64,000 bases of DNA. It comes from Bdellovibrio sp. ArHS (lineage in GTDB: Bacteria > Bdellovibrionota > Bdellovibrionia > Bdellovibrionales > Bdellovibrionaceae). This document shows, in pieces, positions 1 through 64,000 of this stretch. The translations under genes were made by a program, and so were the position numbers. The stretch is from the NCBI RefSeq assembly GCF_000786105.1, contig NZ_JTEV01000013.1, positions 62,001-126,000 of the forward strand. Direction: 5' to 3'. Each line of letters starts with the position of its first letter. The stretch's first letter is position 1. The notes below the pieces were generated by a model. That model made no database searches. It saw only the letters and a list, made by a program, of their open reading frames with translations, and was not told where the DNA came from.

Positions 1-208
1 TGGGCACGAAATGCTCAAAATCACGAGCCCAGCGCGCTTTTGCTTCCGCTTTTTTTATATTCCATACGAAGAGAGAAAAATTCGCAGGAAGAAATTCAGC
101 TTGGCAGACGCCAAAGCGGGTCATCACATCGCTATCCTGCGGTATTTCATAGGCGAATGCGGAAGCTCCCATCACCATGGTCAGTGCGAGGGCCCATCTT
201 TGCATCAT
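1..208 (-). CDS. Exported endonuclease/exonuclease/phosphatase-like protein, 3' end outside window
   Basis: Only the first 69 codons are present; the reading frame is open to the window edge. The start is supported by GGAGAA seven bases upstream of ATG at 208 (a second ATG follows directly). Residues 1-19 form a signal peptide (WALALTMVMGASAFA) with a probable cut before YEIPQD. The segment FSLFVWNIKKAEAKARW resembles the first strand of the endonuclease/exonuclease/phosphatase fold, where Asn of an 'NIxK' motif helps bind metal, followed by a region that aligns with the 'W..DF' stretch of secreted YafD-like members. The catalytic His and Asp residues lie beyond the window, so function is an inference from the N-terminus only. 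It is the last visible gene of a four-gene minus-strand run. Confidence 0.6.
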   Translation of the reverse strand, partial: MMQRWALALTMVMGASAFAYEIPQDSDVMTRFGVCQAEFLPANFSLFVWNIKKAEAKARWARDFEHFVP

Positions 209-231
209 ATGCTTCTCCCGAAACCGGTTGG

Positions 232-756
232 CTAAACCTTCTTTTCAAGGACGGTAAACTCTAATCCTTGTACTTTGGGGATTCCGAAACGTTCGTCGCC
301 GTAAGGGAAGGGTTTCGTCTCTTTGGTGTCACGGAAACCATGCTTCACATACCAGGCGATAAGCTCAGAGCGCACCGAGATCACCGTCATGTAAATGCTA
401 GTGCAATCCCAGAATTGTGCAAGGGCTTCCGATTCGTCTAACAACATCTTGCCAATTCCCTGACTTTGCAATGACGGATCGACAGTTAACATGCCCAAAT
501 AGCATTTTGAATTGTGCTTTTCTAAATGCACACAGCCCAACAAGTCTCCGGTGTCATCATCTTCAGCGATAAGTATGATCGAATCATTTCTATGAATCAG
601 TTCGCGCAGGCTTTGTTCATCCACACGTTGACCATCTAGCAAATCAGCCTCGGTCGTCCATCCTTCTTTGGAGCTGTCTCCGCGATAGGCCGAGTTGACG
701 AGTTTCACAAGATGCTCAATATGACTTTCATCGGCTTGGGTAAATTCAATATGCAT
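232..756 (-). CDS. GNAT family N-acetyltransferase
   Basis: A 174-residue protein. I take ATG at 756 because GGAGGA lies four bases before it; an in-frame upstream ATG at 906 would lie inside the neighbouring methyltransferase gene and has no such site. The GNAT fold is visible: an N-terminal alpha/beta part (HIEHLVKLVNSAYRG), the central strand LLGCVHLEKHN, the acetyl-CoA pyrophosphate loop QSQGIGKMLL (Q/R-x-x-G-x-G/A) near residue 110, and the C-terminal ELIAWYVKHGFRDT typical of motif B. The family moves acetyl groups from acetyl-CoA to amines; the substrate here cannot be told. It follows the methyltransferase gene by 32 bases and precedes the exported EEP-like gene, so the genes are probably cotranscribed. 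Confidence 0.85.
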   Translation of the reverse strand: MHIEFTQADESHIEHLVKLVNSAYRGDSSKEGWTTEADLLDGQRVDEQSLRELIHRNDSIILIAEDDDTGDLLGCVHLEKHNSKCYLGMLTVDPSLQSQGIGKMLLDESEALAQFWDCTSIYMTVISVRSELIAWYVKHGFRDTKETKPFPYGDERFGIPKVQGLEFTVLEKKV

Positions 757-788
757 AAATTCCTCCGACCCGAAGGTGCCGGCTTCTT

Positions 789-1823
789 TTAAGTTTTCTT
801 GGTATAGATGAAAAGTTCTTTGCCTTGGCGGCGGGGAACAGACTTTTGCCAGCGGCCCCAAAAGATCGGGTGATAAGACGATTTCAAACGTTGTCGCAGT
901 TCCCATTCAGTGCCGCCATAGGGCGGGCCTTGGCGTTTTTCGAAAGTGAAGAACACACCCATCAGGTGGCCTCCGCTGACTAAGACGCGGTTCCATACCT
1001 TCACCAGATCCTGGCGTTTGGCAGGATTGATCGCACAATAACAAGTGTGTTCGAAAACCACGTCGAAGGCTTGGTCAAAATCACGGGGAAGTTTGAAAAG
1101 ATCTGCTTCCAGGAATGTCAGGTTTGAAAGATGTCCGTAATTCTTTTTCGCGCGCTCAATGGCTTCCGGAGAAATATCCACAGCCGTCACAAAGTGACCG
1201 GCCGTCGCGAAAAATGCAGCATCATGACCTTCTCCGCAGCCCAAAACAAGAATTCGGGAACGGGCAATTTTCAGTCGTGGAAGCATATCTTTCAAAGCTT
1301 CAGCCGGTTCTCCTAAGTTCCAACCTGGATTGACTTCTTCTTTGTAAATGTTGCTCCAGTAAGTCTCTTTTTCGACATTTTCGTTCGCAGGCCAATAGTT
1401 GGGAATTTCGTAAGTCTTTCCCTGGAACTCGATGAAGTCATCGCCGTATTCGTCGAGCAAATTAAAAAAGCTGGCCTGGGCTTTGCGAGAAAAGACAAAA
1501 GGAATATTGTTCGAAGCGTATCCGTGAAAACGGTCCCATTCATCCAGGGACAACGATTCCAATTGAAAAGAATAATGGACGCCGTAAGGAAGCGAAATTT
1601 CCCAGGTGCCGTCGTGAAAATGGACTTGTGAAGCCACATAGGGTTCGTCAAAAGCCTCTACGATGACGGGCGTTTCACCAATAGTGGAAAGCAATGTTCC
1701 ACCTTCATGAAGTTTCAAATTCTGCAGAAGTTCTTGTCCTACTAAAGGGTCTTGGATGCGAATTTCTCGACTGAGTCCGTAACCCTCTTCATCAATCTGG
1801 ATGAATTGTGTAGGAATTGGCAT
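789..1823 (-). CDS. SAM-dependent methyltransferase with an extra N-terminal domain (TPMT-like)
   Basis: A 344-residue cytoplasmic protein in two parts. Residues 1-150 have no motif I recognise; they are rich in beta-prone, acidic stretches. Residues 155-344 are a class I methyltransferase: YWSNIYKEEVNPGWNLGEPA matches the Trp-rich lead-in of the thiopurine methyltransferase family, ILVLGCGEGHDAAFFA (191-206) is the SAM-binding motif I, VTAVDISPEAIERA is motif II with the ribose-binding Asp, and FDVVFEHTCYCAI is motif IV. TPMT-like enzymes methylate small thiols, selenols or halides; the true acceptor is unknown. The gene starts two bases after the stop of the 161-residue exported protein upstream, with no strong ribosome site, suggesting translational coupling. 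Confidence 0.85.
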   Translation of the reverse strand: MPIPTQFIQIDEEGYGLSREIRIQDPLVGQELLQNLKLHEGGTLLSTIGETPVIVEAFDEPYVASQVHFHDGTWEISLPYGVHYSFQLESLSLDEWDRFHGYASNNIPFVFSRKAQASFFNLLDEYGDDFIEFQGKTYEIPNYWPANENVEKETYWSNIYKEEVNPGWNLGEPAEALKDMLPRLKIARSRILVLGCGEGHDAAFFATAGHFVTAVDISPEAIERAKKNYGHLSNLTFLEADLFKLPRDFDQAFDVVFEHTCYCAINPAKRQDLVKVWNRVLVSGGHLMGVFFTFEKRQGPPYGGTEWELRQRLKSSYHPIFWGRWQKSVPRRQGKELFIYTKKT

Positions 1824-1825
1824 TT

Positions 1826-2311
1826 TTAGTGGGTCGCTTCCTGAGGGGCCGCTGTCGGAGCTGCCGTGGCGGCGGGAGCTGCTTCCTCAGTTTCAGGGGC
1901 TTCACCCGGAGTCAAAGTTGTACCCTCGGTGAAAACCACGATGTCATTTGTCGTTTTTACGGATTGAAGAACCCATTTGTCAGTGCTTGCATCTTCAGAA
2001 GGTTCACGATGAAGAATTGCTTCGCCCTCGATGATTTGTTCAAGCTCTTCACCCTCAGTGGTGGGCTCGATGAATTTATAAGCAAAAACGGCGCGAACTT
2101 TGTTATCACCCAAAGATTCTGTCCAAAGGCGCATGATCGAGAGGTCTTTGGCCTGAGGTTTTTTCGTCGTCAGCGTATTGCCGATAAGTTCAGCCAACTT
2201 CACCTGAATGCCGGAGTGCGTCTCAAAACCTACGGCCTCTGAAGTGTGAATCACGTTCCAAGTCCAAACCAACGCTACAAGAAAAACAATGAGGCTAATA
2301 ATTTTCTTCAT
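1826..2311 (-). CDS. Membrane-anchored or exported protein of unknown function
   Basis: A 161-residue protein I do not recognise. Residues 5-18 (ISLIVFLVALVWTW) are a single hydrophobic segment that could be an uncleaved anchor or a signal peptide. The middle carries a mixed alpha/beta region (KVRAVFAYKFIEPTTEGEEL) and the last 30 residues are a low-complexity Ala/Pro/Thr/Glu tail (EEAAPAATAAPTAAP), usual for a flexible spacer in the periplasm. AGGA lies two bases before the ATG. It heads a four-gene minus-strand run with the methyltransferase, acetyltransferase and EEP-like genes, and is divergent from the leucine operon on the other strand. Confidence 0.7.
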   Translation of the reverse strand: MKKIISLIVFLVALVWTWNVIHTSEAVGFETHSGIQVKLAELIGNTLTTKKPQAKDLSIMRLWTESLGDNKVRAVFAYKFIEPTTEGEELEQIIEGEAILHREPSEDASTDKWVLQSVKTTNDIVVFTEGTTLTPGEAPETEEAAPAATAAPTAAPQEATH

Positions 2312-2412
2312 TCCTAGAGTCCTCTCTCTATTTACTCAGTGTGATAAAACTGACATCCTTATCCGAGCATGATATTCCGTTTTTTTCAACAACCGTGCAG
2401 AGAGGATATCTC

Positions 2413-3045
2413 ATGAACCAACAATGGCTGACAATCTTAATGTCAAAGGGGATTGAGCTTGAGCAGAACCTGCGTCAGCAACTGCAAACTGCGAAAGACG
2501 AACTAAAAACCCAACTTGAAAGTCGGGGCATTCGCCTCAGTGCTGCGGATTTGGCAGCTCTTTTAGAAGACGTGTCGCCAAAGGCCTCTCATGCTGCCTT
2601 GAGTTATGCACTCGATATTGTGAGACCTTTTTCGGCGGGGATGGGTTTAAGGATTTCTCGTCTTTCCGACACTCAAGTGGAAATGGTTATTCCCGCGCGA
2701 ACGCGCAACATGAGCGAGTCCAACAATATGCATGAAGGAGCGTTGACGACGGCGGCGGCCGAGGCGGCAAAAGTTCTGTGGATGCGGCACGCACCGGTTG
2801 GCTCTTTTGAAGTTTCTGTTGCGCGTATTGAAGCGGAATTTTTTAAGAATCAAACCGAGGATTGTCGCATCCGCATGGAACTTCCCGAGACCACGCGTGA
2901 GATGGTTCTTTCGGCCTTGCGTGATCATCGCGAAGCAAAGACCGAGGCGGAACTAAAAATCTTCGATGATAATGAACAGGCTGTTGCGGAAATCCGTTTG
3001 CAGTTGAATTTTAAACATACTCCCGCTTTAGCCGGACAAGAATAG
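2413..3045 (+). CDS. DUF4442-like hotdog-fold protein (putative thioesterase)
   Basis: A 210-residue protein. I prefer ATG at 2413, preceded by GAGG at a spacing of seven, over an in-frame GTG at 2341. Residues 1-60 are a helical, charged lead-in; the rest looks like a hotdog-fold domain: a long helix with NNMHEGALTTAAAEAAKVLW followed by strands such as FEVSVARIEAEFFKNQT and a final strand AVAEIRLQLNFKHT. The layout fits the DUF4442/YiiD-C group of acyl-CoA thioesterase-like proteins. It lies 10 bases before the carboxyltransferase gene, so it is probably the first gene of the leucine operon, where an acyl-CoA thioesterase could release CoA from dead-end intermediates. Family assignment is moderate; role is inference. 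Confidence 0.65.
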   Translation: MNQQWLTILMSKGIELEQNLRQQLQTAKDELKTQLESRGIRLSAADLAALLEDVSPKASHAALSYALDIVRPFSAGMGLRISRLSDTQVEMVIPARTRNMSESNNMHEGALTTAAAEAAKVLWMRHAPVGSFEVSVARIEAEFFKNQTEDCRIRMELPETTREMVLSALRDHREAKTEAELKIFDDNEQAVAEIRLQLNFKHTPALAGQE

Positions 3046-3055
3046 TTTTTGAATT

Positions 3056-4663
3056 ATGGAAATTTTAGACAGTCACATAGATACGAACTCGGCCGACTTT
3101 AAAGCCAACCGCGAAGCAATGTTGGGCATCGTCAATGAATGGCGTGACAGAGTCCATCTTGTCAAACAGGGCGGTGGAGAAGACGCGACGAAAAAACACA
3201 AAGCGCGCGGCAAACTAACGGCCCGCGAACGCATCGAGGCTCTGGTTGATGGTGGCACCGCATTTCTGGAGTTCTCGACGCTGGCCGCTTGGGATATGTA
3301 CGAAGGGCAGGCACCAGGGGCGGGTGTGATCACGGGCATTGGCGTGATTCATGGAACGGAATGTGTGATCGTGGCCAACGATGCCACCGTCAAAGGGGGG
3401 ACGTATTTCCCGATGACCGTGAAAAAGCATTTACGTGCGCAAGAGATCGCTTTTGAAAATGGACTTCCGTGTATTTACCTTGTCGATTCCGGCGGAGCTT
3501 TCTTGCCTATGCAGGCGGATGTGTTTCCAGATCGCGATCATTTCGGAAGAATTTTTTATAATCAAGCCCGCATGTCAGCGGCGAACATTCCCCAAATCGC
3601 CGTGGTGATGGGATCTTGTACCGCTGGAGGCGCCTACGTTCCAGCGATGAGTGATGAAACAGTTATCGTTAAAGAAAACGGAACTATCTTTTTGGGGGGG
3701 CCGCCATTAGTGAAAGCGGCAACCGGGGAAGTGGTGGACGCGCAAGAATTAGGGGGCGCGCAAGTGCACTGCGAGACCAGCGGTGTGACGGACCACTTTG
3801 CTGAAGATGATCAACACGCGATCGAAATCACGCGCTCAATCGTTGCCCACTTGAATCACAAGCGGGCCGTGCAAATGAAGCTCATGCCGGTCGAAGAGCC
3901 TCTCTTTGACGCAAAAGAAATCTATGGTGTAATTCCCAAAGACAGTCGTGTTCCCTTTGATGTGCGTGAGGTGATCGCGCGTATCGTAGATGGGTCTCGT
4001 TTCCATGAGTTTAAGCCTTTATTCGGAAAAACCTTGGTCACGGGTTTTGCGCATATTTGGGGAATGCCCGTGGGAATTATCGCGAATAACGGTGTTTTGT
4101 TCAGCGAAAGCGCGCAAAAAGCCGCGCATTTCATCGAGCTGTGTGAACAGCGTGAAGTGCCTTTGATCTTCCTGCAAAATATCACCGGCTTCATGGTCGG
4201 TAAAAAATACGAAAACGAAGGTATTGCTAAACATGGCGCCAAAATGGTGATGGCCGTTTCCAATGCTCATGTTCCTAAGTTTACCGTGGTGATCGGTGGT
4301 TCTTACGGCGCTGGAAACTACGGCATGTGTGGCAGAGCTTATCAGCCGCGCCAGCTTTGGATGTGGCCAAATGCCAAGATCAGCGTGATGGGTGGCGAGC
4401 AGGCGGCGAATGTTCTTTTGACTGTCAAGTTGGATCAGATGGCCGCAAAAAAACAAAGCCTGACCGCCGAAGAGCAAGCGGAATTTAAACGCCCGACGCT
4501 GGAAAAGTACGAGCGTGAAAGTTCCGCCTACTACTCATCAGCTCGGATCTGGGACGATGGCATTATTGATCCTGCGGACACTCGCCGTGTCTTGGCATTG
4601 GGAATTTCCGCAAGCCTTAACAAATCTTGGGGTGAAAAATCTCAAGGTGTCTTTAGGATGTAG
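3056..4663 (+). CDS. mccB: Methylcrotonyl-CoA carboxylase, carboxyltransferase (beta) subunit
   Basis: 535 residues, the usual length of MCC beta. The enzyme adds CO2 from carboxybiotin to 3-methylcrotonyl-CoA in leucine breakdown. The N-terminus [16 protein letters not shown] matches the family start (S-x-x-D-x-x-S-x-x-F-x-x-N). Two crotonase-fold halves are visible; [18 protein letters not shown] and [19 protein letters not shown] are the oxyanion-hole segments, the second ([18 protein letters not shown]) characteristic of MCC rather than propionyl-CoA carboxylase. [13 protein letters not shown] is also typical. There is no clear Shine-Dalgarno site before ATG at 3056, so translation may be coupled to the gene upstream. 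The next gene begins two bases after the stop. Propionyl- or geranyl-CoA carboxylase are less likely given the neighbours. Confidence 0.93.
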
Positions 4664-4665
4664 TT

Positions 4666-5445
4666 ATGTCTTTCGTAGTTGTGACCGAAATGAATCAAGT
4701 GGCTTACGTCAAGCTTCACCGGCCTGACGTGCGTAACGCTTTTAATCCCGAAATGATCGAAGAACTGACCAACACTTTTCGTAATCTGAACGACCGCAAA
4801 GATTTACGAGCGGTCGTTCTGCAAGGAGAAGGGAAAGCCTTTTGTGCAGGTGCTGATCTGAATTGGATGCGCGAGATGGTTCAGTTTTCTTTCGAACAGA
4901 ACCGTCAGGATTCGTTGAAGTTGTTTAATATGTTTGAAACCATGGCTCAGTGTCTGTTGCCGGTTATCGGGATGGTTCATGGCGCCGCCTTTGGTGGCGC
5001 TTTGGGATTGATTGCCATCTGTGATGAAGTGATCGCGGAAGAAGGCACGCAATTCTGTTTTAGCGAAGTGAAGCTGGGAATTGCTCCCGCAGTCATTAGT
5101 AGTTTCGTTAATCGTAAAGCGGTGCCGGGCAAGGTCCGCCCTCTGATGCTTTCAGGAGTTGTGTTCAACCCCCATGTGGCTCAGCAGGCAGGTCTCGTGA
5201 CGGACGTTGTTCCTGTCGGAGAAGGCCACACGGCGGTGCAAAAGATCGTGCACAACTATATGCAGTGCGGTCCCGAAGCCGTCCGTGAAACAAAAAAACT
5301 TTTGAATGATTTGAATTTTATGTCCTGGTCTCAGCAAAAAGAGGCGACAACTCTGCTCATTGCAGAACGCCGCGTGAGTGCCGAAGGTCAGGAGGGACTT
5401 AAATCCTTCCTGGAAAAACGTGAACCATCGTGGAGATCACTATAA
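4666..5445 (+). CDS. liuC: Enoyl-CoA hydratase family, probable methylglutaconyl-CoA hydratase
   Basis: 259 residues, full length for the crotonase superfamily. FCAGADLNWMREM is the oxyanion-hole segment, and the NWMR form is typical of methylglutaconyl-CoA hydratases (LiuC/AUH), as is the second oxyanion segment HGAAFGGALGLIAICDE. The enzyme hydrates 3-methylglutaconyl-CoA, the product of MCC, to HMG-CoA, which fits its place between the two MCC subunit genes. The C-terminus ends in helices (GLKSFLEKREPSW) usual for the family. It starts two bases after the mccB stop, and its own TAA shares its last base with the ATG of the next gene (TAATG), so the operon is translationally coupled. Confidence 0.9.
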   Translation: MSFVVVTEMNQVAYVKLHRPDVRNAFNPEMIEELTNTFRNLNDRKDLRAVVLQGEGKAFCAGADLNWMREMVQFSFEQNRQDSLKLFNMFETMAQCLLPVIGMVHGAAFGGALGLIAICDEVIAEEGTQFCFSEVKLGIAPAVISSFVNRKAVPGKVRPLMLSGVVFNPHVAQQAGLVTDVVPVGEGHTAVQKIVHNYMQCGPEAVRETKKLLNDLNFMSWSQQKEATTLLIAERRVSAEGQEGLKSFLEKREPSWRSL

Positions 5446-6923
5446 TGGGTAAGTTCGCAAGAATCGCCATCGCCAATCGAGGCGAGGTGGCTGTTCGTAT
5501 TATTAAGGCCTGTGAAGAGCTGGGCATCGAAACCGTTCTTCTTCACTCCGAAGCAGACATTCATTCTCGCGCTTATAGAATGGCGACAAAAACTATTTGC
5601 ATTGGTCCAGCTGCGACGGCAGAAAGTTATTTAAATATTAAAGCCAATGTCGATGGGGCTTTAGCCGGAGGCGCTCAGGCGATTCATCCCGGGTTTGGCT
5701 TTCTTTCTGAAAATGCGGACTTTGCGGAAGCCGTTGCCAAGGCGGGTTTGACCTTTATCGGTCCTGCGGCGGAATCCATTCGTTCTTTGGGAGACAAAGT
5801 TCATTGTAAAGAGCTTGCTAAAAAAGCAGGCCTGCCCTTGGTTCCGGGCTACCAGGGTGAAAATCAAGACGTGGCTCATCTGATTTTGGAAGCAGAAAGA
5901 ATCGGTTTTCCGGTGATTGTGAAAGCGGCAGCCGGTGGCGGTGGTCGCGGTATGAAGCTGATCAAGTCTTCTGCTGAAGCCAAGGAGCTGATCGAGTCAG
6001 CTCAGCGCGAAGCGCAGTCGGCTTTTGGTTCGCCAAAAGTTTTTCTTGAGAAGTATTTAGATCGCGCAAAGCACATCGAGTTTCAGATTTTTGGCGACAG
6101 CACCGGCAATGTGATTCATTTCTTTGATCGCGAGTGCTCGGTGCAACGTCGGCACCAAAAAATTATTGAAGAAGCGACATCGCCCTCTTTGACGGAAGAT
6201 CTTCGCCGTCGCATGGGCGAAGCCGCGTGTGCAATTGCGACTTTGGGTAAATACAAAGGCGCCGGAACAGTAGAGTTTCTTCTTCAGGATGGCGAATTTT
6301 ATCTGTTGGAAGTGAATACGCGTCTTCAAGTTGAGCATCCCGTCACCGAAGAAGTGTTGGGTGTGGATCTGGTAAAAATGCAGATTCTGACAGCTCAAGG
6401 TGATTTCGTGCACGACCCCAAGCAGGTCCGCGTGCCACGCGGTCATTCCATCGAATGTCGCATCTACGCCGAAAACCCTTTCATGGGCGGCGTGCCGTCA
6501 ACAGGTCTTCTAGGTCATGTCGAATGGCCTGAAGGTCCGGGAAGGCGCTATGAATACGGCTTCGATTCGGGCGACACCATCACGCCTTATTACGACCCGA
6601 TGATTGCCAAAGTTATCGTCTGGGACGAGACGCGGGCTCGCGCCATCCAAAAAATGATTCGCGTGCTTAAAGATTCCGTGGTTTTTGGCGTTCATACGAA
6701 TATTCCATATTTGATCGAGATTCTTTCACACAAAGAATTTATCATAGGTACGATGACAACACGTTTTATAGAAACTTATTTCGCCGACGCACTGAAAGAG
6801 CCGGAGTTGACAAGTTTGGATAAAAAAATTGCAGAAGGAGCTCTTCTGCAGCTTCGTGGCGGCGGCACTTCTGTCGAAAGCACCAACAATTCACCATGGG
6901 CCACTTACTGGAGAGGCATCTAA
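5445..6923 (+). CDS. mccA: Methylcrotonyl-CoA carboxylase alpha part 1: biotin carboxylase subunit
   Basis: 492 residues. ATG at 5445 is chosen because GGAG lies nine bases upstream; a GTG at 5430 in frame has no site. The protein carboxylates biotin with bicarbonate and ATP. Order: N-terminal domain (ARIAIANRGEVAVRIIKACE, IHPGFGFLSENADFAE), ATP-grasp domain with glycine-rich lid AAGGGGRGMKLI, the biotin carboxylase signature YLLEVNTRLQVEHPVTE (metal Glu and catalytic Arg), and C-terminal domain (SIECRIYAENP). It stops at about residue 492, just where MCC or acyl-CoA carboxylase alpha subunits usually continue into the carrier. The carrier follows as a separate gene directly after the stop codon and in the same reading frame, so the alpha subunit is split by one TAA. 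Confidence 0.93.
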   Translation: MGKFARIAIANRGEVAVRIIKACEELGIETVLLHSEADIHSRAYRMATKTICIGPAATAESYLNIKANVDGALAGGAQAIHPGFGFLSENADFAEAVAKAGLTFIGPAAESIRSLGDKVHCKELAKKAGLPLVPGYQGENQDVAHLILEAERIGFPVIVKAAAGGGGRGMKLIKSSAEAKELIESAQREAQSAFGSPKVFLEKYLDRAKHIEFQIFGDSTGNVIHFFDRECSVQRRHQKIIEEATSPSLTEDLRRRMGEAACAIATLGKYKGAGTVEFLLQDGEFYLLEVNTRLQVEHPVTEEVLGVDLVKMQILTAQGDFVHDPKQVRVPRGHSIECRIYAENPFMGGVPSTGLLGHVEWPEGPGRRYEYGFDSGDTITPYYDPMIAKVIVWDETRARAIQKMIRVLKDSVVFGVHTNIPYLIEILSHKEFIIGTMTTRFIETYFADALKEPELTSLDKKIAEGALLQLRGGGTSVESTNNSPWATYWRGI

Positions 6924-7304
6924 ATGGAAATCAAAGTCAGAGTCGACGGAGTTGATTACAAAGCTCATGCTCAGTTAATCAAAGGTACACTTTGGGTTCA
7001 TCACAATGGACGTGTCTTTACCTTGGATGCATCCTCAGGACGTAAGTCGCGAAGAAAAGCTGGTGCTGCGGGTTCTTCCGACCAAGTTATGGCTCCTATG
7101 CCTGGTAAGGTGACGAAAATTTTGGTTTCGACCGGGGATTCCGTAACGGCAGGGCAGGCGGTTCTGGTCATGGAAGCGATGAAAATGGAGTACACTCTGA
7201 AGGCGGATATTGCCGGCATGATCAATAGTATCGATTGTACTGTCGGCGAACAGGTCGCTTTAGGAAAAGCACTTATTAAAATTAAACCAGCTTCCGATAC
7301 ATAG
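6924..7304 (+). CDS. Methylcrotonyl-CoA carboxylase alpha part 2: biotin carboxyl carrier
   Basis: 126 residues, the swinging arm that carries biotin between the carboxylase and carboxyltransferase active sites. The biotin site is VMEAMKMEY with Lys87 as the biotinylated residue; the flanking MAPMPGKVTKILVSTGDSV is the other half of the biotinyl hairpin fold. The first 35 residues (IKVRVDGVDYKAHAQLIKGT) look like the end of the BT domain that links the two parts in fused alpha subunits. ATG follows the upstream TAA with no spacer and in the same frame; GGAGAGG ends seven bases before it, so it has its own ribosome site. The next gene starts five bases later. Confidence 0.92.
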   Translation: MEIKVRVDGVDYKAHAQLIKGTLWVHHNGRVFTLDASSGRKSRRKAGAAGSSDQVMAPMPGKVTKILVSTGDSVTAGQAVLVMEAMKMEYTLKADIAGMINSIDCTVGEQVALGKALIKIKPASDT

Positions 7305-7309
7305 GGTCT

Positions 7310-8245
7310 ATGAAAAAGTCAGTCGTAATTGTCGAAATGGGATTAAGAGATGGTCTGCAAAACGAAAAAAATGTTTTGGATTCAGACACTCGTGTGGAGT
7401 TTGCAAAGCGACTGATTGAAGCGGGAACCAAACGTGTGGAGATCGGAGCTTTTGTATCTGCAAAATGGGTTCCTCAAATGGCGGGAACTGCCGAAGTGAT
7501 CGCCAAGACGCATTCCTTGGTGAAGTCAGGAGCCATTTCTAAAAAAATCGAGTTCTCGGTTCTGGTGCCGAACGAACGCGGAATGCAGGATGCAATAGAA
7601 AGCGGTGTAAAAGAAGTCGCTATCTTCGCGGCTTGCTCAGAATCCTTCTCGTTAAAAAACATCAACTGCACAATCGACGAAAGTTTCAAACGCTTTGAGC
7701 CCGTGATGGCTTTAGCGAAAAAACATAAGATCAAAGTGCGCGGATATCTTTCAACCTGCTTTGGTTGTCCTTTTGAAGGCAAAGTTCCTGAAGCGCGGGT
7801 ATTAAAGTTGGCGCAGCGAATGCATAAGCTCGGTGTTTATGAAATTTCAATCGGGGATACTATTGGCGTTGCGGACGTCGGTCAGGTTGAGTCTCTCTTT
7901 AAAAAGCTAAAGAAGGTTGTTCCCGTAAAAAAATTGGCGGGACACTTTCATGATACTCGCGGACAGGCCTTAGCAAATATTCTTGCGGCTTACAAGTTGG
8001 GCGTGAATGTCTTTGATGCAAGTTTAGGTGGATTAGGCGGATGCCCTTACGCTCCCGGCGCCACTGGCAACGTGGCCACTGAGGATGTGGTTTACATGTT
8101 CCACGGAATGGGCGTAAAGACGGGTCTTAACTTAGATAAATTAATTCAAATGAACTCTTGGGTCGCAGAAAAGATTCGGCATCCGCTGCCTGCAAAAGTC
8201 GGCAAGGTTGGAAGACTAATGCCTTTGGGAAAAGTAGTCCGCTAA
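7310..8245 (+). CDS. mvaB: Hydroxymethylglutaryl-CoA lyase
   Basis: 311 residues, family length. It splits HMG-CoA into acetoacetate and acetyl-CoA, the last step of leucine degradation. [13 protein letters not shown] near the N-terminus holds the metal-binding Asp and catalytic Arg (RDGLQ). [11 protein letters not shown] and [12 protein letters not shown] are the TIM-barrel metal (HxH) region, and [14 protein letters not shown] near residue 240 is the HMG-CoA lyase signature with the active-site Cys. It is the last gene of the operon, five bases after the carrier gene. A 172-base gap follows; I see no clear hairpin terminator in it. Confidence 0.95.
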
Positions 8246-8417
8246 GATTCGTGGTTTTCGCCTCTTAATTTGCGTCTGCAACAATACACATATTAAATTC
8301 TTTTGTTTGTTTCGCATTGTCCGCGAACCGTTTGGACTCATGTTGAGTTTCAGTCCTCTTCACTATCCGTTGTCGCCAAGGCCCCCACGGCGTACGGTGG
8401 ATTTCTGGAGAGTGTGT

Positions 8418-11003
8418 ATGTCTTCCTCCTTGAGTCCAGATGAACTTCGCTACCGCACTATTTTTGAGTCGGGAGTCATTGGCGTAGTGTGTACGACACT
8501 GCAGGGAAAAATTATTGAAGCAAATGACTATTTTTTGAATCTCGTTGGCTATACTCGCGCAGAACTGGAAAAGGGACTCATGGATTGGCGAAAGTTGACG
8601 GCGCCGGAAGATGTTTCCCGCAGTGAGAAAGCGGCCGCAGAGATGTCCGAAGGTCATTCCGTGGCCAGATTTGAAAAGCAGTATATTCACAAAAACGGCA
8701 GCAGGATTCCAGTGACGGTGGCTTTAACCTTATACAAAGATGGAACCGTGATTGCCCTGGTTCTGGATGCGACAGAGCGAAAGCGGGCGGAACGTGAGCT
8801 GGAAGAGACAAAGAACCGCTTGCAAGAAAGTGTTCAAAAAAGAACCCAGCAACTGCAGCAGTCAGAAGCATTTTTCGAGGCGATATTCGAAAATATTCCG
8901 AATATGGTTTTCGTCAAAGACGCCCAAGATCTTCGCTTCCTGCGTTTTAATAGATCCGGGGAAGATTTGTTGGGCATTCCCAGCGCCGAGTTGATCGGTA
9001 AAAACGACTATGATTTTTTTCCCAAAGAACAGGCTGACTTCTTTACCTTTAAAGACCGTGAAGTTCTAAAGCAAACTCGCGTCGTTGACATTCCCGAAGA
9101 GGTGATAGAAACCCGAAACGGCGTTCGTTATTTGCATACAAAAAAAATTCCAGTTTTGGATGAAAATGGAAATCCTCAGTATCTTCTCGGTGTCTCTGAA
9201 GATATTACCGAAGAAAAAGAACTGGAACAGCAAAAGAGGGCCCTTTTTCAATCAGAGTTCGCCCGAACCCAGGCGGAAAACCACGCCCAAGAAATGACGT
9301 TCCTTTCCGAAATCAGTCTTATTACTCAGTCGTTCGATTTGGATAAGGTGATAAAAGCATTCTGTCGCAAAGTCGTGTCCTTTAAGGCGGACGTATGTAT
9401 CGTTGATCTTTTGGATGAAGAAGGATTGGAGATCGCTTTAACAGAGGGGGCCGCGCAGGACCCTTTAGAAGAGATGAAGGTTTTGAAATGGCGTCAACGG
9501 TATCCTTTGCGCTGGGACTCTAAAACCGGTCCGGGAAAAGTTTTGAAGACGGGAAAGCCCGACATCATTTTGGGCCGGGACTTAAAGGCACATGTCGAAG
9601 AGGCTTACGGCAAAGGTGCCAAAATAGAAGATAGATCCGTTCCGGTAGGCTCCCTTGTTTTCACACCCATTAAGATTCGCGACGAAAAGCCGGTAGGTTT
9701 TGTGACATTTTTAAATAAACCTGAAAGCCCGCTTTTCACTGAGGCGGACTTGCCATTGCTGGAAGAAATTTCGGGACGCTTGGGATTGGCAATTGAAAAC
9801 TCTCGTCTTTACGATAGATCACTTGAGGCCAGTCGTGCGAAGTCCGCTTTTTTAGCCAACGTCAGTCACGAAATTAGAACGCCCTTAGGGGCCATGTTAG
9901 GCTTCGCCGAGATTCTGCAAGAGGCGGACGGACTGACGGAAGACTTGCAAAGATCCTTAGAGACCATCTATCGAAATGGCCAGCAGCTTCTTCGTATTGT
10001 TGACGAAATTCTGGATATTTCAAAAGTCGAATCGCAGAAAATCGAAATCGAAAAACTGGCGGTTCCGTTAAAAGATCTTTTGCGGGACATAGAGCATCTG
10101 CTGATGTTGCGTGCGGAAGAAAAAGGAATAGTTCTAAAGATTACTTATAGTGACCTACCAGAATATATTCGCACCGACCCTACGCGCTTAAGACAGATTC
10201 TGTTCAATATCATCGGAAATGCCATCAAGTTTACGGATCGGGGTTCGGTAGAACTTCAGGTCCGGCAGAGGCGAGACAGCGAAAAATCGACATCATGCGT
10301 GTTGGAATTTCGTGTGATTGATACGGGAATTGGAATTACGGAGGAGCAGCAAAGCATACTGTTTCAGCCCTTCGCCCAAGCTGACAGCTCAACCACCCGT
10401 CGCTTCGGGGGCACGGGACTAGGGTTGTTTCTTTCTCGCAAACTAGCAAGGCTGCTGGGCGGTGATGTAATTCTTGATAAAAGCTTGTCTGGAAAGGGCA
10501 GCGTGTTTCTTATCACCGTTGCCTGCGATGTTGTCGGCAAGGAAGAGGCCATTCGCGGTGCTCAACCACCCGCGCCGAATAATTTTGCAGACTCGATAAC
10601 GGCGGTTCTCGTTGTCGATGATGCGGCTGACAACCGTGACTTATTTCGCCGATACCTTATGAAATTTGGAGTCTTGGAAGAAAATATAGATATGGCCGAA
10701 AATGGCATTGAGGCTCTGAGGAAGACGCAACAAAAAGGCTACGATCTAATTCTGATGGATGTGCAGATGCCCGTGATGGATGGGTTCGGTGCCGTGAGGG
10801 AACTCAAAAAACGCAAATGCCCTGGACGTATTGTTGCGATCACTGCGCATGCCATGAAGGGGGATCAAGAGCGCTGCCTGAAGGAAGGATTTGATGGGTA
10901 CTTACAAAAGCCCGTTTCCAAGGAAGCTCTTCGCCAGGAACTTATTAAGGTTGTTAATCTCAAAATGAAACAGGGCACTTCCTTTGAAGATAACAGCCTT
11001 TAG
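8418..11003 (+). CDS. Hybrid sensor histidine kinase (PAS-PAS-GAF-HisKA-HATPase-REC)
   Basis: 861 residues from ATG at 8418, chosen for GGAG at a spacing of seven; a 37-codon in-frame extension upstream has no ribosome site. No membrane segment, so the sensor is cytoplasmic. Domains in order: PAS about 12-120, a short coiled coil, PAS about 150-270, GAF about 295-445, HisKA with phospho-acceptor His484 ([19 protein letters not shown]), ATPase with N box [14 protein letters not shown]1 DTGIGI and G2 GGTGLGL, and a receiver domain about 728-845 with phospho-acceptor Asp781 ([13 protein letters not shown]) and Lys in YLQKPVS. No output regulator lies next to it; phosphate presumably passes to a distant partner. 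The gene downstream starts 10 bases after its stop and encodes a lipoprotein. Confidence 0.93.
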
Positions 11004-11013
11004 AGGTGAACTT

Positions 11014-12435
11014 ATGGACTCTACTCGAAAATACTGGCATTTAACGACGGCATTGATGGTGTCGGCATCCCTTGTTTTGTCAGCCTGTCAAGAATCTAGC
11101 CGCAAAGCTTCTGTGCGTGCCGCAGGCAAAGCCATTGGAACAAACGTCACAGAGTCGGTCGCCACTAAGGCGGAAGTCGCCCAAAAATACTCGAAGAATA
11201 TCAAAGATCCTCGCGCCCTTTCTGCTTATCAGGAGCATCTTGCGGAGTTGTTCAACCTGCTAGAGAAATCGGGTTCCGTGCCCTGGAGTGGACTTTTTCA
11301 GCTTAAAAACTGGATCTTCGGTGGCGTCGATTTAAAGGCGGTTACAAGCTTTATCGTTGAAGAATATGAAGTTCGGCACCAACAGGCGATTGTCCGCCAA
11401 ACTCAGTTTGCGGTTTTCTTTGATGAGAAAGCCTTTGGCGCTTTAAGCTCTGTGGAACAGGGGAAAACAATTTTAAGACAATACCTGACAGGACTCTATT
11501 CCTTGCGGGGGCTTTCGGATCAGGAGCTGTGCACTTTGGTTAAACAAAGCCTTCAGGGCAGCGATTGCCAGGTTCCAGTTGCATCCGTCAACGCCGTCGA
11601 AGGTGCTCAGGCCGGGCGCAATTCGAAACAGAAAACTAAAACTACTAAAGGAATTCCCAACGTCATTAGAAAAATTGAACGTGCTGACGAGAATCAAATT
11701 GATCGCGTTGTCGCTCTGATAAATCAGAAAGGCACACAACTGACTGAAGCTGAGCTATTAAAAGAGATGACGGATGCGGGATTTGATATGCGTCTGTTTT
11801 CCTTGAAGCTCGGCAAGGCGGCTGAAGTTGTAAATCCCCGTAAGTTGACAGACGAGGAAACGGTCAACTTGTTTGAATCCGTTTTGGCGTTAAATGCCCA
11901 AGAAGTTTCGTGCTTTGCACTTCGTCTTGAAGAGAACACAAAATGCCAGGTCTCGGTGGAAAGATCTGATGAATTTAAGGTTCCAGGGCATGCTGGATAT
12001 CGACTTGTTTCTTTGAAAGTAAAAGAGGCCGAGCTGGAAGCTCCTATTATTTCAGAAGTCTTTTATGAGTTGAAAGGACAGGATCTGGTTGAGGCGATGA
12101 CTGTCAAAGGCGAAAAAATTCAGTTGTTGCCGTTGACTTCAAAAGGGTTGGAGAAGCCTGAGGTCGGTATGAGATATCGCTTAAACTACCTGGTGGTCAG
12201 AAAGGCCGAAAAGAATGGAAAAGTCATATACGCTCTTTCTGGAGTCGTTTCTATCCCCGGAGTTATCAGCAAAGTTTCTGTCGTTGATGGAAAAAATATT
12301 TGCGAAAGTTCTTTGGCGGAATTAAAGGAAAAAGACAAGTCTCAAGATATAATTCTGATGGCTGCTGACGATAAGCTGGTTGCTTCATTGAAAGAGCTCA
12401 CCGAGAAATCGCAGCCGACGGCCCCTTGTTGGTAA
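11014..12435 (+). CDS. Lipoprotein of unknown function
   Basis: 473 residues from ATG at 11014, preceded by GAGGTG; a start 30 bases earlier would lie inside the kinase gene. The N-terminus DSTRKYWHLTTALMVSASLV ends in the lipobox LSAC, so Cys is likely lipidated and the protein sits on the inner or outer membrane. No known domain is apparent. The middle holds a Lys/Thr-rich hinge (NSKQKTKTTKGIPN) and helical stretches with paired short motifs (DENQIDRVVALINQKG), the C-terminal half is beta-rich and ends EKSQPTAPCW. It is probably cotranscribed with the hybrid kinase 10 bases upstream, which would link it to that signalling route, but this is positional inference only. Confidence 0.8.
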   Translation: MDSTRKYWHLTTALMVSASLVLSACQESSRKASVRAAGKAIGTNVTESVATKAEVAQKYSKNIKDPRALSAYQEHLAELFNLLEKSGSVPWSGLFQLKNWIFGGVDLKAVTSFIVEEYEVRHQQAIVRQTQFAVFFDEKAFGALSSVEQGKTILRQYLTGLYSLRGLSDQELCTLVKQSLQGSDCQVPVASVNAVEGAQAGRNSKQKTKTTKGIPNVIRKIERADENQIDRVVALINQKGTQLTEAELLKEMTDAGFDMRLFSLKLGKAAEVVNPRKLTDEETVNLFESVLALNAQEVSCFALRLEENTKCQVSVERSDEFKVPGHAGYRLVSLKVKEAELEAPIISEVFYELKGQDLVEAMTVKGEKIQLLPLTSKGLEKPEVGMRYRLNYLVVRKAEKNGKVIYALSGVVSIPGVISKVSVVDGKNICESSLAELKEKDKSQDIILMAADDKLVASLKELTEKSQPTAPCW

Positions 12436-12556
12436 TTATTGAATCGCCGTGCAGTAGTAGGTCGGCTGTGCGACGCTGGCGCCTCTATTTGTGACAGATA
12501 TATAATTCAGGTCGTGAGGGTCTTGAAAAAAACCAATCGTTTGTGCTAAGCTTAAC

Positions 12557-12580
12557 TCAGTCGGGCTTAAATCCGACTGA
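12557..12580. repeat. Inverted repeat (8-bp arms) between lipoprotein and ABC-F genes
   Basis: TCAGTCGG and CCGACTGA are perfect complements around an 8-base loop. No T-run follows on either strand, so it is a weak terminator candidate at best; it could also be an operator for the ABC-F gene about 80 bases downstream. The rest of the 223-base gap (12436-12658) shows nothing I can name. Confidence 0.4.
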
Positions 12581-12658
12581 CTATGAGAAATTAAAATCCG
12601 TCGTATTTCCTTATTCTAATCACTTCTTGAAGCCTTTCAGGCTGTTGGACGGATATTT

Positions 12659-14194
12659 ATGCAACACAATTTGATACAGGTGACGGCACAGTCACTTGCG
12701 TTTGAGCTTCCTCAAGGGGACGTGCTGTTTTCAAACATTTCGTTTTCGTTAAACTCGTTTCGCTGTGGCTTGGTGGGTCCTAACGGTGTGGGAAAAAGCA
12801 CCTTGGCAAAAATTATTGCGGGGGAGCTTGAGCCCTCAAGCGGAACTCTATTAAGGTCTCATCCGGTTATATACTTACCTCAATTCGCAGAGATACCCAC
12901 TTATTCTGTCAGCGAATATCTAATTGAGCTTTGGGAAAGCCCTTTCGCAGATCCTGCTTTGTGGGGAGCTCTGCTGCGAAATATTTCTCTGGATGCGCCG
13001 TTAAATCATTTAAGTGGTGGAGAGTGGACTCGCGTGCGAATTGCCAAGGCCTTGGCATGTTCTGTCGGTCTTCTGATTTTGGACGAGCCCACTAACAACC
13101 TAGATAAAGAGGGACGACAAATGATCATCGATTTTGTGACGGCCTATCAAAGCGCCCTTTTGGTAATCAGCCATGATCGGGAACTTTTAAATCATGTCGA
13201 TACCATTTGGGAACTTTCTAATCAGGGATTGTCTGTTTTCGGCGGAAACTTTGCGAACTATCTTGAACAAAAAGAAGCGGAACGCGAACTGCAGCAGGTA
13301 AAAATAGAGCGCGCCCGAAAGGAAAAAAAGAAATTGGAAAGCGAATATCACGAAAAAATGACAGCGCAGGAAAAGCGCATGCGTCGTGGACAGCGGATTG
13401 CTGATAAGGGAGGAATTCCTCGCATCGTGGTTGGTGGCTTGAAGCGGGCGGCGCAAGTGACCCAGGCCAAAATGCACATCAATGAGGAAAAGCGTGTGGA
13501 AAACGCCGACGCAAACTTCCGTCATCTTTTGTCTCAAGCTAAAACGGAAACACTCTTGGGCCTGGATTTGCCATCCGCGAACTTACCGGAGGGAAAGTTG
13601 GTTGTCGAGGTTCAGGAGTTTAACCTTAAGTACCCCGGGGCTTCTGAATTTTTATGGAAAGAACCCGTCTCTTTCACTTTGCGGGGGGCTCGTCGTTGCG
13701 CATTGGCCGGAGTAAATGGAAGCGGGAAAAGTTCTTTAATTCAGGCTCTACTGGGTGGATTTTCTGATGATGTCAAACAAACCGGAGTGGCCAAGTTGGG
13801 GGCGGTTTCAGTCGCTTTGTTGGATCAGAAGTATTCGTTGCTAGATCCGTCTTTGACGGTCCTTGAAAACGTCATGCTGACGTCCGCCTATGATGAAATC
13901 GAAACGCGAAATAAATTAGCTCGCTTTCAGTTCATGAAAGACAAGGTTCATCAACCCGTTACGACCCTAAGCGGTGGGGAAATGCTCAAGGCCGCCCTGG
14001 CGAAGATTCTGTTAGCGTCGCCTATTCCGCAGTTGCTGATTCTGGATGAACCGACAAATAATCTGGATTTGCAAAGTCTGGAAGTCTTAGAGGGGGCTTT
14101 AAATGACTATAGCGGAGCGTTGCTGGTGGTTTCACATGATGAAGTTTTTTTAGAAAACATCGGAATTGAAGAGGTCTGTCTTTTGCAATCTTAG
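12659..14194 (+). CDS. ABC-F family ATPase (ribosome-associated type)
   Basis: 511 residues with two ATPase domains and no membrane segment, the ABC-F layout. Domain 1: Walker [10 protein letters not shown], signature [15 protein letters not shown], Walker [14 protein letters not shown] charged linker (about residues 205-270, many Lys/Glu/Arg, [20 protein letters not shown]) matches the P-site tRNA interaction motif position. Domain 2: [49 protein letters not shown] proteins act on ribosomes in translation control or in resistance to ribosome-targeting antibiotics; which applies here cannot be read from sequence. Its short linker and compact size resemble resistance or Uup-like forms more than EttA. 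The next gene starts nine bases after the stop. Confidence 0.88.
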
Positions 14195-14203
14195 CGAGGC
14201 AAT

Positions 14204-15757
14204 ATGCTGGCCCGATGGTTGACCTCCCTGAGTCTTGTGTGTTTTGGCTTACTTAGCCTGATGGTTCTTCAGATGACGAAGAGGCCGATCTGTATTGATT
14301 CTAAGGTTGTCGAAAGAATTGACAGGCTTACGGAAGCTTCGACCGAAAGTATTTATCGCTGTGCCTTGAACAAAAACGTCCCCTTCAGCGCCTATTTTAG
14401 TGAGCAGGCCAAAGACTTGAACTATCGTGTGCAACAAATGGAACGACTTCTTGAAAGCATGGAGCCGTTCTATAAAAAAGTTCAGATCACCATTTTAGAA
14501 GATCGTCCCTATCTCTATCGTGTGCAGGGTCATCAAATCTATCTAGGCGCAAAACTTTTGGAAGCCCCCGGGCATCTGGAAAAGGCTTTGGCGAAAATCT
14601 GGTATCGTGAACGAAATGAAGCTTTGTTTGCGCAGCAGATCCTGATGGAAGAAGTCATTACCGACTTCATCGTCTATCTATTGGATGGCGATTTGAATGT
14701 GGGGGACCCGCAAACCAAAATTAAAACAGCCTTGCGAAAGGTGCGTTGGCCGTTTGTTATTAAGTCCGTTCAGGGTTACTGCGAATCTCCGTGGAAACAA
14801 TCCGAACATTTTGCCGCTTGCCTGGATCAGAAAGAGGATCTGGCCGTAGACCATCAGGTCGTTGAACTTAGCTTAAGACCTTTATTAGTCGTCAGTTGGG
14901 TGAACTCCTACAAAGCTCTTTCGGCCCGGGAGCGTTTTAACTTTGTGCAAAGTCTGCCACGTCTTTTGCGTACAGAACATCAGCCGGCTCTTCCTTTAAT
15001 TGGAATGCACCGCTTGGCGGCGATGGAAGAAACAACCTTGTTAAAAGCCGCAGAGGCCATGAAGAACGTGAATTCTTTTGTAACCACATCGCAGGCAATG
15101 AAGGACTCTGAAACACATCGTGTCTTCGCTGCGAATTTTACCAATGAGTTGCGCACACATGGATTCCAAGAGGCTTTTGCCGAGGCCACCTTCGATCTAC
15201 TGTTTGTAAGTCGTGAGCCTTTGACGGAAAAGGCGGCGATCTTTACGCATTTTATGAAAATTGCCAAAGCATCTCCGAAGATCCAGATCGCTTTGCGTGA
15301 TCAGGAAAACCTCTGGATGCTGCCGTCCCGATTTCCGATTCCATTGAAATCCTTTGGTCAGCTTAAGGCCAATCGCACGGTTGTAGAAAAGTGTGGCGGG
15401 TACAACTTCAGCTACGTGATGGATTACGCAAACATTACCGAGAAGTTGCTAGTGGTGGATCACTGCGATGTAAAGCGTGAAATTCAGTACTCACGATTTT
15501 TAAAAGAAGGTGCGGAAGGGTTTGGCGCGCAGAACAAAGGGATTGCGTTCGTGCAATTCCATCTGCCTTCTCTTTTGATGAAGAAGAGCGAGCTTGAGCA
15601 GGTTACAAACGTAATTGAATTCATTCAGAGGAGAGACGTGGAAAATCCCTCTTTTAAAAGTCTGGGCTGGCGTGAAGTTCACTGGAGCGAGCAGGCTAAT
15701 GCCTACAAACCGAAGGCTTTTGTCGACGCTATCGAATGGTTCCGAATTCCAAATTGA
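14204..15757 (+). CDS. Membrane-anchored protein of unknown function
   Basis: 517 residues, not recognised. Residues 4-24 (RWLTSLSLVCFGLLSLMVLQM) are a hydrophobic anchor or signal; the rest is soluble and probably periplasmic. Six or more Cys residues are spread through the chain, and a segment KVQITILEDRPYLYRVQGHQIYL resembles a peptidase-like strand pair followed by a helix bundle, but I see no HExxH or Ser/His catalytic motif. The ribosome site is GCGAGG ahead of the ATG. It is nine bases behind the ABC-F gene and its stop abuts the stop of the convergent lipoprotein gene. Large proteins of this plan are common in Bdellovibrio and largely unnamed. Confidence 0.75.
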   Translation: MLARWLTSLSLVCFGLLSLMVLQMTKRPICIDSKVVERIDRLTEASTESIYRCALNKNVPFSAYFSEQAKDLNYRVQQMERLLESMEPFYKKVQITILEDRPYLYRVQGHQIYLGAKLLEAPGHLEKALAKIWYRERNEALFAQQILMEEVITDFIVYLLDGDLNVGDPQTKIKTALRKVRWPFVIKSVQGYCESPWKQSEHFAACLDQKEDLAVDHQVVELSLRPLLVVSWVNSYKALSARERFNFVQSLPRLLRTEHQPALPLIGMHRLAAMEETTLLKAAEAMKNVNSFVTTSQAMKDSETHRVFAANFTNELRTHGFQEAFAEATFDLLFVSREPLTEKAAIFTHFMKIAKASPKIQIALRDQENLWMLPSRFPIPLKSFGQLKANRTVVEKCGGYNFSYVMDYANITEKLLVVDHCDVKREIQYSRFLKEGAEGFGAQNKGIAFVQFHLPSLLMKKSELEQVTNVIEFIQRRDVENPSFKSLGWREVHWSEQANAYKPKAFVDAIEWFRIPN

Positions 15758-16561
15758 TTACTCGTCTAAACTAGGCAATTCTTCTTTGAAAGAGGTGATT
15801 TCCGAAAGCTTCGCATTTCGCGAGTTTTCAAGTTTTTTTATTTCACTTTCTTTCCCGGAGATATCGTAGTTCAAAGACGAGATGTCTGAATTCAACTGTC
15901 CAATACGATTTTCAATATACCCCAGTTGTGCGGGGTTATTGCTGGCGACAAAGGCTTTCTGAGTTTCTAAAGAGTTCAGTTCCCCGCGCAAGCCGGTCAG
16001 ACGACCTTTTTGAAAGTTCAAATCAGATTTCATCGTACGCATGCGCGCGTCTAAATCGCGCACTTCACCTTCTTTTGTTGCGATCAGAGTTTCGACGTAC
16101 TTCTTACGTCCGCGGCGATATTCCTTTAAGAACGCCGGCTCTAAATCCTTGGGACAGACATTTTGATACTTCTTGCCAGAGGTTCCCGCCGTGAATCCAT
16201 AACTTTTGTGACAGTAGGCCGCGACACCTTTTTTATGTTCATTAATTAGGACATTAATTTGTGGTCCTTCACAAAGATCGCGCGAGTAAAAATCCCCAGC
16301 CTTTCCTACGTTGTAGGCGTGAGTATTGCTGCAATAGATCTGCATTCCATTTTTAAAGCCCAGATCTAACTGAGACTCTTGAATTTCCGCATCGACCTTC
16401 CGACACTCTGTAACCATGGAGTCTGCGTTCAGCCAATTTCCGCTCAGGGCGACTTTTTTTCCATGCTCAAACCAATTGAGGGATTCGCAGTCTTTTCTTT
16501 TGAAATAACTTGCGCAAGATATCAGATTCAACACTAAAACCAAAAGAAGCAGTCTAGACAT
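15758..16561 (-). CDS. DUF2799-like lipoprotein with C-terminal coiled coil
   Basis: 267 residues. The signal peptide ends in lipobox LISC, so the mature protein starts with a lipidated Cys. Residues 22-150 match the DUF2799 pattern: DCESLNWFEHGKKVA, then repeats of 'G...G...YC' such as GFKNGMQIYCSNTHAYNVGK and HKKGVAAYCHKSYGFTAG. Residues 155-260 form a long heptad-rich coiled coil (REVRDLDAR..., IGQLNSDISSLNYDISGKES). DUF2799 proteins are envelope lipoproteins of unknown role. ATG at 16561 directly follows the TAA of the second ABC-F gene (TAA then ATG without spacer), with AGGA upstream, so the two are cotranscribed. Confidence 0.8.
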   Translation of the reverse strand: MSRLLLLVLVLNLISCASYFKRKDCESLNWFEHGKKVALSGNWLNADSMVTECRKVDAEIQESQLDLGFKNGMQIYCSNTHAYNVGKAGDFYSRDLCEGPQINVLINEHKKGVAAYCHKSYGFTAGTSGKKYQNVCPKDLEPAFLKEYRRGRKKYVETLIATKEGEVRDLDARMRTMKSDLNFQKGRLTGLRGELNSLETQKAFVASNNPAQLGYIENRIGQLNSDISSLNYDISGKESEIKKLENSRNAKLSEITSFKEELPSLDE

Positions 16562-18394
16562 TTATATTCCTACAAGTTGTTTTAGTTCAGCTTCGAAGTT
16601 CTGCTGATCTTCCATCGCTTGCAGCATGGAAGATTCTAAATCTTCGATCTGGCCGCCAAGGTCGTGCAGCTCTTTTGCAAAGGTTGCCGCTTTTTCGCCT
16701 GACGCCGTCATCAGTTTTTCACTTAAAGAATCTCTTATTTGACCCAGTTGAGCAATCTTCTTGTCGCATTCCTCGATTTGCTTTTGCGATTTTTTTATTA
16801 AAGTCTCAAGGCGTTTGCGTTCTTCCTTATAGTTGAATTTTATCGTCTCTGGTGACTTCTCTATGGCAGAGACTTTACCATCCACATTTTCAAAAGTTCT
16901 ATCGGCCAAGAATCCTTTTTGCAAACTCCACACGTATTCGTCATAAGTACCGGGATAGAGTGTTAGCTGCCCGTGATTGACTTCAAGAATCTTGTTGGCA
17001 ACGCGCCCAATGAACCCGCGGTCGTGGCTCACCGTGACGATAGTGCCTTCGTATTTTTCAAGAGCAGTGGTTAACGCCTCTACTGTATCAAAATCCAAGT
17101 GGTTTGTCGGCTCATCCAGTAAAAGAAGGGGAGATTTCTGCAAAAGAATTTGCCCCAGGGCAACGCGCGATTTTTCGCCACCTGAGAGGACCTTTACTTT
17201 CTTGTGAACGCTTTCACCAGAAAAAAGCAAGCTGCCGGCAATGTTCAAAACATCTTGCTGTGTCACATCTTTATGTGCAGCAGAAGCCATCGCCTCCAGG
17301 ACTGAATGATCTGGATTCAGAGCTTCGGGTGTGTGCTGAGCAAAGTAAGAATACCGCACTTGGTGTCCCCATTTTATTGCGCCACGGACTAAAGGTATTT
17401 GTTCTCCCAGAGATTTCAAAAGAGTGGATTTCCCGGCGCCATTTAAGCCGACAATGCCAAGATGATTGCCGCGTTCCAAGCGCAACGAGACGTTTTTCAG
17501 AATTACCTTTTCGCCGTAACCACAATCCGCGTCTTCCACTTCCAAGATCATTTTTCCGGTGGGTTGCGCCGCCGGAATATGAATGTGCGAGTGCGTAGGG
17601 GCGGCCTTCATTTCGATGACTTCCATCTTTTCAAGGGCTTTCAGACGACTTTGCGCCTGACGAGCCTTCGTCGCTTTAGCGCCAAAACGAGTGACGAAAT
17701 CCATGATGGATTTTCTTTTGGCCTGCTGAGAAAGAATCTGTTTCTGCAAAATTTCATTCAGCATTTGCTTTTGTTCAAAATAGTCGTCCAGGCTTCCCGG
17801 AAACTTGACGATGTCGCCGGATTCAACTTCCAAAATATGATCTGTCACGCGTCGCAGGAATTCCCGATCATGCGAAATCAGAAGGAAAGCTCCTTTGAAC
17901 TCTTGTAAGAAGCTTTCCAGCACCAGAAGTGTTTCCAAGTCCAAGAAGTTCGTGGGCTCATCCAGCAGCAGCAGATTTGGCTCCTGCCCGATAAGAAAAA
18001 GAAGCTTTACACGCATCCGGTAGCCACCGCTAAGCTGCTTCAGATGAGATTGGAAATGATCTTCGCTTAAGCCTAACTTCAAGCCAAACTGTTTGAGTTC
18101 CCAAAGAGGTTTGATGCAGTTTTTGCCAAGATAGTCTTCGACCTTTTCATCTACGTTCCATTCCGCCTCCTGCTCTAGATATCCTAAACGCAGTTGTTGA
18201 GAGCGAGTGACGATGCCTGAGTCCAGATGTTCCTGGTCGACAAGAATTTTAAACAAAGTTGTTTTGCCGGCCCCATTGGGACCGATGACTCCGACATGTT
18301 CCCCTTCATTGATGGCGAAAGTGGCATCTTCGAAAAGAACTTTGGACCCATAGGCCTTATGGCCTGACTGTAGTTGAAGAAGCGTAATACCCAT
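16562..18394 (-). CDS. ABC-F family ATPase with C-terminal coiled coil (YheS/Uup-like)
   Basis: 610 residues, two ATPase domains. Domain 1: GPNGAGKTT, LSGGYRMRVKLLFLI, LLLLDEPTNFLD; linker with KATKARQAQSRLKALEKME, a stretch shared with YheS-type ABC-F proteins; domain 2: VGLNGAGKSTLL, LSGGEKSRVALGQIL, LLLLDEPTNHLDFDTVEAL. Residues about 530-610 are a coiled coil (ERKRLETLIKKSQKQIEECDK), as in YheS and Uup, which contacts the ribosome or DNA in those relatives. The protein is expected to be cytoplasmic and act in translation or ribosome rescue. AGG lies very close to ATG at 18394, so the start is slightly uncertain. A lipoprotein gene follows without spacing. Confidence 0.9.
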   Translation of the reverse strand: MGITLLQLQSGHKAYGSKVLFEDATFAINEGEHVGVIGPNGAGKTTLFKILVDQEHLDSGIVTRSQQLRLGYLEQEAEWNVDEKVEDYLGKNCIKPLWELKQFGLKLGLSEDHFQSHLKQLSGGYRMRVKLLFLIGQEPNLLLLDEPTNFLDLETLLVLESFLQEFKGAFLLISHDREFLRRVTDHILEVESGDIVKFPGSLDDYFEQKQMLNEILQKQILSQQAKRKSIMDFVTRFGAKATKARQAQSRLKALEKMEVIEMKAAPTHSHIHIPAAQPTGKMILEVEDADCGYGEKVILKNVSLRLERGNHLGIVGLNGAGKSTLLKSLGEQIPLVRGAIKWGHQVRYSYFAQHTPEALNPDHSVLEAMASAAHKDVTQQDVLNIAGSLLFSGESVHKKVKVLSGGEKSRVALGQILLQKSPLLLLDEPTNHLDFDTVEALTTALEKYEGTIVTVSHDRGFIGRVANKILEVNHGQLTLYPGTYDEYVWSLQKGFLADRTFENVDGKVSAIEKSPETIKFNYKEERKRLETLIKKSQKQIEECDKKIAQLGQIRDSLSEKLMTASGEKAATFAKELHDLGGQIEDLESSMLQAMEDQQNFEAELKQLVGI

Positions 18395-18495
18395 CCTACG
18401 ACTGTATCATAGTGAAACAGGCCCCGTAAATAGCCCAGAAAGATTCATGCATTCCTCTGTTTTCCCGATAAGTCCAATAGGGGGACGGGTCGTAT

Positions 18496-19452
18496 ATGCG
18501 CATCAAGATTTTCATTCTTACGGCAGCTTTGATGCCGACATTTTCATTCGCACAGACGACCGCCGTCAATCCGGCAAATGCCGATGCTATTTTTCAATCT
18601 ATGCAGACTCAACAACAGTTCATGCTTCAACAACAAGCAGCCCAAGCGCAAGCGGCAGCAAACCAAGCTGTCCAAGCGCAACAGGCGCAGGCTGAAGCTG
18701 TACAGAAGCAAAGCATCTTTCAACTTCTGATGGGCTTTTGTACCAACATGTTCAGTGGCGGCGGTAAGCAAACGGCGTTGGGTTCAGACACCAAAAAAGT
18801 CGAAGACACATCTTACGATGTGATGGATGCCGCCTGGGCTGCGCGTGAAAAAGAAGGATTCATTTACGAACGGGACCTGGATCGAAATGTGGCTCGTGAA
18901 GTCGGCGGCGACGTTGTTGCGAAACTTGCTAAGGGATGTGACAACTTTATCAATAAAGAGGGTCAGCTTGGACCCTGGGGTTCTTATACTCTTCAACAGA
19001 TCAAAGAGAAGCCGGATTCCTTTGGCGAAAATATTCCGGACGATATCACTAAGTGGTGCCCGAACTACCCTAAAATGTCGAAAGATCAGCGCGAACTGTA
19101 TTGGGTTTGGATTATCATGTCCATGGCCTCTTCAGAATCCAGTTGTAACCCCAGAAATGACAATGCCAACGCACCCAATGGAACGGCGATAGGTTTGTTG
19201 CAAGTGTGGAAGCCCGTCTGTCCCAAGGCGCGCGATCTGCATATTCCTTATCAAAACATTCAGTGTGGTATCGACTTACTGGCTAAAGAACTGCAAAACC
19301 GAGACACGTTAATGACACCAACATCGCGTGGGCCTGAAGGAACTTATTGGGGTCCTTTACGCAGCGACGATTGGAATAAACGTCGTGGTGGAGACATCTC
19401 CGGGGCGCAGAAAACCCGAGCGATCATGAGTCAGTATCGTTACTGCAAATAA
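18496..19452 (+). CDS. Exported lytic-transglycosylase-like protein with Gln/Ala-rich N-terminal region
   Basis: 318 residues. A signal peptide (RIKIFILTAALMPTFSFAQ) is followed by a low-complexity Gln/Ala stretch to about residue 70. The second half carries an SLT-like (goose lysozyme fold) region: MSMASSESSCNPRN places the catalytic-type Glu, then GTAIGLLQVWKPV matches the 'GLxQ' motif, and the conserved cysteines (CNP, CPK, CGID) suggest disulfides. Such enzymes cut the MurNAc-GlcNAc bond of peptidoglycan. In a predator the target could be self or prey wall; that part is inference. It is divergent from the ABC-F gene, with a 101-base shared promoter gap. Confidence 0.7.
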   Translation: MRIKIFILTAALMPTFSFAQTTAVNPANADAIFQSMQTQQQFMLQQQAAQAQAAANQAVQAQQAQAEAVQKQSIFQLLMGFCTNMFSGGGKQTALGSDTKKVEDTSYDVMDAAWAAREKEGFIYERDLDRNVAREVGGDVVAKLAKGCDNFINKEGQLGPWGSYTLQQIKEKPDSFGENIPDDITKWCPNYPKMSKDQRELYWVWIIMSMASSESSCNPRNDNANAPNGTAIGLLQVWKPVCPKARDLHIPYQNIQCGIDLLAKELQNRDTLMTPTSRGPEGTYWGPLRSDDWNKRRGGDISGAQKTRAIMSQYRYCK

Positions 19453-19574
19453 ATCCATGCAAATTCCTTAGACCTGAGGCTCATCCATCCGCGGTGGGTG
19501 GTGAATAAAAAATTCTGAATATGACGATTGTCATGTTGGAAAGGCCTGTGGAGCGGTAAGAAGGGGTCTTTTAT

Positions 19575-19591
19575 TGGCTCTTTAAGAGCCA
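19575..19591. repeat. Palindrome upstream of the U32 gene
   Basis: TGGCTCTT and AAGAGCCA are perfect complements around a single T, 25 bases before the U32 start. It could be an operator, or in RNA a 6-bp hairpin. The rest of 19453-19616 holds nothing else I can name. Confidence 0.35.
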
Positions 19592-19616
19592 GAAACTGCT
19601 AAGGAATATTAAAGCG

Positions 19617-20900
19617 ATGTCAGTGATAAATGCCCCCTCACTATCCCCCGAACTATTAATGCCTGCCGGTTCGTTAGAAAAGTTAAAATACGCCTATCGC
19701 TATGGCGCTGATGCAGTCTATGTCGGTGTGCCGCTTTTCAGTCTGCGTGCTCGAGAAAACGAAATGACTTTCGAAGACCTGCAAGAAGGCATCCGTTTTG
19801 CCCGTGAAAACAATAAGCAGATCTATGTCACGGCCAATATTTTTGCGCGCAACCTCAAGCTGAAATCCTTCCGCGAGAATTTTAAAAAATGGGTCGATCT
19901 TAAACCCGATGCTTTCATCATGAGTGATCCCGGTCTAATGATGATCGCCAAAGAAGTGGACCCTGATGTCAATATTCACCTGAGTGTGCAGGCTAACTGT
20001 ATGAATTGGCAAAGTGTTAAATTCTGGCAAAAGCAGGGAGCTTCGCGAATCATCTTAAGTCGCGAATTGCGTGTCGAAGAAATCAAAGAAATCCATGAGA
20101 AGGTTCCGGACATTGAATTAGAAGCTTTCGTTCACGGATCTATCTGTATCGCTTACTCTGGTCGATGTTTGCTTTCTCACTACATGAGTTATCGTGATGC
20201 GAATCAAGGCGTTTGCGACAACAGTTGCCGCTACGGTTACAATGTTCATAAAGCGGAAACGGAAAAGGACGAAGAGTTCTATCTGGAAGACCTTCGTGAC
20301 AAGGGCCAGTTCTATCAAATCGATGAAGACGAAAATGGCACCTACATCATGAATGCCAAAGACCTGTGCGTGATCGAGCATTTGCGCGAACTCAAAGAGG
20401 CCGGTATCTGTTCTTTCAAAGTCGAAGGTCGTACGAAGTCTTTGTACTATGCTTCAATGGTGGCGCGGATTTATCGCAAAGCTATCGATGACATGACGGC
20501 GGGACGTGAATTCGACAAGAGTCTTTTGGATGAGTTGAACAAAATTCCAAATCGCGGCTATCACAAAGGTTTTGTTACGGGCAATCTCTCGCATAATGCG
20601 CAGGAATACCGTCACTCAACTTCACGCAATTTTACGCAACGATTTGCCGGCGTGGTGATGGAAAAATCGGAACATCCGAACTTTTTCAAAGTCGAAGCTC
20701 GCCACCGCATTCGCACTGGTGATACGGTCGAGGTGATCTCTCCAGTAAGCACACAAAAAGCAGTTGTTGGAAAAATTCTGAACGAACGTGGGGAATTAGT
20801 TCCTCAAGCGGGTGGCGGCGGTCTTGTTTTCCATATTGAACTTCCAGTGGAATATGCACCGAACTCTTTAGTCAGCCTGGTTGAAAAAGGCGGATTCTAA
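19617..20900 (+). CDS. trhP: Peptidase U32 family protein, TrhP (YegQ) type tRNA hydroxylation protein
   Basis: 427 residues, close to the length of E. coli YegQ/TrhP and much shorter than RlhA. The N-terminus ELLMPAGSLEKLKYAYRYGA is the family start, and the U32 signature is complete: EAFVHGSICIAYSGRCLLSH, then SYRDANQGVCDNSCRY, with the cysteines thought to bind a cofactor. A C-terminal beta-barrel part follows (NFFKVEARHRIRTGDTVEVI). TrhP is needed for 5-hydroxyuridine at tRNA position 34 using prephenate-derived chemistry; RlhA does a similar job on 23S rRNA. Assignment between them is from length only. A hairpin at 20907-20934 follows, between it and the convergent panD. Confidence 0.85.
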   Translation: MSVINAPSLSPELLMPAGSLEKLKYAYRYGADAVYVGVPLFSLRARENEMTFEDLQEGIRFARENNKQIYVTANIFARNLKLKSFRENFKKWVDLKPDAFIMSDPGLMMIAKEVDPDVNIHLSVQANCMNWQSVKFWQKQGASRIILSRELRVEEIKEIHEKVPDIELEAFVHGSICIAYSGRCLLSHYMSYRDANQGVCDNSCRYGYNVHKAETEKDEEFYLEDLRDKGQFYQIDEDENGTYIMNAKDLCVIEHLRELKEAGICSFKVEGRTKSLYYASMVARIYRKAIDDMTAGREFDKSLLDELNKIPNRGYHKGFVTGNLSHNAQEYRHSTSRNFTQRFAGVVMEKSEHPNFFKVEARHRIRTGDTVEVISPVSTQKAVVGKILNERGELVPQAGGGGLVFHIELPVEYAPNSLVSLVEKGGF

Positions 20901-20906
20901 TTACAA

Positions 20907-20934
20907 GGCGATCCATGATTCGAAATGGATCGCC
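20907..20934. terminator. Hairpin between convergent trhP and panD
   Basis: GGCGATCCAT and ATGGATCGCC form a perfect 10-bp stem with an 8-base loop, six bases after the trhP stop and 12 before the panD stop. T-runs are weak on both sides, so it is a probable bidirectional transcription stop rather than a textbook one. Confidence 0.6.
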
Positions 20935-20946
20935 GTCTTCGATCCT

Positions 20947-21321
20947 TTATTTGTTATTCTTGCGATCTTCTTTGCGTTTTTCTTTCACGCGGTTTTTGGA
21001 ATCGACAAAGACAACGGCAGGTTCATGTTTTTTAGCGTCCTCAAAGCTCATACCGCAATAGGCACAGATAATCACAAGATCACCACGTTGGACGTGACGA
21101 GCAGCTGCACCGTTAAGGCAGATTTCGCCCTTCTTGCCCTTGATGACGTAAGTTGAAAACCTGGCGCCGTTGTTACAGTTATAGATATCCACGCGTTCAT
21201 TGATAAGCAGACCTGATGCTTTGATAAGATCCGGGCAAACGCTGATGGAACCTTCATAATCCAGATCGGCTCCGGTCACAGTGGCGCGGTGAATTTTTGC
21301 TCTTAACATTGATAAATTCAT
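20947..21321 (-). CDS. panD: Aspartate 1-decarboxylase proenzyme
   Basis: 124 residues. The enzyme makes beta-alanine from aspartate for pantothenate. The self-cleavage site is Gly24-Ser25 in DLDYEGSISV, giving the pyruvoyl group; with the start at 21321 these numbers equal those of the E. coli enzyme, which supports that start (AGGA lies upstream). INERVDIYNCNNGARFSTYV and GAAARHVQRGDLVIICAYC are the conserved barrel segments. The C-terminal tail KEKRKEDRKNNK is longer and more basic than usual. It is the last gene of the six-gene pantothenate/CoA operon, 15 bases behind coaX. Confidence 0.96.
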   Translation of the reverse strand: MNLSMLRAKIHRATVTGADLDYEGSISVCPDLIKASGLLINERVDIYNCNNGARFSTYVIKGKKGEICLNGAAARHVQRGDLVIICAYCGMSFEDAKKHEPAVVFVDSKNRVKEKRKEDRKNNK

Positions 21322-21336
21322 AATGCTTCCTAAATC

Positions 21337-22107
21337 CTAAGTATTATATTGCAAAGCGATTAACATGCCTTTTAAGACCAGATCGGGCACGATTTCATCG
21401 AAGATTTTTTCTTTTTCAAACAGGTAGGCAAATCCGCCAGTCCCGATGACCAAAGGTTTTTCGCCATGGAAACATTCTCTGGTGATTCTATCACTTAATT
21501 CGCGGATTGTTCCCAAGTGACCGTAGAAGAGTCCAGACTGAATGCTCTCTACAGTCGAACGTCCCAAGGCCTCATGCATAGACACGATTTCGACAGAGGG
21601 AAGTTTCGCCGTTTTACTTTCCAGTGCTTCCATGCAAAGGCGAAGGCCAGCGACGATTGAGCCTCCCAGGTAGTCCTTGTCCTTCGTGATAGCACAAAAG
21701 GTGGTTGCAGTGCCCAGATCCACTAGAATAAGGTTTTTTCCAGGATAGAGATGAGTGGCCGCGATCGAATTTGCAATACGATCCGCTCCCACTTCCACGG
21801 GATTGCGGTACTTCACTTTTAAGCCGGTTTTGACACCCGCCTGAAGAATAAAAGGATTGATATTGAAATACTTCATGCAGGCGCCGCGCAGGGAATAAAT
21901 CACTTCGGGAACGACGCTGCAAATTGCGATTTGGGTGATCTTCGACGGATCATATCCATTTTCGCGAATTGCGCTACGAAGGAAAATGCCCGTTTCATCC
22001 GAAGAGGCTCCGCTTTTAGAGTTCTTGCGAAACGAAAGGACCATTTGGTCTTTTTCAAAAAGACCGGCATAGATCTGAGTGTTTCCGACATCAAGGCATA
22101 AAATCAT
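21337..22107 (-). CDS. coaX: Type III pantothenate kinase
   Basis: 256 residues, family length. It phosphorylates pantothenate, the first step of CoA synthesis, in the cytoplasm. Phosphate-binding motif 1 [12 protein letters not shown] is at the N-terminus, [12 protein letters not shown] and [13 protein letters not shown] give the second and third motifs, and [10 protein letters not shown]-like text near the C-terminus ([12 protein letters not shown]) the adenosine site. Type III enzymes need a monovalent cation and are not feedback-inhibited by CoA. Its ATG overlaps the coaBC stop by four bases (ATGA). Confidence 0.96.
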
Positions 22108-23369
22108 AGAGTTTCCTTAGGCATCAGAGCATGAATCAGCTCACTGGAAAGTCTTTCCAGGTTTTCGCAGACCACGGCTCTTTCAGGGGAGTGCAATGTA
22201 AACTTGTGCGTTCTATTCACGATATCAATATCCGTCATGTCGTTGTGTACGACGTAGTCAGCCCGCGATCCTTGAAACAACTTAAGGACCGCTTTTTGTT
22301 TTTCCTCGGCCGTTGCGTGGCTGGTTAACTTAAAGGCAATCACTTGAAGGTTTTTGTTCTTGGAATAGTCTTTCAGACGATCGACTATTTTATGATTGCG
22401 TTTAAGATGGATGTTCAAATGATCGGCCTCCGAACTGACTTTCTTCACTTCAAAAGGACGATGCTTGACGCCATTCACCTCGATGCTATCGATAGAGTAG
22501 TCGCTGACCGCGGCTGCGTGAATCACATGAGTGAACTCTTCAGAAGAAAGATAGTTTTTCATTTTCTCGTCAAGGCTTGCGAAACTTGTAAAAAAGTCGC
22601 GGCGAGTGACATGTTCGGCTTTCGCAGATCCATGGGCTTGAAGCAAGGTCACATCAAATCCCATGTGTGTAAGGTCTTCGGCAATAGTGACACCGGTTCT
22701 GCCCGAACTCAGGTTGCTGATAACGCGAACGGTATCGATAGGTTCCTGAGTTCCGCCGGCGGTGACCAGAACCTTGACCTTGGCCACGCTCTTGAAACTT
22801 TTCGCCTCTGAGGGCTCCGAAACATTTTTATGTTGAAGAGCGTCCAAGGTGAATTTCAAAATCAAATCAGGTTCAAGCAGTTTTCCCCAGCCTTCTTCGC
22901 CACAGGCAAGAATTCCGGAGGCAGTCTCAAGAATTTGCAGGCCCAAACCCTTTAAGATGTCTAAAGACTTTTGCGTGACCGGATGTTTATACATGCTGGT
23001 GTTCATGGCGGGGGCGATCAGAAAAGGCTTTTTAAAGTCGTGAGCCAGGAAAAGTGTTTGCACCAAATCGTCGCCCACACCTTGAGCCGCTTTGTTAATA
23101 AAGCTTGCGGTTGCTGGTGCCACCAAAACAACGTCGGCCCATCTCATCAGGTGAATATGGTCCATGACGTTTCCTGCGGAATACATATCGCTGATGACAG
23201 GATTTCCCGTCAGTCCTTCCAGGGTGGCATTGCCAACAAATTTCAACGCAGAAGGGGTCGCAACAACTTGAACGTCGCAGTTGGCCTGCACCAGTCGTGA
23301 AACCACATGGCAGGCTTTGTAACAAGCGATGGAGCCGGTCATAATGAACAAGACTTTAGATTTCGACAT
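22104..23369 (-). CDS. coaBC: Bifunctional phosphopantothenoylcysteine decarboxylase / phosphopantothenate-cysteine ligase
   Basis: 421 residues from ATG at 23369 (a TTG two codons upstream is also possible; GAGG lies at 23380). CoaC part, residues 1-185: flavin-binding [36 protein letters not shown] with catalytic His in the IHLMRWADV segment, and [12 protein letters not shown], the PxMNxxMW-type motif. CoaB part, residues 200-421: [20 protein letters not shown] with GRTG, the dimerisation and CTP-binding region, and later [12 protein letters not shown]. Together they turn phosphopantothenate into 4'-phosphopantetheine. The gene overlaps panC by 14 bases and coaX by four. Confidence 0.95.
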
Positions 23370-24111
23370 TGTCAATCAACCTCACTTCACCCAATTTGGC
23401 CGCGACAAAGCGGCGCGAACCGATGTCAGTCACATAGTCGACGGCAAAACCCTGGGCTTGAAGTTTTTCCGCGGCCTCGGACGCTGTGGAACTTTCAGTG
23501 ATAGCTTTATAAATCGCTGGGGCCATTTTTCTTTCAGCTGCGCTCAGGCGTGTGTTTCGGGAGCTCATGGCCACGCCATCTTGTTCGCGTACGGTTGCCA
23601 CCGGGACGACTTCCAAATCCATAAAAAAGGCCTCAACCATACCGCGAATCAACGTCAACTGCTGAAAGTCCTTTTCGCCAAAGTAAGCTTTTGTGGGACT
23701 CACTAGTTGAAACAGTTTCATAACGACAGATAGTACGCCGTCAAAATGTCCCGGACGATGAGCGCCGTCCAAGAGTCGCGAGTAATCGCTTTCTGAAATT
23801 TTATAGCGATACTTGTCCGGATACATCTCTTCATAATTGGGATAAAAGATCGCATCCACACCATTCATTTCGGCCATGGCAAAATCTTGGTCCCAGGTTT
23901 TCGGATACTTTTGCAGATCATTGGGATCGTTAAACTGTGTGGGATTCACGAAGATGGATAGAACCACCAGGTCATTTTCTTTGCGGGCCCGTTTGATAAG
24001 TTCTTCATGACCGGCGTGCAAAGCTCCCATCGTCGGTACAAAACCCACGGTTCCGGCGCGTTTCTTTCGCCAGGCCTTCATTTCATCCGGAGAGCGCAGA
24101 ACTTCACTCAT
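23356..24111 (-). CDS. panC: Pantothenate synthetase
   Basis: 251 residues, slightly shorter than the usual 280. It joins pantoate and beta-alanine with ATP. VGFVPTMGALHAGHEELIKRA is cut here as the HIGH-like nucleotide site (PTMGALHAGH), FVNPTQFNDPNDLQKYP is the pantoate site, YFGEKDFQQLTLIRGMV and MSSRNTRLSAAER (KMSxS-like) complete the active site. The C-terminus is trimmed just after the dimerisation strand VDYVTDIG. It overlaps panB upstream by four bases and coaBC downstream by 14, showing tight coupling. Confidence 0.95.
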   Translation of the reverse strand: MSEVLRSPDEMKAWRKKRAGTVGFVPTMGALHAGHEELIKRARKENDLVVLSIFVNPTQFNDPNDLQKYPKTWDQDFAMAEMNGVDAIFYPNYEEMYPDKYRYKISESDYSRLLDGAHRPGHFDGVLSVVMKLFQLVSPTKAYFGEKDFQQLTLIRGMVEAFFMDLEVVPVATVREQDGVAMSSRNTRLSAAERKMAPAIYKAITESSTASEAAEKLQAQGFAVDYVTDIGSRRFVAAKLGEVRLIDNVEI

Positions 24112-24899
24112 GAATAGCTCTCTTTCTCGGTCGGAAATTTTCCTTCAACGACTTCCTGATGATAGGCATTAAAGGCCTTCGTGAAAGTCTCAAAACCGTT
24201 CAGATATTGTTTTAGAAATTTGGGTTTAAATCCTGGGGTCATACCGAGCATATCTTGTAGAACCAGGACCTGTCCGTCACAGTCAGGGCCTCCGCCGATG
24301 CCGATGGTGGGAATTTCCAAAGCGAGTGAAATTTCTTTGGCTAGTTTTGACGGGACACATTCTAGGACCACTGAAAACGCGCCGGCCTCTTGCAGTTGTA
24401 AGGCTTGTTCTTTGATTTTCTTCTGTGCTTTTTCGTCGCGGCCTTGAACTTTAAAGCCACCCAGTTGGTTTACGGATTGAGGAGTCAGACCCAAATGACC
24501 CATGACAGGAACGCCCGAGTCAACAAGATGACGAACCAGTTCGATGTTGCCAGAGGCCCCTTCCAGTTTAATGGCGTGGGCTCCGGCCTTCATGATTTTT
24601 TCTGCGGCGGACATATTTGCCGTCAGACTTTTGCGATAGCTCATAAAAGGAAGGTCGCCGACGACAAATTTATCGCCCGCGCCACGCACCACCGCTGCAG
24701 TATGCAAGGCCATCAGATTTACCGAGGCATTCAGCGTGGTTTTATGTCCATGCATGGTCATCGCTAAGGAGTCACCGACCAAAAGGCAATCCACGTCACT
24801 TTCGGCAAGAAGGCGCGCAAAAGTATAATCGTAACAGGTGACCATCGAGATCTTTTCTTTTTTTGCTTTCTTTTCTTGGAAGTCTAAAATCGTTTTCAT
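24108..24899 (-). CDS. panB: 3-methyl-2-oxobutanoate hydroxymethyltransferase
   Basis: 263 residues. It makes ketopantoate from 2-oxoisovalerate and methylene-tetrahydrofolate. TIM-barrel motifs are complete: MVTCYDYTFARLLAES, LLVGDSLAMTMHGHKTT with the metal-binding Asp, VVGDLPFMSY, AIKLEGA with Lys/Glu, VMGHLGLTPQSV, and IPTIGIGGGPDCDGQVLVL. AGG precedes the ATG at a usual distance. It follows the reductase-like gene by six bases and overlaps panC by four. Confidence 0.96.
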   Translation of the reverse strand: MKTILDFQEKKAKKEKISMVTCYDYTFARLLAESDVDCLLVGDSLAMTMHGHKTTLNASVNLMALHTAAVVRGAGDKFVVGDLPFMSYRKSLTANMSAAEKIMKAGAHAIKLEGASGNIELVRHLVDSGVPVMGHLGLTPQSVNQLGGFKVQGRDEKAQKKIKEQALQLQEAGAFSVVLECVPSKLAKEISLALEIPTIGIGGGPDCDGQVLVLQDMLGMTPGFKPKFLKQYLNGFETFTKAFNAYHQEVVEGKFPTEKESYS

Positions 24900-24905
24900 G
24901 ACGAC

Positions 24906-25619
24906 CTACTTTCGCGGATATTCAGGCCAGTGTGTTTTTAAAAAGGCTTCATAGATAGGCCGATAAGAATCCTGGGAAAGCGCCTGAAGATTTGCCTTCA
25001 CAGTTTCTATGTCTTTTCTGACTAAAGGCCCCGTTAACGCCTGCGCAGGATTGTTAACTGTATTGGCCAAAACTTTTTCAAGATAAAGAGAGGCGGCTTC
25101 TGCAGGAATGCCCATTTCAGAAAATCCTTGCAGCATTTTACTTATCAGCAGAGTTACAAAGTTGCCGCCTAGAACGCAGTAAGCGTGGTACAGGGATTTT
25201 TCCTGGGCGGAAAGAACTGAAAAAGGATTTGTGAACACGGGAAGGGCCTCTTGAAGAGTGGCAGCCCCCGTAACGACAAAATGGATTTTTTTATAGAACT
25301 CTAAATCGTAAAGTTCGGGACCGAAGGTCATCAGCGGATGTGCTGCAATCATCCCGTCAAAATGATGGGCCCCGGAAAAGTGCACTACTGTCTTGTCGTG
25401 ACCCGCCAGATGCTGCCGAAAAAAACCTAAGAGGGCCGAATCACTAAGAGCCAGCAGAACATGCGAGGCTTTTGCCACCTTACGGCCTAAAGCGTGGGGA
25501 TCTTGCGAGCGATCCCAAGTTTCAAAATGTTGATCAAGTAAGTGAAGATAATAGCCGAGGTGTCGGGCGACGCGCCCAGAGCCAATAATTAAATAAGAAT
25601 GAGTGTTCGTCGCCTTCAT
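24906..25619 (-). CDS. panG: Rossmann/DUF2520 protein, probable PanG-type ketopantoate reductase
   Basis: 237 residues. The N-terminus YLIIGSGRVARHLGYYL is a GxGxxx dinucleotide-binding loop, followed by a Rossmann half to about residue 125 and an all-helical C-terminal half (CVLGGNFVTLLISKMLQGF, ALTGPLVRKDIETVKANLQAL) that matches the DUF2520 type, whose 'GP..R.D..T...' motif is clear. No classic panE or ilvC-like gene is in this operon, and this gene sits first, six bases before panB, so it most likely supplies the missing ketopantoate-to-pantoate step. PanG, described from Francisella, does this job; I recall it as belonging to this protein type, but homology should be tested. Confidence 0.7.
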   Translation of the reverse strand: MKATNTHSYLIIGSGRVARHLGYYLHLLDQHFETWDRSQDPHALGRKVAKASHVLLALSDSALLGFFRQHLAGHDKTVVHFSGAHHFDGMIAAHPLMTFGPELYDLEFYKKIHFVVTGAATLQEALPVFTNPFSVLSAQEKSLYHAYCVLGGNFVTLLISKMLQGFSEMGIPAEAASLYLEKVLANTVNNPAQALTGPLVRKDIETVKANLQALSQDSYRPIYEAFLKTHWPEYPRK

Positions 25620-25773
25620 ATAAGTGGGTACCTGTCCTAGGGATCAAGTCCTATGTAATCTTCGCAACCTAACATAATTCTAACAGATTACAACGCGAAA
25701 TGCCACGTCGCGACATTTGACTTGCGAAGCGCCGTAACTAGACATCGCTCATATTCTGCGCGACTTTCGCCCC

Positions 25774-26508
25774 ATGAAATACGTGTATTGGGCTTGCGCA
25801 ACTGCAGTGATCGCTTTGGGTATCTACTTCGCCATGAATTTTTCGATTCAGCCGCAAAGCATTCCCAAGATCAAATTCTCTCAAGTAACAACCCCGGAAG
25901 AGCTTGGCAAAGGAGTTTACGAACGACTTCGCTTAGAGATCAAGGAAGCTCCGATTGTTTTATTCGGTGTGACCCCCAACCACATCGAAGATATGGAATT
26001 GCTGCGTGGTTTTTTTGAAGCCAATCAAGAGCAGGGTTCAAAATATGATGTGATTGTGGTCGAACCAATGTTGCCTTATGTAGAGCTTTTCAATTCGAGC
26101 ATGCGCGTGGACATCAAGAATGAAATGGACCGCTTTGTCGACGGTGTTAATAAAGCTCGGGAACAAGGCCTGCGAGTTGCGGCCATCGTGCCGAACATTT
26201 ATTCTTCGCAACTATTAAAGAAAAATCCTGCAAACCGTCTTAAGGAAGAGTACAAACTCGACGTGGTGAGTTTTTCTGTCACGAAGTTTCCTGTGACCCG
26301 TCAACAAGAAGAGGCCTTCCAACCAAAATGTGCCGTGGAGGAAGGAAAGGACTTAGCGGGGACCGGAGCTTTGGGGTGCATGATCCAGAATATCGCCCGG
26401 AAAACCTATCGCAAAAAATTTGAAGACAATAAATATTCGGGAATGATGGAACAGACCGGTGCCAAAGACTACATCATTTTGTTCAACCGCAATGCGGGTT
26501 CTCGATAA
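25774..26508 (+). CDS. Membrane-anchored protein of unknown function
   Basis: 244 residues, not recognised. Residues 3-21 (YVYWACATAVIALGIYFAM) are one membrane segment, the rest is predicted outside the cytoplasm. A Rossmann-like alternation is visible (IVLFGVTPNHIEDM, YDVIVVEPMLPYVELF, QGLRVAAIVPNIYSS), and two Cys (near KCAVEE and GCMIQN) could pair. No catalytic motif stands out. A possible promoter with TTGACT at 25717-25722 lies upstream in the 154-base gap shared with the divergent pantothenate operon. The next gene starts nine bases after the stop, so a three-gene transcript with the exported protein and the SDR is likely. Confidence 0.7.
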   Translation: MKYVYWACATAVIALGIYFAMNFSIQPQSIPKIKFSQVTTPEELGKGVYERLRLEIKEAPIVLFGVTPNHIEDMELLRGFFEANQEQGSKYDVIVVEPMLPYVELFNSSMRVDIKNEMDRFVDGVNKAREQGLRVAAIVPNIYSSQLLKKNPANRLKEEYKLDVVSFSVTKFPVTRQQEEAFQPKCAVEEGKDLAGTGALGCMIQNIARKTYRKKFEDNKYSGMMEQTGAKDYIILFNRNAGSR

Positions 26509-26517
26509 GGGGGAAAT

Positions 26518-27096
26518 ATGAAAATGTTCGTGATGGCTTTCGCGTTAGCACTGTCTTTTGATGCCGTGGCGGCCAGTAATCTGGAAGGCCAATGGATGAC
26601 TGAAGATGGTCAAGCGACCGTGCGCCTGGTTGAGTTCGATGGTCTTTTGACGATGAACACGCGCAGTTACTATTACAATGGTGCGCCTTCGGACTATTTC
26701 TTTTCCTTCCGCGTTCCCAAAAATCGTGATGTTCAACCTGGCGAAATTTTAGAAGGTCGTCTGCGCAGCGTGGATGGTTTTTATGGTTGTTTGTTTGAAG
26801 AACCAGCCAAAGCTCAGCTGACTCAAGAGGGTCGCTTGAAACTTCATTATCCTCTTTTGACCTTCCATCGCGAGACCCGTTCTGTTGTAGACCGTGGTCC
26901 TGGCGGTTATCGTCGCGTCGTTGATTGGAATGGCTGGGGATGGGTTGAGACAGTTTATCATTTCCCTCTTGAGCGTTGGCGCGTGATTTCCAGCGAGTGT
27001 GTGATTGACGCCCGCAACTGGACAACCGGAGTTCTAGTGCCGGTACCCTCTAATGGCGGCGGCGGTCCTGAATTTCCAGTTCCCCGTCCTCAGTAA
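26518..27096 (+). CDS. Exported protein of unknown function
   Basis: 192 residues. A strong site GGGGGAAAT precedes the ATG. A signal peptide (KMFVMAFALALSFDAVAAS) is followed by a beta-rich body that begins LEGQWMTEDGQATVRL, a pattern like the first strand of small lipocalin-like barrels. Two Cys (GCLFEE and SECVID) may form a disulfide. The tail is Gly/Pro-rich (SNGGGGPEFPVPRP). Nothing identifies a function. It lies between the membrane protein and the SDR gene in one run. Confidence 0.7.
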   Translation: MKMFVMAFALALSFDAVAASNLEGQWMTEDGQATVRLVEFDGLLTMNTRSYYYNGAPSDYFFSFRVPKNRDVQPGEILEGRLRSVDGFYGCLFEEPAKAQLTQEGRLKLHYPLLTFHRETRSVVDRGPGGYRRVVDWNGWGWVETVYHFPLERWRVISSECVIDARNWTTGVLVPVPSNGGGGPEFPVPRPQ

Positions 27097-27107
27097 GGAA
27101 TAGCAGG

Positions 27108-27818
27108 ATGAAAAAAATAGCCATCGTTACCGGAGCAAATCGTGGTTTGGGTCTCGCAACAAGCGAGGCTCTGGCGCAAAGAGGTTTCAAAGTTGTGATG
27201 GCCATGAGGAATCCTGACAAGGCCCAAAAGCAGGTCAATGCCTTCAAAATGAAGGACCTGGATGTGGTGCCGCTGAAGCTGGATCTGTCTCAGGAAAAAA
27301 GTATCAATGAATTCGTTGAGGTTATCCGCAAAGAATTTGGATTTGTGGATGTCCTTGTGAATAACGCGGGAATTCTGATCGATAGCGAAGACGGCGGAAA
27401 TTCATCTTTGTTCAAAACAAAATCCGCCACGATCCAAAAAACATTTACGACGAACACCTTGGGCCCGTTTCTGCTGACGCAAAAGATTTTTCCGCTAATG
27501 CAGCAAGAAGGCTACGGACGTATCGTCAATGTCTCTAGTGGAATGGCGCAGTTGTCCGTTCCGCAAAATGCCTCGGCCTCTTATCGCATTTCCAAAACCG
27601 CTTTGAATATGGTGACAAATCTTTTTGCTTCGGAAGTTCAAGGCGCTGACATCTGCGTGAACTCAGTTTCTCCGGGTTGGGTGCGCACCGATATGGGCGG
27701 ACCCCATGCCGATCGCACAATTGAACAGGGAATCAAAGGCATCGTCTGGGCTGCAACCTTACCCAAAGGCGGCCCCAACGGCGGCTTCTTCCGCGACAGC
27801 GCCCCCCTGCCTTGGTAA
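27108..27818 (+). CDS. Short-chain dehydrogenase/reductase
   Basis: 236 residues, classical SDR size. NAD(P)-binding TGANRGLGLATSEAL at the N-terminus, LVNNAGIL, catalytic Ser in VNVSSGMAQL and YRISK with catalytic Tyr and Lys, then SVSPGWVRTDMGGP. The Arg in MAMRNPDKA after strand 2 favours NADPH. The plan is close to carbonyl reductase-type SDRs (plant and animal CBR-like), so a carbonyl or quinone substrate is possible, but unproven. It ends a three-gene run and is followed by a strong terminator shared with the convergent nucleotidase gene. Confidence 0.88.
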   Translation: MKKIAIVTGANRGLGLATSEALAQRGFKVVMAMRNPDKAQKQVNAFKMKDLDVVPLKLDLSQEKSINEFVEVIRKEFGFVDVLVNNAGILIDSEDGGNSSLFKTKSATIQKTFTTNTLGPFLLTQKIFPLMQQEGYGRIVNVSSGMAQLSVPQNASASYRISKTALNMVTNLFASEVQGADICVNSVSPGWVRTDMGGPHADRTIEQGIKGIVWAATLPKGGPNGGFFRDSAPLPW

Positions 27819-27867
27819 AAAGGTGCCAGGGGACTTTTTGCAACTGGGGCGCGTTAATTTAAAAAAT

Positions 27868-27899
27868 AAAAAAGCCACTCGCTAAAGAGTGGCTTTTTT
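27868..27899. terminator. Bidirectional rho-independent terminator
   Basis: A-run, stem GCCACTC / GAGTGGC with loop GCTAAA, then six T. Flanking A- and T-runs pair too, so it can stop both the SDR transcript (+) and the convergent nucleotidase/rhodanese transcript (-). Confidence 0.9.
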
Positions 27900-27923
27900 G
27901 TAGTGAAGTGCAAAAAATGACTA

Positions 27924-29297
27924 CTAATAGATTTCGTGAGCTAGCGGTCGGCGCGGGGCGCGGAAGTAAGTTCGAGGAGAAAGATCCAAGAGGTCTCCCA
28001 ACTTTTCCATGTAAACGCAGGCATATCGATCAAGCTGGTAAGCGAAGTAACTTTCTTCGTTGCCGGCTCTCATCAGTTGTCCCCAGTTTCCGTTGTACAT
28101 CGCCTGCTGCTTTTTGATCAGCTGGCTGATTTGCGCATCAATCTCTGAAATGGTTTTTTGCAGACCATCGATTTGCGCCTCGTTGATGTTAGCGGCTTTT
28201 TCAATTTTACGAGTCATCAAGTCCGTCAACTCGTCTTCCAAAGGCTCTTTCTTCTTCATCAGAATTTCAATTTCCTGATTCAAAGGTTCAGCCTTTTTAT
28301 TATTGTTCACTTCCTCATCGAGTTCTTCGATGACCATCGCTGTTCTCCAGTTACAGTCCTTTTTCAAGCGAAGGATGTCGCCATAGATATGGTCGCCGAT
28401 ATAAAGGATATCGTCTCCGGCAAGTTCCAGGTCAGCGGTGAACTTTTTGGCATTCCCGCCCTGGTAAATCCCCGGCGTTAGCTTCCCTTCCATGTTGGTC
28501 ATCGTGCCGTCTTCGGGATTTACACGAAGATACTTCTGACTTTCATAGAAGAACTTGGGCTTAGACGCAAAAGTGATCACGAACTCGAACAGATCCTGCC
28601 AGGATTTATGCTCTTTCAAAAACGGTTGAATCGCATAGTCGAGCAGAAGCTTCGTGTAATGAAAGTCCGAGTTGGTCAGAACGAAGATTTTCTTTCCGTG
28701 ACGGCGGAATTTTTCCAGTCCGGCAACAAGGGCCGGGTCTTTGATGATGTAGTGATCAAGATTCTTTTTTACGACATCTTTCAAAGAACCATCGCGATGA
28801 GCTTCGTCCAAAGCGTCCAGCACATCATCCGCGATTTGCGAGTATTCTGGATACTTGTTGGCCAAATCCGTGTCTTTCAGCTCAACAATTTGCGCGATCA
28901 AATTCGCCAAAGAGATCGAAAAAGATGTATCCACAGCCAAATAGTCCGAGTTGCTTAAATCGATATAGGTGGATTTGTAAAGTTTTTGATGGCTTTTGAA
29001 ATCCAAGGGTTTCAGGCCATGATAACTGGCGCGAATCGCGGTATAACGATTCAACTTCAAAAGATTTCCCATCTTGCGGTCGATCACCAAGCCGCGGATC
29101 GCATAGTTGTAATCGAACGTCAGCTTTCGCAAAGTGTCCGGGTAGCCGCGCTTGATCAGCTTTTCGATCATCGTGGTGTGAGAAAGGCGCTCGAAGTTTT
29201 CACTGTTATAACGAACCAATGTATGGTCCATATCGACGCCGATGTAACGAATCTTTTTCAGATTCAAAGTTCTATTAACAAATACTTTTCCTGGCAT
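27924..29297 (-). CDS. HAD-superfamily 5'-nucleotidase (cytosolic purine 5'-nucleotidase family)
   Basis: 457 residues, the length of IMP/GMP-type 5'-nucleotidases (cN-II family). Motif I is DMDHTLVRY with nucleophile and acid Asp residues, motif II FVLTNSD, motif III Lys in the TFASKPKFFYE region, and motif IV ELAGDDILYIGDHIYGDIL. Between lies the family's large cap, ending with a coiled coil (about 330-400). The substrate is expected to be a 6-hydroxypurine nucleotide; in a predator this could aid nucleotide salvage from prey. The start lacks a strong ribosome site. The rhodanese gene ends five bases upstream. Confidence 0.88.
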   Translation of the reverse strand: MPGKVFVNRTLNLKKIRYIGVDMDHTLVRYNSENFERLSHTTMIEKLIKRGYPDTLRKLTFDYNYAIRGLVIDRKMGNLLKLNRYTAIRASYHGLKPLDFKSHQKLYKSTYIDLSNSDYLAVDTSFSISLANLIAQIVELKDTDLANKYPEYSQIADDVLDALDEAHRDGSLKDVVKKNLDHYIIKDPALVAGLEKFRRHGKKIFVLTNSDFHYTKLLLDYAIQPFLKEHKSWQDLFEFVITFASKPKFFYESQKYLRVNPEDGTMTNMEGKLTPGIYQGGNAKKFTADLELAGDDILYIGDHIYGDILRLKKDCNWRTAMVIEELDEEVNNNKKAEPLNQEIEILMKKKEPLEDELTDLMTRKIEKAANINEAQIDGLQKTISEIDAQISQLIKKQQAMYNGNWGQLMRAGNEESYFAYQLDRYACVYMEKLGDLLDLSPRTYFRAPRRPLAHEIY

Positions 29298-29302
29298 ATT
29301 TT

Positions 29303-29668
29303 TTATCTTTCAACAGGCAATTGAAGGTGGTTCCAAAGCAGCATTCCACCTTGCATATTATAAACGTGCGTGAGGCCATTCATTTTTGCAAAAGCTGTCG
29401 CTTGAGCGGAACGGCCGCCACTTCTGCAAATGAAGACCACGGTTTGGTCTTTGGGTAAATTTTCAAGCTGATCGGGGAGGGTGTTAAGAACTACAAGCTC
29501 GGCGCCGGGCACGTGTCCCAACTCGCCGACGAATTCTTCAGGTTGACGAACATCCACAAGCTTCACATCGGCCATCCGTTGCTGAAGTTCAGCCGGGGCG
29601 ATGTCGTAGACTCCCTCATAATGAGGATTTTCAGTTTTTGATTCGAAGTTAACAAACTTCACTGTCAC
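29303..29668 (-). CDS. Single-domain rhodanese-like sulfurtransferase
   Basis: 121 residues from GTG at 29668, chosen because AGGAGG lies five bases upstream; an ATG 21 codons earlier has no such site. The rhodanese fold is complete: LVDVRQPEEFVGELGHVPGA, and the active loop VFICRSGGRSAQA with catalytic Cys. It lacks membrane or export signals. Such proteins carry sulfane sulfur or serve in redox roles. The first 25 residues (KFVNFESKTENPHYEGV) are an unusual short lead-in. It is five bases ahead of the nucleotidase gene. Confidence 0.9.
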   Translation of the reverse strand: MTVKFVNFESKTENPHYEGVYDIAPAELQQRMADVKLVDVRQPEEFVGELGHVPGAELVVLNTLPDQLENLPKDQTVVFICRSGGRSAQATAFAKMNGLTHVYNMQGGMLLWNHLQLPVER

Positions 29669-29777
29669 AGATTCCTCCTGCGTCACAGCCAAGATTCTTA
29701 CCATAGCAGGCCTTGCTTTGAAATGCAGCAAAGAGAGGCCCTTTTATTGGGGTGCAGCAGACCGTAGAGGGTCCTGT

Positions 29778-31766
29778 TTACCAGATTTGCACCCGCTCCT
29801 GAGGCTGTAAAGTCATTTTATCGCCCGGCTTACATTGGAAGGTTTCCGCGAAAGCAGGCTGGTGTTTGACCTGTTCGTTAATGCGAGCCCACCCTGCGGA
29901 ATGCGGATCGGTCTTGCGCATCAGCTTGTCGAAATCCGGGCGAATCACCGTGCACCAAAGTCGGCCATAGGCGATGAAAAAATCTTTTTTATCTTTTTCA
30001 GTTCCTTGGCCTTTTGGGAATGCGGCATTGTAGGCAAACGTTAAGCCGACAAGATCGGCGACATTTTCTCCAAGAGTCAGCTTGCCATCATGACCGATTT
30101 GGTTGAACTGATCGATCATTTTTTGTCCGCGCAAGTTGAACTCCATAATGTCTTTGGTCGTCATCCACTGGCGCAGGCGTCCCTGAGAATCATATCTGGA
30201 GCCGCTGTCATCAATGCTGTGGCCGAGCTCGTGTCCCATAACCGCGCCCACGGCCCCCAGATTTTCAATCACCGATCCGTCTTTATCATAGAAGGGGTAT
30301 TGAAGTATGCCGATGGGAAGAACGAACTTGTTTTCGTTACTGCTGTAGTAGGCATTCACAGTTAAAGGCCCCATACCCCAGGCATCCTGGTTGGCGGGCT
30401 CGCGCAGCTCGGTCATGTTCTTTTCCCAACGAGCTTCGCTATACGTGTGCATGTTTTGCACGTAGTTTGTTTTTGAATATTTACGCAGAGGAATGAAGTC
30501 CCACTCTTTGTCGGTATGAGGTTTTACAAGTTGCAAGCGGGCCGTTTTAATCTTTGCAATAGCCTCTTTTTTTCCTTCTTTCGAAAGCCATTTGTTGGCC
30601 TCTAGACCATCCAGAATACTTTGCCGGATGCGGGCACCGACTTCGTGGACTTTGCTTTCGTCAAATTGGGGGAAGACCTTATCAACGAGGGCTGCATCGA
30701 TCTCTTTCATGAAGTAGTTGCTGGCTGTGGTTGTACATCGTTCTTGGCGATCGGGACGCTTTTCAGGTCCGCCGAAGAATTTCTTTTCAAAATCAAATCC
30801 GGCTTTAAAAAACTTCGGATAACCATCATCCATTTGATCGCTTAAAGCTTTATACAGGTAAATATCCTTCCAAACTTGCAGGGGCTGTTTTTCAAGTTGA
30901 ACATTGATAAAATCCAATGCCTCGGGAATGGGCGTATTGACAAGCACTGCCGGGGGAGTTTTCTCAAACAGAGGTTGTAGATAAAGCTGCGGATATTTTT
31001 TTATAAGATCCGCCTGCGTACTTACCCGTTTTTCGCTCCAACGTTGGTGGCGTACGGCTGTGACCGGATAGGTTTTGATAAACTCTTTTTCGAAGTCGAC
31101 CATCGCTTTGGCGCGGGACAGAGCTTCTGTTTTTTTGATCTGCGGTTCAATGTTCTGAAGGAACAGGGCCAACAAAGATTCATATTCTTTCAGAAGTTCT
31201 GGTTGTTCGTAATATTTATGATCCGGCAAAAGCATGAAGTTTGCGTAAAGCATCGCATCCATCTTTTTCGGATCATCTAAGTTCGGAGACGCCCACAAAA
31301 AGACCATATTGCCAAAGCCCTTTGGTAAATTTGCATGCGAATAGCGAAGCAATTCTTGGGCTGTTTTAATCTGACTGATCTCTTGGACCATACGAGCCAC
31401 TTCCGCCTTCTCGGCTTTGCTTTTCGCCGACGTATCCATGCAGGACATGTAGACGTCGCGCACTTGCTCACTGCGCTCATCCATATTTTTTTGTTTGGGC
31501 AGATCTTTCATAAATTTCTTTTTGATCTCTAAAAGTCTTTCGCGCGAGTCATTAAAGGCAAAGGTATGGCTGCGTCGGTCCGGTCGCAATTTGAATGAAT
31601 TCTCGGCCTTGTCGCAAACGTATTTGTGAAAGTCATCACAAGGGTTGATCTCGGAACTTAACGGGAAGGTTCTTTTGTCTGGAATCTTCGCGGAAGGTGC
31701 GACAGTTTTCACGGATTGAGCTTGGGCAGAGAGAGCAAGGGTTGAAGCCAAGAGGAGTTTGAGCAT
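29778..31766 (-). CDS. Exported M13 family metallopeptidase (neprilysin/PepO-like)
   Basis: 662 residues, the M13 length. Signal peptide (LKLLLASTLALSAQAQ), then the M13 N-terminal mark NPCDDFHKYVCDKA. The zinc site is HELGH at residues 512-516 (GAVMGHELGHSIDD) and the third ligand lies in LGENVADLVGLTFAY (ExxxD). NAYYSSNENKFVLPIGILQ is the substrate-binding NAY segment and PHSAGWARINEQVKHQPAF the typical C-terminal block, with CKPGDKM giving the disulfide Cys. M13 enzymes cut short peptides outside the cytoplasm, in keeping with a scavenging or predatory life. No lipobox, so it is soluble periplasmic or released. Confidence 0.95.
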   Translation of the reverse strand: MLKLLLASTLALSAQAQSVKTVAPSAKIPDKRTFPLSSEINPCDDFHKYVCDKAENSFKLRPDRRSHTFAFNDSRERLLEIKKKFMKDLPKQKNMDERSEQVRDVYMSCMDTSAKSKAEKAEVARMVQEISQIKTAQELLRYSHANLPKGFGNMVFLWASPNLDDPKKMDAMLYANFMLLPDHKYYEQPELLKEYESLLALFLQNIEPQIKKTEALSRAKAMVDFEKEFIKTYPVTAVRHQRWSEKRVSTQADLIKKYPQLYLQPLFEKTPPAVLVNTPIPEALDFINVQLEKQPLQVWKDIYLYKALSDQMDDGYPKFFKAGFDFEKKFFGGPEKRPDRQERCTTTASNYFMKEIDAALVDKVFPQFDESKVHEVGARIRQSILDGLEANKWLSKEGKKEAIAKIKTARLQLVKPHTDKEWDFIPLRKYSKTNYVQNMHTYSEARWEKNMTELREPANQDAWGMGPLTVNAYYSSNENKFVLPIGILQYPFYDKDGSVIENLGAVGAVMGHELGHSIDDSGSRYDSQGRLRQWMTTKDIMEFNLRGQKMIDQFNQIGHDGKLTLGENVADLVGLTFAYNAAFPKGQGTEKDKKDFFIAYGRLWCTVIRPDFDKLMRKTDPHSAGWARINEQVKHQPAFAETFQCKPGDKMTLQPQERVQIW

Positions 31767-31925
31767 GTAAGAATTCCCACGGTTAGAATATTAGTCGTTT
31801 GTAAATCGTAAACCCGGCCAAAATCATTTAAAAGGGCTTCGGGACCATGGACGAGGGCGTTATGGCATTGTTATCAATTTTACTTCAGTGAGAACTCGCG
31901 GTAATCGAAGAAAAGGGGGAATCCG

Positions 31926-32441
31926 ATGAAAAAATTTGTTTTGCTTTTAGTCGCCACAATGGCTTTGACGGCTTGTAAGACAGTCAAAATTGAAAATGGT
32001 GAAGTGCCGGACGAATATTTGGCGCGTGCGAAAAAGGTGGAAGGGGTTTATCAGGGGTCTTTTGAGGGACGCCGTGGGGAGCTGACAATTGCCTTTCAGG
32101 GGAACAGACCCGTTCTTTCTTATAAAGATGCTCGTGGTGACAGCTTCGTGATGCCACAGTGTCAGTCCTCTGTGAATGATTTAAAATGGGCTTATGTCAC
32201 ACGTAAAGGCGCTGTGGAGTCCGTAGGGTTCTACTTTGATCCAGGCGTTTGTTATATGGATGGACGCGAGGTTGTCTTAAGTTTCAGCGATGACTACAAC
32301 ACCATCCGTGTTAGCATCCTGGACCGCCGTTATTTCGATCGTCGTTGCCGCTGGGAAGTGACGGACCCTCGTTATGGCCCACGCGAAATCTGCGAGGTCA
32401 CGCAACGTGATGTGACTTTGAACGGTAAATTCTCTCGTTAA
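31926..32441 (+). CDS. Small lipoprotein of unknown function
   Basis: 171 residues. AAAAGGGGG precedes the ATG. Signal peptide KKFVLLLVATMALTAC with lipobox LTAC. The mature part is beta-rich and starts VEGVYQGSFEGRRGELTIAF, like a small lipocalin-type sheet; three Cys follow (QCQSS, VCYMDG, RCRWEV) with another near the end (ICEVTQ). No known family. Divergent from the M13 peptidase gene across a 159-base gap. A strong inverted repeat begins 10 bases after its stop. Confidence 0.75.
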   Translation: MKKFVLLLVATMALTACKTVKIENGEVPDEYLARAKKVEGVYQGSFEGRRGELTIAFQGNRPVLSYKDARGDSFVMPQCQSSVNDLKWAYVTRKGAVESVGFYFDPGVCYMDGREVVLSFSDDYNTIRVSILDRRYFDRRCRWEVTDPRYGPREICEVTQRDVTLNGKFSR

Positions 32442-32450
32442 GCTGTTGAA

Positions 32451-32481
32451 GGAACGATCATGGCTATGGCATGATCGTTCC
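32451..32481. repeat. Perfect 12-bp inverted repeat enclosing a four-codon minicistron
   Basis: GGAACGATCATG and CATGATCGTTCC are perfect complements around a 7-base loop. No T-run follows, so it is not a typical terminator. AAGGA at 32449-32453 is six bases before ATG at 32460, which opens a tiny frame Met-Ala-Met-Ala-stop; its TGA overlaps an ATG (32471) that is in frame with the helicase gene. The element could end the lipoprotein transcript or control helicase translation. Confidence 0.55.
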
Positions 32482-32485
32482 ATTC

Positions 32486-33724
32486 ATGTCTAAAACTCCT
32501 GTCGATCTTTCTTTAGAACAATCGAGTGCCTTGGAACTACTTCGTTCTGGCGAGAACGTTTTTCTGACGGGCGGAGCCGGTAGTGGCAAAAGTTTTCTTA
32601 TTCGCCACTTCATGAAAGAACTCGATCCCAAAGAAATGCCCATCTTAGCAAGTACCGGAGCTGCCGCTGTCCTTTTGGGGGGCAGAACATTTCATAGTTT
32701 CTTTGGCTTGGGTATCATGGAGGGCGGCCCTGATGCCACCTACAATCGGGCGGCTAAAGACACAAAACTGATGGCAAGACTGCGAAAAGTGGAAGGTGTG
32801 ATTATCGACGAGATTTCGATGATTCCCGGGCAGGCCCTGATGATCGCAGAAGCCCTTTCGCAAAGAGCCCGCGAATCAAAACTTCCTTGGGGTGGTTTGC
32901 GTATTATCTCCGTTGGCGACTTTGCGCAATTGCCTCCGGTTACTCAAACGGGACAGCGCGATTGGTGTTTTTTAAATGCCGTCTGGCAACAAAGCGGTTT
33001 TCAAAACGTTAAACTTTCACACAACCAACGAGTCTCGGATAATTTATTTTTGGATATTCTGAGCGATGTTCGTCATGGTCTGACCACCGAACGAGTTCGT
33101 GATTTTTTAAACGAGCACCTTCAGGATCACGACGAAGATCATCCCGGAACACGTCTTTTTCCTCGCAAGATCGCGGCGGATAACTTTAATCAGAAGAAAT
33201 TAAAAGAGCTGGATGAAGAGGAAATCACCATTGATTCGATTTACTTTGGTTCAGAAAAGCATGTCGAAATCCTGCAAAAATCAGCGCCAGTGCCTTTGAA
33301 GTTAGTGTTGAAACTGGGATGCCGGGTGATGTTTTTGCAAAACGATCCACAAAAGCGTTGGGTGAATGGCACAAGGGGCGTGGTTACGGATATCACCGCA
33401 GACAAAGTCACTGTTAAAAAGGATGGCGGGCGAGAAGTGCAGGTTGAGAAAACCTCTTTCGCGATTCAGGATGCGGAAGGAAATATCATGGCCCAAGTTG
33501 TTCAGTTTCCTCTGACTTTGGCTTACGCCACGACGATTCATAAAAGCCAAGGGGCGACGCTAGATGATCTATGGTGTGACTTAAGTTCCCTTTGGGAGCC
33601 AGGGCATGCGTATGTGGCGCTCAGTCGTTTGCGATCGGCAGAAGGCTTGCATCTTATCGGGTGGAATCCCCGATCTATTATTGTCGACCCTAAAGTCCTC
33701 GATTTTTACAGTCGTTTAGGTTGA
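32486..33724 (+). CDS. PIF1/RecD-like DNA helicase
   Basis: 412 residues from ATG at 32486; an in-frame ATG at 32471 within the inverted repeat is the alternative. Superfamily 1B helicase motifs: I TGGAGSGKSFL, Ia LASTGAAAVLLGGRTFHSFF (the PIF1 form), II IIDEISMI, III VGDFAQLPPV, IV NQRVSDN, V near AYATTIHKSQGATLD, VI VALSRLRSAEGL. PIF1 proteins unwind 5'-to-3' DNA, RNA-DNA hybrids and G-quadruplexes. Bacterial members are patchy in distribution and sometimes horizontally acquired; codon use here looks like that of the neighbours. It has no good ribosome site of its own, which makes the preceding minicistron of interest. Confidence 0.9.
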   Translation: MSKTPVDLSLEQSSALELLRSGENVFLTGGAGSGKSFLIRHFMKELDPKEMPILASTGAAAVLLGGRTFHSFFGLGIMEGGPDATYNRAAKDTKLMARLRKVEGVIIDEISMIPGQALMIAEALSQRARESKLPWGGLRIISVGDFAQLPPVTQTGQRDWCFLNAVWQQSGFQNVKLSHNQRVSDNLFLDILSDVRHGLTTERVRDFLNEHLQDHDEDHPGTRLFPRKIAADNFNQKKLKELDEEEITIDSIYFGSEKHVEILQKSAPVPLKLVLKLGCRVMFLQNDPQKRWVNGTRGVVTDITADKVTVKKDGGREVQVEKTSFAIQDAEGNIMAQVVQFPLTLAYATTIHKSQGATLDDLWCDLSSLWEPGHAYVALSRLRSAEGLHLIGWNPRSIIVDPKVLDFYSRLG

Positions 33725-33830
33725 GGGCAAGACGGCTCTTGCGATCGTTTAAGGTATTGATTTTATTAAACTTCTTCTTGCTTGAAATCAGCCCTAAAGA
33801 GGGCTACTGTCAGCTTTTTAGGAGGAAGCT

Positions 33831-34886
33831 ATGGCTCAAATTACAGAGCAAAATCCAATCGGTCTTGATGGCGTGGATTTCATCGAATATTCAGGTCCCG
33901 ACGCACACTATTTCGAAACTATTTTTAAGCGTTACGCCTTTAAAGAGGTGGGACAGGTTCATGGCAAAAACATCCGCTTATTCCGCCAGGGCGACATCAA
34001 CTATATCTTGAATTGTGAACCTCAAACCTTTGCGACAGACTTTGCAAAAATGCACGGTCCCTCTATTTGTGCGACAGGATTCCGTGTCAAGGACGCTGAA
34101 CATGCGTTTAAGACGGCTGTGGCTCGTGGAGGTCGTCCTTATGAAGGTAATGATCACCAAAAAGGCGCGACACCTTTTCCCGCTATTTACGGTATTGGTG
34201 ACTCATTGATTTACTTCATTGACGAAAAAAATCATAACAAGCTTTACAACGAAATTTTCCAGGTTAAACCCGAAGATAAAGCTCCTCAAGGTGTTGGCTT
34301 TACCGTGATCGATCATTTCACCAACAATGTTCCCAAAGGTGAAATGGACAAGTGGTGTGATTTTTACACGAAGGTTTTGGCTTTCCGTGAAGCTCGCTAC
34401 TTTGATATTCGTGGTGCAAAAACAGGTCTGCTTTCTAAGGTGATGCGTTCTCCATGTGGAAAGTTCTCGGTGCCTATTAATGAGCCCACAGAGACGAAGT
34501 CACAGATCCAGGAGTATTTGGATGAATACAAAGGCTCTGGCATTCAGCACGTTGCTTTGTTGACGACTGACATTATTGGTACGCTGGAAAACTTGAAAAA
34601 CAGCGAAATCCAATTCTTAACTCCTCCTCCTCACTCATATTATGAGATGCTGCCGACACGTGTTCCGAATGTGACGGAAGATTTAAATCGTCTTGAGAAA
34701 AATGCTATTCTTGTGGATGGAGACGAGAAGGGTTATTTGCTGCAAATCTTCACGAAGAATACTTTCGGCCCGATTTTCTATGAAGTGATTGAGCGCAAAG
34801 GTCATGACGGTTTCGGAGATGGCAACTTCCAGGCTTTGTTTGATGCGATTGAGCGCGATCAGCGTGAACGTGGATATTTAACGTAG
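33831..34886 (+). CDS. hpd: 4-hydroxyphenylpyruvate dioxygenase
   Basis: 351 residues, family length. It turns 4-hydroxyphenylpyruvate into homogentisate with Fe(II) and O2. Two vicinal-oxygen-chelate halves are visible: DGVDFIEYSGPDA at the N-terminus, and the C-terminal catalytic half with Fe ligands in TVIDHFTNNV (His), GIQHVALLTTDI (His) and near the end IFTKNTFGPIFYEVIER (Glu). A perfect AGGAGG stands five bases from the ATG, flanked by AGCTT and AAGCT that could pair and present it in a loop. A GCCCT/AGGGC hairpin lies at 33790-33805 in the leader. ribD follows nine bases after the stop. The phenylalanine hydroxylase gene is 2.8 kb away on the other strand. Confidence 0.96.
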   Translation: MAQITEQNPIGLDGVDFIEYSGPDAHYFETIFKRYAFKEVGQVHGKNIRLFRQGDINYILNCEPQTFATDFAKMHGPSICATGFRVKDAEHAFKTAVARGGRPYEGNDHQKGATPFPAIYGIGDSLIYFIDEKNHNKLYNEIFQVKPEDKAPQGVGFTVIDHFTNNVPKGEMDKWCDFYTKVLAFREARYFDIRGAKTGLLSKVMRSPCGKFSVPINEPTETKSQIQEYLDEYKGSGIQHVALLTTDIIGTLENLKNSEIQFLTPPPHSYYEMLPTRVPNVTEDLNRLEKNAILVDGDEKGYLLQIFTKNTFGPIFYEVIERKGHDGFGDGNFQALFDAIERDQRERGYLT

Positions 34887-34895
34887 TCAGGATCT

Positions 34896-36083
34896 ATGGA
34901 ACTAATGAAGCCCCTTTCTATTCCTTCTCAGGGAACCAAGCTTTCGTCTGAACAAGCCATGAGGCTTGCCATCAGTGAGGCCTACAAAGGGGCCACTCGT
35001 GTGAGTCCGAATCCTTTGGTGGGGGCCGTGGTTCTAGATGCTCAAGGTGGATTTATTTCCTGTGGGCACCACGAATTTTACGGCGGCCCTCATGCGGAAG
35101 TGAACGCACTTAAAAATCTTTCTCCAGAAAATCTTAAAGATGCTCATGTCTTTGTCACTCTTGAGCCCTGCGCCCACGAAGGGAAAACGCCTTCATGCGC
35201 AAAGATGATGGCCCGACTTCCGCTAAAAAAAGTGACCTTTGGATTGATCGATCCGAATCCTTTGGTGGCGGGGCAAGGCGCTGCCATCCTGGAAGCCGCC
35301 GGCATTGAGGCGGAGGTTTTTCACTCGGCCAATCCCACAGAAGAGCAGGAAATCAAAACATTGCTTGAAGAAGTGTGCGAGGCTTTTCTGTGGAACTTTA
35401 GACAGAAAAAAATATTTGTCGCTTTGAAGATGGCTTCCAGCCTGGATGGTCAAGTGGCTTTGAAATCCGGAGAAAGTCAGTGGATCACCGGCCCGCAGTC
35501 GCGTGAATATGTTCATTATCTGCGCGCTTGTTATGATGCGATTCTTGTTGGTAAGGGAACCATTGATTTTGACAATCCTTCTTTGAACATTCGCCATCCG
35601 AAAATCTCGAAGGATAACAAGATTGTTGTCGTCGATGGCGAAGGTGAACTTCTTTATCGTTATGACGATTTAAAACTTTCTGCAGTTCACTCCTCGGAAA
35701 ACGTTTTCTGGTGTGTGGCTGAAGAAGCGCGGGAACGCGTGGAAAAAACTCTGCAGAATTTAAAGGCGAGTCCTCGAATTGTTTATGTAAAAACAAATGT
35801 CGGGGGCGATCTCAATTTGGAAGCCTTGTTAGCTCAGCTTTACACCCAAGGCTTAAGATCCGTGATGGTCGAAGGGGGCGCTTTAACGGCGAGTTCTTTC
35901 ATCAGCGCGGGACTGGTGAACCGCCTTTATATGTTTCAAGCTCCCATCATTATGGGTTCTGGGGGAGCCCGATCGTGGACCGAGACAGTGCGCATTTCTG
36001 AAATGAAAAATAAAATTCACATTAAAAACCCTCGTTACCTGACTTTTGGAAACGACTTTATGATTACAGGGACTTTGTCATGA
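34896..36083 (+). CDS. ribD: Bifunctional riboflavin biosynthesis deaminase/reductase
   Basis: 395 residues, slightly longer than the usual 360-370. Deaminase part: GGPHAEVNAL gives His66-Ala-Glu68, and EPCAHEGKTPSCA gives zinc ligands Cys92 and Cys101. Reductase part from about residue 165: VALKMASSLDGQVALKSGESQWITG (shown cut: SLDGQVALKSGESQWITG), RACYDAILVGKGT and SVMVEGGALTASSFI, the NADPH-binding set. It performs the second and third steps of riboflavin synthesis from GTP. No other rib gene is near, so it is unlinked from ribBAH here. AGGA precedes the ATG; the gene overlaps the PspC-like gene by four bases. Confidence 0.95.
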   Translation: MELMKPLSIPSQGTKLSSEQAMRLAISEAYKGATRVSPNPLVGAVVLDAQGGFISCGHHEFYGGPHAEVNALKNLSPENLKDAHVFVTLEPCAHEGKTPSCAKMMARLPLKKVTFGLIDPNPLVAGQGAAILEAAGIEAEVFHSANPTEEQEIKTLLEEVCEAFLWNFRQKKIFVALKMASSLDGQVALKSGESQWITGPQSREYVHYLRACYDAILVGKGTIDFDNPSLNIRHPKISKDNKIVVVDGEGELLYRYDDLKLSAVHSSENVFWCVAEEARERVEKTLQNLKASPRIVYVKTNVGGDLNLEALLAQLYTQGLRSVMVEGGALTASSFISAGLVNRLYMFQAPIIMGSGGARSWTETVRISEMKNKIHIKNPRYLTFGNDFMITGTLS

Positions 36084-36454
36084 CAACAGATTCGATGACC
36101 CAAAATTATCGCTGGGTCCGCGCTAGCGATGGAGCTTTGGCGGGCGTATGTAAAGGTTTGGGCACAGCCTTAGGTATTGAAACTTGGATTGTGCGCGTCA
36201 TTTGGCTGATTGCAATATTGTGGTTTGGGACTGGAATCCTGCTTTATTTGATCCTGGCTACTTGTTTGCCCCGCGTCGACAAGCTAGACCATGCTCTAGA
36301 TGGCAAGCTTCTTGGCGTCTGTGCTAGAATAGCTAAGAGATACCGTATCGAAGTCGGGTTGGTCAGAACAGGTTTTGTTTTCCTATCTTTGGTGACTTTC
36401 GGTGTGGCGATCTTGGGTTACGGGCTTTGTTACTTTCTTATTCCGAAGGCCTGA
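36080..36454 (+). CDS. PspC-domain membrane protein with two PspC-like repeats
   Basis: 124 residues, overlapping the ribD stop by four bases (ATGA). Two copies of the PspC pattern are present: YRWVRASDGALAGVCKGLGT with IETWIVRVIW, and DHALDGKLLGVCARIAKRY with IEVGLVRTGF, each followed by a hydrophobic span (LLYLILATCLP, ILGYGLCYFLIP). Two to three membrane segments are expected. PspC domains sense or bind membrane stress partners in the phage-shock response, but no pspA, pspB or pspF gene is nearby, so a stress role is only suggested by the domain. Confidence 0.85.
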   Translation: MTTDSMTQNYRWVRASDGALAGVCKGLGTALGIETWIVRVIWLIAILWFGTGILLYLILATCLPRVDKLDHALDGKLLGVCARIAKRYRIEVGLVRTGFVFLSLVTFGVAILGYGLCYFLIPKA

Positions 36455-36497
36455 ACCGGTAAGTCGCCTTTTAGGGCGCAGGAGTATTTAATTATAT

Positions 36498-36905
36498 ATG
36501 GGTGATGACAGTAGTAGGTCGATCGTAAAAGCCCTCAAAAACGAATGGTCTCTTTTCTGGGAAGCTTTCCAAGGGGATGAGACCCAATCTGAAGATTCTT
36601 TTAAAAATGGTAAATTGGAAGTCCTGACTCTGGAACAGATTCAGGAAATCACGAAGGCGTTGGTTGAAGATCGCAAAAAGTTGAATCAAAGAATGGAAAC
36701 GGTTTCCAAAGAAATTGATTTAAACTCTGCGAAGCTTGAAAGCCTGCGTTTGGTGGGTGCCGAGGATACCGAGACAGTATCCCGAATTAATGAACTGACT
36801 GACTTGGGTCACAACATGACCACAGCCATGGTGAAGCTTGATCAGAAGCTGCGTGCGATTCGCGAACAAGAGGATCGCCTGCAAGATGACGTCATGACCT
36901 CATGA
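36498..36905 (+). CDS. Small coiled-coil protein of unknown function
   Basis: 135 residues, cytoplasmic by lack of signal or membrane segment. After a 40-residue acidic lead, nearly all is predicted helix with heptads (LTLEQIQEITKALVEDRKKL, ETVSRINELTDLGHN, KLDQKLRAIREQEDRLQDD). No family recognised; the gene lies behind the PspC gene, and short coiled-coil proteins often partner PspC-type proteins, but this is only positional. AGGAG is 13 bases before the ATG, rather far. Its stop sits within an inverted repeat shared with the convergent trmJ gene. Confidence 0.65.
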   Translation: MGDDSSRSIVKALKNEWSLFWEAFQGDETQSEDSFKNGKLEVLTLEQIQEITKALVEDRKKLNQRMETVSKEIDLNSAKLESLRLVGAEDTETVSRINELTDLGHNMTTAMVKLDQKLRAIREQEDRLQDDVMTS

Positions 36906-36909
36906 CGTC
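36888..36909. repeat. 10-bp inverted repeat at convergent gene ends
   Basis: GACGTCATGA and TCATGACGTC are perfect complements separated by two bases. It covers the stop of the coiled-coil gene and abuts the trmJ stop. No T-run; a short-loop terminator or a protein site such as a CRP/CREB-like palindrome (contains TGACGTCA) are both possible. Confidence 0.45.
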
Positions 36910-37707
36910 TTAAGCCTTGCCATCCCGTTTTTGATATTCTTTCCATTCTCGTAACTTACGAAGACTCTGTTGCAGAACGGTTTCTAGAATCACAAGTTCT
37001 TTTTTTGTCGGGGTGTTTTGTAAAAGCATTCGACGAAGAACAGTGAACACGTTGATTTTGCGTTGGCGAGTTAAATCAAAGCCCATCTCTTCAAGCCAGG
37101 TGCGCAAAGTTTCTTCGGGATTAATGCCCTGAATGCCTTGCGGGGCTCGTCGGCTTTTTCCGCCATCCAATTTAGTGCGCTGTCCGCCCCATAGTTTTCT
37201 TAAAGAGAACATCCCCAGCAGTGTTGCTTGCGCTAGATTCAGGCTCCAGTTTTCCCCGAAGGTCGGCAGGCACGCACAAAAATTCGCATGTTCCAGATCT
37301 TCAGCAGAAAGTCCCCAATCCTCAGGTCCGAAGATCAAGTGAATAACAAAAGGATCGTCACTATGAACCTGGAAGGGTGGAGCGTGATCGGCAATATCCG
37401 TCAGGACTTCATCGATGTCCCTAACTTGACGTCCCTTGCCGTCGCGGGCCGTGAAACAGATTTTGATGCTTTCGGGTTCTTTGGCAAAGAATTCGTCCCA
37501 CGACGCATAAGTGGTTCTGTTCTGCAATCCCGTCTGGCCTGTCGCGGCCGCTTGCTGAGCCTCGTAGGTGATGTCACAGGCGGGGGCCACCAACACGAGT
37601 TTATCGAAACCCATGTTGCTCATCGCGCGCGAGGTGGAACCGATATTGCGTTCGTATATTGTGCGCACCAGAACGATGCGCACTTCAAAGGGACGTTTCA
37701 AATTCAT
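36910..37707 (-). CDS. trmJ: TrmJ-like SPOUT RNA 2'-O-methyltransferase
   Basis: 265 residues. The SPOUT fold is clear: VRIVLVRTIYERNIGSTSRA is split here as VLVRTIYERNIGSTSRAMSN with the motif-1 Asn/Arg, then FDKLVLVAPACD, HLIFGPEDWGLSAEDLEHAN (motif 2) and SLNLAQATLLGMFSLR (motif 3). The C-terminal 90 residues are helical. TrmJ methylates the ribose at tRNA position 32; a 23S rRNA target is possible in this family. Its ATG shares one base with the stop of the phenylalanine hydroxylase gene (TAATG), with AGGAG inside that gene's end. Confidence 0.85.
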   Translation of the reverse strand: MNLKRPFEVRIVLVRTIYERNIGSTSRAMSNMGFDKLVLVAPACDITYEAQQAAATGQTGLQNRTTYASWDEFFAKEPESIKICFTARDGKGRQVRDIDEVLTDIADHAPPFQVHSDDPFVIHLIFGPEDWGLSAEDLEHANFCACLPTFGENWSLNLAQATLLGMFSLRKLWGGQRTKLDGGKSRRAPQGIQGINPEETLRTWLEEMGFDLTRQRKINVFTVLRRMLLQNTPTKKELVILETVLQQSLRKLREWKEYQKRDGKA

Positions 37708-39449
37708 TAAAGAGCTCCTGCCAAAGCCAATCCGTCATTGATCAGACCTTGGGTTTTTTCATCCTTTTTCGCCAGCAAAGCCAAGTCTTCCTCGATTTGT
37801 TTTTTCAAGAATGAGTGAGAATCGCGAGCGTGAAGAAGCTCTAAAGCTTCCAGTGGTAAAAGCCAATCATCTGCAAAAATACTGCGATGAGATTGTAAAA
37901 TTTTTGATAATTCCTCGGTCAGTTTTTCGCCTTGCACTTTTTCTTCGCGCAATTTTCTGATGGCGCCATAGTGACGATGGCGCAAAAGCTCCTGTTCAGA
38001 ATAGCTGGGAACGGGAACACGTTTTGCGATGAAGTCGACGATTTCGCCGTAAGCTTCACGATCGGCAGGTCCGCCGAAGACAGAGGTCACGGAAGACCCG
38101 ATGGCCATGTCATAAGTGCCCCATTCGGGAGCAAAAAGAACGCGGCCATTCAATTCTGCTTTGGCATTTTCCAGCGTCAGCGTGATGGTTTTACTGTTTT
38201 TAATAAGGCGATATTGAACGACACCAGTCACAACCACACCTGACGTGAACTCTAGGCGCGTGGTCTTGCCGGACTCAACCTGCAAGGCGGACCATTCTTC
38301 GTCGGTGAACGTGGACGGGCATTTCGTCGGATGTGCCTTTAAAAAGCCAACGGGAGTTCCAAAACCGTGCGCATGATACTTTTTATCGTGACCCGCCAGT
38401 TCTTGATCCATGTAACAAAGCTGGGTGGGGCCACTCAAACGTAAGTAAGCGACCTGTCCTTGGCTGTCAGTGATGGCTTCGACAATCTGTCCGGAAATCT
38501 GAATGCCTGAGTTCAATTCCGCGGTATTCACAGAATGAGCTTCAATCGCTTTGTTTAAGCCGGCAAGTCCCCCTAGACGGAAAGCCATTTGGTCGGCCAT
38601 ATCTTCAAGAACTTTGCTCAAAGTTTTAAAGTCGGGAGTCACAAAAAGCTGAGGTTGCGGCTCGGTGATGTCGTAAGTTTGTTTAATACAATCCACGGTC
38701 AAAGGGATTTTCTTTACCTTTTGACTTAAACACCACTTCGATTCGCCTACACTGGAAAGCAAGCCAGCTCCGAAAATCTTCGGATTTTCCAAAGAGCCAA
38801 TAAGTCCATATTCGGCCGTCCACCAGTTCATGCGCGAAAGTTCAGAGGCCTCTGATACATGCGACATATTTTTGCTGACGATCTCGAGATGTTCTTCCGC
38901 CGCTTTGATTTGTTCCGGCGTCGATACAGGATTTTCTTTGATATCAGACAGATCACGAATCGCTTCGTAAAGATCCAGGTCCTCTTTGCTGATAATCGCC
39001 TTTTTGGCAACCTGCGCATATTGACGAAGGTATTCAGAAAATTCCGGGTGTATTAAAATCGGCGCGTGCCCGGCTGCTTCGTGAACGATGTCAGGCGCGG
39101 GGGTATAAAGCAAATGATCCAACGTGCGCATATCTGAAGCGATTGGCAACACGCCTAAAGACTGAAGCTCCATGAAGGCCGCCGGTGGAATAAAGCCGCT
39201 GACGGGCAGCGCTTTCCAGCCGAACTCTTTAAGTTTGGCGCTGACTTCTTCAATACGGGGAATTCTTTCGATATTAATGCCTGTTTTTTCCAAACCATCC
39301 ACGTAACATTCGTGAGCATGTTTAGAAAGAAATGCCTTCAACTGACGAAGAATATATCTCCAGACAGCCTGATCGACAGGGGTGTATTTGTCGTAGTGTT
39401 GTTCAACGACATATTTTCTCAGATGCGGCGGTAGAAAGTCCGTCTCCAT
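37707..39449 (-). CDS. phhA: Long-form phenylalanine 4-hydroxylase with C-terminal extension
   Basis: 580 residues, twice the usual bacterial length. Residues 1-300 hold the catalytic domain: iron ligands His123 and His128 in IVHEAAGHAPIL and Glu213 in WWTAEYGL, with LLYTPAPD and SGFIPPAAF around the pterin pocket. The fold uses tetrahydropterin and O2 to turn phenylalanine into tyrosine. Residues 310-580 are an added region with a beta-rich part (VAYLRLSGPTQLCY, SGVVVTGVVQYRLI) and a helical tail that I cannot place; no ACT domain as in animal enzymes. Similar long forms are known in some bacteria. The gene lies between hldD and trmJ in one run and close to hpd. Confidence 0.92.
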   Translation of the reverse strand: METDFLPPHLRKYVVEQHYDKYTPVDQAVWRYILRQLKAFLSKHAHECYVDGLEKTGINIERIPRIEEVSAKLKEFGWKALPVSGFIPPAAFMELQSLGVLPIASDMRTLDHLLYTPAPDIVHEAAGHAPILIHPEFSEYLRQYAQVAKKAIISKEDLDLYEAIRDLSDIKENPVSTPEQIKAAEEHLEIVSKNMSHVSEASELSRMNWWTAEYGLIGSLENPKIFGAGLLSSVGESKWCLSQKVKKIPLTVDCIKQTYDITEPQPQLFVTPDFKTLSKVLEDMADQMAFRLGGLAGLNKAIEAHSVNTAELNSGIQISGQIVEAITDSQGQVAYLRLSGPTQLCYMDQELAGHDKKYHAHGFGTPVGFLKAHPTKCPSTFTDEEWSALQVESGKTTRLEFTSGVVVTGVVQYRLIKNSKTITLTLENAKAELNGRVLFAPEWGTYDMAIGSSVTSVFGGPADREAYGEIVDFIAKRVPVPSYSEQELLRHRHYGAIRKLREEKVQGEKLTEELSKILQSHRSIFADDWLLPLEALELLHARDSHSFLKKQIEEDLALLAKKDEKTQGLINDGLALAGAL

Positions 39450-39458
39450 AATCAGTCC

Positions 39459-40427
39459 TTAAAGTGAAGGATCGTCTTTGGCGAGATAATTTTGAACGTA
39501 GTCGGCCACGGCCTTTTCCAAAGGCCATTTTGCAGGGCTCATTCCCGCTGCCAACCATTTGTCCGTTTTTGCCTCTGTGAAGTATTGGTATTGTCCCCGA
39601 ATGTTTTCGGGCATTTCCAACCAGTTAATTTTCATTTCTTTTTTCATCGCTGTAAATACAGCGCCAGCCAAATCCAACCAGGTACGGGGTTTTCCGAAGC
39701 CCATGTTATAAACACCATTTTTAGGTTTCTTATCCATCAGCTCGGCCATCCAACCCGTTACGTCTTTCACGTAAACAAAATCGCGCATGAATTCGCCATC
39801 TTTGTATTTGGGATCTGCTGACTTGAACAAACCTAAATGACCGTTGGCTTTGATTTGGTTGTAAGCTTTGAAGGCGACGCTGGACATCGCCTCTTTGTGG
39901 TATTCATTGGGTCCGAACACATTGAAAAACTTCAGTCCGTACCAGTGCGGGGGCGTTTGAGTTTGTTTCACGGCCCAACGATCGAAAAGAACCTTGGATT
40001 CTCCGTACAAATTTAGCGGGCGAAGTTTTTCCGGATCTGTCATATCGTCAAAACCCAGTTCGCCGGCTCCGTAGGTGGCCGCACTGGAGGCGTAAATCAG
40101 AGATTTAGCATGCTGAGTGCACCATTCAAAAATACGTTGTGTGTAGTAGGTGTTGTTTTCCCAAAGAAACTCTTTGTTGGTTTCTGTCGTTGAAGAGCAA
40201 GCCCCCATGTGAATGATCCACGTGACTTTCTTCTTGGCTTCTTCCGTTTGCAGAAAGGGCCAAAGTTCGTCTTTCAAAAGGAACTTCGAGATCTGACGTT
40301 TTTTTAAAAGGTTGCGTTCCTCTAAGCCGACAGAGTCTACGGCGATGATATCCGTAAAGCCCTTTTGGTTGAGTTCCCACACCATTACACTGCCAATAAA
40401 GCCGTTTGCACCCGTTACAATAATCAT
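39459..40427 (-). CDS. hldD: ADP-L-glycero-D-manno-heptose 6-epimerase
   Basis: 322 residues. It epimerises the ADP-heptose used for the LPS inner core. Rossmann start IIVTGANGFIGSVMV, catalytic YASSAATYG and LYGESK (Tyr and Lys), and the family marks GLKFFNVFGPNEYHKEAMSS and RDFVYVKDVTGWM. It is first in a run with the hydroxylase and trmJ genes, with nine bases to the next start, although there is no obvious shared role. GGTGA lies eight bases before its ATG. Presence of hldD means the cell makes heptose-containing LPS. Confidence 0.96.
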   Translation of the reverse strand: MIIVTGANGFIGSVMVWELNQKGFTDIIAVDSVGLEERNLLKKRQISKFLLKDELWPFLQTEEAKKKVTWIIHMGACSSTTETNKEFLWENNTYYTQRIFEWCTQHAKSLIYASSAATYGAGELGFDDMTDPEKLRPLNLYGESKVLFDRWAVKQTQTPPHWYGLKFFNVFGPNEYHKEAMSSVAFKAYNQIKANGHLGLFKSADPKYKDGEFMRDFVYVKDVTGWMAELMDKKPKNGVYNMGFGKPRTWLDLAGAVFTAMKKEMKINWLEMPENIRGQYQYFTEAKTDKWLAAGMSPAKWPLEKAVADYVQNYLAKDDPSL

Positions 40428-40522
40428 AGTTTTTTCACCCTATTACAGAGTCCTTCTTTTCACAAGGACAGGGGGCTGTTTTGCGGCCTGTTAGGGACCT
40501 GTTCAACCTGGCAAAAAATACC

Positions 40523-40561
40523 AAAAAAGGGCCTCAGAATGGAACTAATTGGATCTGAGGC
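40523..40561 (-). terminator. Minus-strand terminator-like hairpin upstream of S41 protease gene
   Basis: GCCTCAGA and TCTGAGGC form an 8-bp stem with a 15-base loop; on the minus strand the stem is followed by CC and six T. This orientation would stop transcripts running leftwards, antisense to the S41 gene, before they enter hldD. It may instead be an operator. The gap 40428-40605 holds nothing else clear. Confidence 0.4.
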
Positions 40562-40605
40562 GGCACAGCCGTTGCTCAAGAGTGTCACTAGTCGGGAGGC
40601 GATGA

Positions 40606-42159
40606 GTGCTTAGTTCACCACGTTTTTTCATAGCATCATTGTTGGTATTGGCCGTGGGGGTCAGTATATCCTTGTCGCGTAAATCTTATCGCGACACTTC
40701 CAAGGTTAAGTCCGTTGAGGGCTACTGGGCTGAGACGGGGCTCGGCCCAGATGCCTTGGAAGACCTTTTACAAGATCAAACATGCAGCAGTTCTGAGCGT
40801 TACTATCTGGCTTGCGCTAATGCGGTTCTAACTATTGCGGGCCGCTTTAACTTGGGCCTTACGCAAGAAGGTCAATTGGTCCCGGTGGAAGAGCTTGTGT
40901 CCGTCGACATGAGTTCGGAAAAAAAGCAGTTAGAACCTTGGAAAGAGTTTTTTAGTAAAAACACAGCTCAGGCGGTGAAGGTTTCCTTCTTTAAGGCTTG
41001 GAAGCAACTCGAGAAAAAGCATATTTCGGAAAGCCAAAAGTCCTGGATGGTGGGTTTGGGGCTGAATGGATTTATTTCGGTGTTTCGTGATCCGCATACT
41101 TACCTGATGCCGGTTTCTCAGTTTCAAGAGGTGGTTGCCAAAGCAGACAATCGATCCACTTCTTTAGGCATCACATTAGGCCAATCGGCAACAGGTTATG
41201 TTGTTCGCAAAGTGACAGAGGGCAGCCCCGCAAAATTGGCCGGTGTTCAAAAAGGGGATTTGTTATTGTCTGTAAATGGCAAAAAAGTGCGCGGACTTAT
41301 GCAAGTTCGGGTTTCTGAATTGCTGAAAGGTGAAGTCGGCGAAGTGACTTCCGTCGTCATCGACCGTGATGGTGAAAAGAAAAAGTTCCGTCTTCGCCGT
41401 ACAGAAATTACCGTGGCGACGGTTTCTACTCGGGTCATCGATGGTATTAAGCCGATCGCAGTGGTGGGTATTAACAAGTTTGCCAAAGGCTCTTGCGACA
41501 AGGTTAAAGAATCTTTGGCAATCGTTAAAAAGTCACACGTGCGTGGTTTACTGTTAGATCTTCGTGACAACCCAGGCGGTCAGATGGAAGAGGCGGCTTG
41601 TATCGCCAGTCTTTTTGTCGGTGGCGATAAAAAGATTTTTGAAGTTCGTTATCTTGATCCAAGTAAAAAGCCGGAAGAGTATTATGGCGGCGAAGAAAAG
41701 ATGTTCTCTTTACCGATGGCAATTCTTATTAACGGGTCTTCTGCGAGTGCCGCGGAAATCGTAGCCGGGGCTTTGCGTGATTTGAACCGCGCGCTCTTAG
41801 TCGGAGAAAAGACTTTTGGAAAAGGGTCCTTCCAAGAGGGCGAGTACTGGTCCCAGAATAAAAAGATCGCGTTGTTTGAAACCAAAGGTTTCTACTATCT
41901 GCCATCAGGTCGTTCGCCGCAGATGAAGGGTCTTCAACCTGATGTCGCCGTGGATTTCGAGAAGATTTCAGTCGCTCGCGAGTCCGACCAGTTTATGAAT
42001 CCATTGTTCGCACCTGAAAAACAAGTTCGTTCCACTTTGGCTTACTCTGCCGGGGACTGCCTTGAAATGGAAGAGCAGGGTTTAAATGAAGATGTTCAAT
42101 TGACGAAGGCACGCCAGGTTTTATTTTGTTCTCGTTCCGTGGCTAGAGCAGGTTTATGA
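40606..42159 (+). CDS. Exported S41 family C-terminal processing protease
   Basis: 517 residues from GTG at 40606, with GGGAGG six bases upstream. N-terminal anchor or signal (FFIASLLVLAVGVSISL), an unusual helical lead of about 110 residues, a PDZ domain around 185-265 (GYVVRKVTEGSPAKLAGVQK, LLSVNGKKVRGLMQ), and the S41 protease domain: GLLLDLRDNPGGQMEEAACI, catalytic Ser in INGSSASAAEIVAGALRD and Lys in LVGEKTFGKGSFQE. These proteases trim or destroy periplasmic proteins, often wall hydrolases and their regulators. The extra Cys residues (SCDK, CIAS, DCLEM) are unusual. The esterase gene overlaps its stop by four bases. Confidence 0.92.
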   Translation: MLSSPRFFIASLLVLAVGVSISLSRKSYRDTSKVKSVEGYWAETGLGPDALEDLLQDQTCSSSERYYLACANAVLTIAGRFNLGLTQEGQLVPVEELVSVDMSSEKKQLEPWKEFFSKNTAQAVKVSFFKAWKQLEKKHISESQKSWMVGLGLNGFISVFRDPHTYLMPVSQFQEVVAKADNRSTSLGITLGQSATGYVVRKVTEGSPAKLAGVQKGDLLLSVNGKKVRGLMQVRVSELLKGEVGEVTSVVIDRDGEKKKFRLRRTEITVATVSTRVIDGIKPIAVVGINKFAKGSCDKVKESLAIVKKSHVRGLLLDLRDNPGGQMEEAACIASLFVGGDKKIFEVRYLDPSKKPEEYYGGEEKMFSLPMAILINGSSASAAEIVAGALRDLNRALLVGEKTFGKGSFQEGEYWSQNKKIALFETKGFYYLPSGRSPQMKGLQPDVAVDFEKISVARESDQFMNPLFAPEKQVRSTLAYSAGDCLEMEEQGLNEDVQLTKARQVLFCSRSVARAGL

Positions 42160-42797
42160 TTTCCACAAATTTATTCAAACATAAGTTTATTCCCGCCAAG
42201 AAGAAGTCAGAATTTTTGATGATTGTCCTGCATGGACGTGGGGATAGCATTCGCCCTTTCTATTCTTTTGACGACGAGTTGAATATTCCTGAGATGAATT
42301 ATTTGTTGCTGAATGCGCCTCGACGCTTTCTAGATGGATATACGTGGTATGGAGAACCGCCATTTCAAAGTAACGGTGTGCTTAAAATCCGTGAGAAGCT
42401 TTTTGATCTCTTAAATGATCTTGAAAACCAAGGCTGGGATCCTAAAAAAATATTCCTTTTTGGTTTTTCGCAAGGATGTTTGATCAGTGCGGATGTCGGT
42501 TTAAATTATCCCAAAAAACTTGCGGGGGTTGTTGGCATCAGCGGGTATTTCAATTTCTATCCACGCTGGCGTACGAATTTATCGATGGAGGCCCGGCATA
42601 CACCTTGGTTATTCACGCATGGGCATCAAGACGATATTCTGCCTTTGGAAGAAACCAAATACGGGGTGGATAAGCTGAAGGACGCCGGACTAAAAGTGTC
42701 CTGGGTTGAAATGGACAAAGATCACTCGTTAAAAGAAGAAGAATATCCGATTATTCGTCGGTGGGTGCGAGAGCAGCTGTCGGATCTTAAGAAATAG
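42156..42797 (+). CDS. Phospholipase/carboxylesterase-type alpha/beta hydrolase
   Basis: 213 residues. LMIVLHGRGDSIRPF is the oxyanion strand-loop, KIFLFGFSQGCLISADVG the nucleophile elbow (GFSQG, Ser), WLFTHGHQDDILPLEE gives the Asp, and MDKDHSLKEEEYP the His. This is the layout of the carboxylesterase 2/YpfH group. Cytoplasmic, substrate unknown, with short-chain or lysophospholipid esters likely. It starts within the protease gene's last codons (ATGA) so is coupled to it, and is followed by a strong terminator. Confidence 0.88.
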   Translation: MISTNLFKHKFIPAKKKSEFLMIVLHGRGDSIRPFYSFDDELNIPEMNYLLLNAPRRFLDGYTWYGEPPFQSNGVLKIREKLFDLLNDLENQGWDPKKIFLFGFSQGCLISADVGLNYPKKLAGVVGISGYFNFYPRWRTNLSMEARHTPWLFTHGHQDDILPLEETKYGVDKLKDAGLKVSWVEMDKDHSLKEEEYPIIRRWVREQLSDLKK

Positions 42798-42805
42798 TTC
42801 TTTGC

Positions 42806-42837
42806 AAAGGCGGTTGAAATCCGCCTTTCTTATTTTT
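42806..42837 (+). terminator. Rho-independent terminator after the esterase gene
   Basis: AAAGGCGG / CCGCCTTT with a 7-base loop, followed by CTTATTTTT. It ends the protease-esterase transcript. Confidence 0.9.
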
Positions 42838-43036
42838 ATCTAGCTCAAAAGAATCAAAAAATAGTGCGAACCTGAGTTTGTTCACGCACCTTCGGCGTGC
42901 TTTATCCTAGTGATTCTCAAAAAACTTTGGGATGAACGTCTTAAATTTTCTTTTTCCGTAACTAAAATTGCCGCTTTGTAACCTCGCTTATGTAGGATCT
43001 CACAAACACACAACGCCAATTTTTCACGGAGGAAGA

Positions 43037-43783
43037 ATGACGAAAAAAACATTACTAAGTTCACTTGTGTTGACTGCCTATCTTGGATTAGCTGCCTGTG
43101 CAGGAAACAGTGACGACTTAAGTTCCACGGAGACTTTGCAGGACGATACAACACAAGAGCAAGTGTTTGACTCTACGGCTCAGTCGGAAAATCCGGAAGC
43201 GACCGGCATGGTTGAAGAAAATGCTGTTGCCAGCAGCACCAAATCTGCGATCTTGAAGGAGTACGACTATGTGGATCCCAGCCGAGCCATCAACACGGAT
43301 GCTTTGGCTAAAGCGCTGATTTATTTCGATTCGAATAAATCAAAAATCAAAAATAAGAACTATGTGTCTGTGATCGATTTCGGTGCGAAGTCCACGAAAG
43401 CTCGTTTCCACATCATCGATATGAAAACGGGAAAAGTTTGGAGCATTCACGTGGCTCACGGCAAAGGCTCTGACTCGAACCACGACGGTTATGCAGAGAA
43501 GTTCAGCAACACGTCAGGCTCTAAAGCAAGTTCGTTGGGTTACTATCTGACCGGAAGCACTTACAATGGTTCGAATGGATTGTCTTTAAGAATGGATGGT
43601 CTTTCTTCGACGAATTCCAATGCGCGCGGTCGTGCGGTTGTAATCCATGGCGCCAACTATGTCAGCGAAAAATCTGTGATTCAGGGTCGTAGCTGGGGTT
43701 GCCCCGCGGTGGCAAGCTCACTTAAAACCAAAGTTATCAATATGTTAAAAGGCGGCTCTTTGATTTACGCCTACGCAAATTAA
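43037..43783 (+). CDS. L,D-transpeptidase-like lipoprotein (YkuD_2 family)
   Basis: 248 residues from ATG at 43037, with GGAGGAAGA just upstream. Signal peptide TKKTLLSSLVLTAYLGL ends in lipobox LAAC. A Ser/Thr/Glu-rich spacer runs to about residue 75, then the catalytic domain: VSVIDFGAKSTKARFHIIDM, HVAHGKGSDSNHDG, and the active segment AVVIHGANYVS with QGRSWGCPAVASS holding His and the catalytic Cys. L,D-transpeptidases cross-link or exchange residues on peptidoglycan, or detach proteins from it; predators carry many. The form fits the 'murein L,D-transpeptidase catalytic domain' group. Own promoter region 42838-43036 and own terminator. Confidence 0.88.
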   Translation: MTKKTLLSSLVLTAYLGLAACAGNSDDLSSTETLQDDTTQEQVFDSTAQSENPEATGMVEENAVASSTKSAILKEYDYVDPSRAINTDALAKALIYFDSNKSKIKNKNYVSVIDFGAKSTKARFHIIDMKTGKVWSIHVAHGKGSDSNHDGYAEKFSNTSGSKASSLGYYLTGSTYNGSNGLSLRMDGLSSTNSNARGRAVVIHGANYVSEKSVIQGRSWGCPAVASSLKTKVINMLKGGSLIYAYAN

Positions 43784-43807
43784 TCGCTCTAGTTCTCATG
43801 GCCCCTC

Positions 43808-43856
43808 GAAGCCCACACGTGTCCTTCTGGAATCCCCGCGTGTGGGTTTCTTTTTT
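43808..43856 (+). terminator. Rho-independent terminator after the L,D-transpeptidase gene
   Basis: A 12-bp stem (GAAGCCCACACG against CGTGTGGGTTTC, one G-U pair) with a 19-base loop and six T. Confidence 0.88.
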
Positions 43857-43880
43857 GCAGAGTCGACCTTCGTTAAGAAA

Positions 43881-45737
43881 TTAGATGGACTCGGCGTTCT
43901 CTTCGACGAGGCTTAAGAGTTTTGCGTAAAGGTCCATTTTGACTGCCGGAGTGCTTTGGAGGTCTTTATAGAAGCGACCGGTATTCACCTCGGGCAATCC
44001 ATTGTTTTCAAAGACCAAACGATCGACGATCTTTTGGATTTGATCCATGGATAGACCTTTTTTCTTTTCGGTGATGATCTCTTCCACCATTTCGATTAAG
44101 GCATTGCCTGTGATGCGTTTATCGGAGTTAAGTTTTTCCGCGCGCTCACAAATGCCTTTTATAATCGTGTCGGGCTTCTGTTTGCCTGCGGCCGCAATCA
44201 CTAAAGAGCGATAGGCCATCTGGAATTTTTCAATGTGACGCTGTTGCTTTTCTCCCATACGGGCATCGCGGGCTTTGGCGAAACTTGAAAGAATGATTTT
44301 GAAGAAGTTGCCGTCGGTCATCCAGCGTTTTTCAAAAGGCACCGGGCTTTCCAACAGAAACTTTGGATATTCTTTTAAAATAGAGCGCATATTAAAAAGG
44401 GCGGGATGATTTACACCGTCGGCGACCTTTTCTGTGGAACCACTGATTTTTGCGCGTTCGAAGAACGAGAATTCTTTGTCAAATTTTTCGAACAGATTTT
44501 TGTGGGTGAATATATTATTTCTTTGGGTTTCATTAAAGCCCATGCGATATAAGATTCTTTCCGCACGTTTTTTGTCGAAAGTTTTATTGAACTTCAGAAC
44601 CTCTGGATGCCGGGCGAACTGGCGCAGCGGTTTCTTTTTCTTGGTTTTCAGGTAGTCGACCATTTGTGCGAAAACTTGTACAATCAGACGAGCCTTCTGT
44701 TTTTGTTCGTTAAGATTGGTCGAGAATCTTTCCACATCATCATAGCGATATTTGTCGTGGCGAATCCCGAACTGACGAACACTTCCGTAATCGATAATCC
44801 CGGCATCAGCCAGGACATTGTCGCCATCCCAGTCTAACCAAGCAAAGATGTAGTCAATATCCATTTGCGCCGTAAATTCAGCGAAGGCCTTTGAGACACA
44901 GCTTAACAGCGCATCGTATCTTTGCAGGCCTCGAGACGGGATATCCCACGATTTATTGGCGACTTGACGATCGATCAGATAGTCAGTGGCGGCTTTTAAA
45001 GTGTCGTATTTTTCCTGTTTCAAATAAAGAAATAGATGTGCCGGACGAATTAAGTTCGGTGCGGCTCTGACACCGATGCCGTAACCTTTTCCCAAATCGA
45101 TGACGCAAAGGACTCGTTCCGTGCGCAAACCCTGCAAATGCATGACTTCGGCAAGAATCGACGCTCCCAAAAGCTCGTCGATCTCGGCCAGGCCACACCC
45201 ATAGCCGAACTCGGTGCCACCGGTTTTTAGCGGTTTAGCGGCCTCTACAGCTCCCGGAGCAAGACACGTGACACCGGTTCCGCGACTAGAGACATCCCAG
45301 GTGGTGCCGCGATGATAAACGGTGCCATTCCAAATGCCCCGGCCGTCGCCGGAAGTTTTGCCTTGTTTGTTGGCGTGTTGAAGTTGCAGATAGCGGGTGG
45401 CCATGTGGCGATGCGGGCGGATGGTTTCAGGATCGATGCGGCGTTGCGTGAGTTCGTCGTATTCGTTGATGATTTGAATTGAAAAAGTCTCAATCAATTT
45501 ATTTTCTAAATCTTCAGTCATCTGCAGAGGATGATCCGCAGCAATCAGACCCATTTCTTTTGCCAATATAAAGTTGAAGTAGGCAACTTTGCCCGCGTGG
45601 AGTTCTCGTACGCGGTACGAGACATAACCTTCTGTCACGGCCTCCATCCAAGGATGGACACCATTCAGTTGGTCGAAAGATGAATAAAAGTTTGTCGATT
45701 CCTTCTGTTTTCGAGCGCCGCTTAATTTCATCGTCAT
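43881..45737 (-). CDS. Divergent SelO/YdiU-like protein
   Basis: 618 residues from ATG at 45737, preceded by GGAAG; a longer in-frame extension to 46295 runs opposite to a real gene and is rejected. SelO proteins are pseudokinases that move AMP onto proteins. Matching blocks: TSGDGRGIWNGTVYHRG, then WDVSSRGTGVTC (family 'WDLQLKGAGxT'), AEVMHLQGLRTERVL ('SEAMxxLGIPTTRAL'), NLIRPAHLFLYL ('RxGxFE'), and GDNVLADAGIIDYGSVRQFG (metal Asn and Asp). Where the family has its ATP-binding Lys this protein has Arg. The C-terminal 250 residues are helical and differ from standard SelO. No selenocysteine context. The role is inferred from fold only; activity may be altered. Confidence 0.75.
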   Translation of the reverse strand: MTMKLSGARKQKESTNFYSSFDQLNGVHPWMEAVTEGYVSYRVRELHAGKVAYFNFILAKEMGLIAADHPLQMTEDLENKLIETFSIQIINEYDELTQRRIDPETIRPHRHMATRYLQLQHANKQGKTSGDGRGIWNGTVYHRGTTWDVSSRGTGVTCLAPGAVEAAKPLKTGGTEFGYGCGLAEIDELLGASILAEVMHLQGLRTERVLCVIDLGKGYGIGVRAAPNLIRPAHLFLYLKQEKYDTLKAATDYLIDRQVANKSWDIPSRGLQRYDALLSCVSKAFAEFTAQMDIDYIFAWLDWDGDNVLADAGIIDYGSVRQFGIRHDKYRYDDVERFSTNLNEQKQKARLIVQVFAQMVDYLKTKKKKPLRQFARHPEVLKFNKTFDKKRAERILYRMGFNETQRNNIFTHKNLFEKFDKEFSFFERAKISGSTEKVADGVNHPALFNMRSILKEYPKFLLESPVPFEKRWMTDGNFFKIILSSFAKARDARMGEKQQRHIEKFQMAYRSLVIAAAGKQKPDTIIKGICERAEKLNSDKRITGNALIEMVEEIITEKKKGLSMDQIQKIVDRLVFENNGLPEVNTGRFYKDLQSTPAVKMDLYAKLLSLVEENAESI

Positions 45738-45862
45738 GTTGCTTCCACACTCCCTGTAGAAAAATGAGACACTCTTCATATCGGCAGAACACGACTGCAC
45801 TTTAATATTAAGCCTTAAAAACTTTCTGCCGAATACTGGACTAGACATAAAAAGGGGTCGTC

Positions 45863-46483
45863 GTGAAATCAACGGGCTTTTTGCTACTGGTGCTAATTTC
45901 AACAAGTTCATTCGCCTGGAAAAACTCTGATCAAGGGCGTTTGCTGCAGCCACAGTTTTCAACGGCACCGGCTTGTGAAGAACGTCCCGAATTTTTAAGC
46001 GAGATGCGCGCCGACTTTGTGGGGGCTTTGTCAAAACTGCCCGAAACCTTGCTGGTGGCGCGAGACGCGGAATTTTATGTGGAGGGTCAGTCGCAACAGA
46101 CAAAGCTTTATGGCTATCAATCTTTTCTGAAGGGACCGTATTCTGAGCCCCAGGTTCTTTGTGGCAGCTCAACAGAGAGTGGCGCAAAACGCTTTTCTTT
46201 ATTCGCGCCAACTTTGATCGACACCTATAAAAACCCCAAGGTGGGCCAAAGTCTGTGGCAGTTTCAGATGATGAGTGATGGGGCCAAATTTTCATTTTGG
46301 AATTTAAAAAGCCCGTCCTTTCCGCAGAAAGAACAGTTGGAGTCGTGGATTCAGAGCACGGGGGCGCAATACAAGCTGTATCAGCGTGCCCACAATGAGT
46401 ACGAACTTTTGCTGGTTAAAAAAGACGGCGAGACGACGCAGTACCTTTCTGTCCGCTATGATGCGGTGAAATCACTGAAATAG
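45863..46483 (+). CDS. Exported protein of unknown function
   Basis: 206 residues from GTG at 45863 with AAAAGGGG nine bases upstream. Signal peptide KSTGFLLLVLISTSSFAW. The mature part is mixed alpha/beta with two Cys (ACEERP, VLCGSS) that may pair, and a Gln-rich middle (YVEGQSQQTKLYGYQ). No family recognised. Divergent from the SelO-like gene across 125 bases; its end overlaps the convergent ATP-grasp gene by 12 bases. Confidence 0.72.
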   Translation: MKSTGFLLLVLISTSSFAWKNSDQGRLLQPQFSTAPACEERPEFLSEMRADFVGALSKLPETLLVARDAEFYVEGQSQQTKLYGYQSFLKGPYSEPQVLCGSSTESGAKRFSLFAPTLIDTYKNPKVGQSLWQFQMMSDGAKFSFWNLKSPSFPQKEQLESWIQSTGAQYKLYQRAHNEYELLLVKKDGETTQYLSVRYDAVKSLK

Positions 46484-47638
46484 AACAGTCGCAAAGCCAC
46501 CGTAAGGCGTGCGTAGGTTTGTCACCTGTCCTTGATAAAGGCGGGCCAGAACCAGTTGTAAACGCCCTTTGTAGGCGTAACAGCGCAAATCAAATTTGAA
46601 CTTCTGAGGGCCTTCAGGTGTTTCAAAAGTTTGTTCCGGGGCTGGTACAAATTCCTGCGCAATCATGTCCTGGCCGACGATCTCTTGAAAGGCTTTATTG
46701 CTGATCGAGGCGCCTTTGTAGGACTGTTTTGAGCCGAAGGCGTTCTTAGGCTTAAAGAAAAGTTTTTTTCTTTCCGCCCATACCTGTTCAGCCGCTTCTG
46801 GTTTCAAGTCATAGGAAAATGGCACAGTTTGACGGATCAGTGCCGCTGCCGCGGCTTCAACGCCTAAAGATTCCAAGAAGCCTGCTTGCATCCAGTCGAT
46901 CATGCGTTGTTTGTCAGCCAAAAGCAGGTACTCATAAGGATTTGGGGATAGGCACACTTCGCGTTTTAGGAATTTCTCACGCAGCTTCTGACTTGCAGGT
47001 GCTGTTAAAAAGAAGTCGGTATAACGGTTGTAAATAAATTCAGGGTCAAAGTCCTGAAAGACTTCGCGATAGTCCATAATGCGCGAATCCCAACCAAAAG
47101 ATTTATAAAGCTCGTTATATACCAGAAACTCCACATACAGGCGTTGTTCAGAAGGAGTTTCATCGATGATGGCGACCTTCAGTTTTTCAGAGGCTGTTTT
47201 GCCTTGCAAATGCAGTTCTTCGCGAATATCCGCGCCCATTTCAGACAATGAAAAGTCTTTGATCGGAAGGGCGTGACCCTTCATCTGGTACATTTCGTAG
47301 CCAAGTATTAGAAAGGCCGCATTCGTGTTAACTTCGATGAGCTTCAGGTTTTGGTTTTCATCCAAATGAAAATCATAGCTCATCATAATAGACTTGTTGC
47401 CGGGGTCTTGAAGACCTTTTTCTTGGATCAAGTCTTGATAGTGCGCGCGATAAGCAGGCTTTTCGCGAAGAGCAAAAAGTGTCGCGACCACTTCTTGCGC
47501 CTGTTTTAAGACAGAAGAAGGCAGCTCGACCGCGAAGGGCGAAATCAGATTTTCAGAGACGATATCCTCTAGAGGCTTCGTCTGAAGCCCCGGATAAGAC
47601 GATCTTAATTGCTGAATGAAATCTGATTTCGTATTCAT
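46472..47638 (-). CDS. ATP-grasp-like protein of unknown substrate
   Basis: 388 residues, cytoplasmic. An early block SYDFHLDENQNLKLIEVNTN looks like an ATP-grasp metal site (E-x-N), and later KLFFKPKNAFGSKQSYKGAS is the nucleotide Lys and glycine-like loop, followed by IAQEFVPAPE and FKFDLRCYAYKGRLQLVLAR with acidic residues. The order, with the E-x-N block first, is that of circularly permuted ATP-grasp ligases. These join an amine to a carboxylate, often in small peptide or glutathione-like products. It starts two bases after a peroxiredoxin gene, so a redox or thiol link is possible but unproven. Confidence 0.65.
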   Translation of the reverse strand: MNTKSDFIQQLRSSYPGLQTKPLEDIVSENLISPFAVELPSSVLKQAQEVVATLFALREKPAYRAHYQDLIQEKGLQDPGNKSIMMSYDFHLDENQNLKLIEVNTNAAFLILGYEMYQMKGHALPIKDFSLSEMGADIREELHLQGKTASEKLKVAIIDETPSEQRLYVEFLVYNELYKSFGWDSRIMDYREVFQDFDPEFIYNRYTDFFLTAPASQKLREKFLKREVCLSPNPYEYLLLADKQRMIDWMQAGFLESLGVEAAAAALIRQTVPFSYDLKPEAAEQVWAERKKLFFKPKNAFGSKQSYKGASISNKAFQEIVGQDMIAQEFVPAPEQTFETPEGPQKFKFDLRCYAYKGRLQLVLARLYQGQVTNLRTPYGGFATVLFQ

Positions 47639-47640
47639 GG

Positions 47641-48168
47641 CTACTTCAATGGAGAAATATGTGAATCACCTTTTTTCCAACCGGCCTGGCATAGTTCGCC
47701 CGATTGGCAGCCTTGAAGAACGCGCAGGATTTCTTTAGCGTCGCGGCCCACAGAAGTGTTGTGAATGCCCATGTACTGAATTTTTTGTTCAGGGTCGATA
47801 ATGAAAGTTCCGCGAGTGGCGATGCCACGGTCTTCGAACAGTACGCCGTAGTCGCGGGCAATACGTTTTGTGAGGTCCGCAAGAAGAGGATATCCCAAAT
47901 TTCCCAAATCATCGCGCAACCAGCGTTTGTGAGAATGAACTGAGTCAACGCTGCAGCCCATAACTACGGCTCCGGCGGCAGCAAAATCACTGACGTGCTC
48001 GCGGAATTGCGTTAGTTCCGTCGGACATACGAATGTAAAATCCAAGGGATAGAAAAAGAGAACAACCCATTTTCCTTTGTAATCACTTAAAGAAAGGTCC
48101 TTCACTTCGCCAGAATCGAATACAGCTTGTGTTGTGAATTGGGGTGCGGGTTGATTAATCATTGGCAT
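47641..48168 (-). CDS. Peroxiredoxin (typical 2-Cys, AhpC/Prx family)
   Basis: 175 residues from ATG at 48168 (AAGGAG nine bases upstream). Peroxidatic Cys48 in FYPLDFTFVCPTELTQF, Arg/Glu pocket residues, and resolving Cys near the C-terminus in LQGCQSGELCQAGWKKG. It reduces hydrogen peroxide and organic peroxides in the cytoplasm, using thioredoxin or AhpF-like donors. DPEQKIQYMGIHNTSVGRD is the family's second half. The start region is shared with the divergent xthA gene; 67 bases separate the two starts, consistent with joint oxidative-stress control. Confidence 0.93.
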   Translation of the reverse strand: MPMINQPAPQFTTQAVFDSGEVKDLSLSDYKGKWVVLFFYPLDFTFVCPTELTQFREHVSDFAAAGAVVMGCSVDSVHSHKRWLRDDLGNLGYPLLADLTKRIARDYGVLFEDRGIATRGTFIIDPEQKIQYMGIHNTSVGRDAKEILRVLQGCQSGELCQAGWKKGDSHISPLK

Positions 48169-48235
48169 AGACACTGTCTCCTTGCATCTGCTATTTATAG
48201 TTGCTCCCACTGGGGAGGAAACTCAAGGAGAAACT

Positions 48236-49006
48236 GTGAAAATCGTCTCTTGGAATGTGAATGGAATTAGAGCCTGCTATAAGAAGGGCTTGATGGAGTT
48301 TGTGAATGCTGAAAAGCCAGACATTTTTTGCGTTCAAGAAACAAAAGCTCACATTGATCAGGTGGAAATTGAAACCAGAAAATTGGGTTGGGAATATTCT
48401 TTTTGGTCCTCTGCGACGAAGAAGGGTTATTCCGGAGTTGCGACATTCGTTCACCAAGATCCTCAAGCGGTGCAGTTTCACTTCGACAATATTCCAGAGT
48501 ATGAAGCTGAGGGTCGCATCGTGATGTCTGATCACGGCGCTTTTGATCTGTACAATATCTATTTTCCCAATGGTGGCTCAGGTGAAGAGCGCCATGGATT
48601 TAAACAGAAATTTTTGAAAGATCTAAACATTCATCTTAAAGAGAAGTTAAAAACGGGACGTCAAGTCGTCGTGGTCGGTGACTATAACGTAGCTCATGAC
48701 AATATCGACGTGCACGACCCGATTCGTCTTTCCAAAGTCAGCGGATTTCTGCCTGAAGAACGAGCGTGGTTTGATTCTTTTCTGGAACTGGGCTTCATCG
48801 ACACCTTCCGTTATTTTAAACCAGCCGAAGCAAAGCGTTACTCGTGGTGGGATATGCGCACATTTGGCCGCGTTTCTAACAAAGGCTGGCGGATTGACTA
48901 CATTTGTATCTCAAAAGGCCTTGAGAAATATCTTTCTTCAGCAGATATTCTCGATCAAGTTCAAGGCTCCGACCACTGTCCTGTCGTCGCGACGTTGGAC
49001 TTGTAG
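48236..49006 (+). CDS. xthA: Exodeoxyribonuclease III
   Basis: 256 residues from GTG at 48236; AAGGAG lies five bases upstream, and VKIVSWNVNGIRA is the family start. The DNase I-like fold is complete: IFCVQETK (metal Glu), YNIYFPNGGSGEERHGFKQ, VVVGDYNVAHDNIDVHDP, FIDTFRYFKPAEAKRYSWWD, and the C-terminal WRIDYICISKGL and GSDHCPVVATL with catalytic His. It cuts at abasic sites and trims 3' ends in base excision repair. Divergent from a peroxiredoxin gene; both belong to oxidative damage defence. Confidence 0.96.
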   Translation: MKIVSWNVNGIRACYKKGLMEFVNAEKPDIFCVQETKAHIDQVEIETRKLGWEYSFWSSATKKGYSGVATFVHQDPQAVQFHFDNIPEYEAEGRIVMSDHGAFDLYNIYFPNGGSGEERHGFKQKFLKDLNIHLKEKLKTGRQVVVVGDYNVAHDNIDVHDPIRLSKVSGFLPEERAWFDSFLELGFIDTFRYFKPAEAKRYSWWDMRTFGRVSNKGWRIDYICISKGLEKYLSSADILDQVQGSDHCPVVATLDL

Positions 49007-49032
49007 TACCAGGTTCCTTTAAAGGAGTTGCA

Positions 49033-49608
49033 ATGTTCTTTATTCCCTTTCCCCTGGTGATCGCAGAAATTGTGATCTTCTTTCTTGGCGTTCGTCACTG
49101 GGGCTTTTTAAATACTTTGGGCCTTTATCTTCTTCCCTGCCTGTTAGGGCTTTTGATTGTTTCGACGGTAGGTCGTTTGGCCATCATGAATTTGCAGACC
49201 ACGGTGATGCGCGGGCAGCTTCCAGCCTCTAAAATTCTTCATTCAGGCGCGATCTTTATTTCCGGATTGCTGTTTTTGGTGCCGTCTTTTTTCACACGCG
49301 TGCTGGGGCTGATTTTGTTTTTACCTGGTCTTCGTCATTTGGCGGTGTGGAGATTTAAGCTCTACATGGCCAAGCAAGTTGCAAAAGGCGTGAATGGTTT
49401 TGCAGGTGGCTTTGCGCGGGGGCCTTTTGGTTTTGGCAATGCGGGAATGGACTTTCGTTATTATGAGTTCCGCAATGACGGGCAGGGTTTTCGTCGAACA
49501 GAGGACTCAGCAGGTCCTCACAATGAGCGTGAGGTGGGTGAGGCGAACATTCTTGACGTCACGCCTATTAAAATAACCCACGAAGAAAAGAAGAAAGACG
49601 AGCAATAA
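49033..49608 (+). CDS. FxsA family membrane protein
   Basis: 191 residues. AAAGGAG precedes the ATG. Residues 1-105 match FxsA: an opening IPFPLVIAEIVIFFLGVRHW, GLYLLPCLLGLLIVSTVGR, SGAIFISGLLFLVPSFFTRV and LGLILFLPGLRHL, with three to four membrane segments. A long hydrophilic, Gly/Asn-rich tail follows (FGFGNAGMDFRYYEF). FxsA in E. coli eases phage T7 exclusion in F-plasmid cells; its own role is unclear. 26 bases behind xthA and followed by a strong shared terminator. Confidence 0.85.
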   Translation: MFFIPFPLVIAEIVIFFLGVRHWGFLNTLGLYLLPCLLGLLIVSTVGRLAIMNLQTTVMRGQLPASKILHSGAIFISGLLFLVPSFFTRVLGLILFLPGLRHLAVWRFKLYMAKQVAKGVNGFAGGFARGPFGFGNAGMDFRYYEFRNDGQGFRRTEDSAGPHNEREVGEANILDVTPIKITHEEKKKDEQ

Positions 49609-49634
49609 AAAAGGCACCCTGGGGTGCCTTTTTT
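49607..49634. terminator. Bidirectional rho-independent terminator
   Basis: AAAAAAGGCACC and GGTGCCTTTTTT flank loop CTGG. It serves the fxsA-like gene (+) and the convergent PBP gene (-); its right edge overlaps the last bases of the PBP gene. Confidence 0.92.
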
Positions 49635-50916
49635 ATTTGGCCGAAGAAATCACGCGGCCTTTTTGATTAGACACGATGGGGCCGAAGTATTTGCGGAACA
49701 TGCTTTGTCCCAGATGTGCCGACTTCACAGTCCAGAATTTTTTGTTCACAGTGATCGCCGCGACAGCAATTTTTCGTTCATCGTCCAAAGCATAGCCAAC
49801 AAACCAGTCAACGCGGCCGCGCGGATTATCGCCGGTCAGATGGCCTGTTTTTCCACCCATCTCAATTTCGCGGAACTTGCGATCTTTCACGATCGGTCGG
49901 AAAGAGCGACGCGAAGTTCCCGCCACAACAGTCTGCTCCATCAATTCGCGCACTTTCGCCGCAGACTCTTTGGTCATGATAGTTCCATTGGTCAAAGTCG
50001 CGCCTTGATAAAGAACCTCGCCCTTTTCGTCTTGAACTGAGTTGAATAGATAAGGAACGACGACTTGTCCGCCATTAGCGACAGCGGCAGCGATCATGGC
50101 CCCTTGTACGGGACTCATGCGGTTGGTTTTATTGTACCCCGAAGCGACCTCGGCAAGTTCAAAGCCTTTTCCGGGCGGAACATAGGCGACCCCCATGTCC
50201 ACGGGAAAGTCTGTCGGAATCTCTTGGTTGAACATGTAACGGTTTGCGTATTCGTTCAGATCTTCGGGGTGAAGGTTTTCAATGCTTAAGCGCCCAAAGG
50301 CGGTGTTGATCGAACGTGCGAAAGCATCCTTTAAAGAGATCACATTGGTCCAACGGGTCACGCGATCAGAAAGAACATTCTTTTTGTAAAGAGTGTAAGC
50401 GCCGCCGTTGTAACGAATCTTGTGTTCAGGATTCACGCCGGCTTTATCAACAGCGGCAGTGGCCGTTACGACTTTAAAGACGGAAGCGGCCGGGAAAGTG
50501 GCCTGAAGATTTAAGTTGGGAGCCGATGGATTATCGCGCTGAAAACTCGACATCGCCAACACTTCTCCAGTCATCGCATCGATCATAAAGATCGCACCGT
50601 AGTCAGGCTTGTAAGATTTCAAAAGACGATCGGCCTCCTTCTGAAGGCTGTCGTCGATAGTGTAAGACAGTGTTACGGGGTGTTTGTCGCCGTCCCAGCT
50701 AATATCCATTTTTTCTGGCAGTTGGTTGGAGCGAATTTTTTCTCCCACGGCTTTTGCGATGTGGGTTCGTTGCTCAAGTTGAGTTTGAATTTTTTTAAGA
50801 GCGGGAGCTTCTTGACTTTCAGAGGCGGTGAAGCCCATCAGAGAATAAAGAGCGACGAAGCTGGCCCCAGAAAAAGCGAATAGTTTTAACAACTTATATT
50901 TGTTTTTTGCGCGCAT
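49633..50916 (-). CDS. Penicillin-binding transpeptidase, class B-like, single-pass membrane protein
   Basis: 427 residues, shorter than FtsI or PBP2. N-terminal anchor LLKLFAFSGASFVALYSLMG, a coiled-coil-like lead (about 40-65), then the D,D-transpeptidase domain: Ser145 with Lys148 in AASVFKVV, SIN at 202-204 (ARSINTAFGRL) and KTG at 356-358 (MGGKTGHL). All three active motifs are intact, so it should be active and bind beta-lactams. It lacks the large pedestal and PASTA parts of division PBPs. The catalytic domain cross-links peptidoglycan; a role in prey-cell growth or in rod shape is possible. No Shine-Dalgarno is visible before its ATG. Confidence 0.88.
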   Translation of the reverse strand: MRAKNKYKLLKLFAFSGASFVALYSLMGFTASESQEAPALKKIQTQLEQRTHIAKAVGEKIRSNQLPEKMDISWDGDKHPVTLSYTIDDSLQKEADRLLKSYKPDYGAIFMIDAMTGEVLAMSSFQRDNPSAPNLNLQATFPAASVFKVVTATAAVDKAGVNPEHKIRYNGGAYTLYKKNVLSDRVTRWTNVISLKDAFARSINTAFGRLSIENLHPEDLNEYANRYMFNQEIPTDFPVDMGVAYVPPGKGFELAEVASGYNKTNRMSPVQGAMIAAAVANGGQVVVPYLFNSVQDEKGEVLYQGATLTNGTIMTKESAAKVRELMEQTVVAGTSRRSFRPIVKDRKFREIEMGGKTGHLTGDNPRGRVDWFVGYALDDERKIAVAAITVNKKFWTVKSAHLGQSMFRKYFGPIVSNQKGRVISSAK

Positions 50917-51053
50917 TATTTAATCGTAGCATCAACTTTTAATTGGTTACAAGGCCAATCTCAGAAGAAGACACCGGAAAGCCTCATCCGGAGCCCATTT
51001 CAAGGCTATTCTCGCGTGACTCTCGAGCGGACTTGGACTAAAGACTTAAATAC

Positions 51054-51662
51054 ATGAAGACCAAAGAACGTATTCTCCTTACCTCCATCGAACTCTTCAA
51101 CCGCAGCGGTGTCGTCGCGATCACCACAAACCACATCGCTAAAGCCATGGAAATCAGCCCTGGAAACTTGTATTTCCACTATGACAACAAAGAGGAGATT
51201 CTGGTCGAGCTTTTTAAACGAATGGCGAAGGAGACCTACAATGTGTGGCGTCCTCGTCGCACTAAGAAGGTCAGTCCGTTAGAGTTCATCAACGAAAACT
51301 TCGAACTTTACTGGCGCTATCGCTTTTTCCACCGGGAGATGTATGCTCTTCGCCGTAAGGATCAGCAATTGGCCAAGATGTGGCGAGCCCATATCCAAAA
51401 GATGTTGAAATTGATGGTGATCCTGTACCGTCAGTGGGTGAAGGACGGCAAAATGGCGAAGATCGAGCAGCTGTCAGAAATGCAGTACATTGCGGAATCC
51501 TTGCTGGCGATGGCGACGACATTCTTACAGTTCTTTGAATCCGCAGAAAAGCAGCCTGGCAAACGCAGTATTGATCGAGGTCGCCGTCACGTCGCTCGTC
51601 TTCTTTTGCCCTACACCGCTGGCGAAACAAAGGACGAGTTTGAAAAATTTCTAAGGTCTTAG
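51054..51662 (+). CDS. TetR family transcriptional regulator
   Basis: 202 residues. The helix-turn-helix block is standard: RILLTSIELFNRSGVVAITT, then NHIAKAMEISPGNLYFHYDNKEE with the TetR 'YxxFxxK' form. The C-terminal ligand half has many Arg, Lys, Trp and Tyr (YWRYRFFHREMYALRRKDQQ), which suits an acidic ligand or a lipid-like partner; this last point is weak. No obvious gene under its control lies next to it: the divergent PBP gene is 137 bases away. No Shine-Dalgarno is seen ahead of the ATG, a possible leaderless start. Confidence 0.9.
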   Translation: MKTKERILLTSIELFNRSGVVAITTNHIAKAMEISPGNLYFHYDNKEEILVELFKRMAKETYNVWRPRRTKKVSPLEFINENFELYWRYRFFHREMYALRRKDQQLAKMWRAHIQKMLKLMVILYRQWVKDGKMAKIEQLSEMQYIAESLLAMATTFLQFFESAEKQPGKRSIDRGRRHVARLLLPYTAGETKDEFEKFLRS

Positions 51663-51753
51663 CCAAAAATGTCACCTGAGAACGAATTAAAGGTGTTTTC
51701 AGGTGGCAGAGTCATTGCTTTAAAGCAGTCCAACTGACTGAAAGGCAACGACA

Positions 51754-52098
51754 ATGAAAACCATCGCTACATTCTTCTGCGTAATTCTGTTTACCTCAGG
51801 TTCATTTGCCGCTTCTCAATGTGCGCAACTGAAAGAAGAGCTGAAGGCTCTACAAACAGCGCAGCAACAAATCGTCGCAAGCCTAGTCAACAATCATGAA
51901 ACATTCGCTTCATCCATAGAGGAGTATTCTTCTGTTGTCGCAACGGCAAAGGGGCCAGCTGTAAAAGCCGTTTCTGCGCAAATGGATGAATCCGCACAAG
52001 CCTTCCGCACTCGCGGAATTCAGGGAAAAAAGATGGCTGTTAAGTTGAACGCCGCGACCGGAGATCTTCTGGCGCGCGTGGCTTCTTGTCTGAAATAA
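51754..52098 (+). CDS. Small exported helical protein of unknown function
   Basis: 114 residues. AAAGG precedes the ATG. Signal peptide KTIATFFCVILFTSGSFAAS, then a short helical bundle (AQLKEELKALQTAQQQIVAS, VKAVSAQMDESAQAFRTRG) with Cys near each end of the mature chain (QCAQ and SCLK), which may pair. No family recognised. It has its own terminator and is not clearly part of an operon. Confidence 0.7.
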   Translation: MKTIATFFCVILFTSGSFAASQCAQLKEELKALQTAQQQIVASLVNNHETFASSIEEYSSVVATAKGPAVKAVSAQMDESAQAFRTRGIQGKKMAVKLNAATGDLLARVASCLK

Positions 52099-52140
52099 CA
52101 GTCTTAGAGGCATTCTCTTGGGGGAGAAGGTCTTACTTTT

Positions 52141-52176
52141 GAAAGGCGATCTGGTTCAGGTCGCCTTTCTTTTTTT
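52141..52176 (+). terminator. Rho-independent terminator after the small exported protein gene
   Basis: GAAAGGCGA / TCGCCTTTC with an 11-base loop, then seven T. Confidence 0.9.
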
Positions 52177-52184
52177 ATCTGCAT

Positions 52185-52529
52185 TAGCCTAAAAATCATT
52201 TCGGTGTGTCCTAACATGAGACTTTTAAGCCCTTTTTAAGGGGTGAGATTTTCTTTTGGGGAGGTTCGCACTACAATATAACGCGTCGCAGGAATTAAAG
52301 AAGTCGCATCGAAAGCGAGATTGAAATTGTAAGATCTGACGTGAGAGCGAGTTTTTTGAGGACTTCGGATCGGCGCATCCATGGCTACATTTAAATATTC
52401 ATTAAGATTTTCATGGATTTGTTTAATTTTAAGTTAATGTAAGATTTTTTAGTTGCAAAATTTACAATGGTAGAACTTAATAGGTCAGTTCCAAATTGGC
52501 ACTTATGCTGGAAGGAACAGGGGGGCAAT
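52185..52529 (+). other. 345-base region without a gene, upstream of the DksA-like gene
   Basis: I find no protein frame. A palindrome CCCTT-TTT-AAGGG lies at 52230-52242. TACAAT at 52272-52277 is a possible -10 box, and TTGTTT (52419-52424) with TAAGAT (52440-52445) a poorer pair because the spacing is only 15. If the first is used the mRNA has a leader of roughly 245 bases. The middle (52285-52400) contains purine-rich text but no strong long stem that I can see. Confidence 0.4.
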
Positions 52530-52901
52530 ATGGCTATCTCTGAAAAGCTTATCGCTGAATGCAGATCGAAGCTTTTGCAAACGAAGCAAGACATCCTGAA
52601 CAGGGTTAAAGAAGCTCGTTTGAACTTGGACCAGAACGAAGAAAAAGGCGGCGATGAGGGCGACCAAACTGTCCGCGTGCTAGCAGAGCAAGAATTCTTG
52701 AGCATGCACGAAAGACTTCGTTCCCAATTGATGGAAATCGAAAGTGCACTAGCACGTATCGAAGGCGGTTCATTCGGTTACTGTGAAGAAACCGAAGAAG
52801 AAATCGAACCAGAACGTCTGCGCGCGATTCCTTGGACTCGTTTAAGCATCGAAGGTGCTGAAATTCGCGAATCCATGAACAAACGCTACGCTCGCGGTTA
52901 G
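52530..52901 (+). CDS. DksA/TraR-family protein without the zinc site
   Basis: 123 residues from ATG at 52530 (AGGGGGG just upstream). The N-terminal half is the coiled coil, with the acidic tip DEGDQT in place of the canonical DxxDxA. The C-terminal globular part keeps the family scaffold (ARIEGGSFGYCEET, ERLRAIPWTRLSIEGAE) but of four zinc cysteines only Cys85 remains; the others are Thr88, Ser106 and Gly109. Pseudomonas DksA2 shows that such zinc-poor forms can still bind RNA polymerase and, with ppGpp, control transcription. It probably does so here, independent of zinc. It has its own promoter region and terminator. Confidence 0.88.
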   Translation: MAISEKLIAECRSKLLQTKQDILNRVKEARLNLDQNEEKGGDEGDQTVRVLAEQEFLSMHERLRSQLMEIESALARIEGGSFGYCEETEEEIEPERLRAIPWTRLSIEGAEIRESMNKRYARG

Positions 52902-52939
52902 TTCAAAAATTTTGAATTGTAATTTATCTCGAGGGGATT

Positions 52940-52973
52940 AAGGGGGAGTGCTGCGCGCTTCCCCTTTGTTTTT
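52940..52973 (+). terminator. Rho-independent terminator after the DksA-like gene
   Basis: AAGGGGGAG pairs with CTTCCCCTT (one G-U) around a 9-base loop, then TGTTTTT. A short palindrome TTCAAAA-A-TTTTGAA precedes it, just after the stop. Confidence 0.8.
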
Positions 52974-52996
52974 CACCAGAAACCTCTAGGCGCTTA

Positions 52997-53497
52997 CTAA
53001 GTGAAGTTCTGTGGCCAGATTGTACCCTGAAGAAGAATCTGCACCACTTTTTCAAGTCCGACCTGATCGGCGCTATCGAAGCGATTTAAGATAGGTGCAT
53101 CAATATCCAAAACGCCAAGAAGGCGATCTTCATAAATTAACGGAACGACAATTTCTGATTTTGAAGCCGCATCACAAACAATATGACCAGGAAACTCATC
53201 GACGTTAGCAACGAGCTCTGTTTTTAACGTCTTGGCGGCCGTCCCGCAGACCCCTTTTCCTAAGGCAATTCGCGTGCAGGCGGGTAATCCTTGAAACGAA
53301 CTCAATAGCAACTCGTTATTGTGCAAAAGATAAAAACCGACCCAATTAATATCAGGCAGATGTTGTTTCAGCAGTGCCGAGACGTTTGCCAGGTTTACGA
53401 ACCATTCTTTCTCAAGAAGGCCGGCAACTTCAGATTGCAGCTCTTTATAAAACTTCGCTTTATCTTGATAGCTGATTTGAGTGTGTGTGCTTTGCAT
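52997..53497 (-). CDS. msrC: Free methionine-(R)-sulfoxide reductase (GAF fold)
   Basis: 166 residues. A GAF domain with the three catalytic-region cysteines of fRMsr: Cys74 in GLPACTRIALG, Cys84 in GKGVCGTAAK and Cys108 in PGHIVCDAAS; spacing equals that in the E. coli enzyme. INWVGFYLLHNNELLL and SEIVVPLIYEDRLLGVLDID complete the fold. It reduces free methionine-R-sulfoxide after oxidative stress. It stands alone, about 80 bases downstream of the lexA stop's side (lexA ends at 53576 on the same strand, so the two could share a transcript). Confidence 0.93.
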   Translation of the reverse strand: MQSTHTQISYQDKAKFYKELQSEVAGLLEKEWFVNLANVSALLKQHLPDINWVGFYLLHNNELLLSSFQGLPACTRIALGKGVCGTAAKTLKTELVANVDEFPGHIVCDAASKSEIVVPLIYEDRLLGVLDIDAPILNRFDSADQVGLEKVVQILLQGTIWPQNFT

Positions 53498-53575
53498 TTT
53501 GCTTAAATATCATAAAACGCAAAATGCGGGGAAATTCTTTAAGAAAAACTTGGTCATCCCTGACGCAAGTAAGAT

Positions 53576-54301
53576 TTAGTGAAATTTACGGATAAGGCCC
53601 ACGACGATACCGCGGATTTCGACTTCTTCAGGTGAATACCACATCGATTTCATTGTGGAGTTTGAAGGACGAAGTTCTACTAGTTTTTCGCTAGAACCGC
53701 TGTCGGGACGCGCGCGCACGTAGATGCGTTTAACCGTGGCTTCATTTTCTACCGTTGCCACGACAATATCGCCGTTAGAGGCCGAATCCTGTTTTTGAAC
53801 TAAAATAATGTCTTCATCAAAAATGCCGTCTTCAATCATCGAATCGCCCTGAACTTTGAGGGCAAAGGACTTTGAAGGATTGCGAATCATAGAAGGAGGA
53901 ACATCAACAAATTCGTCATGTTTCAGGGCTTCGATCGGCTGACCCGCAGCCACTTTGCCAAGAAGGGGAAGGGACAGGACCTCATCACGTGCCTGGAGGA
54001 GCTGTGAGCGGTGAGATCCTGTCGTCGTCGAGACCTTTTTCGAATGAAGATGTTCCTGCACAGCGCTTGCTGAGTGGAGCACCTGGATCGCTCGCTTTTG
54101 ACCCAAAGGGTTTTCGATGTATCCCTTATTCGTCAGTTGCTTCAAGTAATTCTGAACAGAATTAAACGAAGCTAAGCCGAAGTGATCCTTAATTTCTTGA
54201 TATGACGGAGAAACTCCTGAACTTAAGATATGGCCCTCGATAAACTCGAGAACAGATTTTTCTTTCGGTGTCAGTGGGGGGAGGGGCGTTTTCTTCGTCA
54301 T
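53576..54301 (-). CDS. lexA: LexA repressor
   Basis: 241 residues, longer than the usual 200 by a basic linker. N-terminal winged helix (TPKEKSVLEFIEGHILSSGV, SPSYQEIKDHFGL, SVQNYLKQLTNKGYIE), linker 75-110, then the S24 peptidase: cleavage bond Ala119-Gly120 in VAAGQP, catalytic Ser154 in GDSMIEDGI and Lys191 in ATVKRIYV. LexA represses DNA repair genes until RecA promotes self-cleavage. The operator TTAC-AGT-GTAA is 16 bases upstream, within a promoter whose -35 TTGACT is at 54338-54343 on this strand, so autorepression is expected. Only a weak ribosome site precedes the ATG. Confidence 0.95.
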   Translation of the reverse strand: MTKKTPLPPLTPKEKSVLEFIEGHILSSGVSPSYQEIKDHFGLASFNSVQNYLKQLTNKGYIENPLGQKRAIQVLHSASAVQEHLHSKKVSTTTGSHRSQLLQARDEVLSLPLLGKVAAGQPIEALKHDEFVDVPPSMIRNPSKSFALKVQGDSMIEDGIFDEDIILVQKQDSASNGDIVVATVENEATVKRIYVRARPDSGSSEKLVELRPSNSTMKSMWYSPEEVEIRGIVVGLIRKFH

Positions 54302-54316
54302 AACTTACATATGAAC

Positions 54317-54327
54317 TTACAGTGTAA
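54317..54327. promoter_or_regulatory. LexA operator (TTAC-N3-GTAA) in the lexA promoter
   Basis: TTACAGTGTAA matches TTACN3GTAA, the LexA box I recall for Bdellovibrio. It starts 10 bases after the -35 TTGACT (54343 to 54338 on the minus strand), over the -10 region, and lies 16 bases before lexA. Confidence 0.88.
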
Positions 54328-54490
54328 ATAATATGTAAGTCAATAGTCTTTTTTTTAAAAATGTGAAAGGTCTGGAAGCGCCGCAATGGCCGCGAAATTA
54401 AGAGTGGGTAAGCCACTCAGGTTTCCAGAGTCACCCGGGATTCATGATGATAAAAATACCTTTCAAACCAAATCACTACAGGAGTATTTC

Positions 54491-55297
54491 ATGAAAACAT
54501 GGTTCAAAGGGACGATGGCAGCGGCCCTCGTCGTTTCATCCGTGGCTATGGCAGGCATCATTTCAAAAGACGAGGTCAATCGCAAGATCGCGGCGATCGC
54601 GGCAACCTATACGAATCCTACAACGAAGGTCGAAGCCGCTTTCACTGAACTGCGGATGGATGCTGTTCGCACTCTAGATTTTGCGTTGCAAGCTTTTGCT
54701 TACAAAAAAGGTCCCGCGAATGAACTCTATCTGCGCGTCAACAATGCCTCTTATCACTTTGGTGACGGAACAGCGCCGCGAATTGCGGGTGATGTTGCAG
54801 TTCAGTTTGATCTCGTGAAAGCCTTCGGGCAGCAGGTGCTGAATGAGTTTGGCGGCCAACTTGAGGATCTCGCGAAGTCGTTGATCAGCGACTACGGTCA
54901 GAAGTATGGCGATGCTATTGATGTGGCGGTAGTCATGGACGAATTACAGAAGGATGTCGATGGAAATATCATTTCCGCGAAGATGCGCCTTCGCGCCGTC
55001 GTTGATTTTAAAAAGCTGCCGGCCAATTTGCCGATTGAAGACGTCGAATTTAAGTCTTTGCAAGCCCGTATCGGAGCCGATCGCGGTGGACTTACCGGAA
55101 GCCTCGAAGTTTTCGTAAATCCGGCATTCAAAGGCTTTAATGCGGACCAGCCGGGACTGAAAGAATTCATCGAGAAACTGTTGGTCGATGATAAAGAGAC
55201 CTTAGAATCAGTGGCTCGTAATATTCAGATGGTCGACGATATAGCGACCTACTTAGTGACCCATACTCCCGAAGAAAAGCCGCGACCTCAGCCCTAA
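54491..55297 (+). CDS. Exported protein of unknown function
   Basis: 268 residues from ATG at 54491, with AGGAG eight bases upstream. Signal peptide KTWFKGTMAAALVVSSVAMA. The body begins with a charged helix (IISKDEVNRKIAAIAATYTN) and continues as alternating helix and strand, with repeat-like 'FDL/DFK' strands (AVQFDLVKAFGQ, RAVVDFKKLPANLP, GSLEVFVNPAFKGF), suggesting a lipid- or steroid-binding type sheet, but I recognise no family. The C-terminus is Pro-rich. No Cys in the mature part. Divergent from lexA over 189 bases that hold the LexA operator; whether lexA's operator also affects this gene is unknown. Confidence 0.72.
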   Translation: MKTWFKGTMAAALVVSSVAMAGIISKDEVNRKIAAIAATYTNPTTKVEAAFTELRMDAVRTLDFALQAFAYKKGPANELYLRVNNASYHFGDGTAPRIAGDVAVQFDLVKAFGQQVLNEFGGQLEDLAKSLISDYGQKYGDAIDVAVVMDELQKDVDGNIISAKMRLRAVVDFKKLPANLPIEDVEFKSLQARIGADRGGLTGSLEVFVNPAFKGFNADQPGLKEFIEKLLVDDKETLESVARNIQMVDDIATYLVTHTPEEKPRPQP

Positions 55298-55313
55298 ATA
55301 AATCCGTTCTTGT

Positions 55314-55340
55314 AGGCCCCTCAGTGGGCCTTTTTTATTT
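55314..55340 (+). terminator. Rho-independent terminator
   Basis: AGGCCC / GGGCCT around a 6-base loop, then a T-rich tract TTTTTATTT. Ends the exported-protein transcript. Confidence 0.85.
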
Positions 55341-55503
55341 TGCGAAGAAGAATCAGCTCTTTGTAGCGGGTGTCAAAATCCTCGACAGGGACGACGCACA
55401 ATGTGTCCTTTGTGGGACTTGGCTCCAGCCAGTGCGAGTATAACCGTTCTGAGAAGGAACGAGAATTGCCACATCAATTGTTGAATATTGTTGAGGTGTG
55501 CAA

Positions 55504-56829
55504 ATGTTTAAGAAACAGGTCTTGTTCGTGTCGTCACTTTTAATGGGCTTTAATGCTATCGCGGCAGAGGCCATTTCCGAGCAGGGCCGATTGGCTGCTG
55601 AAATGGTGCGTGTTTCTGGAGTCTACAATCAAATTATCCAGGACATTTCTCAAAGTAAAAGCGGGAATGAATTTGATGAACACTACCACAAACTTCGCGC
55701 TTTTATCGTAAATCCAGGTAATGACAAATTTTCGGGTATGGCGTTGTGCCTTCAGCTAAAATCTTTACCTATTGGCGAACTGGAATACGTTCAGTCGATC
55801 ATCGAATCCGATGATGCGGCGATTTCCTTGAAGGATTGTAGTGGCGATCTAGAGCGCAAGCTGATGATCGCAAACCTGACTAAGAAAGCCTCTTTGAATT
55901 TGGATTCCGACATTCAAAAGATCCGCCGTATCCCCTTTGAAGAACGAACTGTTCCCAATCTTGACTACCTGTCTATGCAGGGCTTGAACGATAAAGAAGT
56001 GATGCTGACTTTTGACGATGGCCCCACACAAAGAACAACGGCCCCTATCTTAGAGGCGTTAAAGAAGGCAGGAGTAAAGGCAGCGTTCTTTTCGACAGGC
56101 CGTCAGGCTTTGCAGAACAGGGATTTGACTCAGCGAATTTTGGCTGAGGGTCATCTTTTGGGTTCGCACTCTTTTTATCACACGCTGATGATGGGCCGTG
56201 AAGTCAATCGTGGCAAAATGTCTTACGACTACTTTCTTTCGGAAATGATTGGTGGCCACGTAGGCGTTTACGCATCTGCGGGTTATATCGATCCCTACTT
56301 CCGCTTCCCCAACGGCTGTATGAATAAAAACATGCGTCGTAATGCGACTGAGCTGGGTCTGAAGATCTTTGGTTGGAGTGTCGATAGTTTCGACTGGCAA
56401 TATGGCGTTTCCAAATACAAAAACGATGAAGAACGCCGTCAGTTGATCTTACAAAGCTTCTTGAAGGCGCTGAAAGGCAGCAAGAACCGCGGTATCGTTC
56501 TTATGCATGACGTTTTTAAGCAATCTGCAGAGGCTTTGCCTTTGATTTTGAATTATTTGGCCGACAACGGATACAAGGTTGTCTTGTTAAAGCCTGAAGA
56601 CCGCAACATGAATAGCCGGGCTGATTTGCCAGTAGTGACGCAAGCTGTGAATTTTATGAAGACATATAACGTGAAAGTCTTGGATTTGAAGCCTCGTGCT
56701 GATCAGAGTGGTGAGCCTGTTTCTCCGCGCGGTTATGAACCTGAAAGATTCCGTTACCGCGATATGTTTCCTCAGTTGAGCTATCAGGATTCTCCGATCG
56801 ACCCTTACACAACGGCTTGCGAAAAGTAA
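55504..56829 (+). CDS. Exported NodB-type polysaccharide (peptidoglycan) deacetylase
   Basis: 441 residues from ATG at 55504 (TGAGG seven bases upstream; GTG two codons earlier is less likely). Signal peptide FKKQVLFVSSLLMGFNAIAA. Residues 25-155 are a helical N-terminal domain. The NodB domain follows: motif 1 MLTFDDGPTQRT (base and metal Asp), motif 2 GSHSFYHTLM (metal His pair), motif 3 YFRFPNGCMN, motif 4 FGWSVDSFDWQ, motif 5 IVLMHDVF. It removes acetyl groups from GlcNAc or MurNAc. In Bdellovibrio two such enzymes mark prey walls; this may be one of that group, or act on the own wall. The C-terminus (PISTT...) is short and not known. Confidence 0.88.
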   Translation: MFKKQVLFVSSLLMGFNAIAAEAISEQGRLAAEMVRVSGVYNQIIQDISQSKSGNEFDEHYHKLRAFIVNPGNDKFSGMALCLQLKSLPIGELEYVQSIIESDDAAISLKDCSGDLERKLMIANLTKKASLNLDSDIQKIRRIPFEERTVPNLDYLSMQGLNDKEVMLTFDDGPTQRTTAPILEALKKAGVKAAFFSTGRQALQNRDLTQRILAEGHLLGSHSFYHTLMMGREVNRGKMSYDYFLSEMIGGHVGVYASAGYIDPYFRFPNGCMNKNMRRNATELGLKIFGWSVDSFDWQYGVSKYKNDEERRQLILQSFLKALKGSKNRGIVLMHDVFKQSAEALPLILNYLADNGYKVVLLKPEDRNMNSRADLPVVTQAVNFMKTYNVKVLDLKPRADQSGEPVSPRGYEPERFRYRDMFPQLSYQDSPIDPYTTACEK

Positions 56830-56833
56830 GATT

Positions 56834-57181
56834 CTAACGGGACAGCTGATTCACACAGTGTGCTAGGCTGTCTTGTGCATAACGGGAAAGGACAAAAAAG
56901 TTCTTTCCTGTCTCTTTATCAAATTCTTCAGTGTATAAATCTGATACATCCGAAATTCTTTCGATCATGCAGCCGGCTTTGCGTTGTGCGATCTCCATAT
57001 GCACTAGGCACATGCGATTACGCAATGAGCAGCGAAGGCTTTCGGCACGTATATGCGCCGGGCTCACGTCATTAATGGCTGCAATCAGGGCTTGTTCTTC
57101 TTGAGCGGATACGAAGGCCACAGCGGGCCCGCTAGCAAAAAGAACAGAGAGTGTAGCGAGAGTTAAAACGAACTTAATCAT
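56834..57181 (-). CDS. Small exported Cys-containing protein of unknown function
   Basis: 115 residues from ATG at 57181, with AAGGAGG six bases upstream. Signal peptide IKFVLTLATLSVLFASGPAVAF. Mature part about 93 residues with four Cys (SLRCSLRNRMCLVHM, KAGCMIER, LAHCVNQL), probably two disulfides, predicted helical. No family recognised. It is convergent with the deacetylase gene, four bases between stops. Confidence 0.75.
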   Translation of the reverse strand: MIKFVLTLATLSVLFASGPAVAFVSAQEEQALIAAINDVSPAHIRAESLRCSLRNRMCLVHMEIAQRKAGCMIERISDVSDLYTEEFDKETGKNFFVLSRYAQDSLAHCVNQLSR

Positions 57182-57285
57182 AGAAGCCTCCTTGTTCTGA
57201 ACCATGCTTCATGATCCAGTTCTAACAAGGGACTCTATGATTAGTAAAAGGTATATAAAGAAATCAGATATTCACTGAACGAATA

Positions 57286-57507
57286 TTATTCCTTTTTAGG
57301 ACATTCCTTTTTCTCGACGCAAGTCGGTTTAGCTACGGTCGCAACGACGGGTTTCGCTTCTGAAGCGACCTGGCGTGATACTTTGGCAACGGGTGTTGTA
57401 TTTTTCGCATAGCTAACGGGGGCCATGGAGCAGTTTTGATAGAACAATATCACGATGGGATTAATCACCAACATCGCTACAAAACTAAAACCGCCACGAT
57501 TCACCAT
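57286..57507 (-). CDS. Very small probable lipoprotein
   Basis: 73 residues; GGAGG lies four bases before ATG at 57507. The N-terminus GFSFVAMLVINPIVILFYQNC ends before a Cys in the pattern YQNC-S, a lipobox type often seen in Bdellovibrio lipoproteins, though not the classic L-x-x-C. The mature part is Val/Ala/Lys/Pro-rich (VAKVSRQVASEAKPVVATVA) and ends with CVEKKECPKKE. Low complexity suggests a tether. It lies between the four-Cys exported gene and the divergent M14 peptidase gene. Real, given the strong ribosome site; function unknown. Confidence 0.6.
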   Translation of the reverse strand: MVNRGGFSFVAMLVINPIVILFYQNCSMAPVSYAKNTTPVAKVSRQVASEAKPVVATVAKPTCVEKKECPKKE

Positions 57508-57662
57508 ACATCCTCCAACCTGAGTCTAAATTTCCACACCCTTTACCTTACGGACGAAAGGCAGCAAGACTTTAGTCAATTAGTAAGAATTCTCAGCTTG
57601 GTTCAAAAAAAGGCACTTTCTCATCTTGAGAGATTCAAAACTTCGGAGATAATAAGGAAGTG

Positions 57663-58553
57663 ATGACAAAAATAACGAAGACAATCCTATTTGGTCTGAT
57701 GTTTATGTCGGCCGTTGGCGCTAGGGCGGACTTTGCCAATCTCCAACAAGACTGCATCAATGATCTTAAAAAATTTCCCGGTGCATGGGATGACAAACTT
57801 TTAACGAAGGCTTGCGAAAAAGCTAAAGTGGAAGCTCTGTGTGTAAGCGCAGAGGGTCGTCCTATTTATCACTACGACAAAATCTCTTCCACACCTGGTG
57901 CAAAAAAAGTTTTGGTGTTCAGTCTGATTCATGGTGACGAAACGCCCGCGGGCACAGTTGGTCGCTATTGGATGGAAAGGCTTGAGGGCATTGATCCGCG
58001 CAACTCTTGGCGGGTCATTCCGGTGTTGAATCCTGATGGAGTGAAATACAAAACTCGTACGAACGCGAACAAGATTGATATCAATCGCAATTTTCCCACC
58101 AAAGATTGGGAAACGGGAGCGATTGAAAATTGGAAACGCACGACGAAATCCAATCCGCGTCGCTTTCCCGGTGAAGCGGGTGGAAGCGAGCCTGAAACCA
58201 AATGTGCCCTCTATCATCTGGAAGATTTTCAGCCGGACTTTATTGTGTCCGTTCATACGCCTTTAAAAGTTTTGGACTTTGACGGCCCCAAAGTAGCGCC
58301 GCCACCTAAGTTTGATTATCTTCCGTGGAAGTCTTTAGGAAACTATCCTGGCAGTTTGGGACGTTACATGTGGTTGGAAAGACAGACGCCCGTGTTGACT
58401 ATGGAGCTTAAAGAAAGTCTTCCACCGAATCTTTCACCCTTTGAAAAATTGCAGGATATCATAGGTAGCCTGGTAAAGTTGGAGACGGGAAAAACTAAAG
58501 CCAATACGGCGGCGTCACCGACGAGTTTTCTTCCCGTCGCATTAGAACACTGA
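57663..58553 (+). CDS. Exported M14 family zinc carboxypeptidase (murein-peptide amidase-like)
   Basis: 296 residues from ATG at 57663 with AAGGA upstream. Signal peptide TKITKTILFGLMFMSAVGARA. The M14 zinc site is HGDE in FSLIHGDETPAGTVGRYW (His and Glu), the substrate Arg and Asn lie in INRNFPTKDWETG, the third zinc ligand is His in IVSVHTPLKVLDF, and the catalytic Glu is in VLTMELKESLPP. The short 'DINRNFP' form and size resemble MpaA-type amidases that cut gamma-D-Glu-meso-DAP bonds in wall peptides. A tail AASPTSFLP is unknown. Such an enzyme in the periplasm would process or recycle peptidoglycan, and in a predator could act on the prey wall. Confidence 0.86.
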   Translation: MTKITKTILFGLMFMSAVGARADFANLQQDCINDLKKFPGAWDDKLLTKACEKAKVEALCVSAEGRPIYHYDKISSTPGAKKVLVFSLIHGDETPAGTVGRYWMERLEGIDPRNSWRVIPVLNPDGVKYKTRTNANKIDINRNFPTKDWETGAIENWKRTTKSNPRRFPGEAGGSEPETKCALYHLEDFQPDFIVSVHTPLKVLDFDGPKVAPPPKFDYLPWKSLGNYPGSLGRYMWLERQTPVLTMELKESLPPNLSPFEKLQDIIGSLVKLETGKTKANTAASPTSFLPVALEH

Positions 58554-58678
58554 TCCCAAAATGGAAACGAGGCTTAATCTAATGACTAAGTCTCGTCTCG
58601 GACAACCTCTTAGAAGTCAAATAACCAATAAATGGTATCTTTTATCCTCAAGAGATCGTTTCATGCTTAGTATAGCTC

Positions 58679-58701
58679 GAGGATTCCGAACGGGAATCCT
58701 C
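58679..58701. repeat. 9-bp inverted repeat between M14 and aldo/keto reductase genes
   Basis: GAGGATTCC and GGAATCCTC are perfect complements around loop GAACG. No T-run, so a rho-independent terminator is doubtful; it lies in the 188-base gap between two convergent genes. Rest of that gap: nothing clear. Confidence 0.45.
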
Positions 58702-58741
58702 CAGTGTTAACAAGCACGAAGATTCGTCTAAATGCCTGTCC

Positions 58742-59701
58742 TTAGGAGTAGGAAAAGAGCTTTTTTAGAGCCCTATCTACATTTTGGTCCATCGGAACTT
58801 TCAAACAACTCAGATTCTCCTGAAGCTGTTCGACACTGGTCGCGCCCAATATCACACTCGTCATTCCCGGTTGATGAAGAAGCCAGGATAAGGCCAGCTG
58901 GCCCCGTGTGCAGCCCAATTCGTCCGCCCATTTTTTCATGCTGCGAACTCTTTCGACGTTTTGATCGTTGTAAAAAGTTTCCTTCAGCCAATCAATGCGC
59001 GATAAGCGCCCTTCGGTAATGCCGTTGTCGTATTTTCCGGTCAGCATGCCTGAGGCTAAGGGCGACCAAGTCACCAGTCCCATGCCGTGCTCTTGGGCTT
59101 TCGGGCGCACATTAAGTTCAAATTTTTCCCGCGCGAGCAGACTATACTGAGGTTGTTCAATTTGCGGTCGATAATATCCCCCTTGATCACAAACATCCAT
59201 GGCTTCTTGAATCTGATCTGCGGTCCACTCGCTGGTGCCCCAATAAAGAATTTTTCCATGATGAATAAGATCATCCATGATGCGCACGGTTTCTTCGACA
59301 GGCGTTTCGGGATCGTAGCGATGGCAGAAATAAATATCTAAATAGTCAGTGCCAATGCGCTGTAAGCTTTTATTTACGGACTCAAGAATGTGTTTTCGCG
59401 AAAGACCACGGTCATTCACGTCATCACTCATCGGCCAAAAGACTTTCGATGAAATCACAAGTTCATGGCGTGGGAAATCTTTCAGAGCACCGCCCATGAT
59501 GCGCTCGGATTCGCCTTTGGCGTAAATATCAGCAATGTCGAAGAAATTAATTCCGGCTTCATAAGCCAAACGAAGGATGCTGCGAACGGAAGTGAAGTCT
59601 TTCACTGTACCGCCAAATGTTGTCCAGCCTCCTAAAGACAAGGAACTCAATTTCAGGCCGCAACGACCTGCATTGCGGTAGGGCATATTTGGATTGAACA
59701 T
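58742..59701 (-). CDS. Aldo/keto reductase (Kv-beta/YghZ-like)
   Basis: 319 residues, TIM barrel. AAGGAGG precedes the ATG. Catalytic tetrad: Asp in NFFDIADIYAKGESER, Tyr in that segment, Lys in LVISSKVFWPM and His in IYFCHRYDPETP. LVTWSPLASGMLTGKYDNG and QLALSWLLHQPGMTSVILGA then ATSVEQLQENL form the NADPH end. The pattern GESERIMGGAL and 'WTADQIQEA' is that of the potassium-channel beta/YghZ group, reducing aldehydes such as methylglyoxal. Cytoplasmic. It precedes the HPF-like gene's end by 29 bases, in the same direction. Confidence 0.92.
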   Translation of the reverse strand: MFNPNMPYRNAGRCGLKLSSLSLGGWTTFGGTVKDFTSVRSILRLAYEAGINFFDIADIYAKGESERIMGGALKDFPRHELVISSKVFWPMSDDVNDRGLSRKHILESVNKSLQRIGTDYLDIYFCHRYDPETPVEETVRIMDDLIHHGKILYWGTSEWTADQIQEAMDVCDQGGYYRPQIEQPQYSLLAREKFELNVRPKAQEHGMGLVTWSPLASGMLTGKYDNGITEGRLSRIDWLKETFYNDQNVERVRSMKKWADELGCTRGQLALSWLLHQPGMTSVILGATSVEQLQENLSCLKVPMDQNVDRALKKLFSYS

Positions 59702-59730
59702 AGGGCCTCCTTAAAAGGAAGCCCATTATC

Positions 59731-60132
59731 TTAATGAAGAACGGGGTGTTGCAAGTAGTGATTGATTTCCACAATTCGGTCTTGCTGGCTAATGACAGAA
59801 TCTTGAATCGCGACCAGTTCCTTCAGAAGAGCATCTTTAGCCAGCTTAATAGCTTGAAAGATGTCTTCGTGAACGCCCTCGGCCTCGACACTGGTGTCTC
59901 CTTCGCGAAGCACAATGGCAATGCGATAGAGCTTTTTGAGACCTTCCGCGGTAAATTCTTTGCCTTCTGTTTCATACTGAATCGCTAGTTTTTTTGGATC
60001 CCGAGCGACAACTGCGACGATTGTCTGAGGTGTCACGAAGGGTTCGAACTCCACGATCTGTTGATAGATGAAGGACTTAACCTCTGGATTCTGCTCGATA
60101 AGTTGTATGGTGGGGTTGAGAAGGGTCGTCAT
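59731..60132 (-). CDS. HPF/RaiA-like (ribosome hibernation) protein, tentative
   Basis: 133 residues from ATG at 60132 with AGGAGG six bases upstream. I see no exact match to a named family, but the C-terminal half fits the beta-strand/helix pattern of the S30EA domain: YRIAIVLREGDTSVEAEGVH, EDIFQAIKLAKDALLKELVA, in the place of the 'aeAeaeDlyaAIDlavdkLe' block. The N-terminal part (IQLIEQNPEVKSFIYQQIVE, PQTIVAVVARDPKKLA) would be the first helix and strands. The charged face of helices is less basic than in RaiA. If right, it would bind the ribosome in slow phases such as attack phase. A purely helical unknown protein is the alternative. Confidence 0.5.
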   Translation of the reverse strand: MTTLLNPTIQLIEQNPEVKSFIYQQIVEFEPFVTPQTIVAVVARDPKKLAIQYETEGKEFTAEGLKKLYRIAIVLREGDTSVEAEGVHEDIFQAIKLAKDALLKELVAIQDSVISQQDRIVEINHYLQHPVLH

Positions 60133-60280
60133 AGGCGGCCTCCTTTTCCTCTTACTCATAGTGTAACAATGTGGCTGAAATTTGTCTGGTCAAGTTGGCG
60201 GTGAAGCAAAAAATAAATTGAAAACCAATGGGTTTGATTTAGAATCCGGGCCCTAGACCTATGTCATGTATCAAGGTGAG

Positions 60281-60967
60281 ATGGAAAATCAAAAAAGTGA
60301 AGTTAAGTTAGATTCGACGTGGAAACAGCGTCTTCAGGGTGAATTCGATTCTTCTCGAATGAAAACCTTGCGGGAATTTCTTGTGCAAGAATACAAGAAT
60401 GGAAAGACGATCTATCCCCGCGGAGACGAATGGTTCGCGGCTTTAAATCTTACGCCTTTTGACAAAGCCAAAGTGGTGATCGTGGGGCAAGACCCTTATC
60501 ACGGGCCAGGACAGGCCCACGGTCTTTGTTTTTCTGTCAGGGAAGGGGTGCGTTTTCCGCCCTCTTTGCAAAACATCTTTAAAGAATTGAATGCAGATTT
60601 AGGTTTGCAGATTCCCAAATCGGGCTGCTTGACCAAATGGGCCGAACAAGGCGTGTTGTTGTTGAATGCCGTTCTGACGGTCGAAGACGGCAAGGCGGCG
60701 GCTCATCAAGGCAAGGGTTGGGAAGAGTTCACGGATAAAATTATTCATCTCTTGAATGAAGAGAAGGAACATTTGGTCTTTATTCTGTGGGGTTCCTATG
60801 CCCAGAAAAAGGCTTCCTTTGTGGATCGCCAAAAACATTTGGTCATCGAGGCGGTTCATCCGTCACCGCTATCCGCGCACCGCGGATTTTTTGGCACGAA
60901 GCCGTTTTCAAAAACGAACACGTACTTGCGAGCTCACGGGATTTCAGAAATCGACTGGAGTCTTTAG
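60281..60967 (+). CDS. ung: Uracil-DNA glycosylase
   Basis: 228 residues from ATG at 60281 (AAGG four bases upstream); an in-frame ATG at 60266 is an alternative without a site. Family marks: VVIVGQDPYHGPGQAHGLCF with catalytic Asp in GQDPYHG, FPPSLQNIFKEL, LLLNAVLTVEDGKAAAHQG, and VIEAVHPSPLSAHRGFFG with catalytic His. It removes uracil from DNA. AAAAGG-free spacing means the start is a little uncertain. The next gene starts 15 bases after the stop. Confidence 0.96.
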   Translation: MENQKSEVKLDSTWKQRLQGEFDSSRMKTLREFLVQEYKNGKTIYPRGDEWFAALNLTPFDKAKVVIVGQDPYHGPGQAHGLCFSVREGVRFPPSLQNIFKELNADLGLQIPKSGCLTKWAEQGVLLLNAVLTVEDGKAAAHQGKGWEEFTDKIIHLLNEEKEHLVFILWGSYAQKKASFVDRQKHLVIEAVHPSPLSAHRGFFGTKPFSKTNTYLRAHGISEIDWSL

Positions 60968-60982
60968 CGGAAAGGCGTTGTC

Positions 60983-61876
60983 ATGGAGTTTGGAAAACTG
61001 AGTTCCGTGGACAACGTAAACTGGGAGATTCCCAGTGATGATCCGGCGATGAGGCCCTTCCTGGAAAATTTTAAAGAAGGCCTGACCCACTACTACGTAG
61101 GCACTCCCGCCTGGGGGCATAAGGAGTGGATTGGCAAAATCTATCCGGCAAAGACTAAAACTGCGGACTTTCTTCTTCACTATTCTCGAAACTTTAACAC
61201 TATTGAACTGAACACGTCTCACTATCGGATTCCGACATCGCAGCAAACCGAAAAATGGATTTCCCAGGTCACCGAGACCTTCCTGTTTTGTCCTAAACTT
61301 TTTCAGGGCATCTCGCATTCCGAGCAGGGAATGTTGGATAAAAAACTTTTGGCAGAGTGGTTCGGATTTTTAAAAAATCTGGGGCGTCATCGGGGGCCGT
61401 GTTTTGCACAATTCCCTCCGCACTTTGACTATAGCAAAAAATCTTTGTTGTTCTACTTCTTGCAGCAGTGGCCCGATGACCTCGAATTGGCTTTAGAGTT
61501 TCGGCATCCCAGCTGGTTTGAAAATGGCAGGATTCTTCCGGCTTTGACAAAGTATTTGCAGACCAGAAACATAGGTTTGGTTATCACCGATGTGGCCGGT
61601 CGACGAGACGTTTTACATACTTCTATCAGCGCGCCATTCACCCTGCTTCGTTTTATCGGCAACGATCTTCACCCCTCGGATCGCACGCGCTCTGCCGATT
61701 GGGCTCAGCGACTGAACTCCTGGTCACGGGCGGGCCTGCAAAAGGTCTTTTTTATGGTGCATGAACCCGATGATGTTCTGGCGCCGGAAATGGCTCAGAT
61801 CGTAATACAGCAGCTCAATGAAGAGGCGGATGCGCAGTTAAACCCCTTGCAATGGTGTGCCGCTGCTTTGTCGTAA
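60983..61876 (+). CDS. DUF72 (YecE) family protein
   Basis: 297 residues. Core: YYVGTPAWGHKEWIGKIYPA, DFLLHYSRNFNTIELNTSHY, FLFCPKLFQGISH, FAQFPPHFDYS, LALEFRHPSWFENG and IGLVITDVAGRR, the TIM-barrel-like DUF72 set, with conserved Glu, Arg, Asp. The biochemical role of DUF72 is unknown; links to DNA repair or tRNA have been suggested by gene context in other bacteria, and here it lies behind ung. GCGGAAAGG precedes the ATG. The C-terminal 50 residues (FFMVHEPDDVLAPEMAQIV) close the barrel. Confidence 0.88.
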   Translation: MEFGKLSSVDNVNWEIPSDDPAMRPFLENFKEGLTHYYVGTPAWGHKEWIGKIYPAKTKTADFLLHYSRNFNTIELNTSHYRIPTSQQTEKWISQVTETFLFCPKLFQGISHSEQGMLDKKLLAEWFGFLKNLGRHRGPCFAQFPPHFDYSKKSLLFYFLQQWPDDLELALEFRHPSWFENGRILPALTKYLQTRNIGLVITDVAGRRDVLHTSISAPFTLLRFIGNDLHPSDRTRSADWAQRLNSWSRAGLQKVFFMVHEPDDVLAPEMAQIVIQQLNEEADAQLNPLQWCAAALS

Positions 61877-61959
61877 TGTTTCTCAAATTGCGACGCCGGG
61901 CCTGGACTCTAGGCTTGCCACAATACGCCGATAAGAAAGTGATAAAAAAGGAGAGACTC

Positions 61960-62274
61960 ATGAAGTGGATTTTATTCGCAGCCTTGTTAGCAACAACGAC
62001 AGTCGGTGTAAATCCTGCTTTGGCCCGATCAGCTTCCCGTCAGCCTGCAAATGCTGAGGAGCATCGTTCTTTCGAGGACAATATCAAGAAAATCCGTGAG
62101 GATGATGAGGGCATCGTGGTGCTTTTCGTGAAGAACCCGGGTTCATACTATTTGCGTCGAGACGTTGAGAACTTCGACGGCCTTCGCAAAAAATTGGACG
62201 AGGCTTTTAAAGCCAAGAAGCCTGTAAGCGTCACGTTCGACGCTGTTCAGCTCAATATTCTTGAAGTGAAATAA
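61960..62274 (+). CDS. Small exported protein of unknown function
   Basis: 104 residues from ATG at 61960, preceded by AAAAGGAGAG. Signal peptide KWILFAALLATTTVGVNPAL. The short mature part is mixed alpha/beta (GIVVLFVKNPGSYYLRRDVE, VSVTFDAVQLNILEVK) with no Cys. The pattern recalls small beta-sandwich proteins but I know no family. It is 84 bases behind the DUF72 gene. A strong hairpin separates it from the next gene. Confidence 0.72.
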   Translation: MKWILFAALLATTTVGVNPALARSASRQPANAEEHRSFEDNIKKIREDDEGIVVLFVKNPGSYYLRRDVENFDGLRKKLDEAFKAKKPVSVTFDAVQLNILEVK

Positions 62275-62281
62275 GTCCCTG

Positions 62282-62317
62282 TATAAACTGGTTTCCGTCA
62301 TAGGAGACCAGTTTATG
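62282..62317 (+). promoter_or_regulatory. RNA hairpin sequestering the ribosome site and start codon
   Basis: The 15 bases 62282-62296 pair with 62303-62317 around loop GTCATA: 13 Watson-Crick and two G-U pairs. The right arm contains GGAGA, the ribosome site, and runs through the ATG at 62315. Translation would need the stem to open, for example by temperature, a ligand, a helper RNA or a protein. No T-run follows, so it is not a terminator. Confidence 0.7.
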
Positions 62318-62728
62318 AAACAAATTCTTCTTTCAATCCTTCTTTGTTTTTCCCTGACAGCTTTCGCGACTACCAAAGAAGAAGTTCAGCAAAAAACCAG
62401 CGAAGCCGCCTCCGCCGCCGCTGAATATTCCAAAGAACAAAAAGAACAATTCCAAAAAGACATGGATGCCAAGCTTTCCTCTTTGAAGCAGGAAATTGCC
62501 GACCTGAAGAAATCCGCTTCTGAAAAAACGGGTGAAGCCCAAAAAGAAATGAAAGAAAAGATCAAGTCTTTAGAGGCTCAACAAGCCGAACTTAAGAAAG
62601 ACTTGGCACGACTTAAAAAAAGCTCGGGCAAAGCTTGGACCGAAATGAAAGCCGGAATGAGTAAAGCTTGGGACGTTCTTTCACAGTCCTACGCTAAAGC
62701 CAAAGAAGAATTTAAAGAATCCAAATAA
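62315..62728 (+). CDS. Exported Lys/Glu/Ala-rich coiled-coil protein
   Basis: 137 residues. Signal peptide KQILLSILLCFSLTAFATTK, then one long charged helix to the end (EEVQQKTSEAASAAAEYSKE, QFQKDMDAKLSSLKQEIADL, KEKIKSLEAQQAELKKDLAR) with clear heptads. No Cys after the signal, no lipobox. The single long helix resembles periplasmic structural or chaperone-like proteins, but nothing exact. Its start is inside a strong hairpin. Its stop shares a base with the aroB start (TAATG), so translation of aroB may depend on it. No known link to the shikimate pathway. Confidence 0.75.
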   Translation: MKQILLSILLCFSLTAFATTKEEVQQKTSEAASAAAEYSKEQKEQFQKDMDAKLSSLKQEIADLKKSASEKTGEAQKEMKEKIKSLEAQQAELKKDLARLKKSSGKAWTEMKAGMSKAWDVLSQSYAKAKEEFKESK

Positions 62729-63780
62729 TGAAAAAAAGCACTCTGCTCTTTACATCGACGTTGCCATCTCTTTCCGAACTGGGTGAAGAGCTGCTATTAA
62801 TTCACGACGAAATTTTGCCGCGAAAGTCGACGGCATTTAAAAAGTGGTCGCAAAAATTTCCTTTGAAGTATGCGGTCAAAGCCGGCGAGTCGTTAAAGTC
62901 GGTGGATCACTTTCCTCAGCACATCCGCAAAATTGTTCAGCTCTGTGAAAATGCCTCCAGTCGACGCCTGACCATTGTTGTGGTGGGGGGAGGCAGTGTT
63001 GGGGATTTTGGCGGTTTTGTTGCCAGCATCCTTAAAAGAGGGGTGAAGCTTGTCCATATCCCCAGTACGTGGTTGTCGGCCATTGATTCTGCCCATGGGG
63101 GCAAAACGGCATTGAATGTCGGTTCCGCTAAGAATCAAATTGGGACTTTTTATCCTGCGAACAAAATTGTTTTATGTCGCGATCTTTTATTTTCTCAGCC
63201 CGAAGCCAGAGCGTTTGAAGGCTTCGGCGAACTTTTGAAGATCTCTTTGCTTCAAGGGGGCGCTTTGTGGCAGGAGCTTTCCAGGGAATTTGAAATCACT
63301 TCCGCGGTGCTGTGGAAATATCTTGCGCGCGCGATTGATGCCAAGAACAAAGTTGTCGCAAAAGATCCCGAAGAAGTCACCGGACATCGCCATATTCTGA
63401 ATCTTGGGCATACGGTGGGCCATGTCTTAGAGTCTTATTATCAGCTTCCTCACGGCATTTCCATCAACTATGGATTGGACTTTGCTCTGCGCTACAGTGT
63501 TCAGCTAAAAATTATGTCGGCAGTTGAGCATCAAAAGATCTCTCACGCCGCGGTTGCGGGCTATATGCTTTCGCCTTTGCGTGATGATCTTTTTCAAACC
63601 AAAGCTTCGGTTTTGAATGACTTCCGGAAGCTTTTGTTAAGCGATAAGAAAAAAACCAAATCCCAAACCCTTCGTTTTGTGTTTTTGAAAAAGCCCGGAC
63701 AATGTGTGGTGCGTGAAGTGACCGTGGACGATGTTCTTGTCGAGATCTGTCGGCAAAAAGAAGAGGAACTGAATGGCTGA
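62728..63780 (+). CDS. aroB: 3-dehydroquinate synthase (divergent)
   Basis: 350 residues, family length. NAD loop VVVGGGSVGDFGGFVASILK, active segment VHIPSTWLSAIDSAHGGKTA with the Asp and Lys, IGTFYPANKIVLCRDLL, zinc Glu in FGELLKISLL, zinc His in ILNLGHTVGHVLESYYQ and HGISINYGLDF. It turns DAHP into 3-dehydroquinate, second step of the shikimate pathway. The first 60 residues are more divergent than usual, with low similarity to standard AroB starts. ATG overlaps the previous stop by one base; the aroA start overlaps its end by eight bases. Confidence 0.93.
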   Translation: MKKSTLLFTSTLPSLSELGEELLLIHDEILPRKSTAFKKWSQKFPLKYAVKAGESLKSVDHFPQHIRKIVQLCENASSRRLTIVVVGGGSVGDFGGFVASILKRGVKLVHIPSTWLSAIDSAHGGKTALNVGSAKNQIGTFYPANKIVLCRDLLFSQPEARAFEGFGELLKISLLQGGALWQELSREFEITSAVLWKYLARAIDAKNKVVAKDPEEVTGHRHILNLGHTVGHVLESYYQLPHGISINYGLDFALRYSVQLKIMSAVEHQKISHAAVAGYMLSPLRDDLFQTKASVLNDFRKLLLSDKKKTKSQTLRFVFLKKPGQCVVREVTVDDVLVEICRQKEEELNG

Positions 63781-64000
63781 TTTTCATTTTCAAGGCGAAA
63801 TTCCGGGATCTAAATCGGTTTTCAATCGTGCCTTGATTGTGCAAAGCTACTTTCCCGTCTTGGATCTTAAGGGATTTTCTGATTGTGATGACGTTCGTCA
63901 TATGCGTGAAGGCCTTAAGGACATCCGCGACCGCAGTCGCATCGACTGCGGTGAAGGGGGAACCACTTTTCGTTTTATGGCATTAAGGGCTTCTCGGCAT
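63773..64000 (+). CDS. aroA: 3-phosphoshikimate 1-carboxyvinyltransferase (EPSP synthase), 5' part
   Basis: 76 codons to the window edge. PGSKSVFNRALIVQS is the phosphoshikimate-binding N-terminus (Lys, Ser, Asn, Arg), DCDDVRHMREGL matches the 'DSDDVRHM' block, and GEGGTTFRFMALRAS matches the 'GNAGTAMRPLAA' block. The distance between these blocks is about 20 residues less than in E. coli, so the early part of the first domain is reduced. The ATG at 63773 overlaps the end of aroB by eight bases. Joins phosphoenolpyruvate to shikimate-3-phosphate; glyphosate target in other species. Confidence 0.9.
   Translation, partial: MADFHFQGEIPGSKSVFNRALIVQSYFPVLDLKGFSDCDDVRHMREGLKDIRDRSRIDCGEGGTTFRFMALRASRH

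Follow-up and report, generated by a model that had tools for sequence, protein, structure and literature searches.

A predicted three-subunit 3-methylcrotonyl-CoA carboxylase in Bdellovibrio sp. ArHS, with biotin carboxylase and biotin carrier encoded by abutting genes

The window, meaning the whole 64,000-nucleotide stretch of Bdellovibrio sp. ArHS that was analysed, contains a run of forward-strand genes predicted to encode the parts of a 3-methylcrotonyl-CoA carboxylase (MCC) together with two neighbouring enzymes. The features are as follows, in window coordinates:

3056..4663, + strand: putative MCC beta subunit (carboxyltransferase), 535 aa (Pfam Carboxyl_trans; alignment to 3u9r; MCC-type Phe, F163, after an insertion)
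4666..5445, + strand: enoyl-CoA hydratase family gene in the LiuC position, 259 aa (Pfam ECH_1)
5445..6923, + strand: putative biotin carboxylase (BC) subunit, 492 aa from the ATG at 5445, with TAA at 6921-6923 (Pfam; alignment to 3u9s)
6813..6920, + strand: C-terminal tail of the BC, with the predicted helix of the BT domain (residues 457-471) and a hook ending in a W-R motif (W489, R490) (alignment and models)
6910..6916, + strand: putative Shine-Dalgarno sequence GGAGAGG within the codons of Trp489-Arg490-Gly491 (sequence, codon bias, anti-SD match)
6921..6926, + strand: junction of stop and start, TAA-ATG here and TAATG in the closest relatives (sequence and relatives)
6924..7304, + strand: putative biotin carrier subunit, 126 aa (Pfam Biotin_lipoyl at residues 54-120; alignment to 3u9s)
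6927..7028, + strand: predicted remainder of the BT barrel, four strands within carrier residues 2-35 (strands from the read-through model, aligned to the control)
7182..7184, + strand: Lys87 of the AMKM motif (sequence)
7310..8245, + strand: HMG-CoA lyase, 311 aa (NCBIfam PRK05692 above cut-off; Pfam HMGL-like)

The start of the BC gene is overlapped by the last base of the enoyl-CoA hydratase gene (position 5445), and an alternative in-frame GTG start lies upstream at 5430. All three biotin carboxylase domains (Biotin_carb_N, CPSase_L_D2 and Biotin_carb_C) were identified by Pfam in the BC protein, and Lys87 in the AMKM motif of the carrier is presumably the site of biotinylation. A preliminary description of this DNA had placed the carrier ATG immediately after the BC stop codon and in the same reading frame, and had given the carrier its own GGAGAGG seven bases before that ATG; both statements were confirmed from the sequence, the spacer to the ATG at 6924 being CATCTAA (7 nt). 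Promoter and terminator scans gave no excess of hits over shuffled sequences (4 versus 5.3 and 7 versus 7.5, respectively).

In the textbook form of MCC, biotin carboxylase and carrier belong to a single alpha chain and are held to the beta core by its BT domain. Residues 9-493 of the alpha chain of Pseudomonas aeruginosa MCC (3u9s) align with residues 5-487 of the BC, and residues 537-650 with residues 5-120 of the carrier, while approximately 35 residues of the linking region are absent between the two. Since 3u9s aligns to both proteins, both are taken as MCC alpha parts; together with the Pfam domains, these alignments uphold the earlier view that an MCC alpha chain is present here in two genes and that the carrier retains a BT remnant. 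The beta protein aligns with its P. aeruginosa counterpart from end to end (3u9r, E 4.8e-233). It has been described, in the excerpts of PMC4673880 considered here, that MCC is told from GCC and PCC by an N-terminal helix extension of the beta subunit and by an active-site Phe after a short insertion. By alignment only, residue 1 of the window beta corresponds to residue 21 of the P. aeruginosa protein, which is how the extension was assessed. The Phe (F163, in DRDHF) is common to the MCC betas of four Proteobacteria (L181, L182, L184, L186), and the GCC-like beta of L185 possesses neither insertion nor Phe. The enoyl-CoA hydratase and HMG-CoA lyase genes flank the BC-carrier pair as a leucine (liu) gene neighbourhood. 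The best reading of these sequences is that the window genes encode a three-subunit MCC for leucine breakdown, with carboxylation of 3-methylcrotonyl-CoA as the predicted reaction. The Pfam family of the MCC alpha BT domain (PF21139) proved a weak test: the read-through chain was not listed at E up to 1, and the fused control chain L155 also fell below the curated cut-off (E 0.00079; 20.2 of 31 bits).

To compare BT domains, the window chain was read through the stop for modelling only. The model of the control, a fused Bacteroidota chain (L155), has a BT domain consisting of a helix (456-477), a hook of low confidence that contains GWRN (486-489), and a set of eight strands (495-574). In the window model there is a helix (457-471) and then a group of four strands (495-528; pLDDT of about 85-90), joined by a disordered linker to the biotinyl domain; in alignment A2 these four strands fall on control strands 5-8. 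The BC thus keeps the BT helix and hook and the carrier four of the eight barrel strands; according to the models, the cut would lie between hook and barrel, with strands 1-4 gone. With L126 left out, most Bdellovibrionales rows have about 84-90 codons between the BC stop and the biotin Lys; families f16, f17, f19, f22 and f25 have 107-135, and f24 and f27 have 68-73. As this distance varies by family, the barrel appears to have been eroded to different degrees. In the parts of PMC4673880 used here, one Trp of the hook is described as buried in the beta subunit.

The extent of the split was determined using loci from 59 relatives searched with the BC, MCC-beta-anchored stretches from a sample of the phylum (part only of the 120 genomes with an MCC beta match) and 80 named collection loci. 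Duplicates, defined by identical BC residues 21-400, were removed, which took 174 rows to 152. The Bdellovibrionota account for 119 distinct rows, with 106 split, 7 fused and 6 truncated at the BC and dropped (L032, L054, L093, L130, L145, L151), so that 106 of 113 readable loci are split, a count over related and hence not independent rows. All 33 outgroup chains are fused (638-680 aa). They comprise 28 Bacteroidota rows found by BC search, one of which (L155) was checked for the beta Phe and lacks the MCC Phe, and five plasmid records of Proteobacteria or Actinomycetota, these being five of six taken from 425 matching, as L183 has no BC beside it. In nine of 40 beta-anchored loci no BC was present within the stretch (L066, L072, L076, L081, L083, L090, L097, L099, L100); some of these stretches stop at a contig end, and the alpha genes of others may sit elsewhere. 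A two-gene state kept in 106 distinct loci is far beyond chance, and on this comparison the split is real and old, an arrangement common to the Bdellovibrionota relatives.

The position of the carrier start is conserved more closely than its frame. All 106 carrier starts lie within -5 to +16 nt of the BC stop, at offsets of -1 (46 loci), +2 (43), +3 (5), +4 (6) and others (6), with the reservation that starts were chosen by a heuristic rule favouring an ATG close to the stop. The two codons share four bases (NTGA) in 46 loci and one base (TAATG) in 43, as is typical of translationally coupled genes. This arrangement, with stop and start adjoining or overlapping from relative to relative, suggests a coupled pair, as in termination-reinitiation. 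The frame of the carrier relative to the BC, which is independent of the choice of start, is divided 90, 11 and 5 among the three possibilities, the last being the same frame (the window, L033, L119, L122 and L147). Abutment in frame (5/106) is therefore not beyond chance, and the continuity of frame across the stop that would mark a recoded gene is confined to these five loci. Among 22 readable relatives in the genus the junction is TAATG in 20 and TAAGATG in two. The two nearest (BC 95% and 94% identical) have TAATGG in place of the TAAATGG of the window, whose junction differs from that of the nearest by a single A. It is because of this one extra A that the window shares a frame across its stop, and judged against the relatives, the shared reading frame is a local coincidence.

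A ribosome-binding site appears to be written into the end of the BC itself. The BC tail carries the motif SPW...WRG(I/V) or WRN(V/I), which aligns with GWRN of the fused chains; across alignment A2, in split and fused rows alike, W489 and R490 hardly vary. In the window the Trp-Arg-Gly codons, TGG-AGA-GG, contain GGAGAGG. The Arg of a C-terminal [WF]R is encoded by AGA or AGG in 75 of 78 split loci, whereas 14.7% of the 2834 Arg codons elsewhere in these genes are of this type; the 78 are the split rows that have [WF]R among their last nine residues, which 28 of the 106 do not. Between -16 and -4, 95 of the 106 carrier starts have an anti-SD match of 4 nt or more and 57 have one of 5 nt or more, compared with 22% and 4.6%, respectively, of sites drawn at random from these BC genes; 11 starts are without a 4-nt match. 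The codon bias alone is not proof, since the fused Bacteroidota (L153-L180) show a weaker excess too, with AGR at the GWRN Arg in 19 of 28 chains against a background of 31%, although no gene starts there. The Proteobacteria with the motif at the aligned place (L181, L182, L184) use AGR at the Arg in none of three.

Taken together, the locus is read, with a probability of about 0.8, as encoding an MCC with three separate subunits, whose carrier is translated by coupled re-initiation, whose two alpha genes arose by fission of a fused gene followed by about three re-fusions in relatives, and whose shared frame is accidental. Having completed the BC at the TAA, ribosomes would start again on the adjoining carrier ATG, directed there by the Shine-Dalgarno sequence within the last BC codons (Trp-Arg-Gly), as the conservation of both elements suggests. 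The BC would supply the catalytic domain and, from the BT assembly domain, its helix and hook; the carrier would supply the remaining BT barrel, here four strands, and the biotinyl domain, in which Lys87 would be biotinylated. The half barrel of the carrier may dock on the BC helix, and both proteins together on the MCC beta core, as in the solved fused relatives. The fission most likely took place in a Bdellovibrionota ancestor, right after the conserved GWRN-like motif, with barrel strands lost and about three re-fusions thereafter; it is in favour of this fission point that the split follows a motif kept in fused chains.

The preliminary description had regarded the gene as split by a single in-frame stop codon and had left a role for read-through, by which some fused MCC alpha protein could still be made. 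The window does present BC, TAA and carrier without a gap in one frame, as do L033, L119, L122 and L147, but the carrier lies in another frame in 101 of the 106 split loci, the nearest relatives included, where read-through would not fuse the proteins. The carrier also has its own ribosome-binding site and start, and a read-through chain would be without half the BT barrel. Read-through was rejected on the carrier frame, and the single-stop wording falls with it; as the shared frame is accidental, read-through is most improbably of consequence, and since a fused product could be formed in the window and not in most relatives, it would not be a conserved mechanism. A recent nonsense mutation, already discounted in the preliminary description, or a sequencing error in a fused gene can be given practically no weight, even though the genome is a draft in 47 contigs with a short A run at the junction. 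All 22 readable same-genus genomes, whose junctions it had proposed comparing, are split and none is uninterrupted, the 23rd ending at a contig edge; this, with the 106 of 113 across the Bdellovibrionota, refutes a recent origin. Nor would an error in the A run account for the stop: dropping the extra A keeps the stop and both proteins and merely shifts the carrier frame to that of the relatives.

The direction of change is less firmly fixed. BC trees were built with 94, 78 and 77 rows plus additions. The 94-row tree requires at least four state changes, three of them forced by well-supported branches, and a more careful 78-row tree agrees with it. With fused outgroups, the BC tree can be read as a single fission with three later re-fusions (f18; f26; L060 paired with L091), although equally short alternatives exist for f18. 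The seven fused Bdellovibrionota alpha chains (L060, L073, L074, L077, L082, L084, L091) are 573-614 aa in length; being shorter than the outgroup chains, they were probably re-fused after BT strand loss. L123, labelled as a Streptomyces griseus MAG, falls firmly among the Bdellovibrionota BCs and is probably a misnamed bin.

Alternatively, the two-gene state could be ancient and kept in the Bdellovibrionota, the fusions having occurred elsewhere and separately in three Bdellovibrionota lineages. A separate BC is found also in AccC and in the second carboxylase of this genome, and when these (E. coli AccC and BC2, both split) are added as root, the Bdellovibrionota MCC BCs are not one clade in the best tree, branching on both sides of the fused Proteobacteria and Bacteroidota. 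Because the two sequences shift the Bdellovibrionota rows in this way, the fission history is insecure from the BC tree alone. A single clade of Bdellovibrionota BCs was not rejected, however (AU test, p-AU 0.224), and BC divergence, relative to beta, is faster than in four Proteobacteria, which can pull the BC toward the root. Mean identity among split rows is 51% for BC and 69% for beta, with 56-66% and 64-76%, respectively, in the four Proteobacteria. The MCC beta tree (rough bootstrap, not settled, with the GCC row L185 on a long branch) unites the Bdellovibrionota in one clade (98/98) that lies beside or inside Proteobacteria and excludes GCC, Bacteroidota and Proteobacteria; the alpha chains fetched from these outsiders are fused. 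The fused f18 and f26 rows stand among split rows in it, the number of re-fusions having been read from the newick by inspection. With one beta clade and one BC clade not rejected, secondary fission is probable, and retention of an ancient split is considered unlikely.

A further reading concerns stoichiometry. Because each carrier of the main predatory order keeps only four BT strands, two carriers might close one eight-stranded barrel round the single BT helix of each BC, a doubtful proposal suggested by analogy. If true, the holoenzyme would hold two biotin carriers per BC, a stoichiometry that to our knowledge has not been described for MCC, and the re-fusions would mark lineages that have returned to one to one.

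Most Bdellovibrionota examined thus appear to run MCC alpha as two proteins, and the main predatory order to have lost about half of the BT barrel, which offers a natural experiment on the role of the BT domain. The locus would also be an example of gene fission in which a new ribosome-binding site was cut from the codons of a conserved Trp-Arg pair, with about three re-fusions available for comparison. Fused reference chains in databases would cause split BC genes to be misnamed as an acetyl-CoA carboxylase subunit. A search of open-licence PMC papers, with subscription papers outside its scope, found none on a split MCC alpha or on this operon in Bdellovibrio.

A second three-gene acyl-CoA carboxylase was identified in the same genome (L201 3212-6883, G000:C19), consisting of a carboxyltransferase, a BC (500 aa) and a carrier (175 aa, with a long BT part), and it is also split. 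The BC C-terminal domain has two matches in the genome, namely the BCs of the window and of L201, and AccA (TIGR00513) has no match above the curated cut-off in this 96% complete genome. With no AccA match and no other BC, the second acyl-CoA carboxylase may be the one on which fatty-acid synthesis depends.

Separate BC and carrier proteins are known in other carboxylases. In three-gene acyl-CoA carboxylases such as L201, a BC of about 500 aa with a BT-like tail is followed directly downstream by a separate carrier, as in the window; the L201 carrier has its Lys about 138 codons past the stop, against 86 in the window, and the L201 carboxyltransferase groups apart from MCC beta. Excerpts of Lombard and Moreira (PMC3199775) define two-subunit XCC by BC and carrier in one alpha chain, and report MCC in 2011 only from Alpha-, Beta- and Gammaproteobacteria; at this locus a stop and a separate carrier start divide the two, as in the split loci generally. 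The GeneTack coupled pairs (PMC3711429, as far as its text was available) have the second start within 10 nt of the stop, as does the window, and include a cluster named 'Biotin carboxylase' classed as translational coupling.

Among characterised enzymes, the two-subunit (alpha6 beta6) MCC of P. aeruginosa (LiuB/LiuD, 3u9s/3u9r) is the one to which the BC, carrier and beta of the window align. The window differs from it in that alpha consists of two proteins and about 35 BT residues (four barrel strands) are missing. The Azospirillum operon has the same gene order as the window, namely beta, hydratase, alpha and HMG-CoA lyase. In the two-subunit pyruvate carboxylase of M. flagellatus (5ks8), as presented in the portions of PMC5059739 at hand, the assembly domain is likewise shared between chains, with the helix from the BC subunit and the strands from others. 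The half barrel per carrier fits this pairing of sheets, which is why two carriers per BC were considered above. According to the same portions, the carrier of that enzyme, unlike that of the window, is still part of the carboxyltransferase chain, and its two four-stranded sheets are supplied by two subunits, giving an alpha2beta4 assembly.
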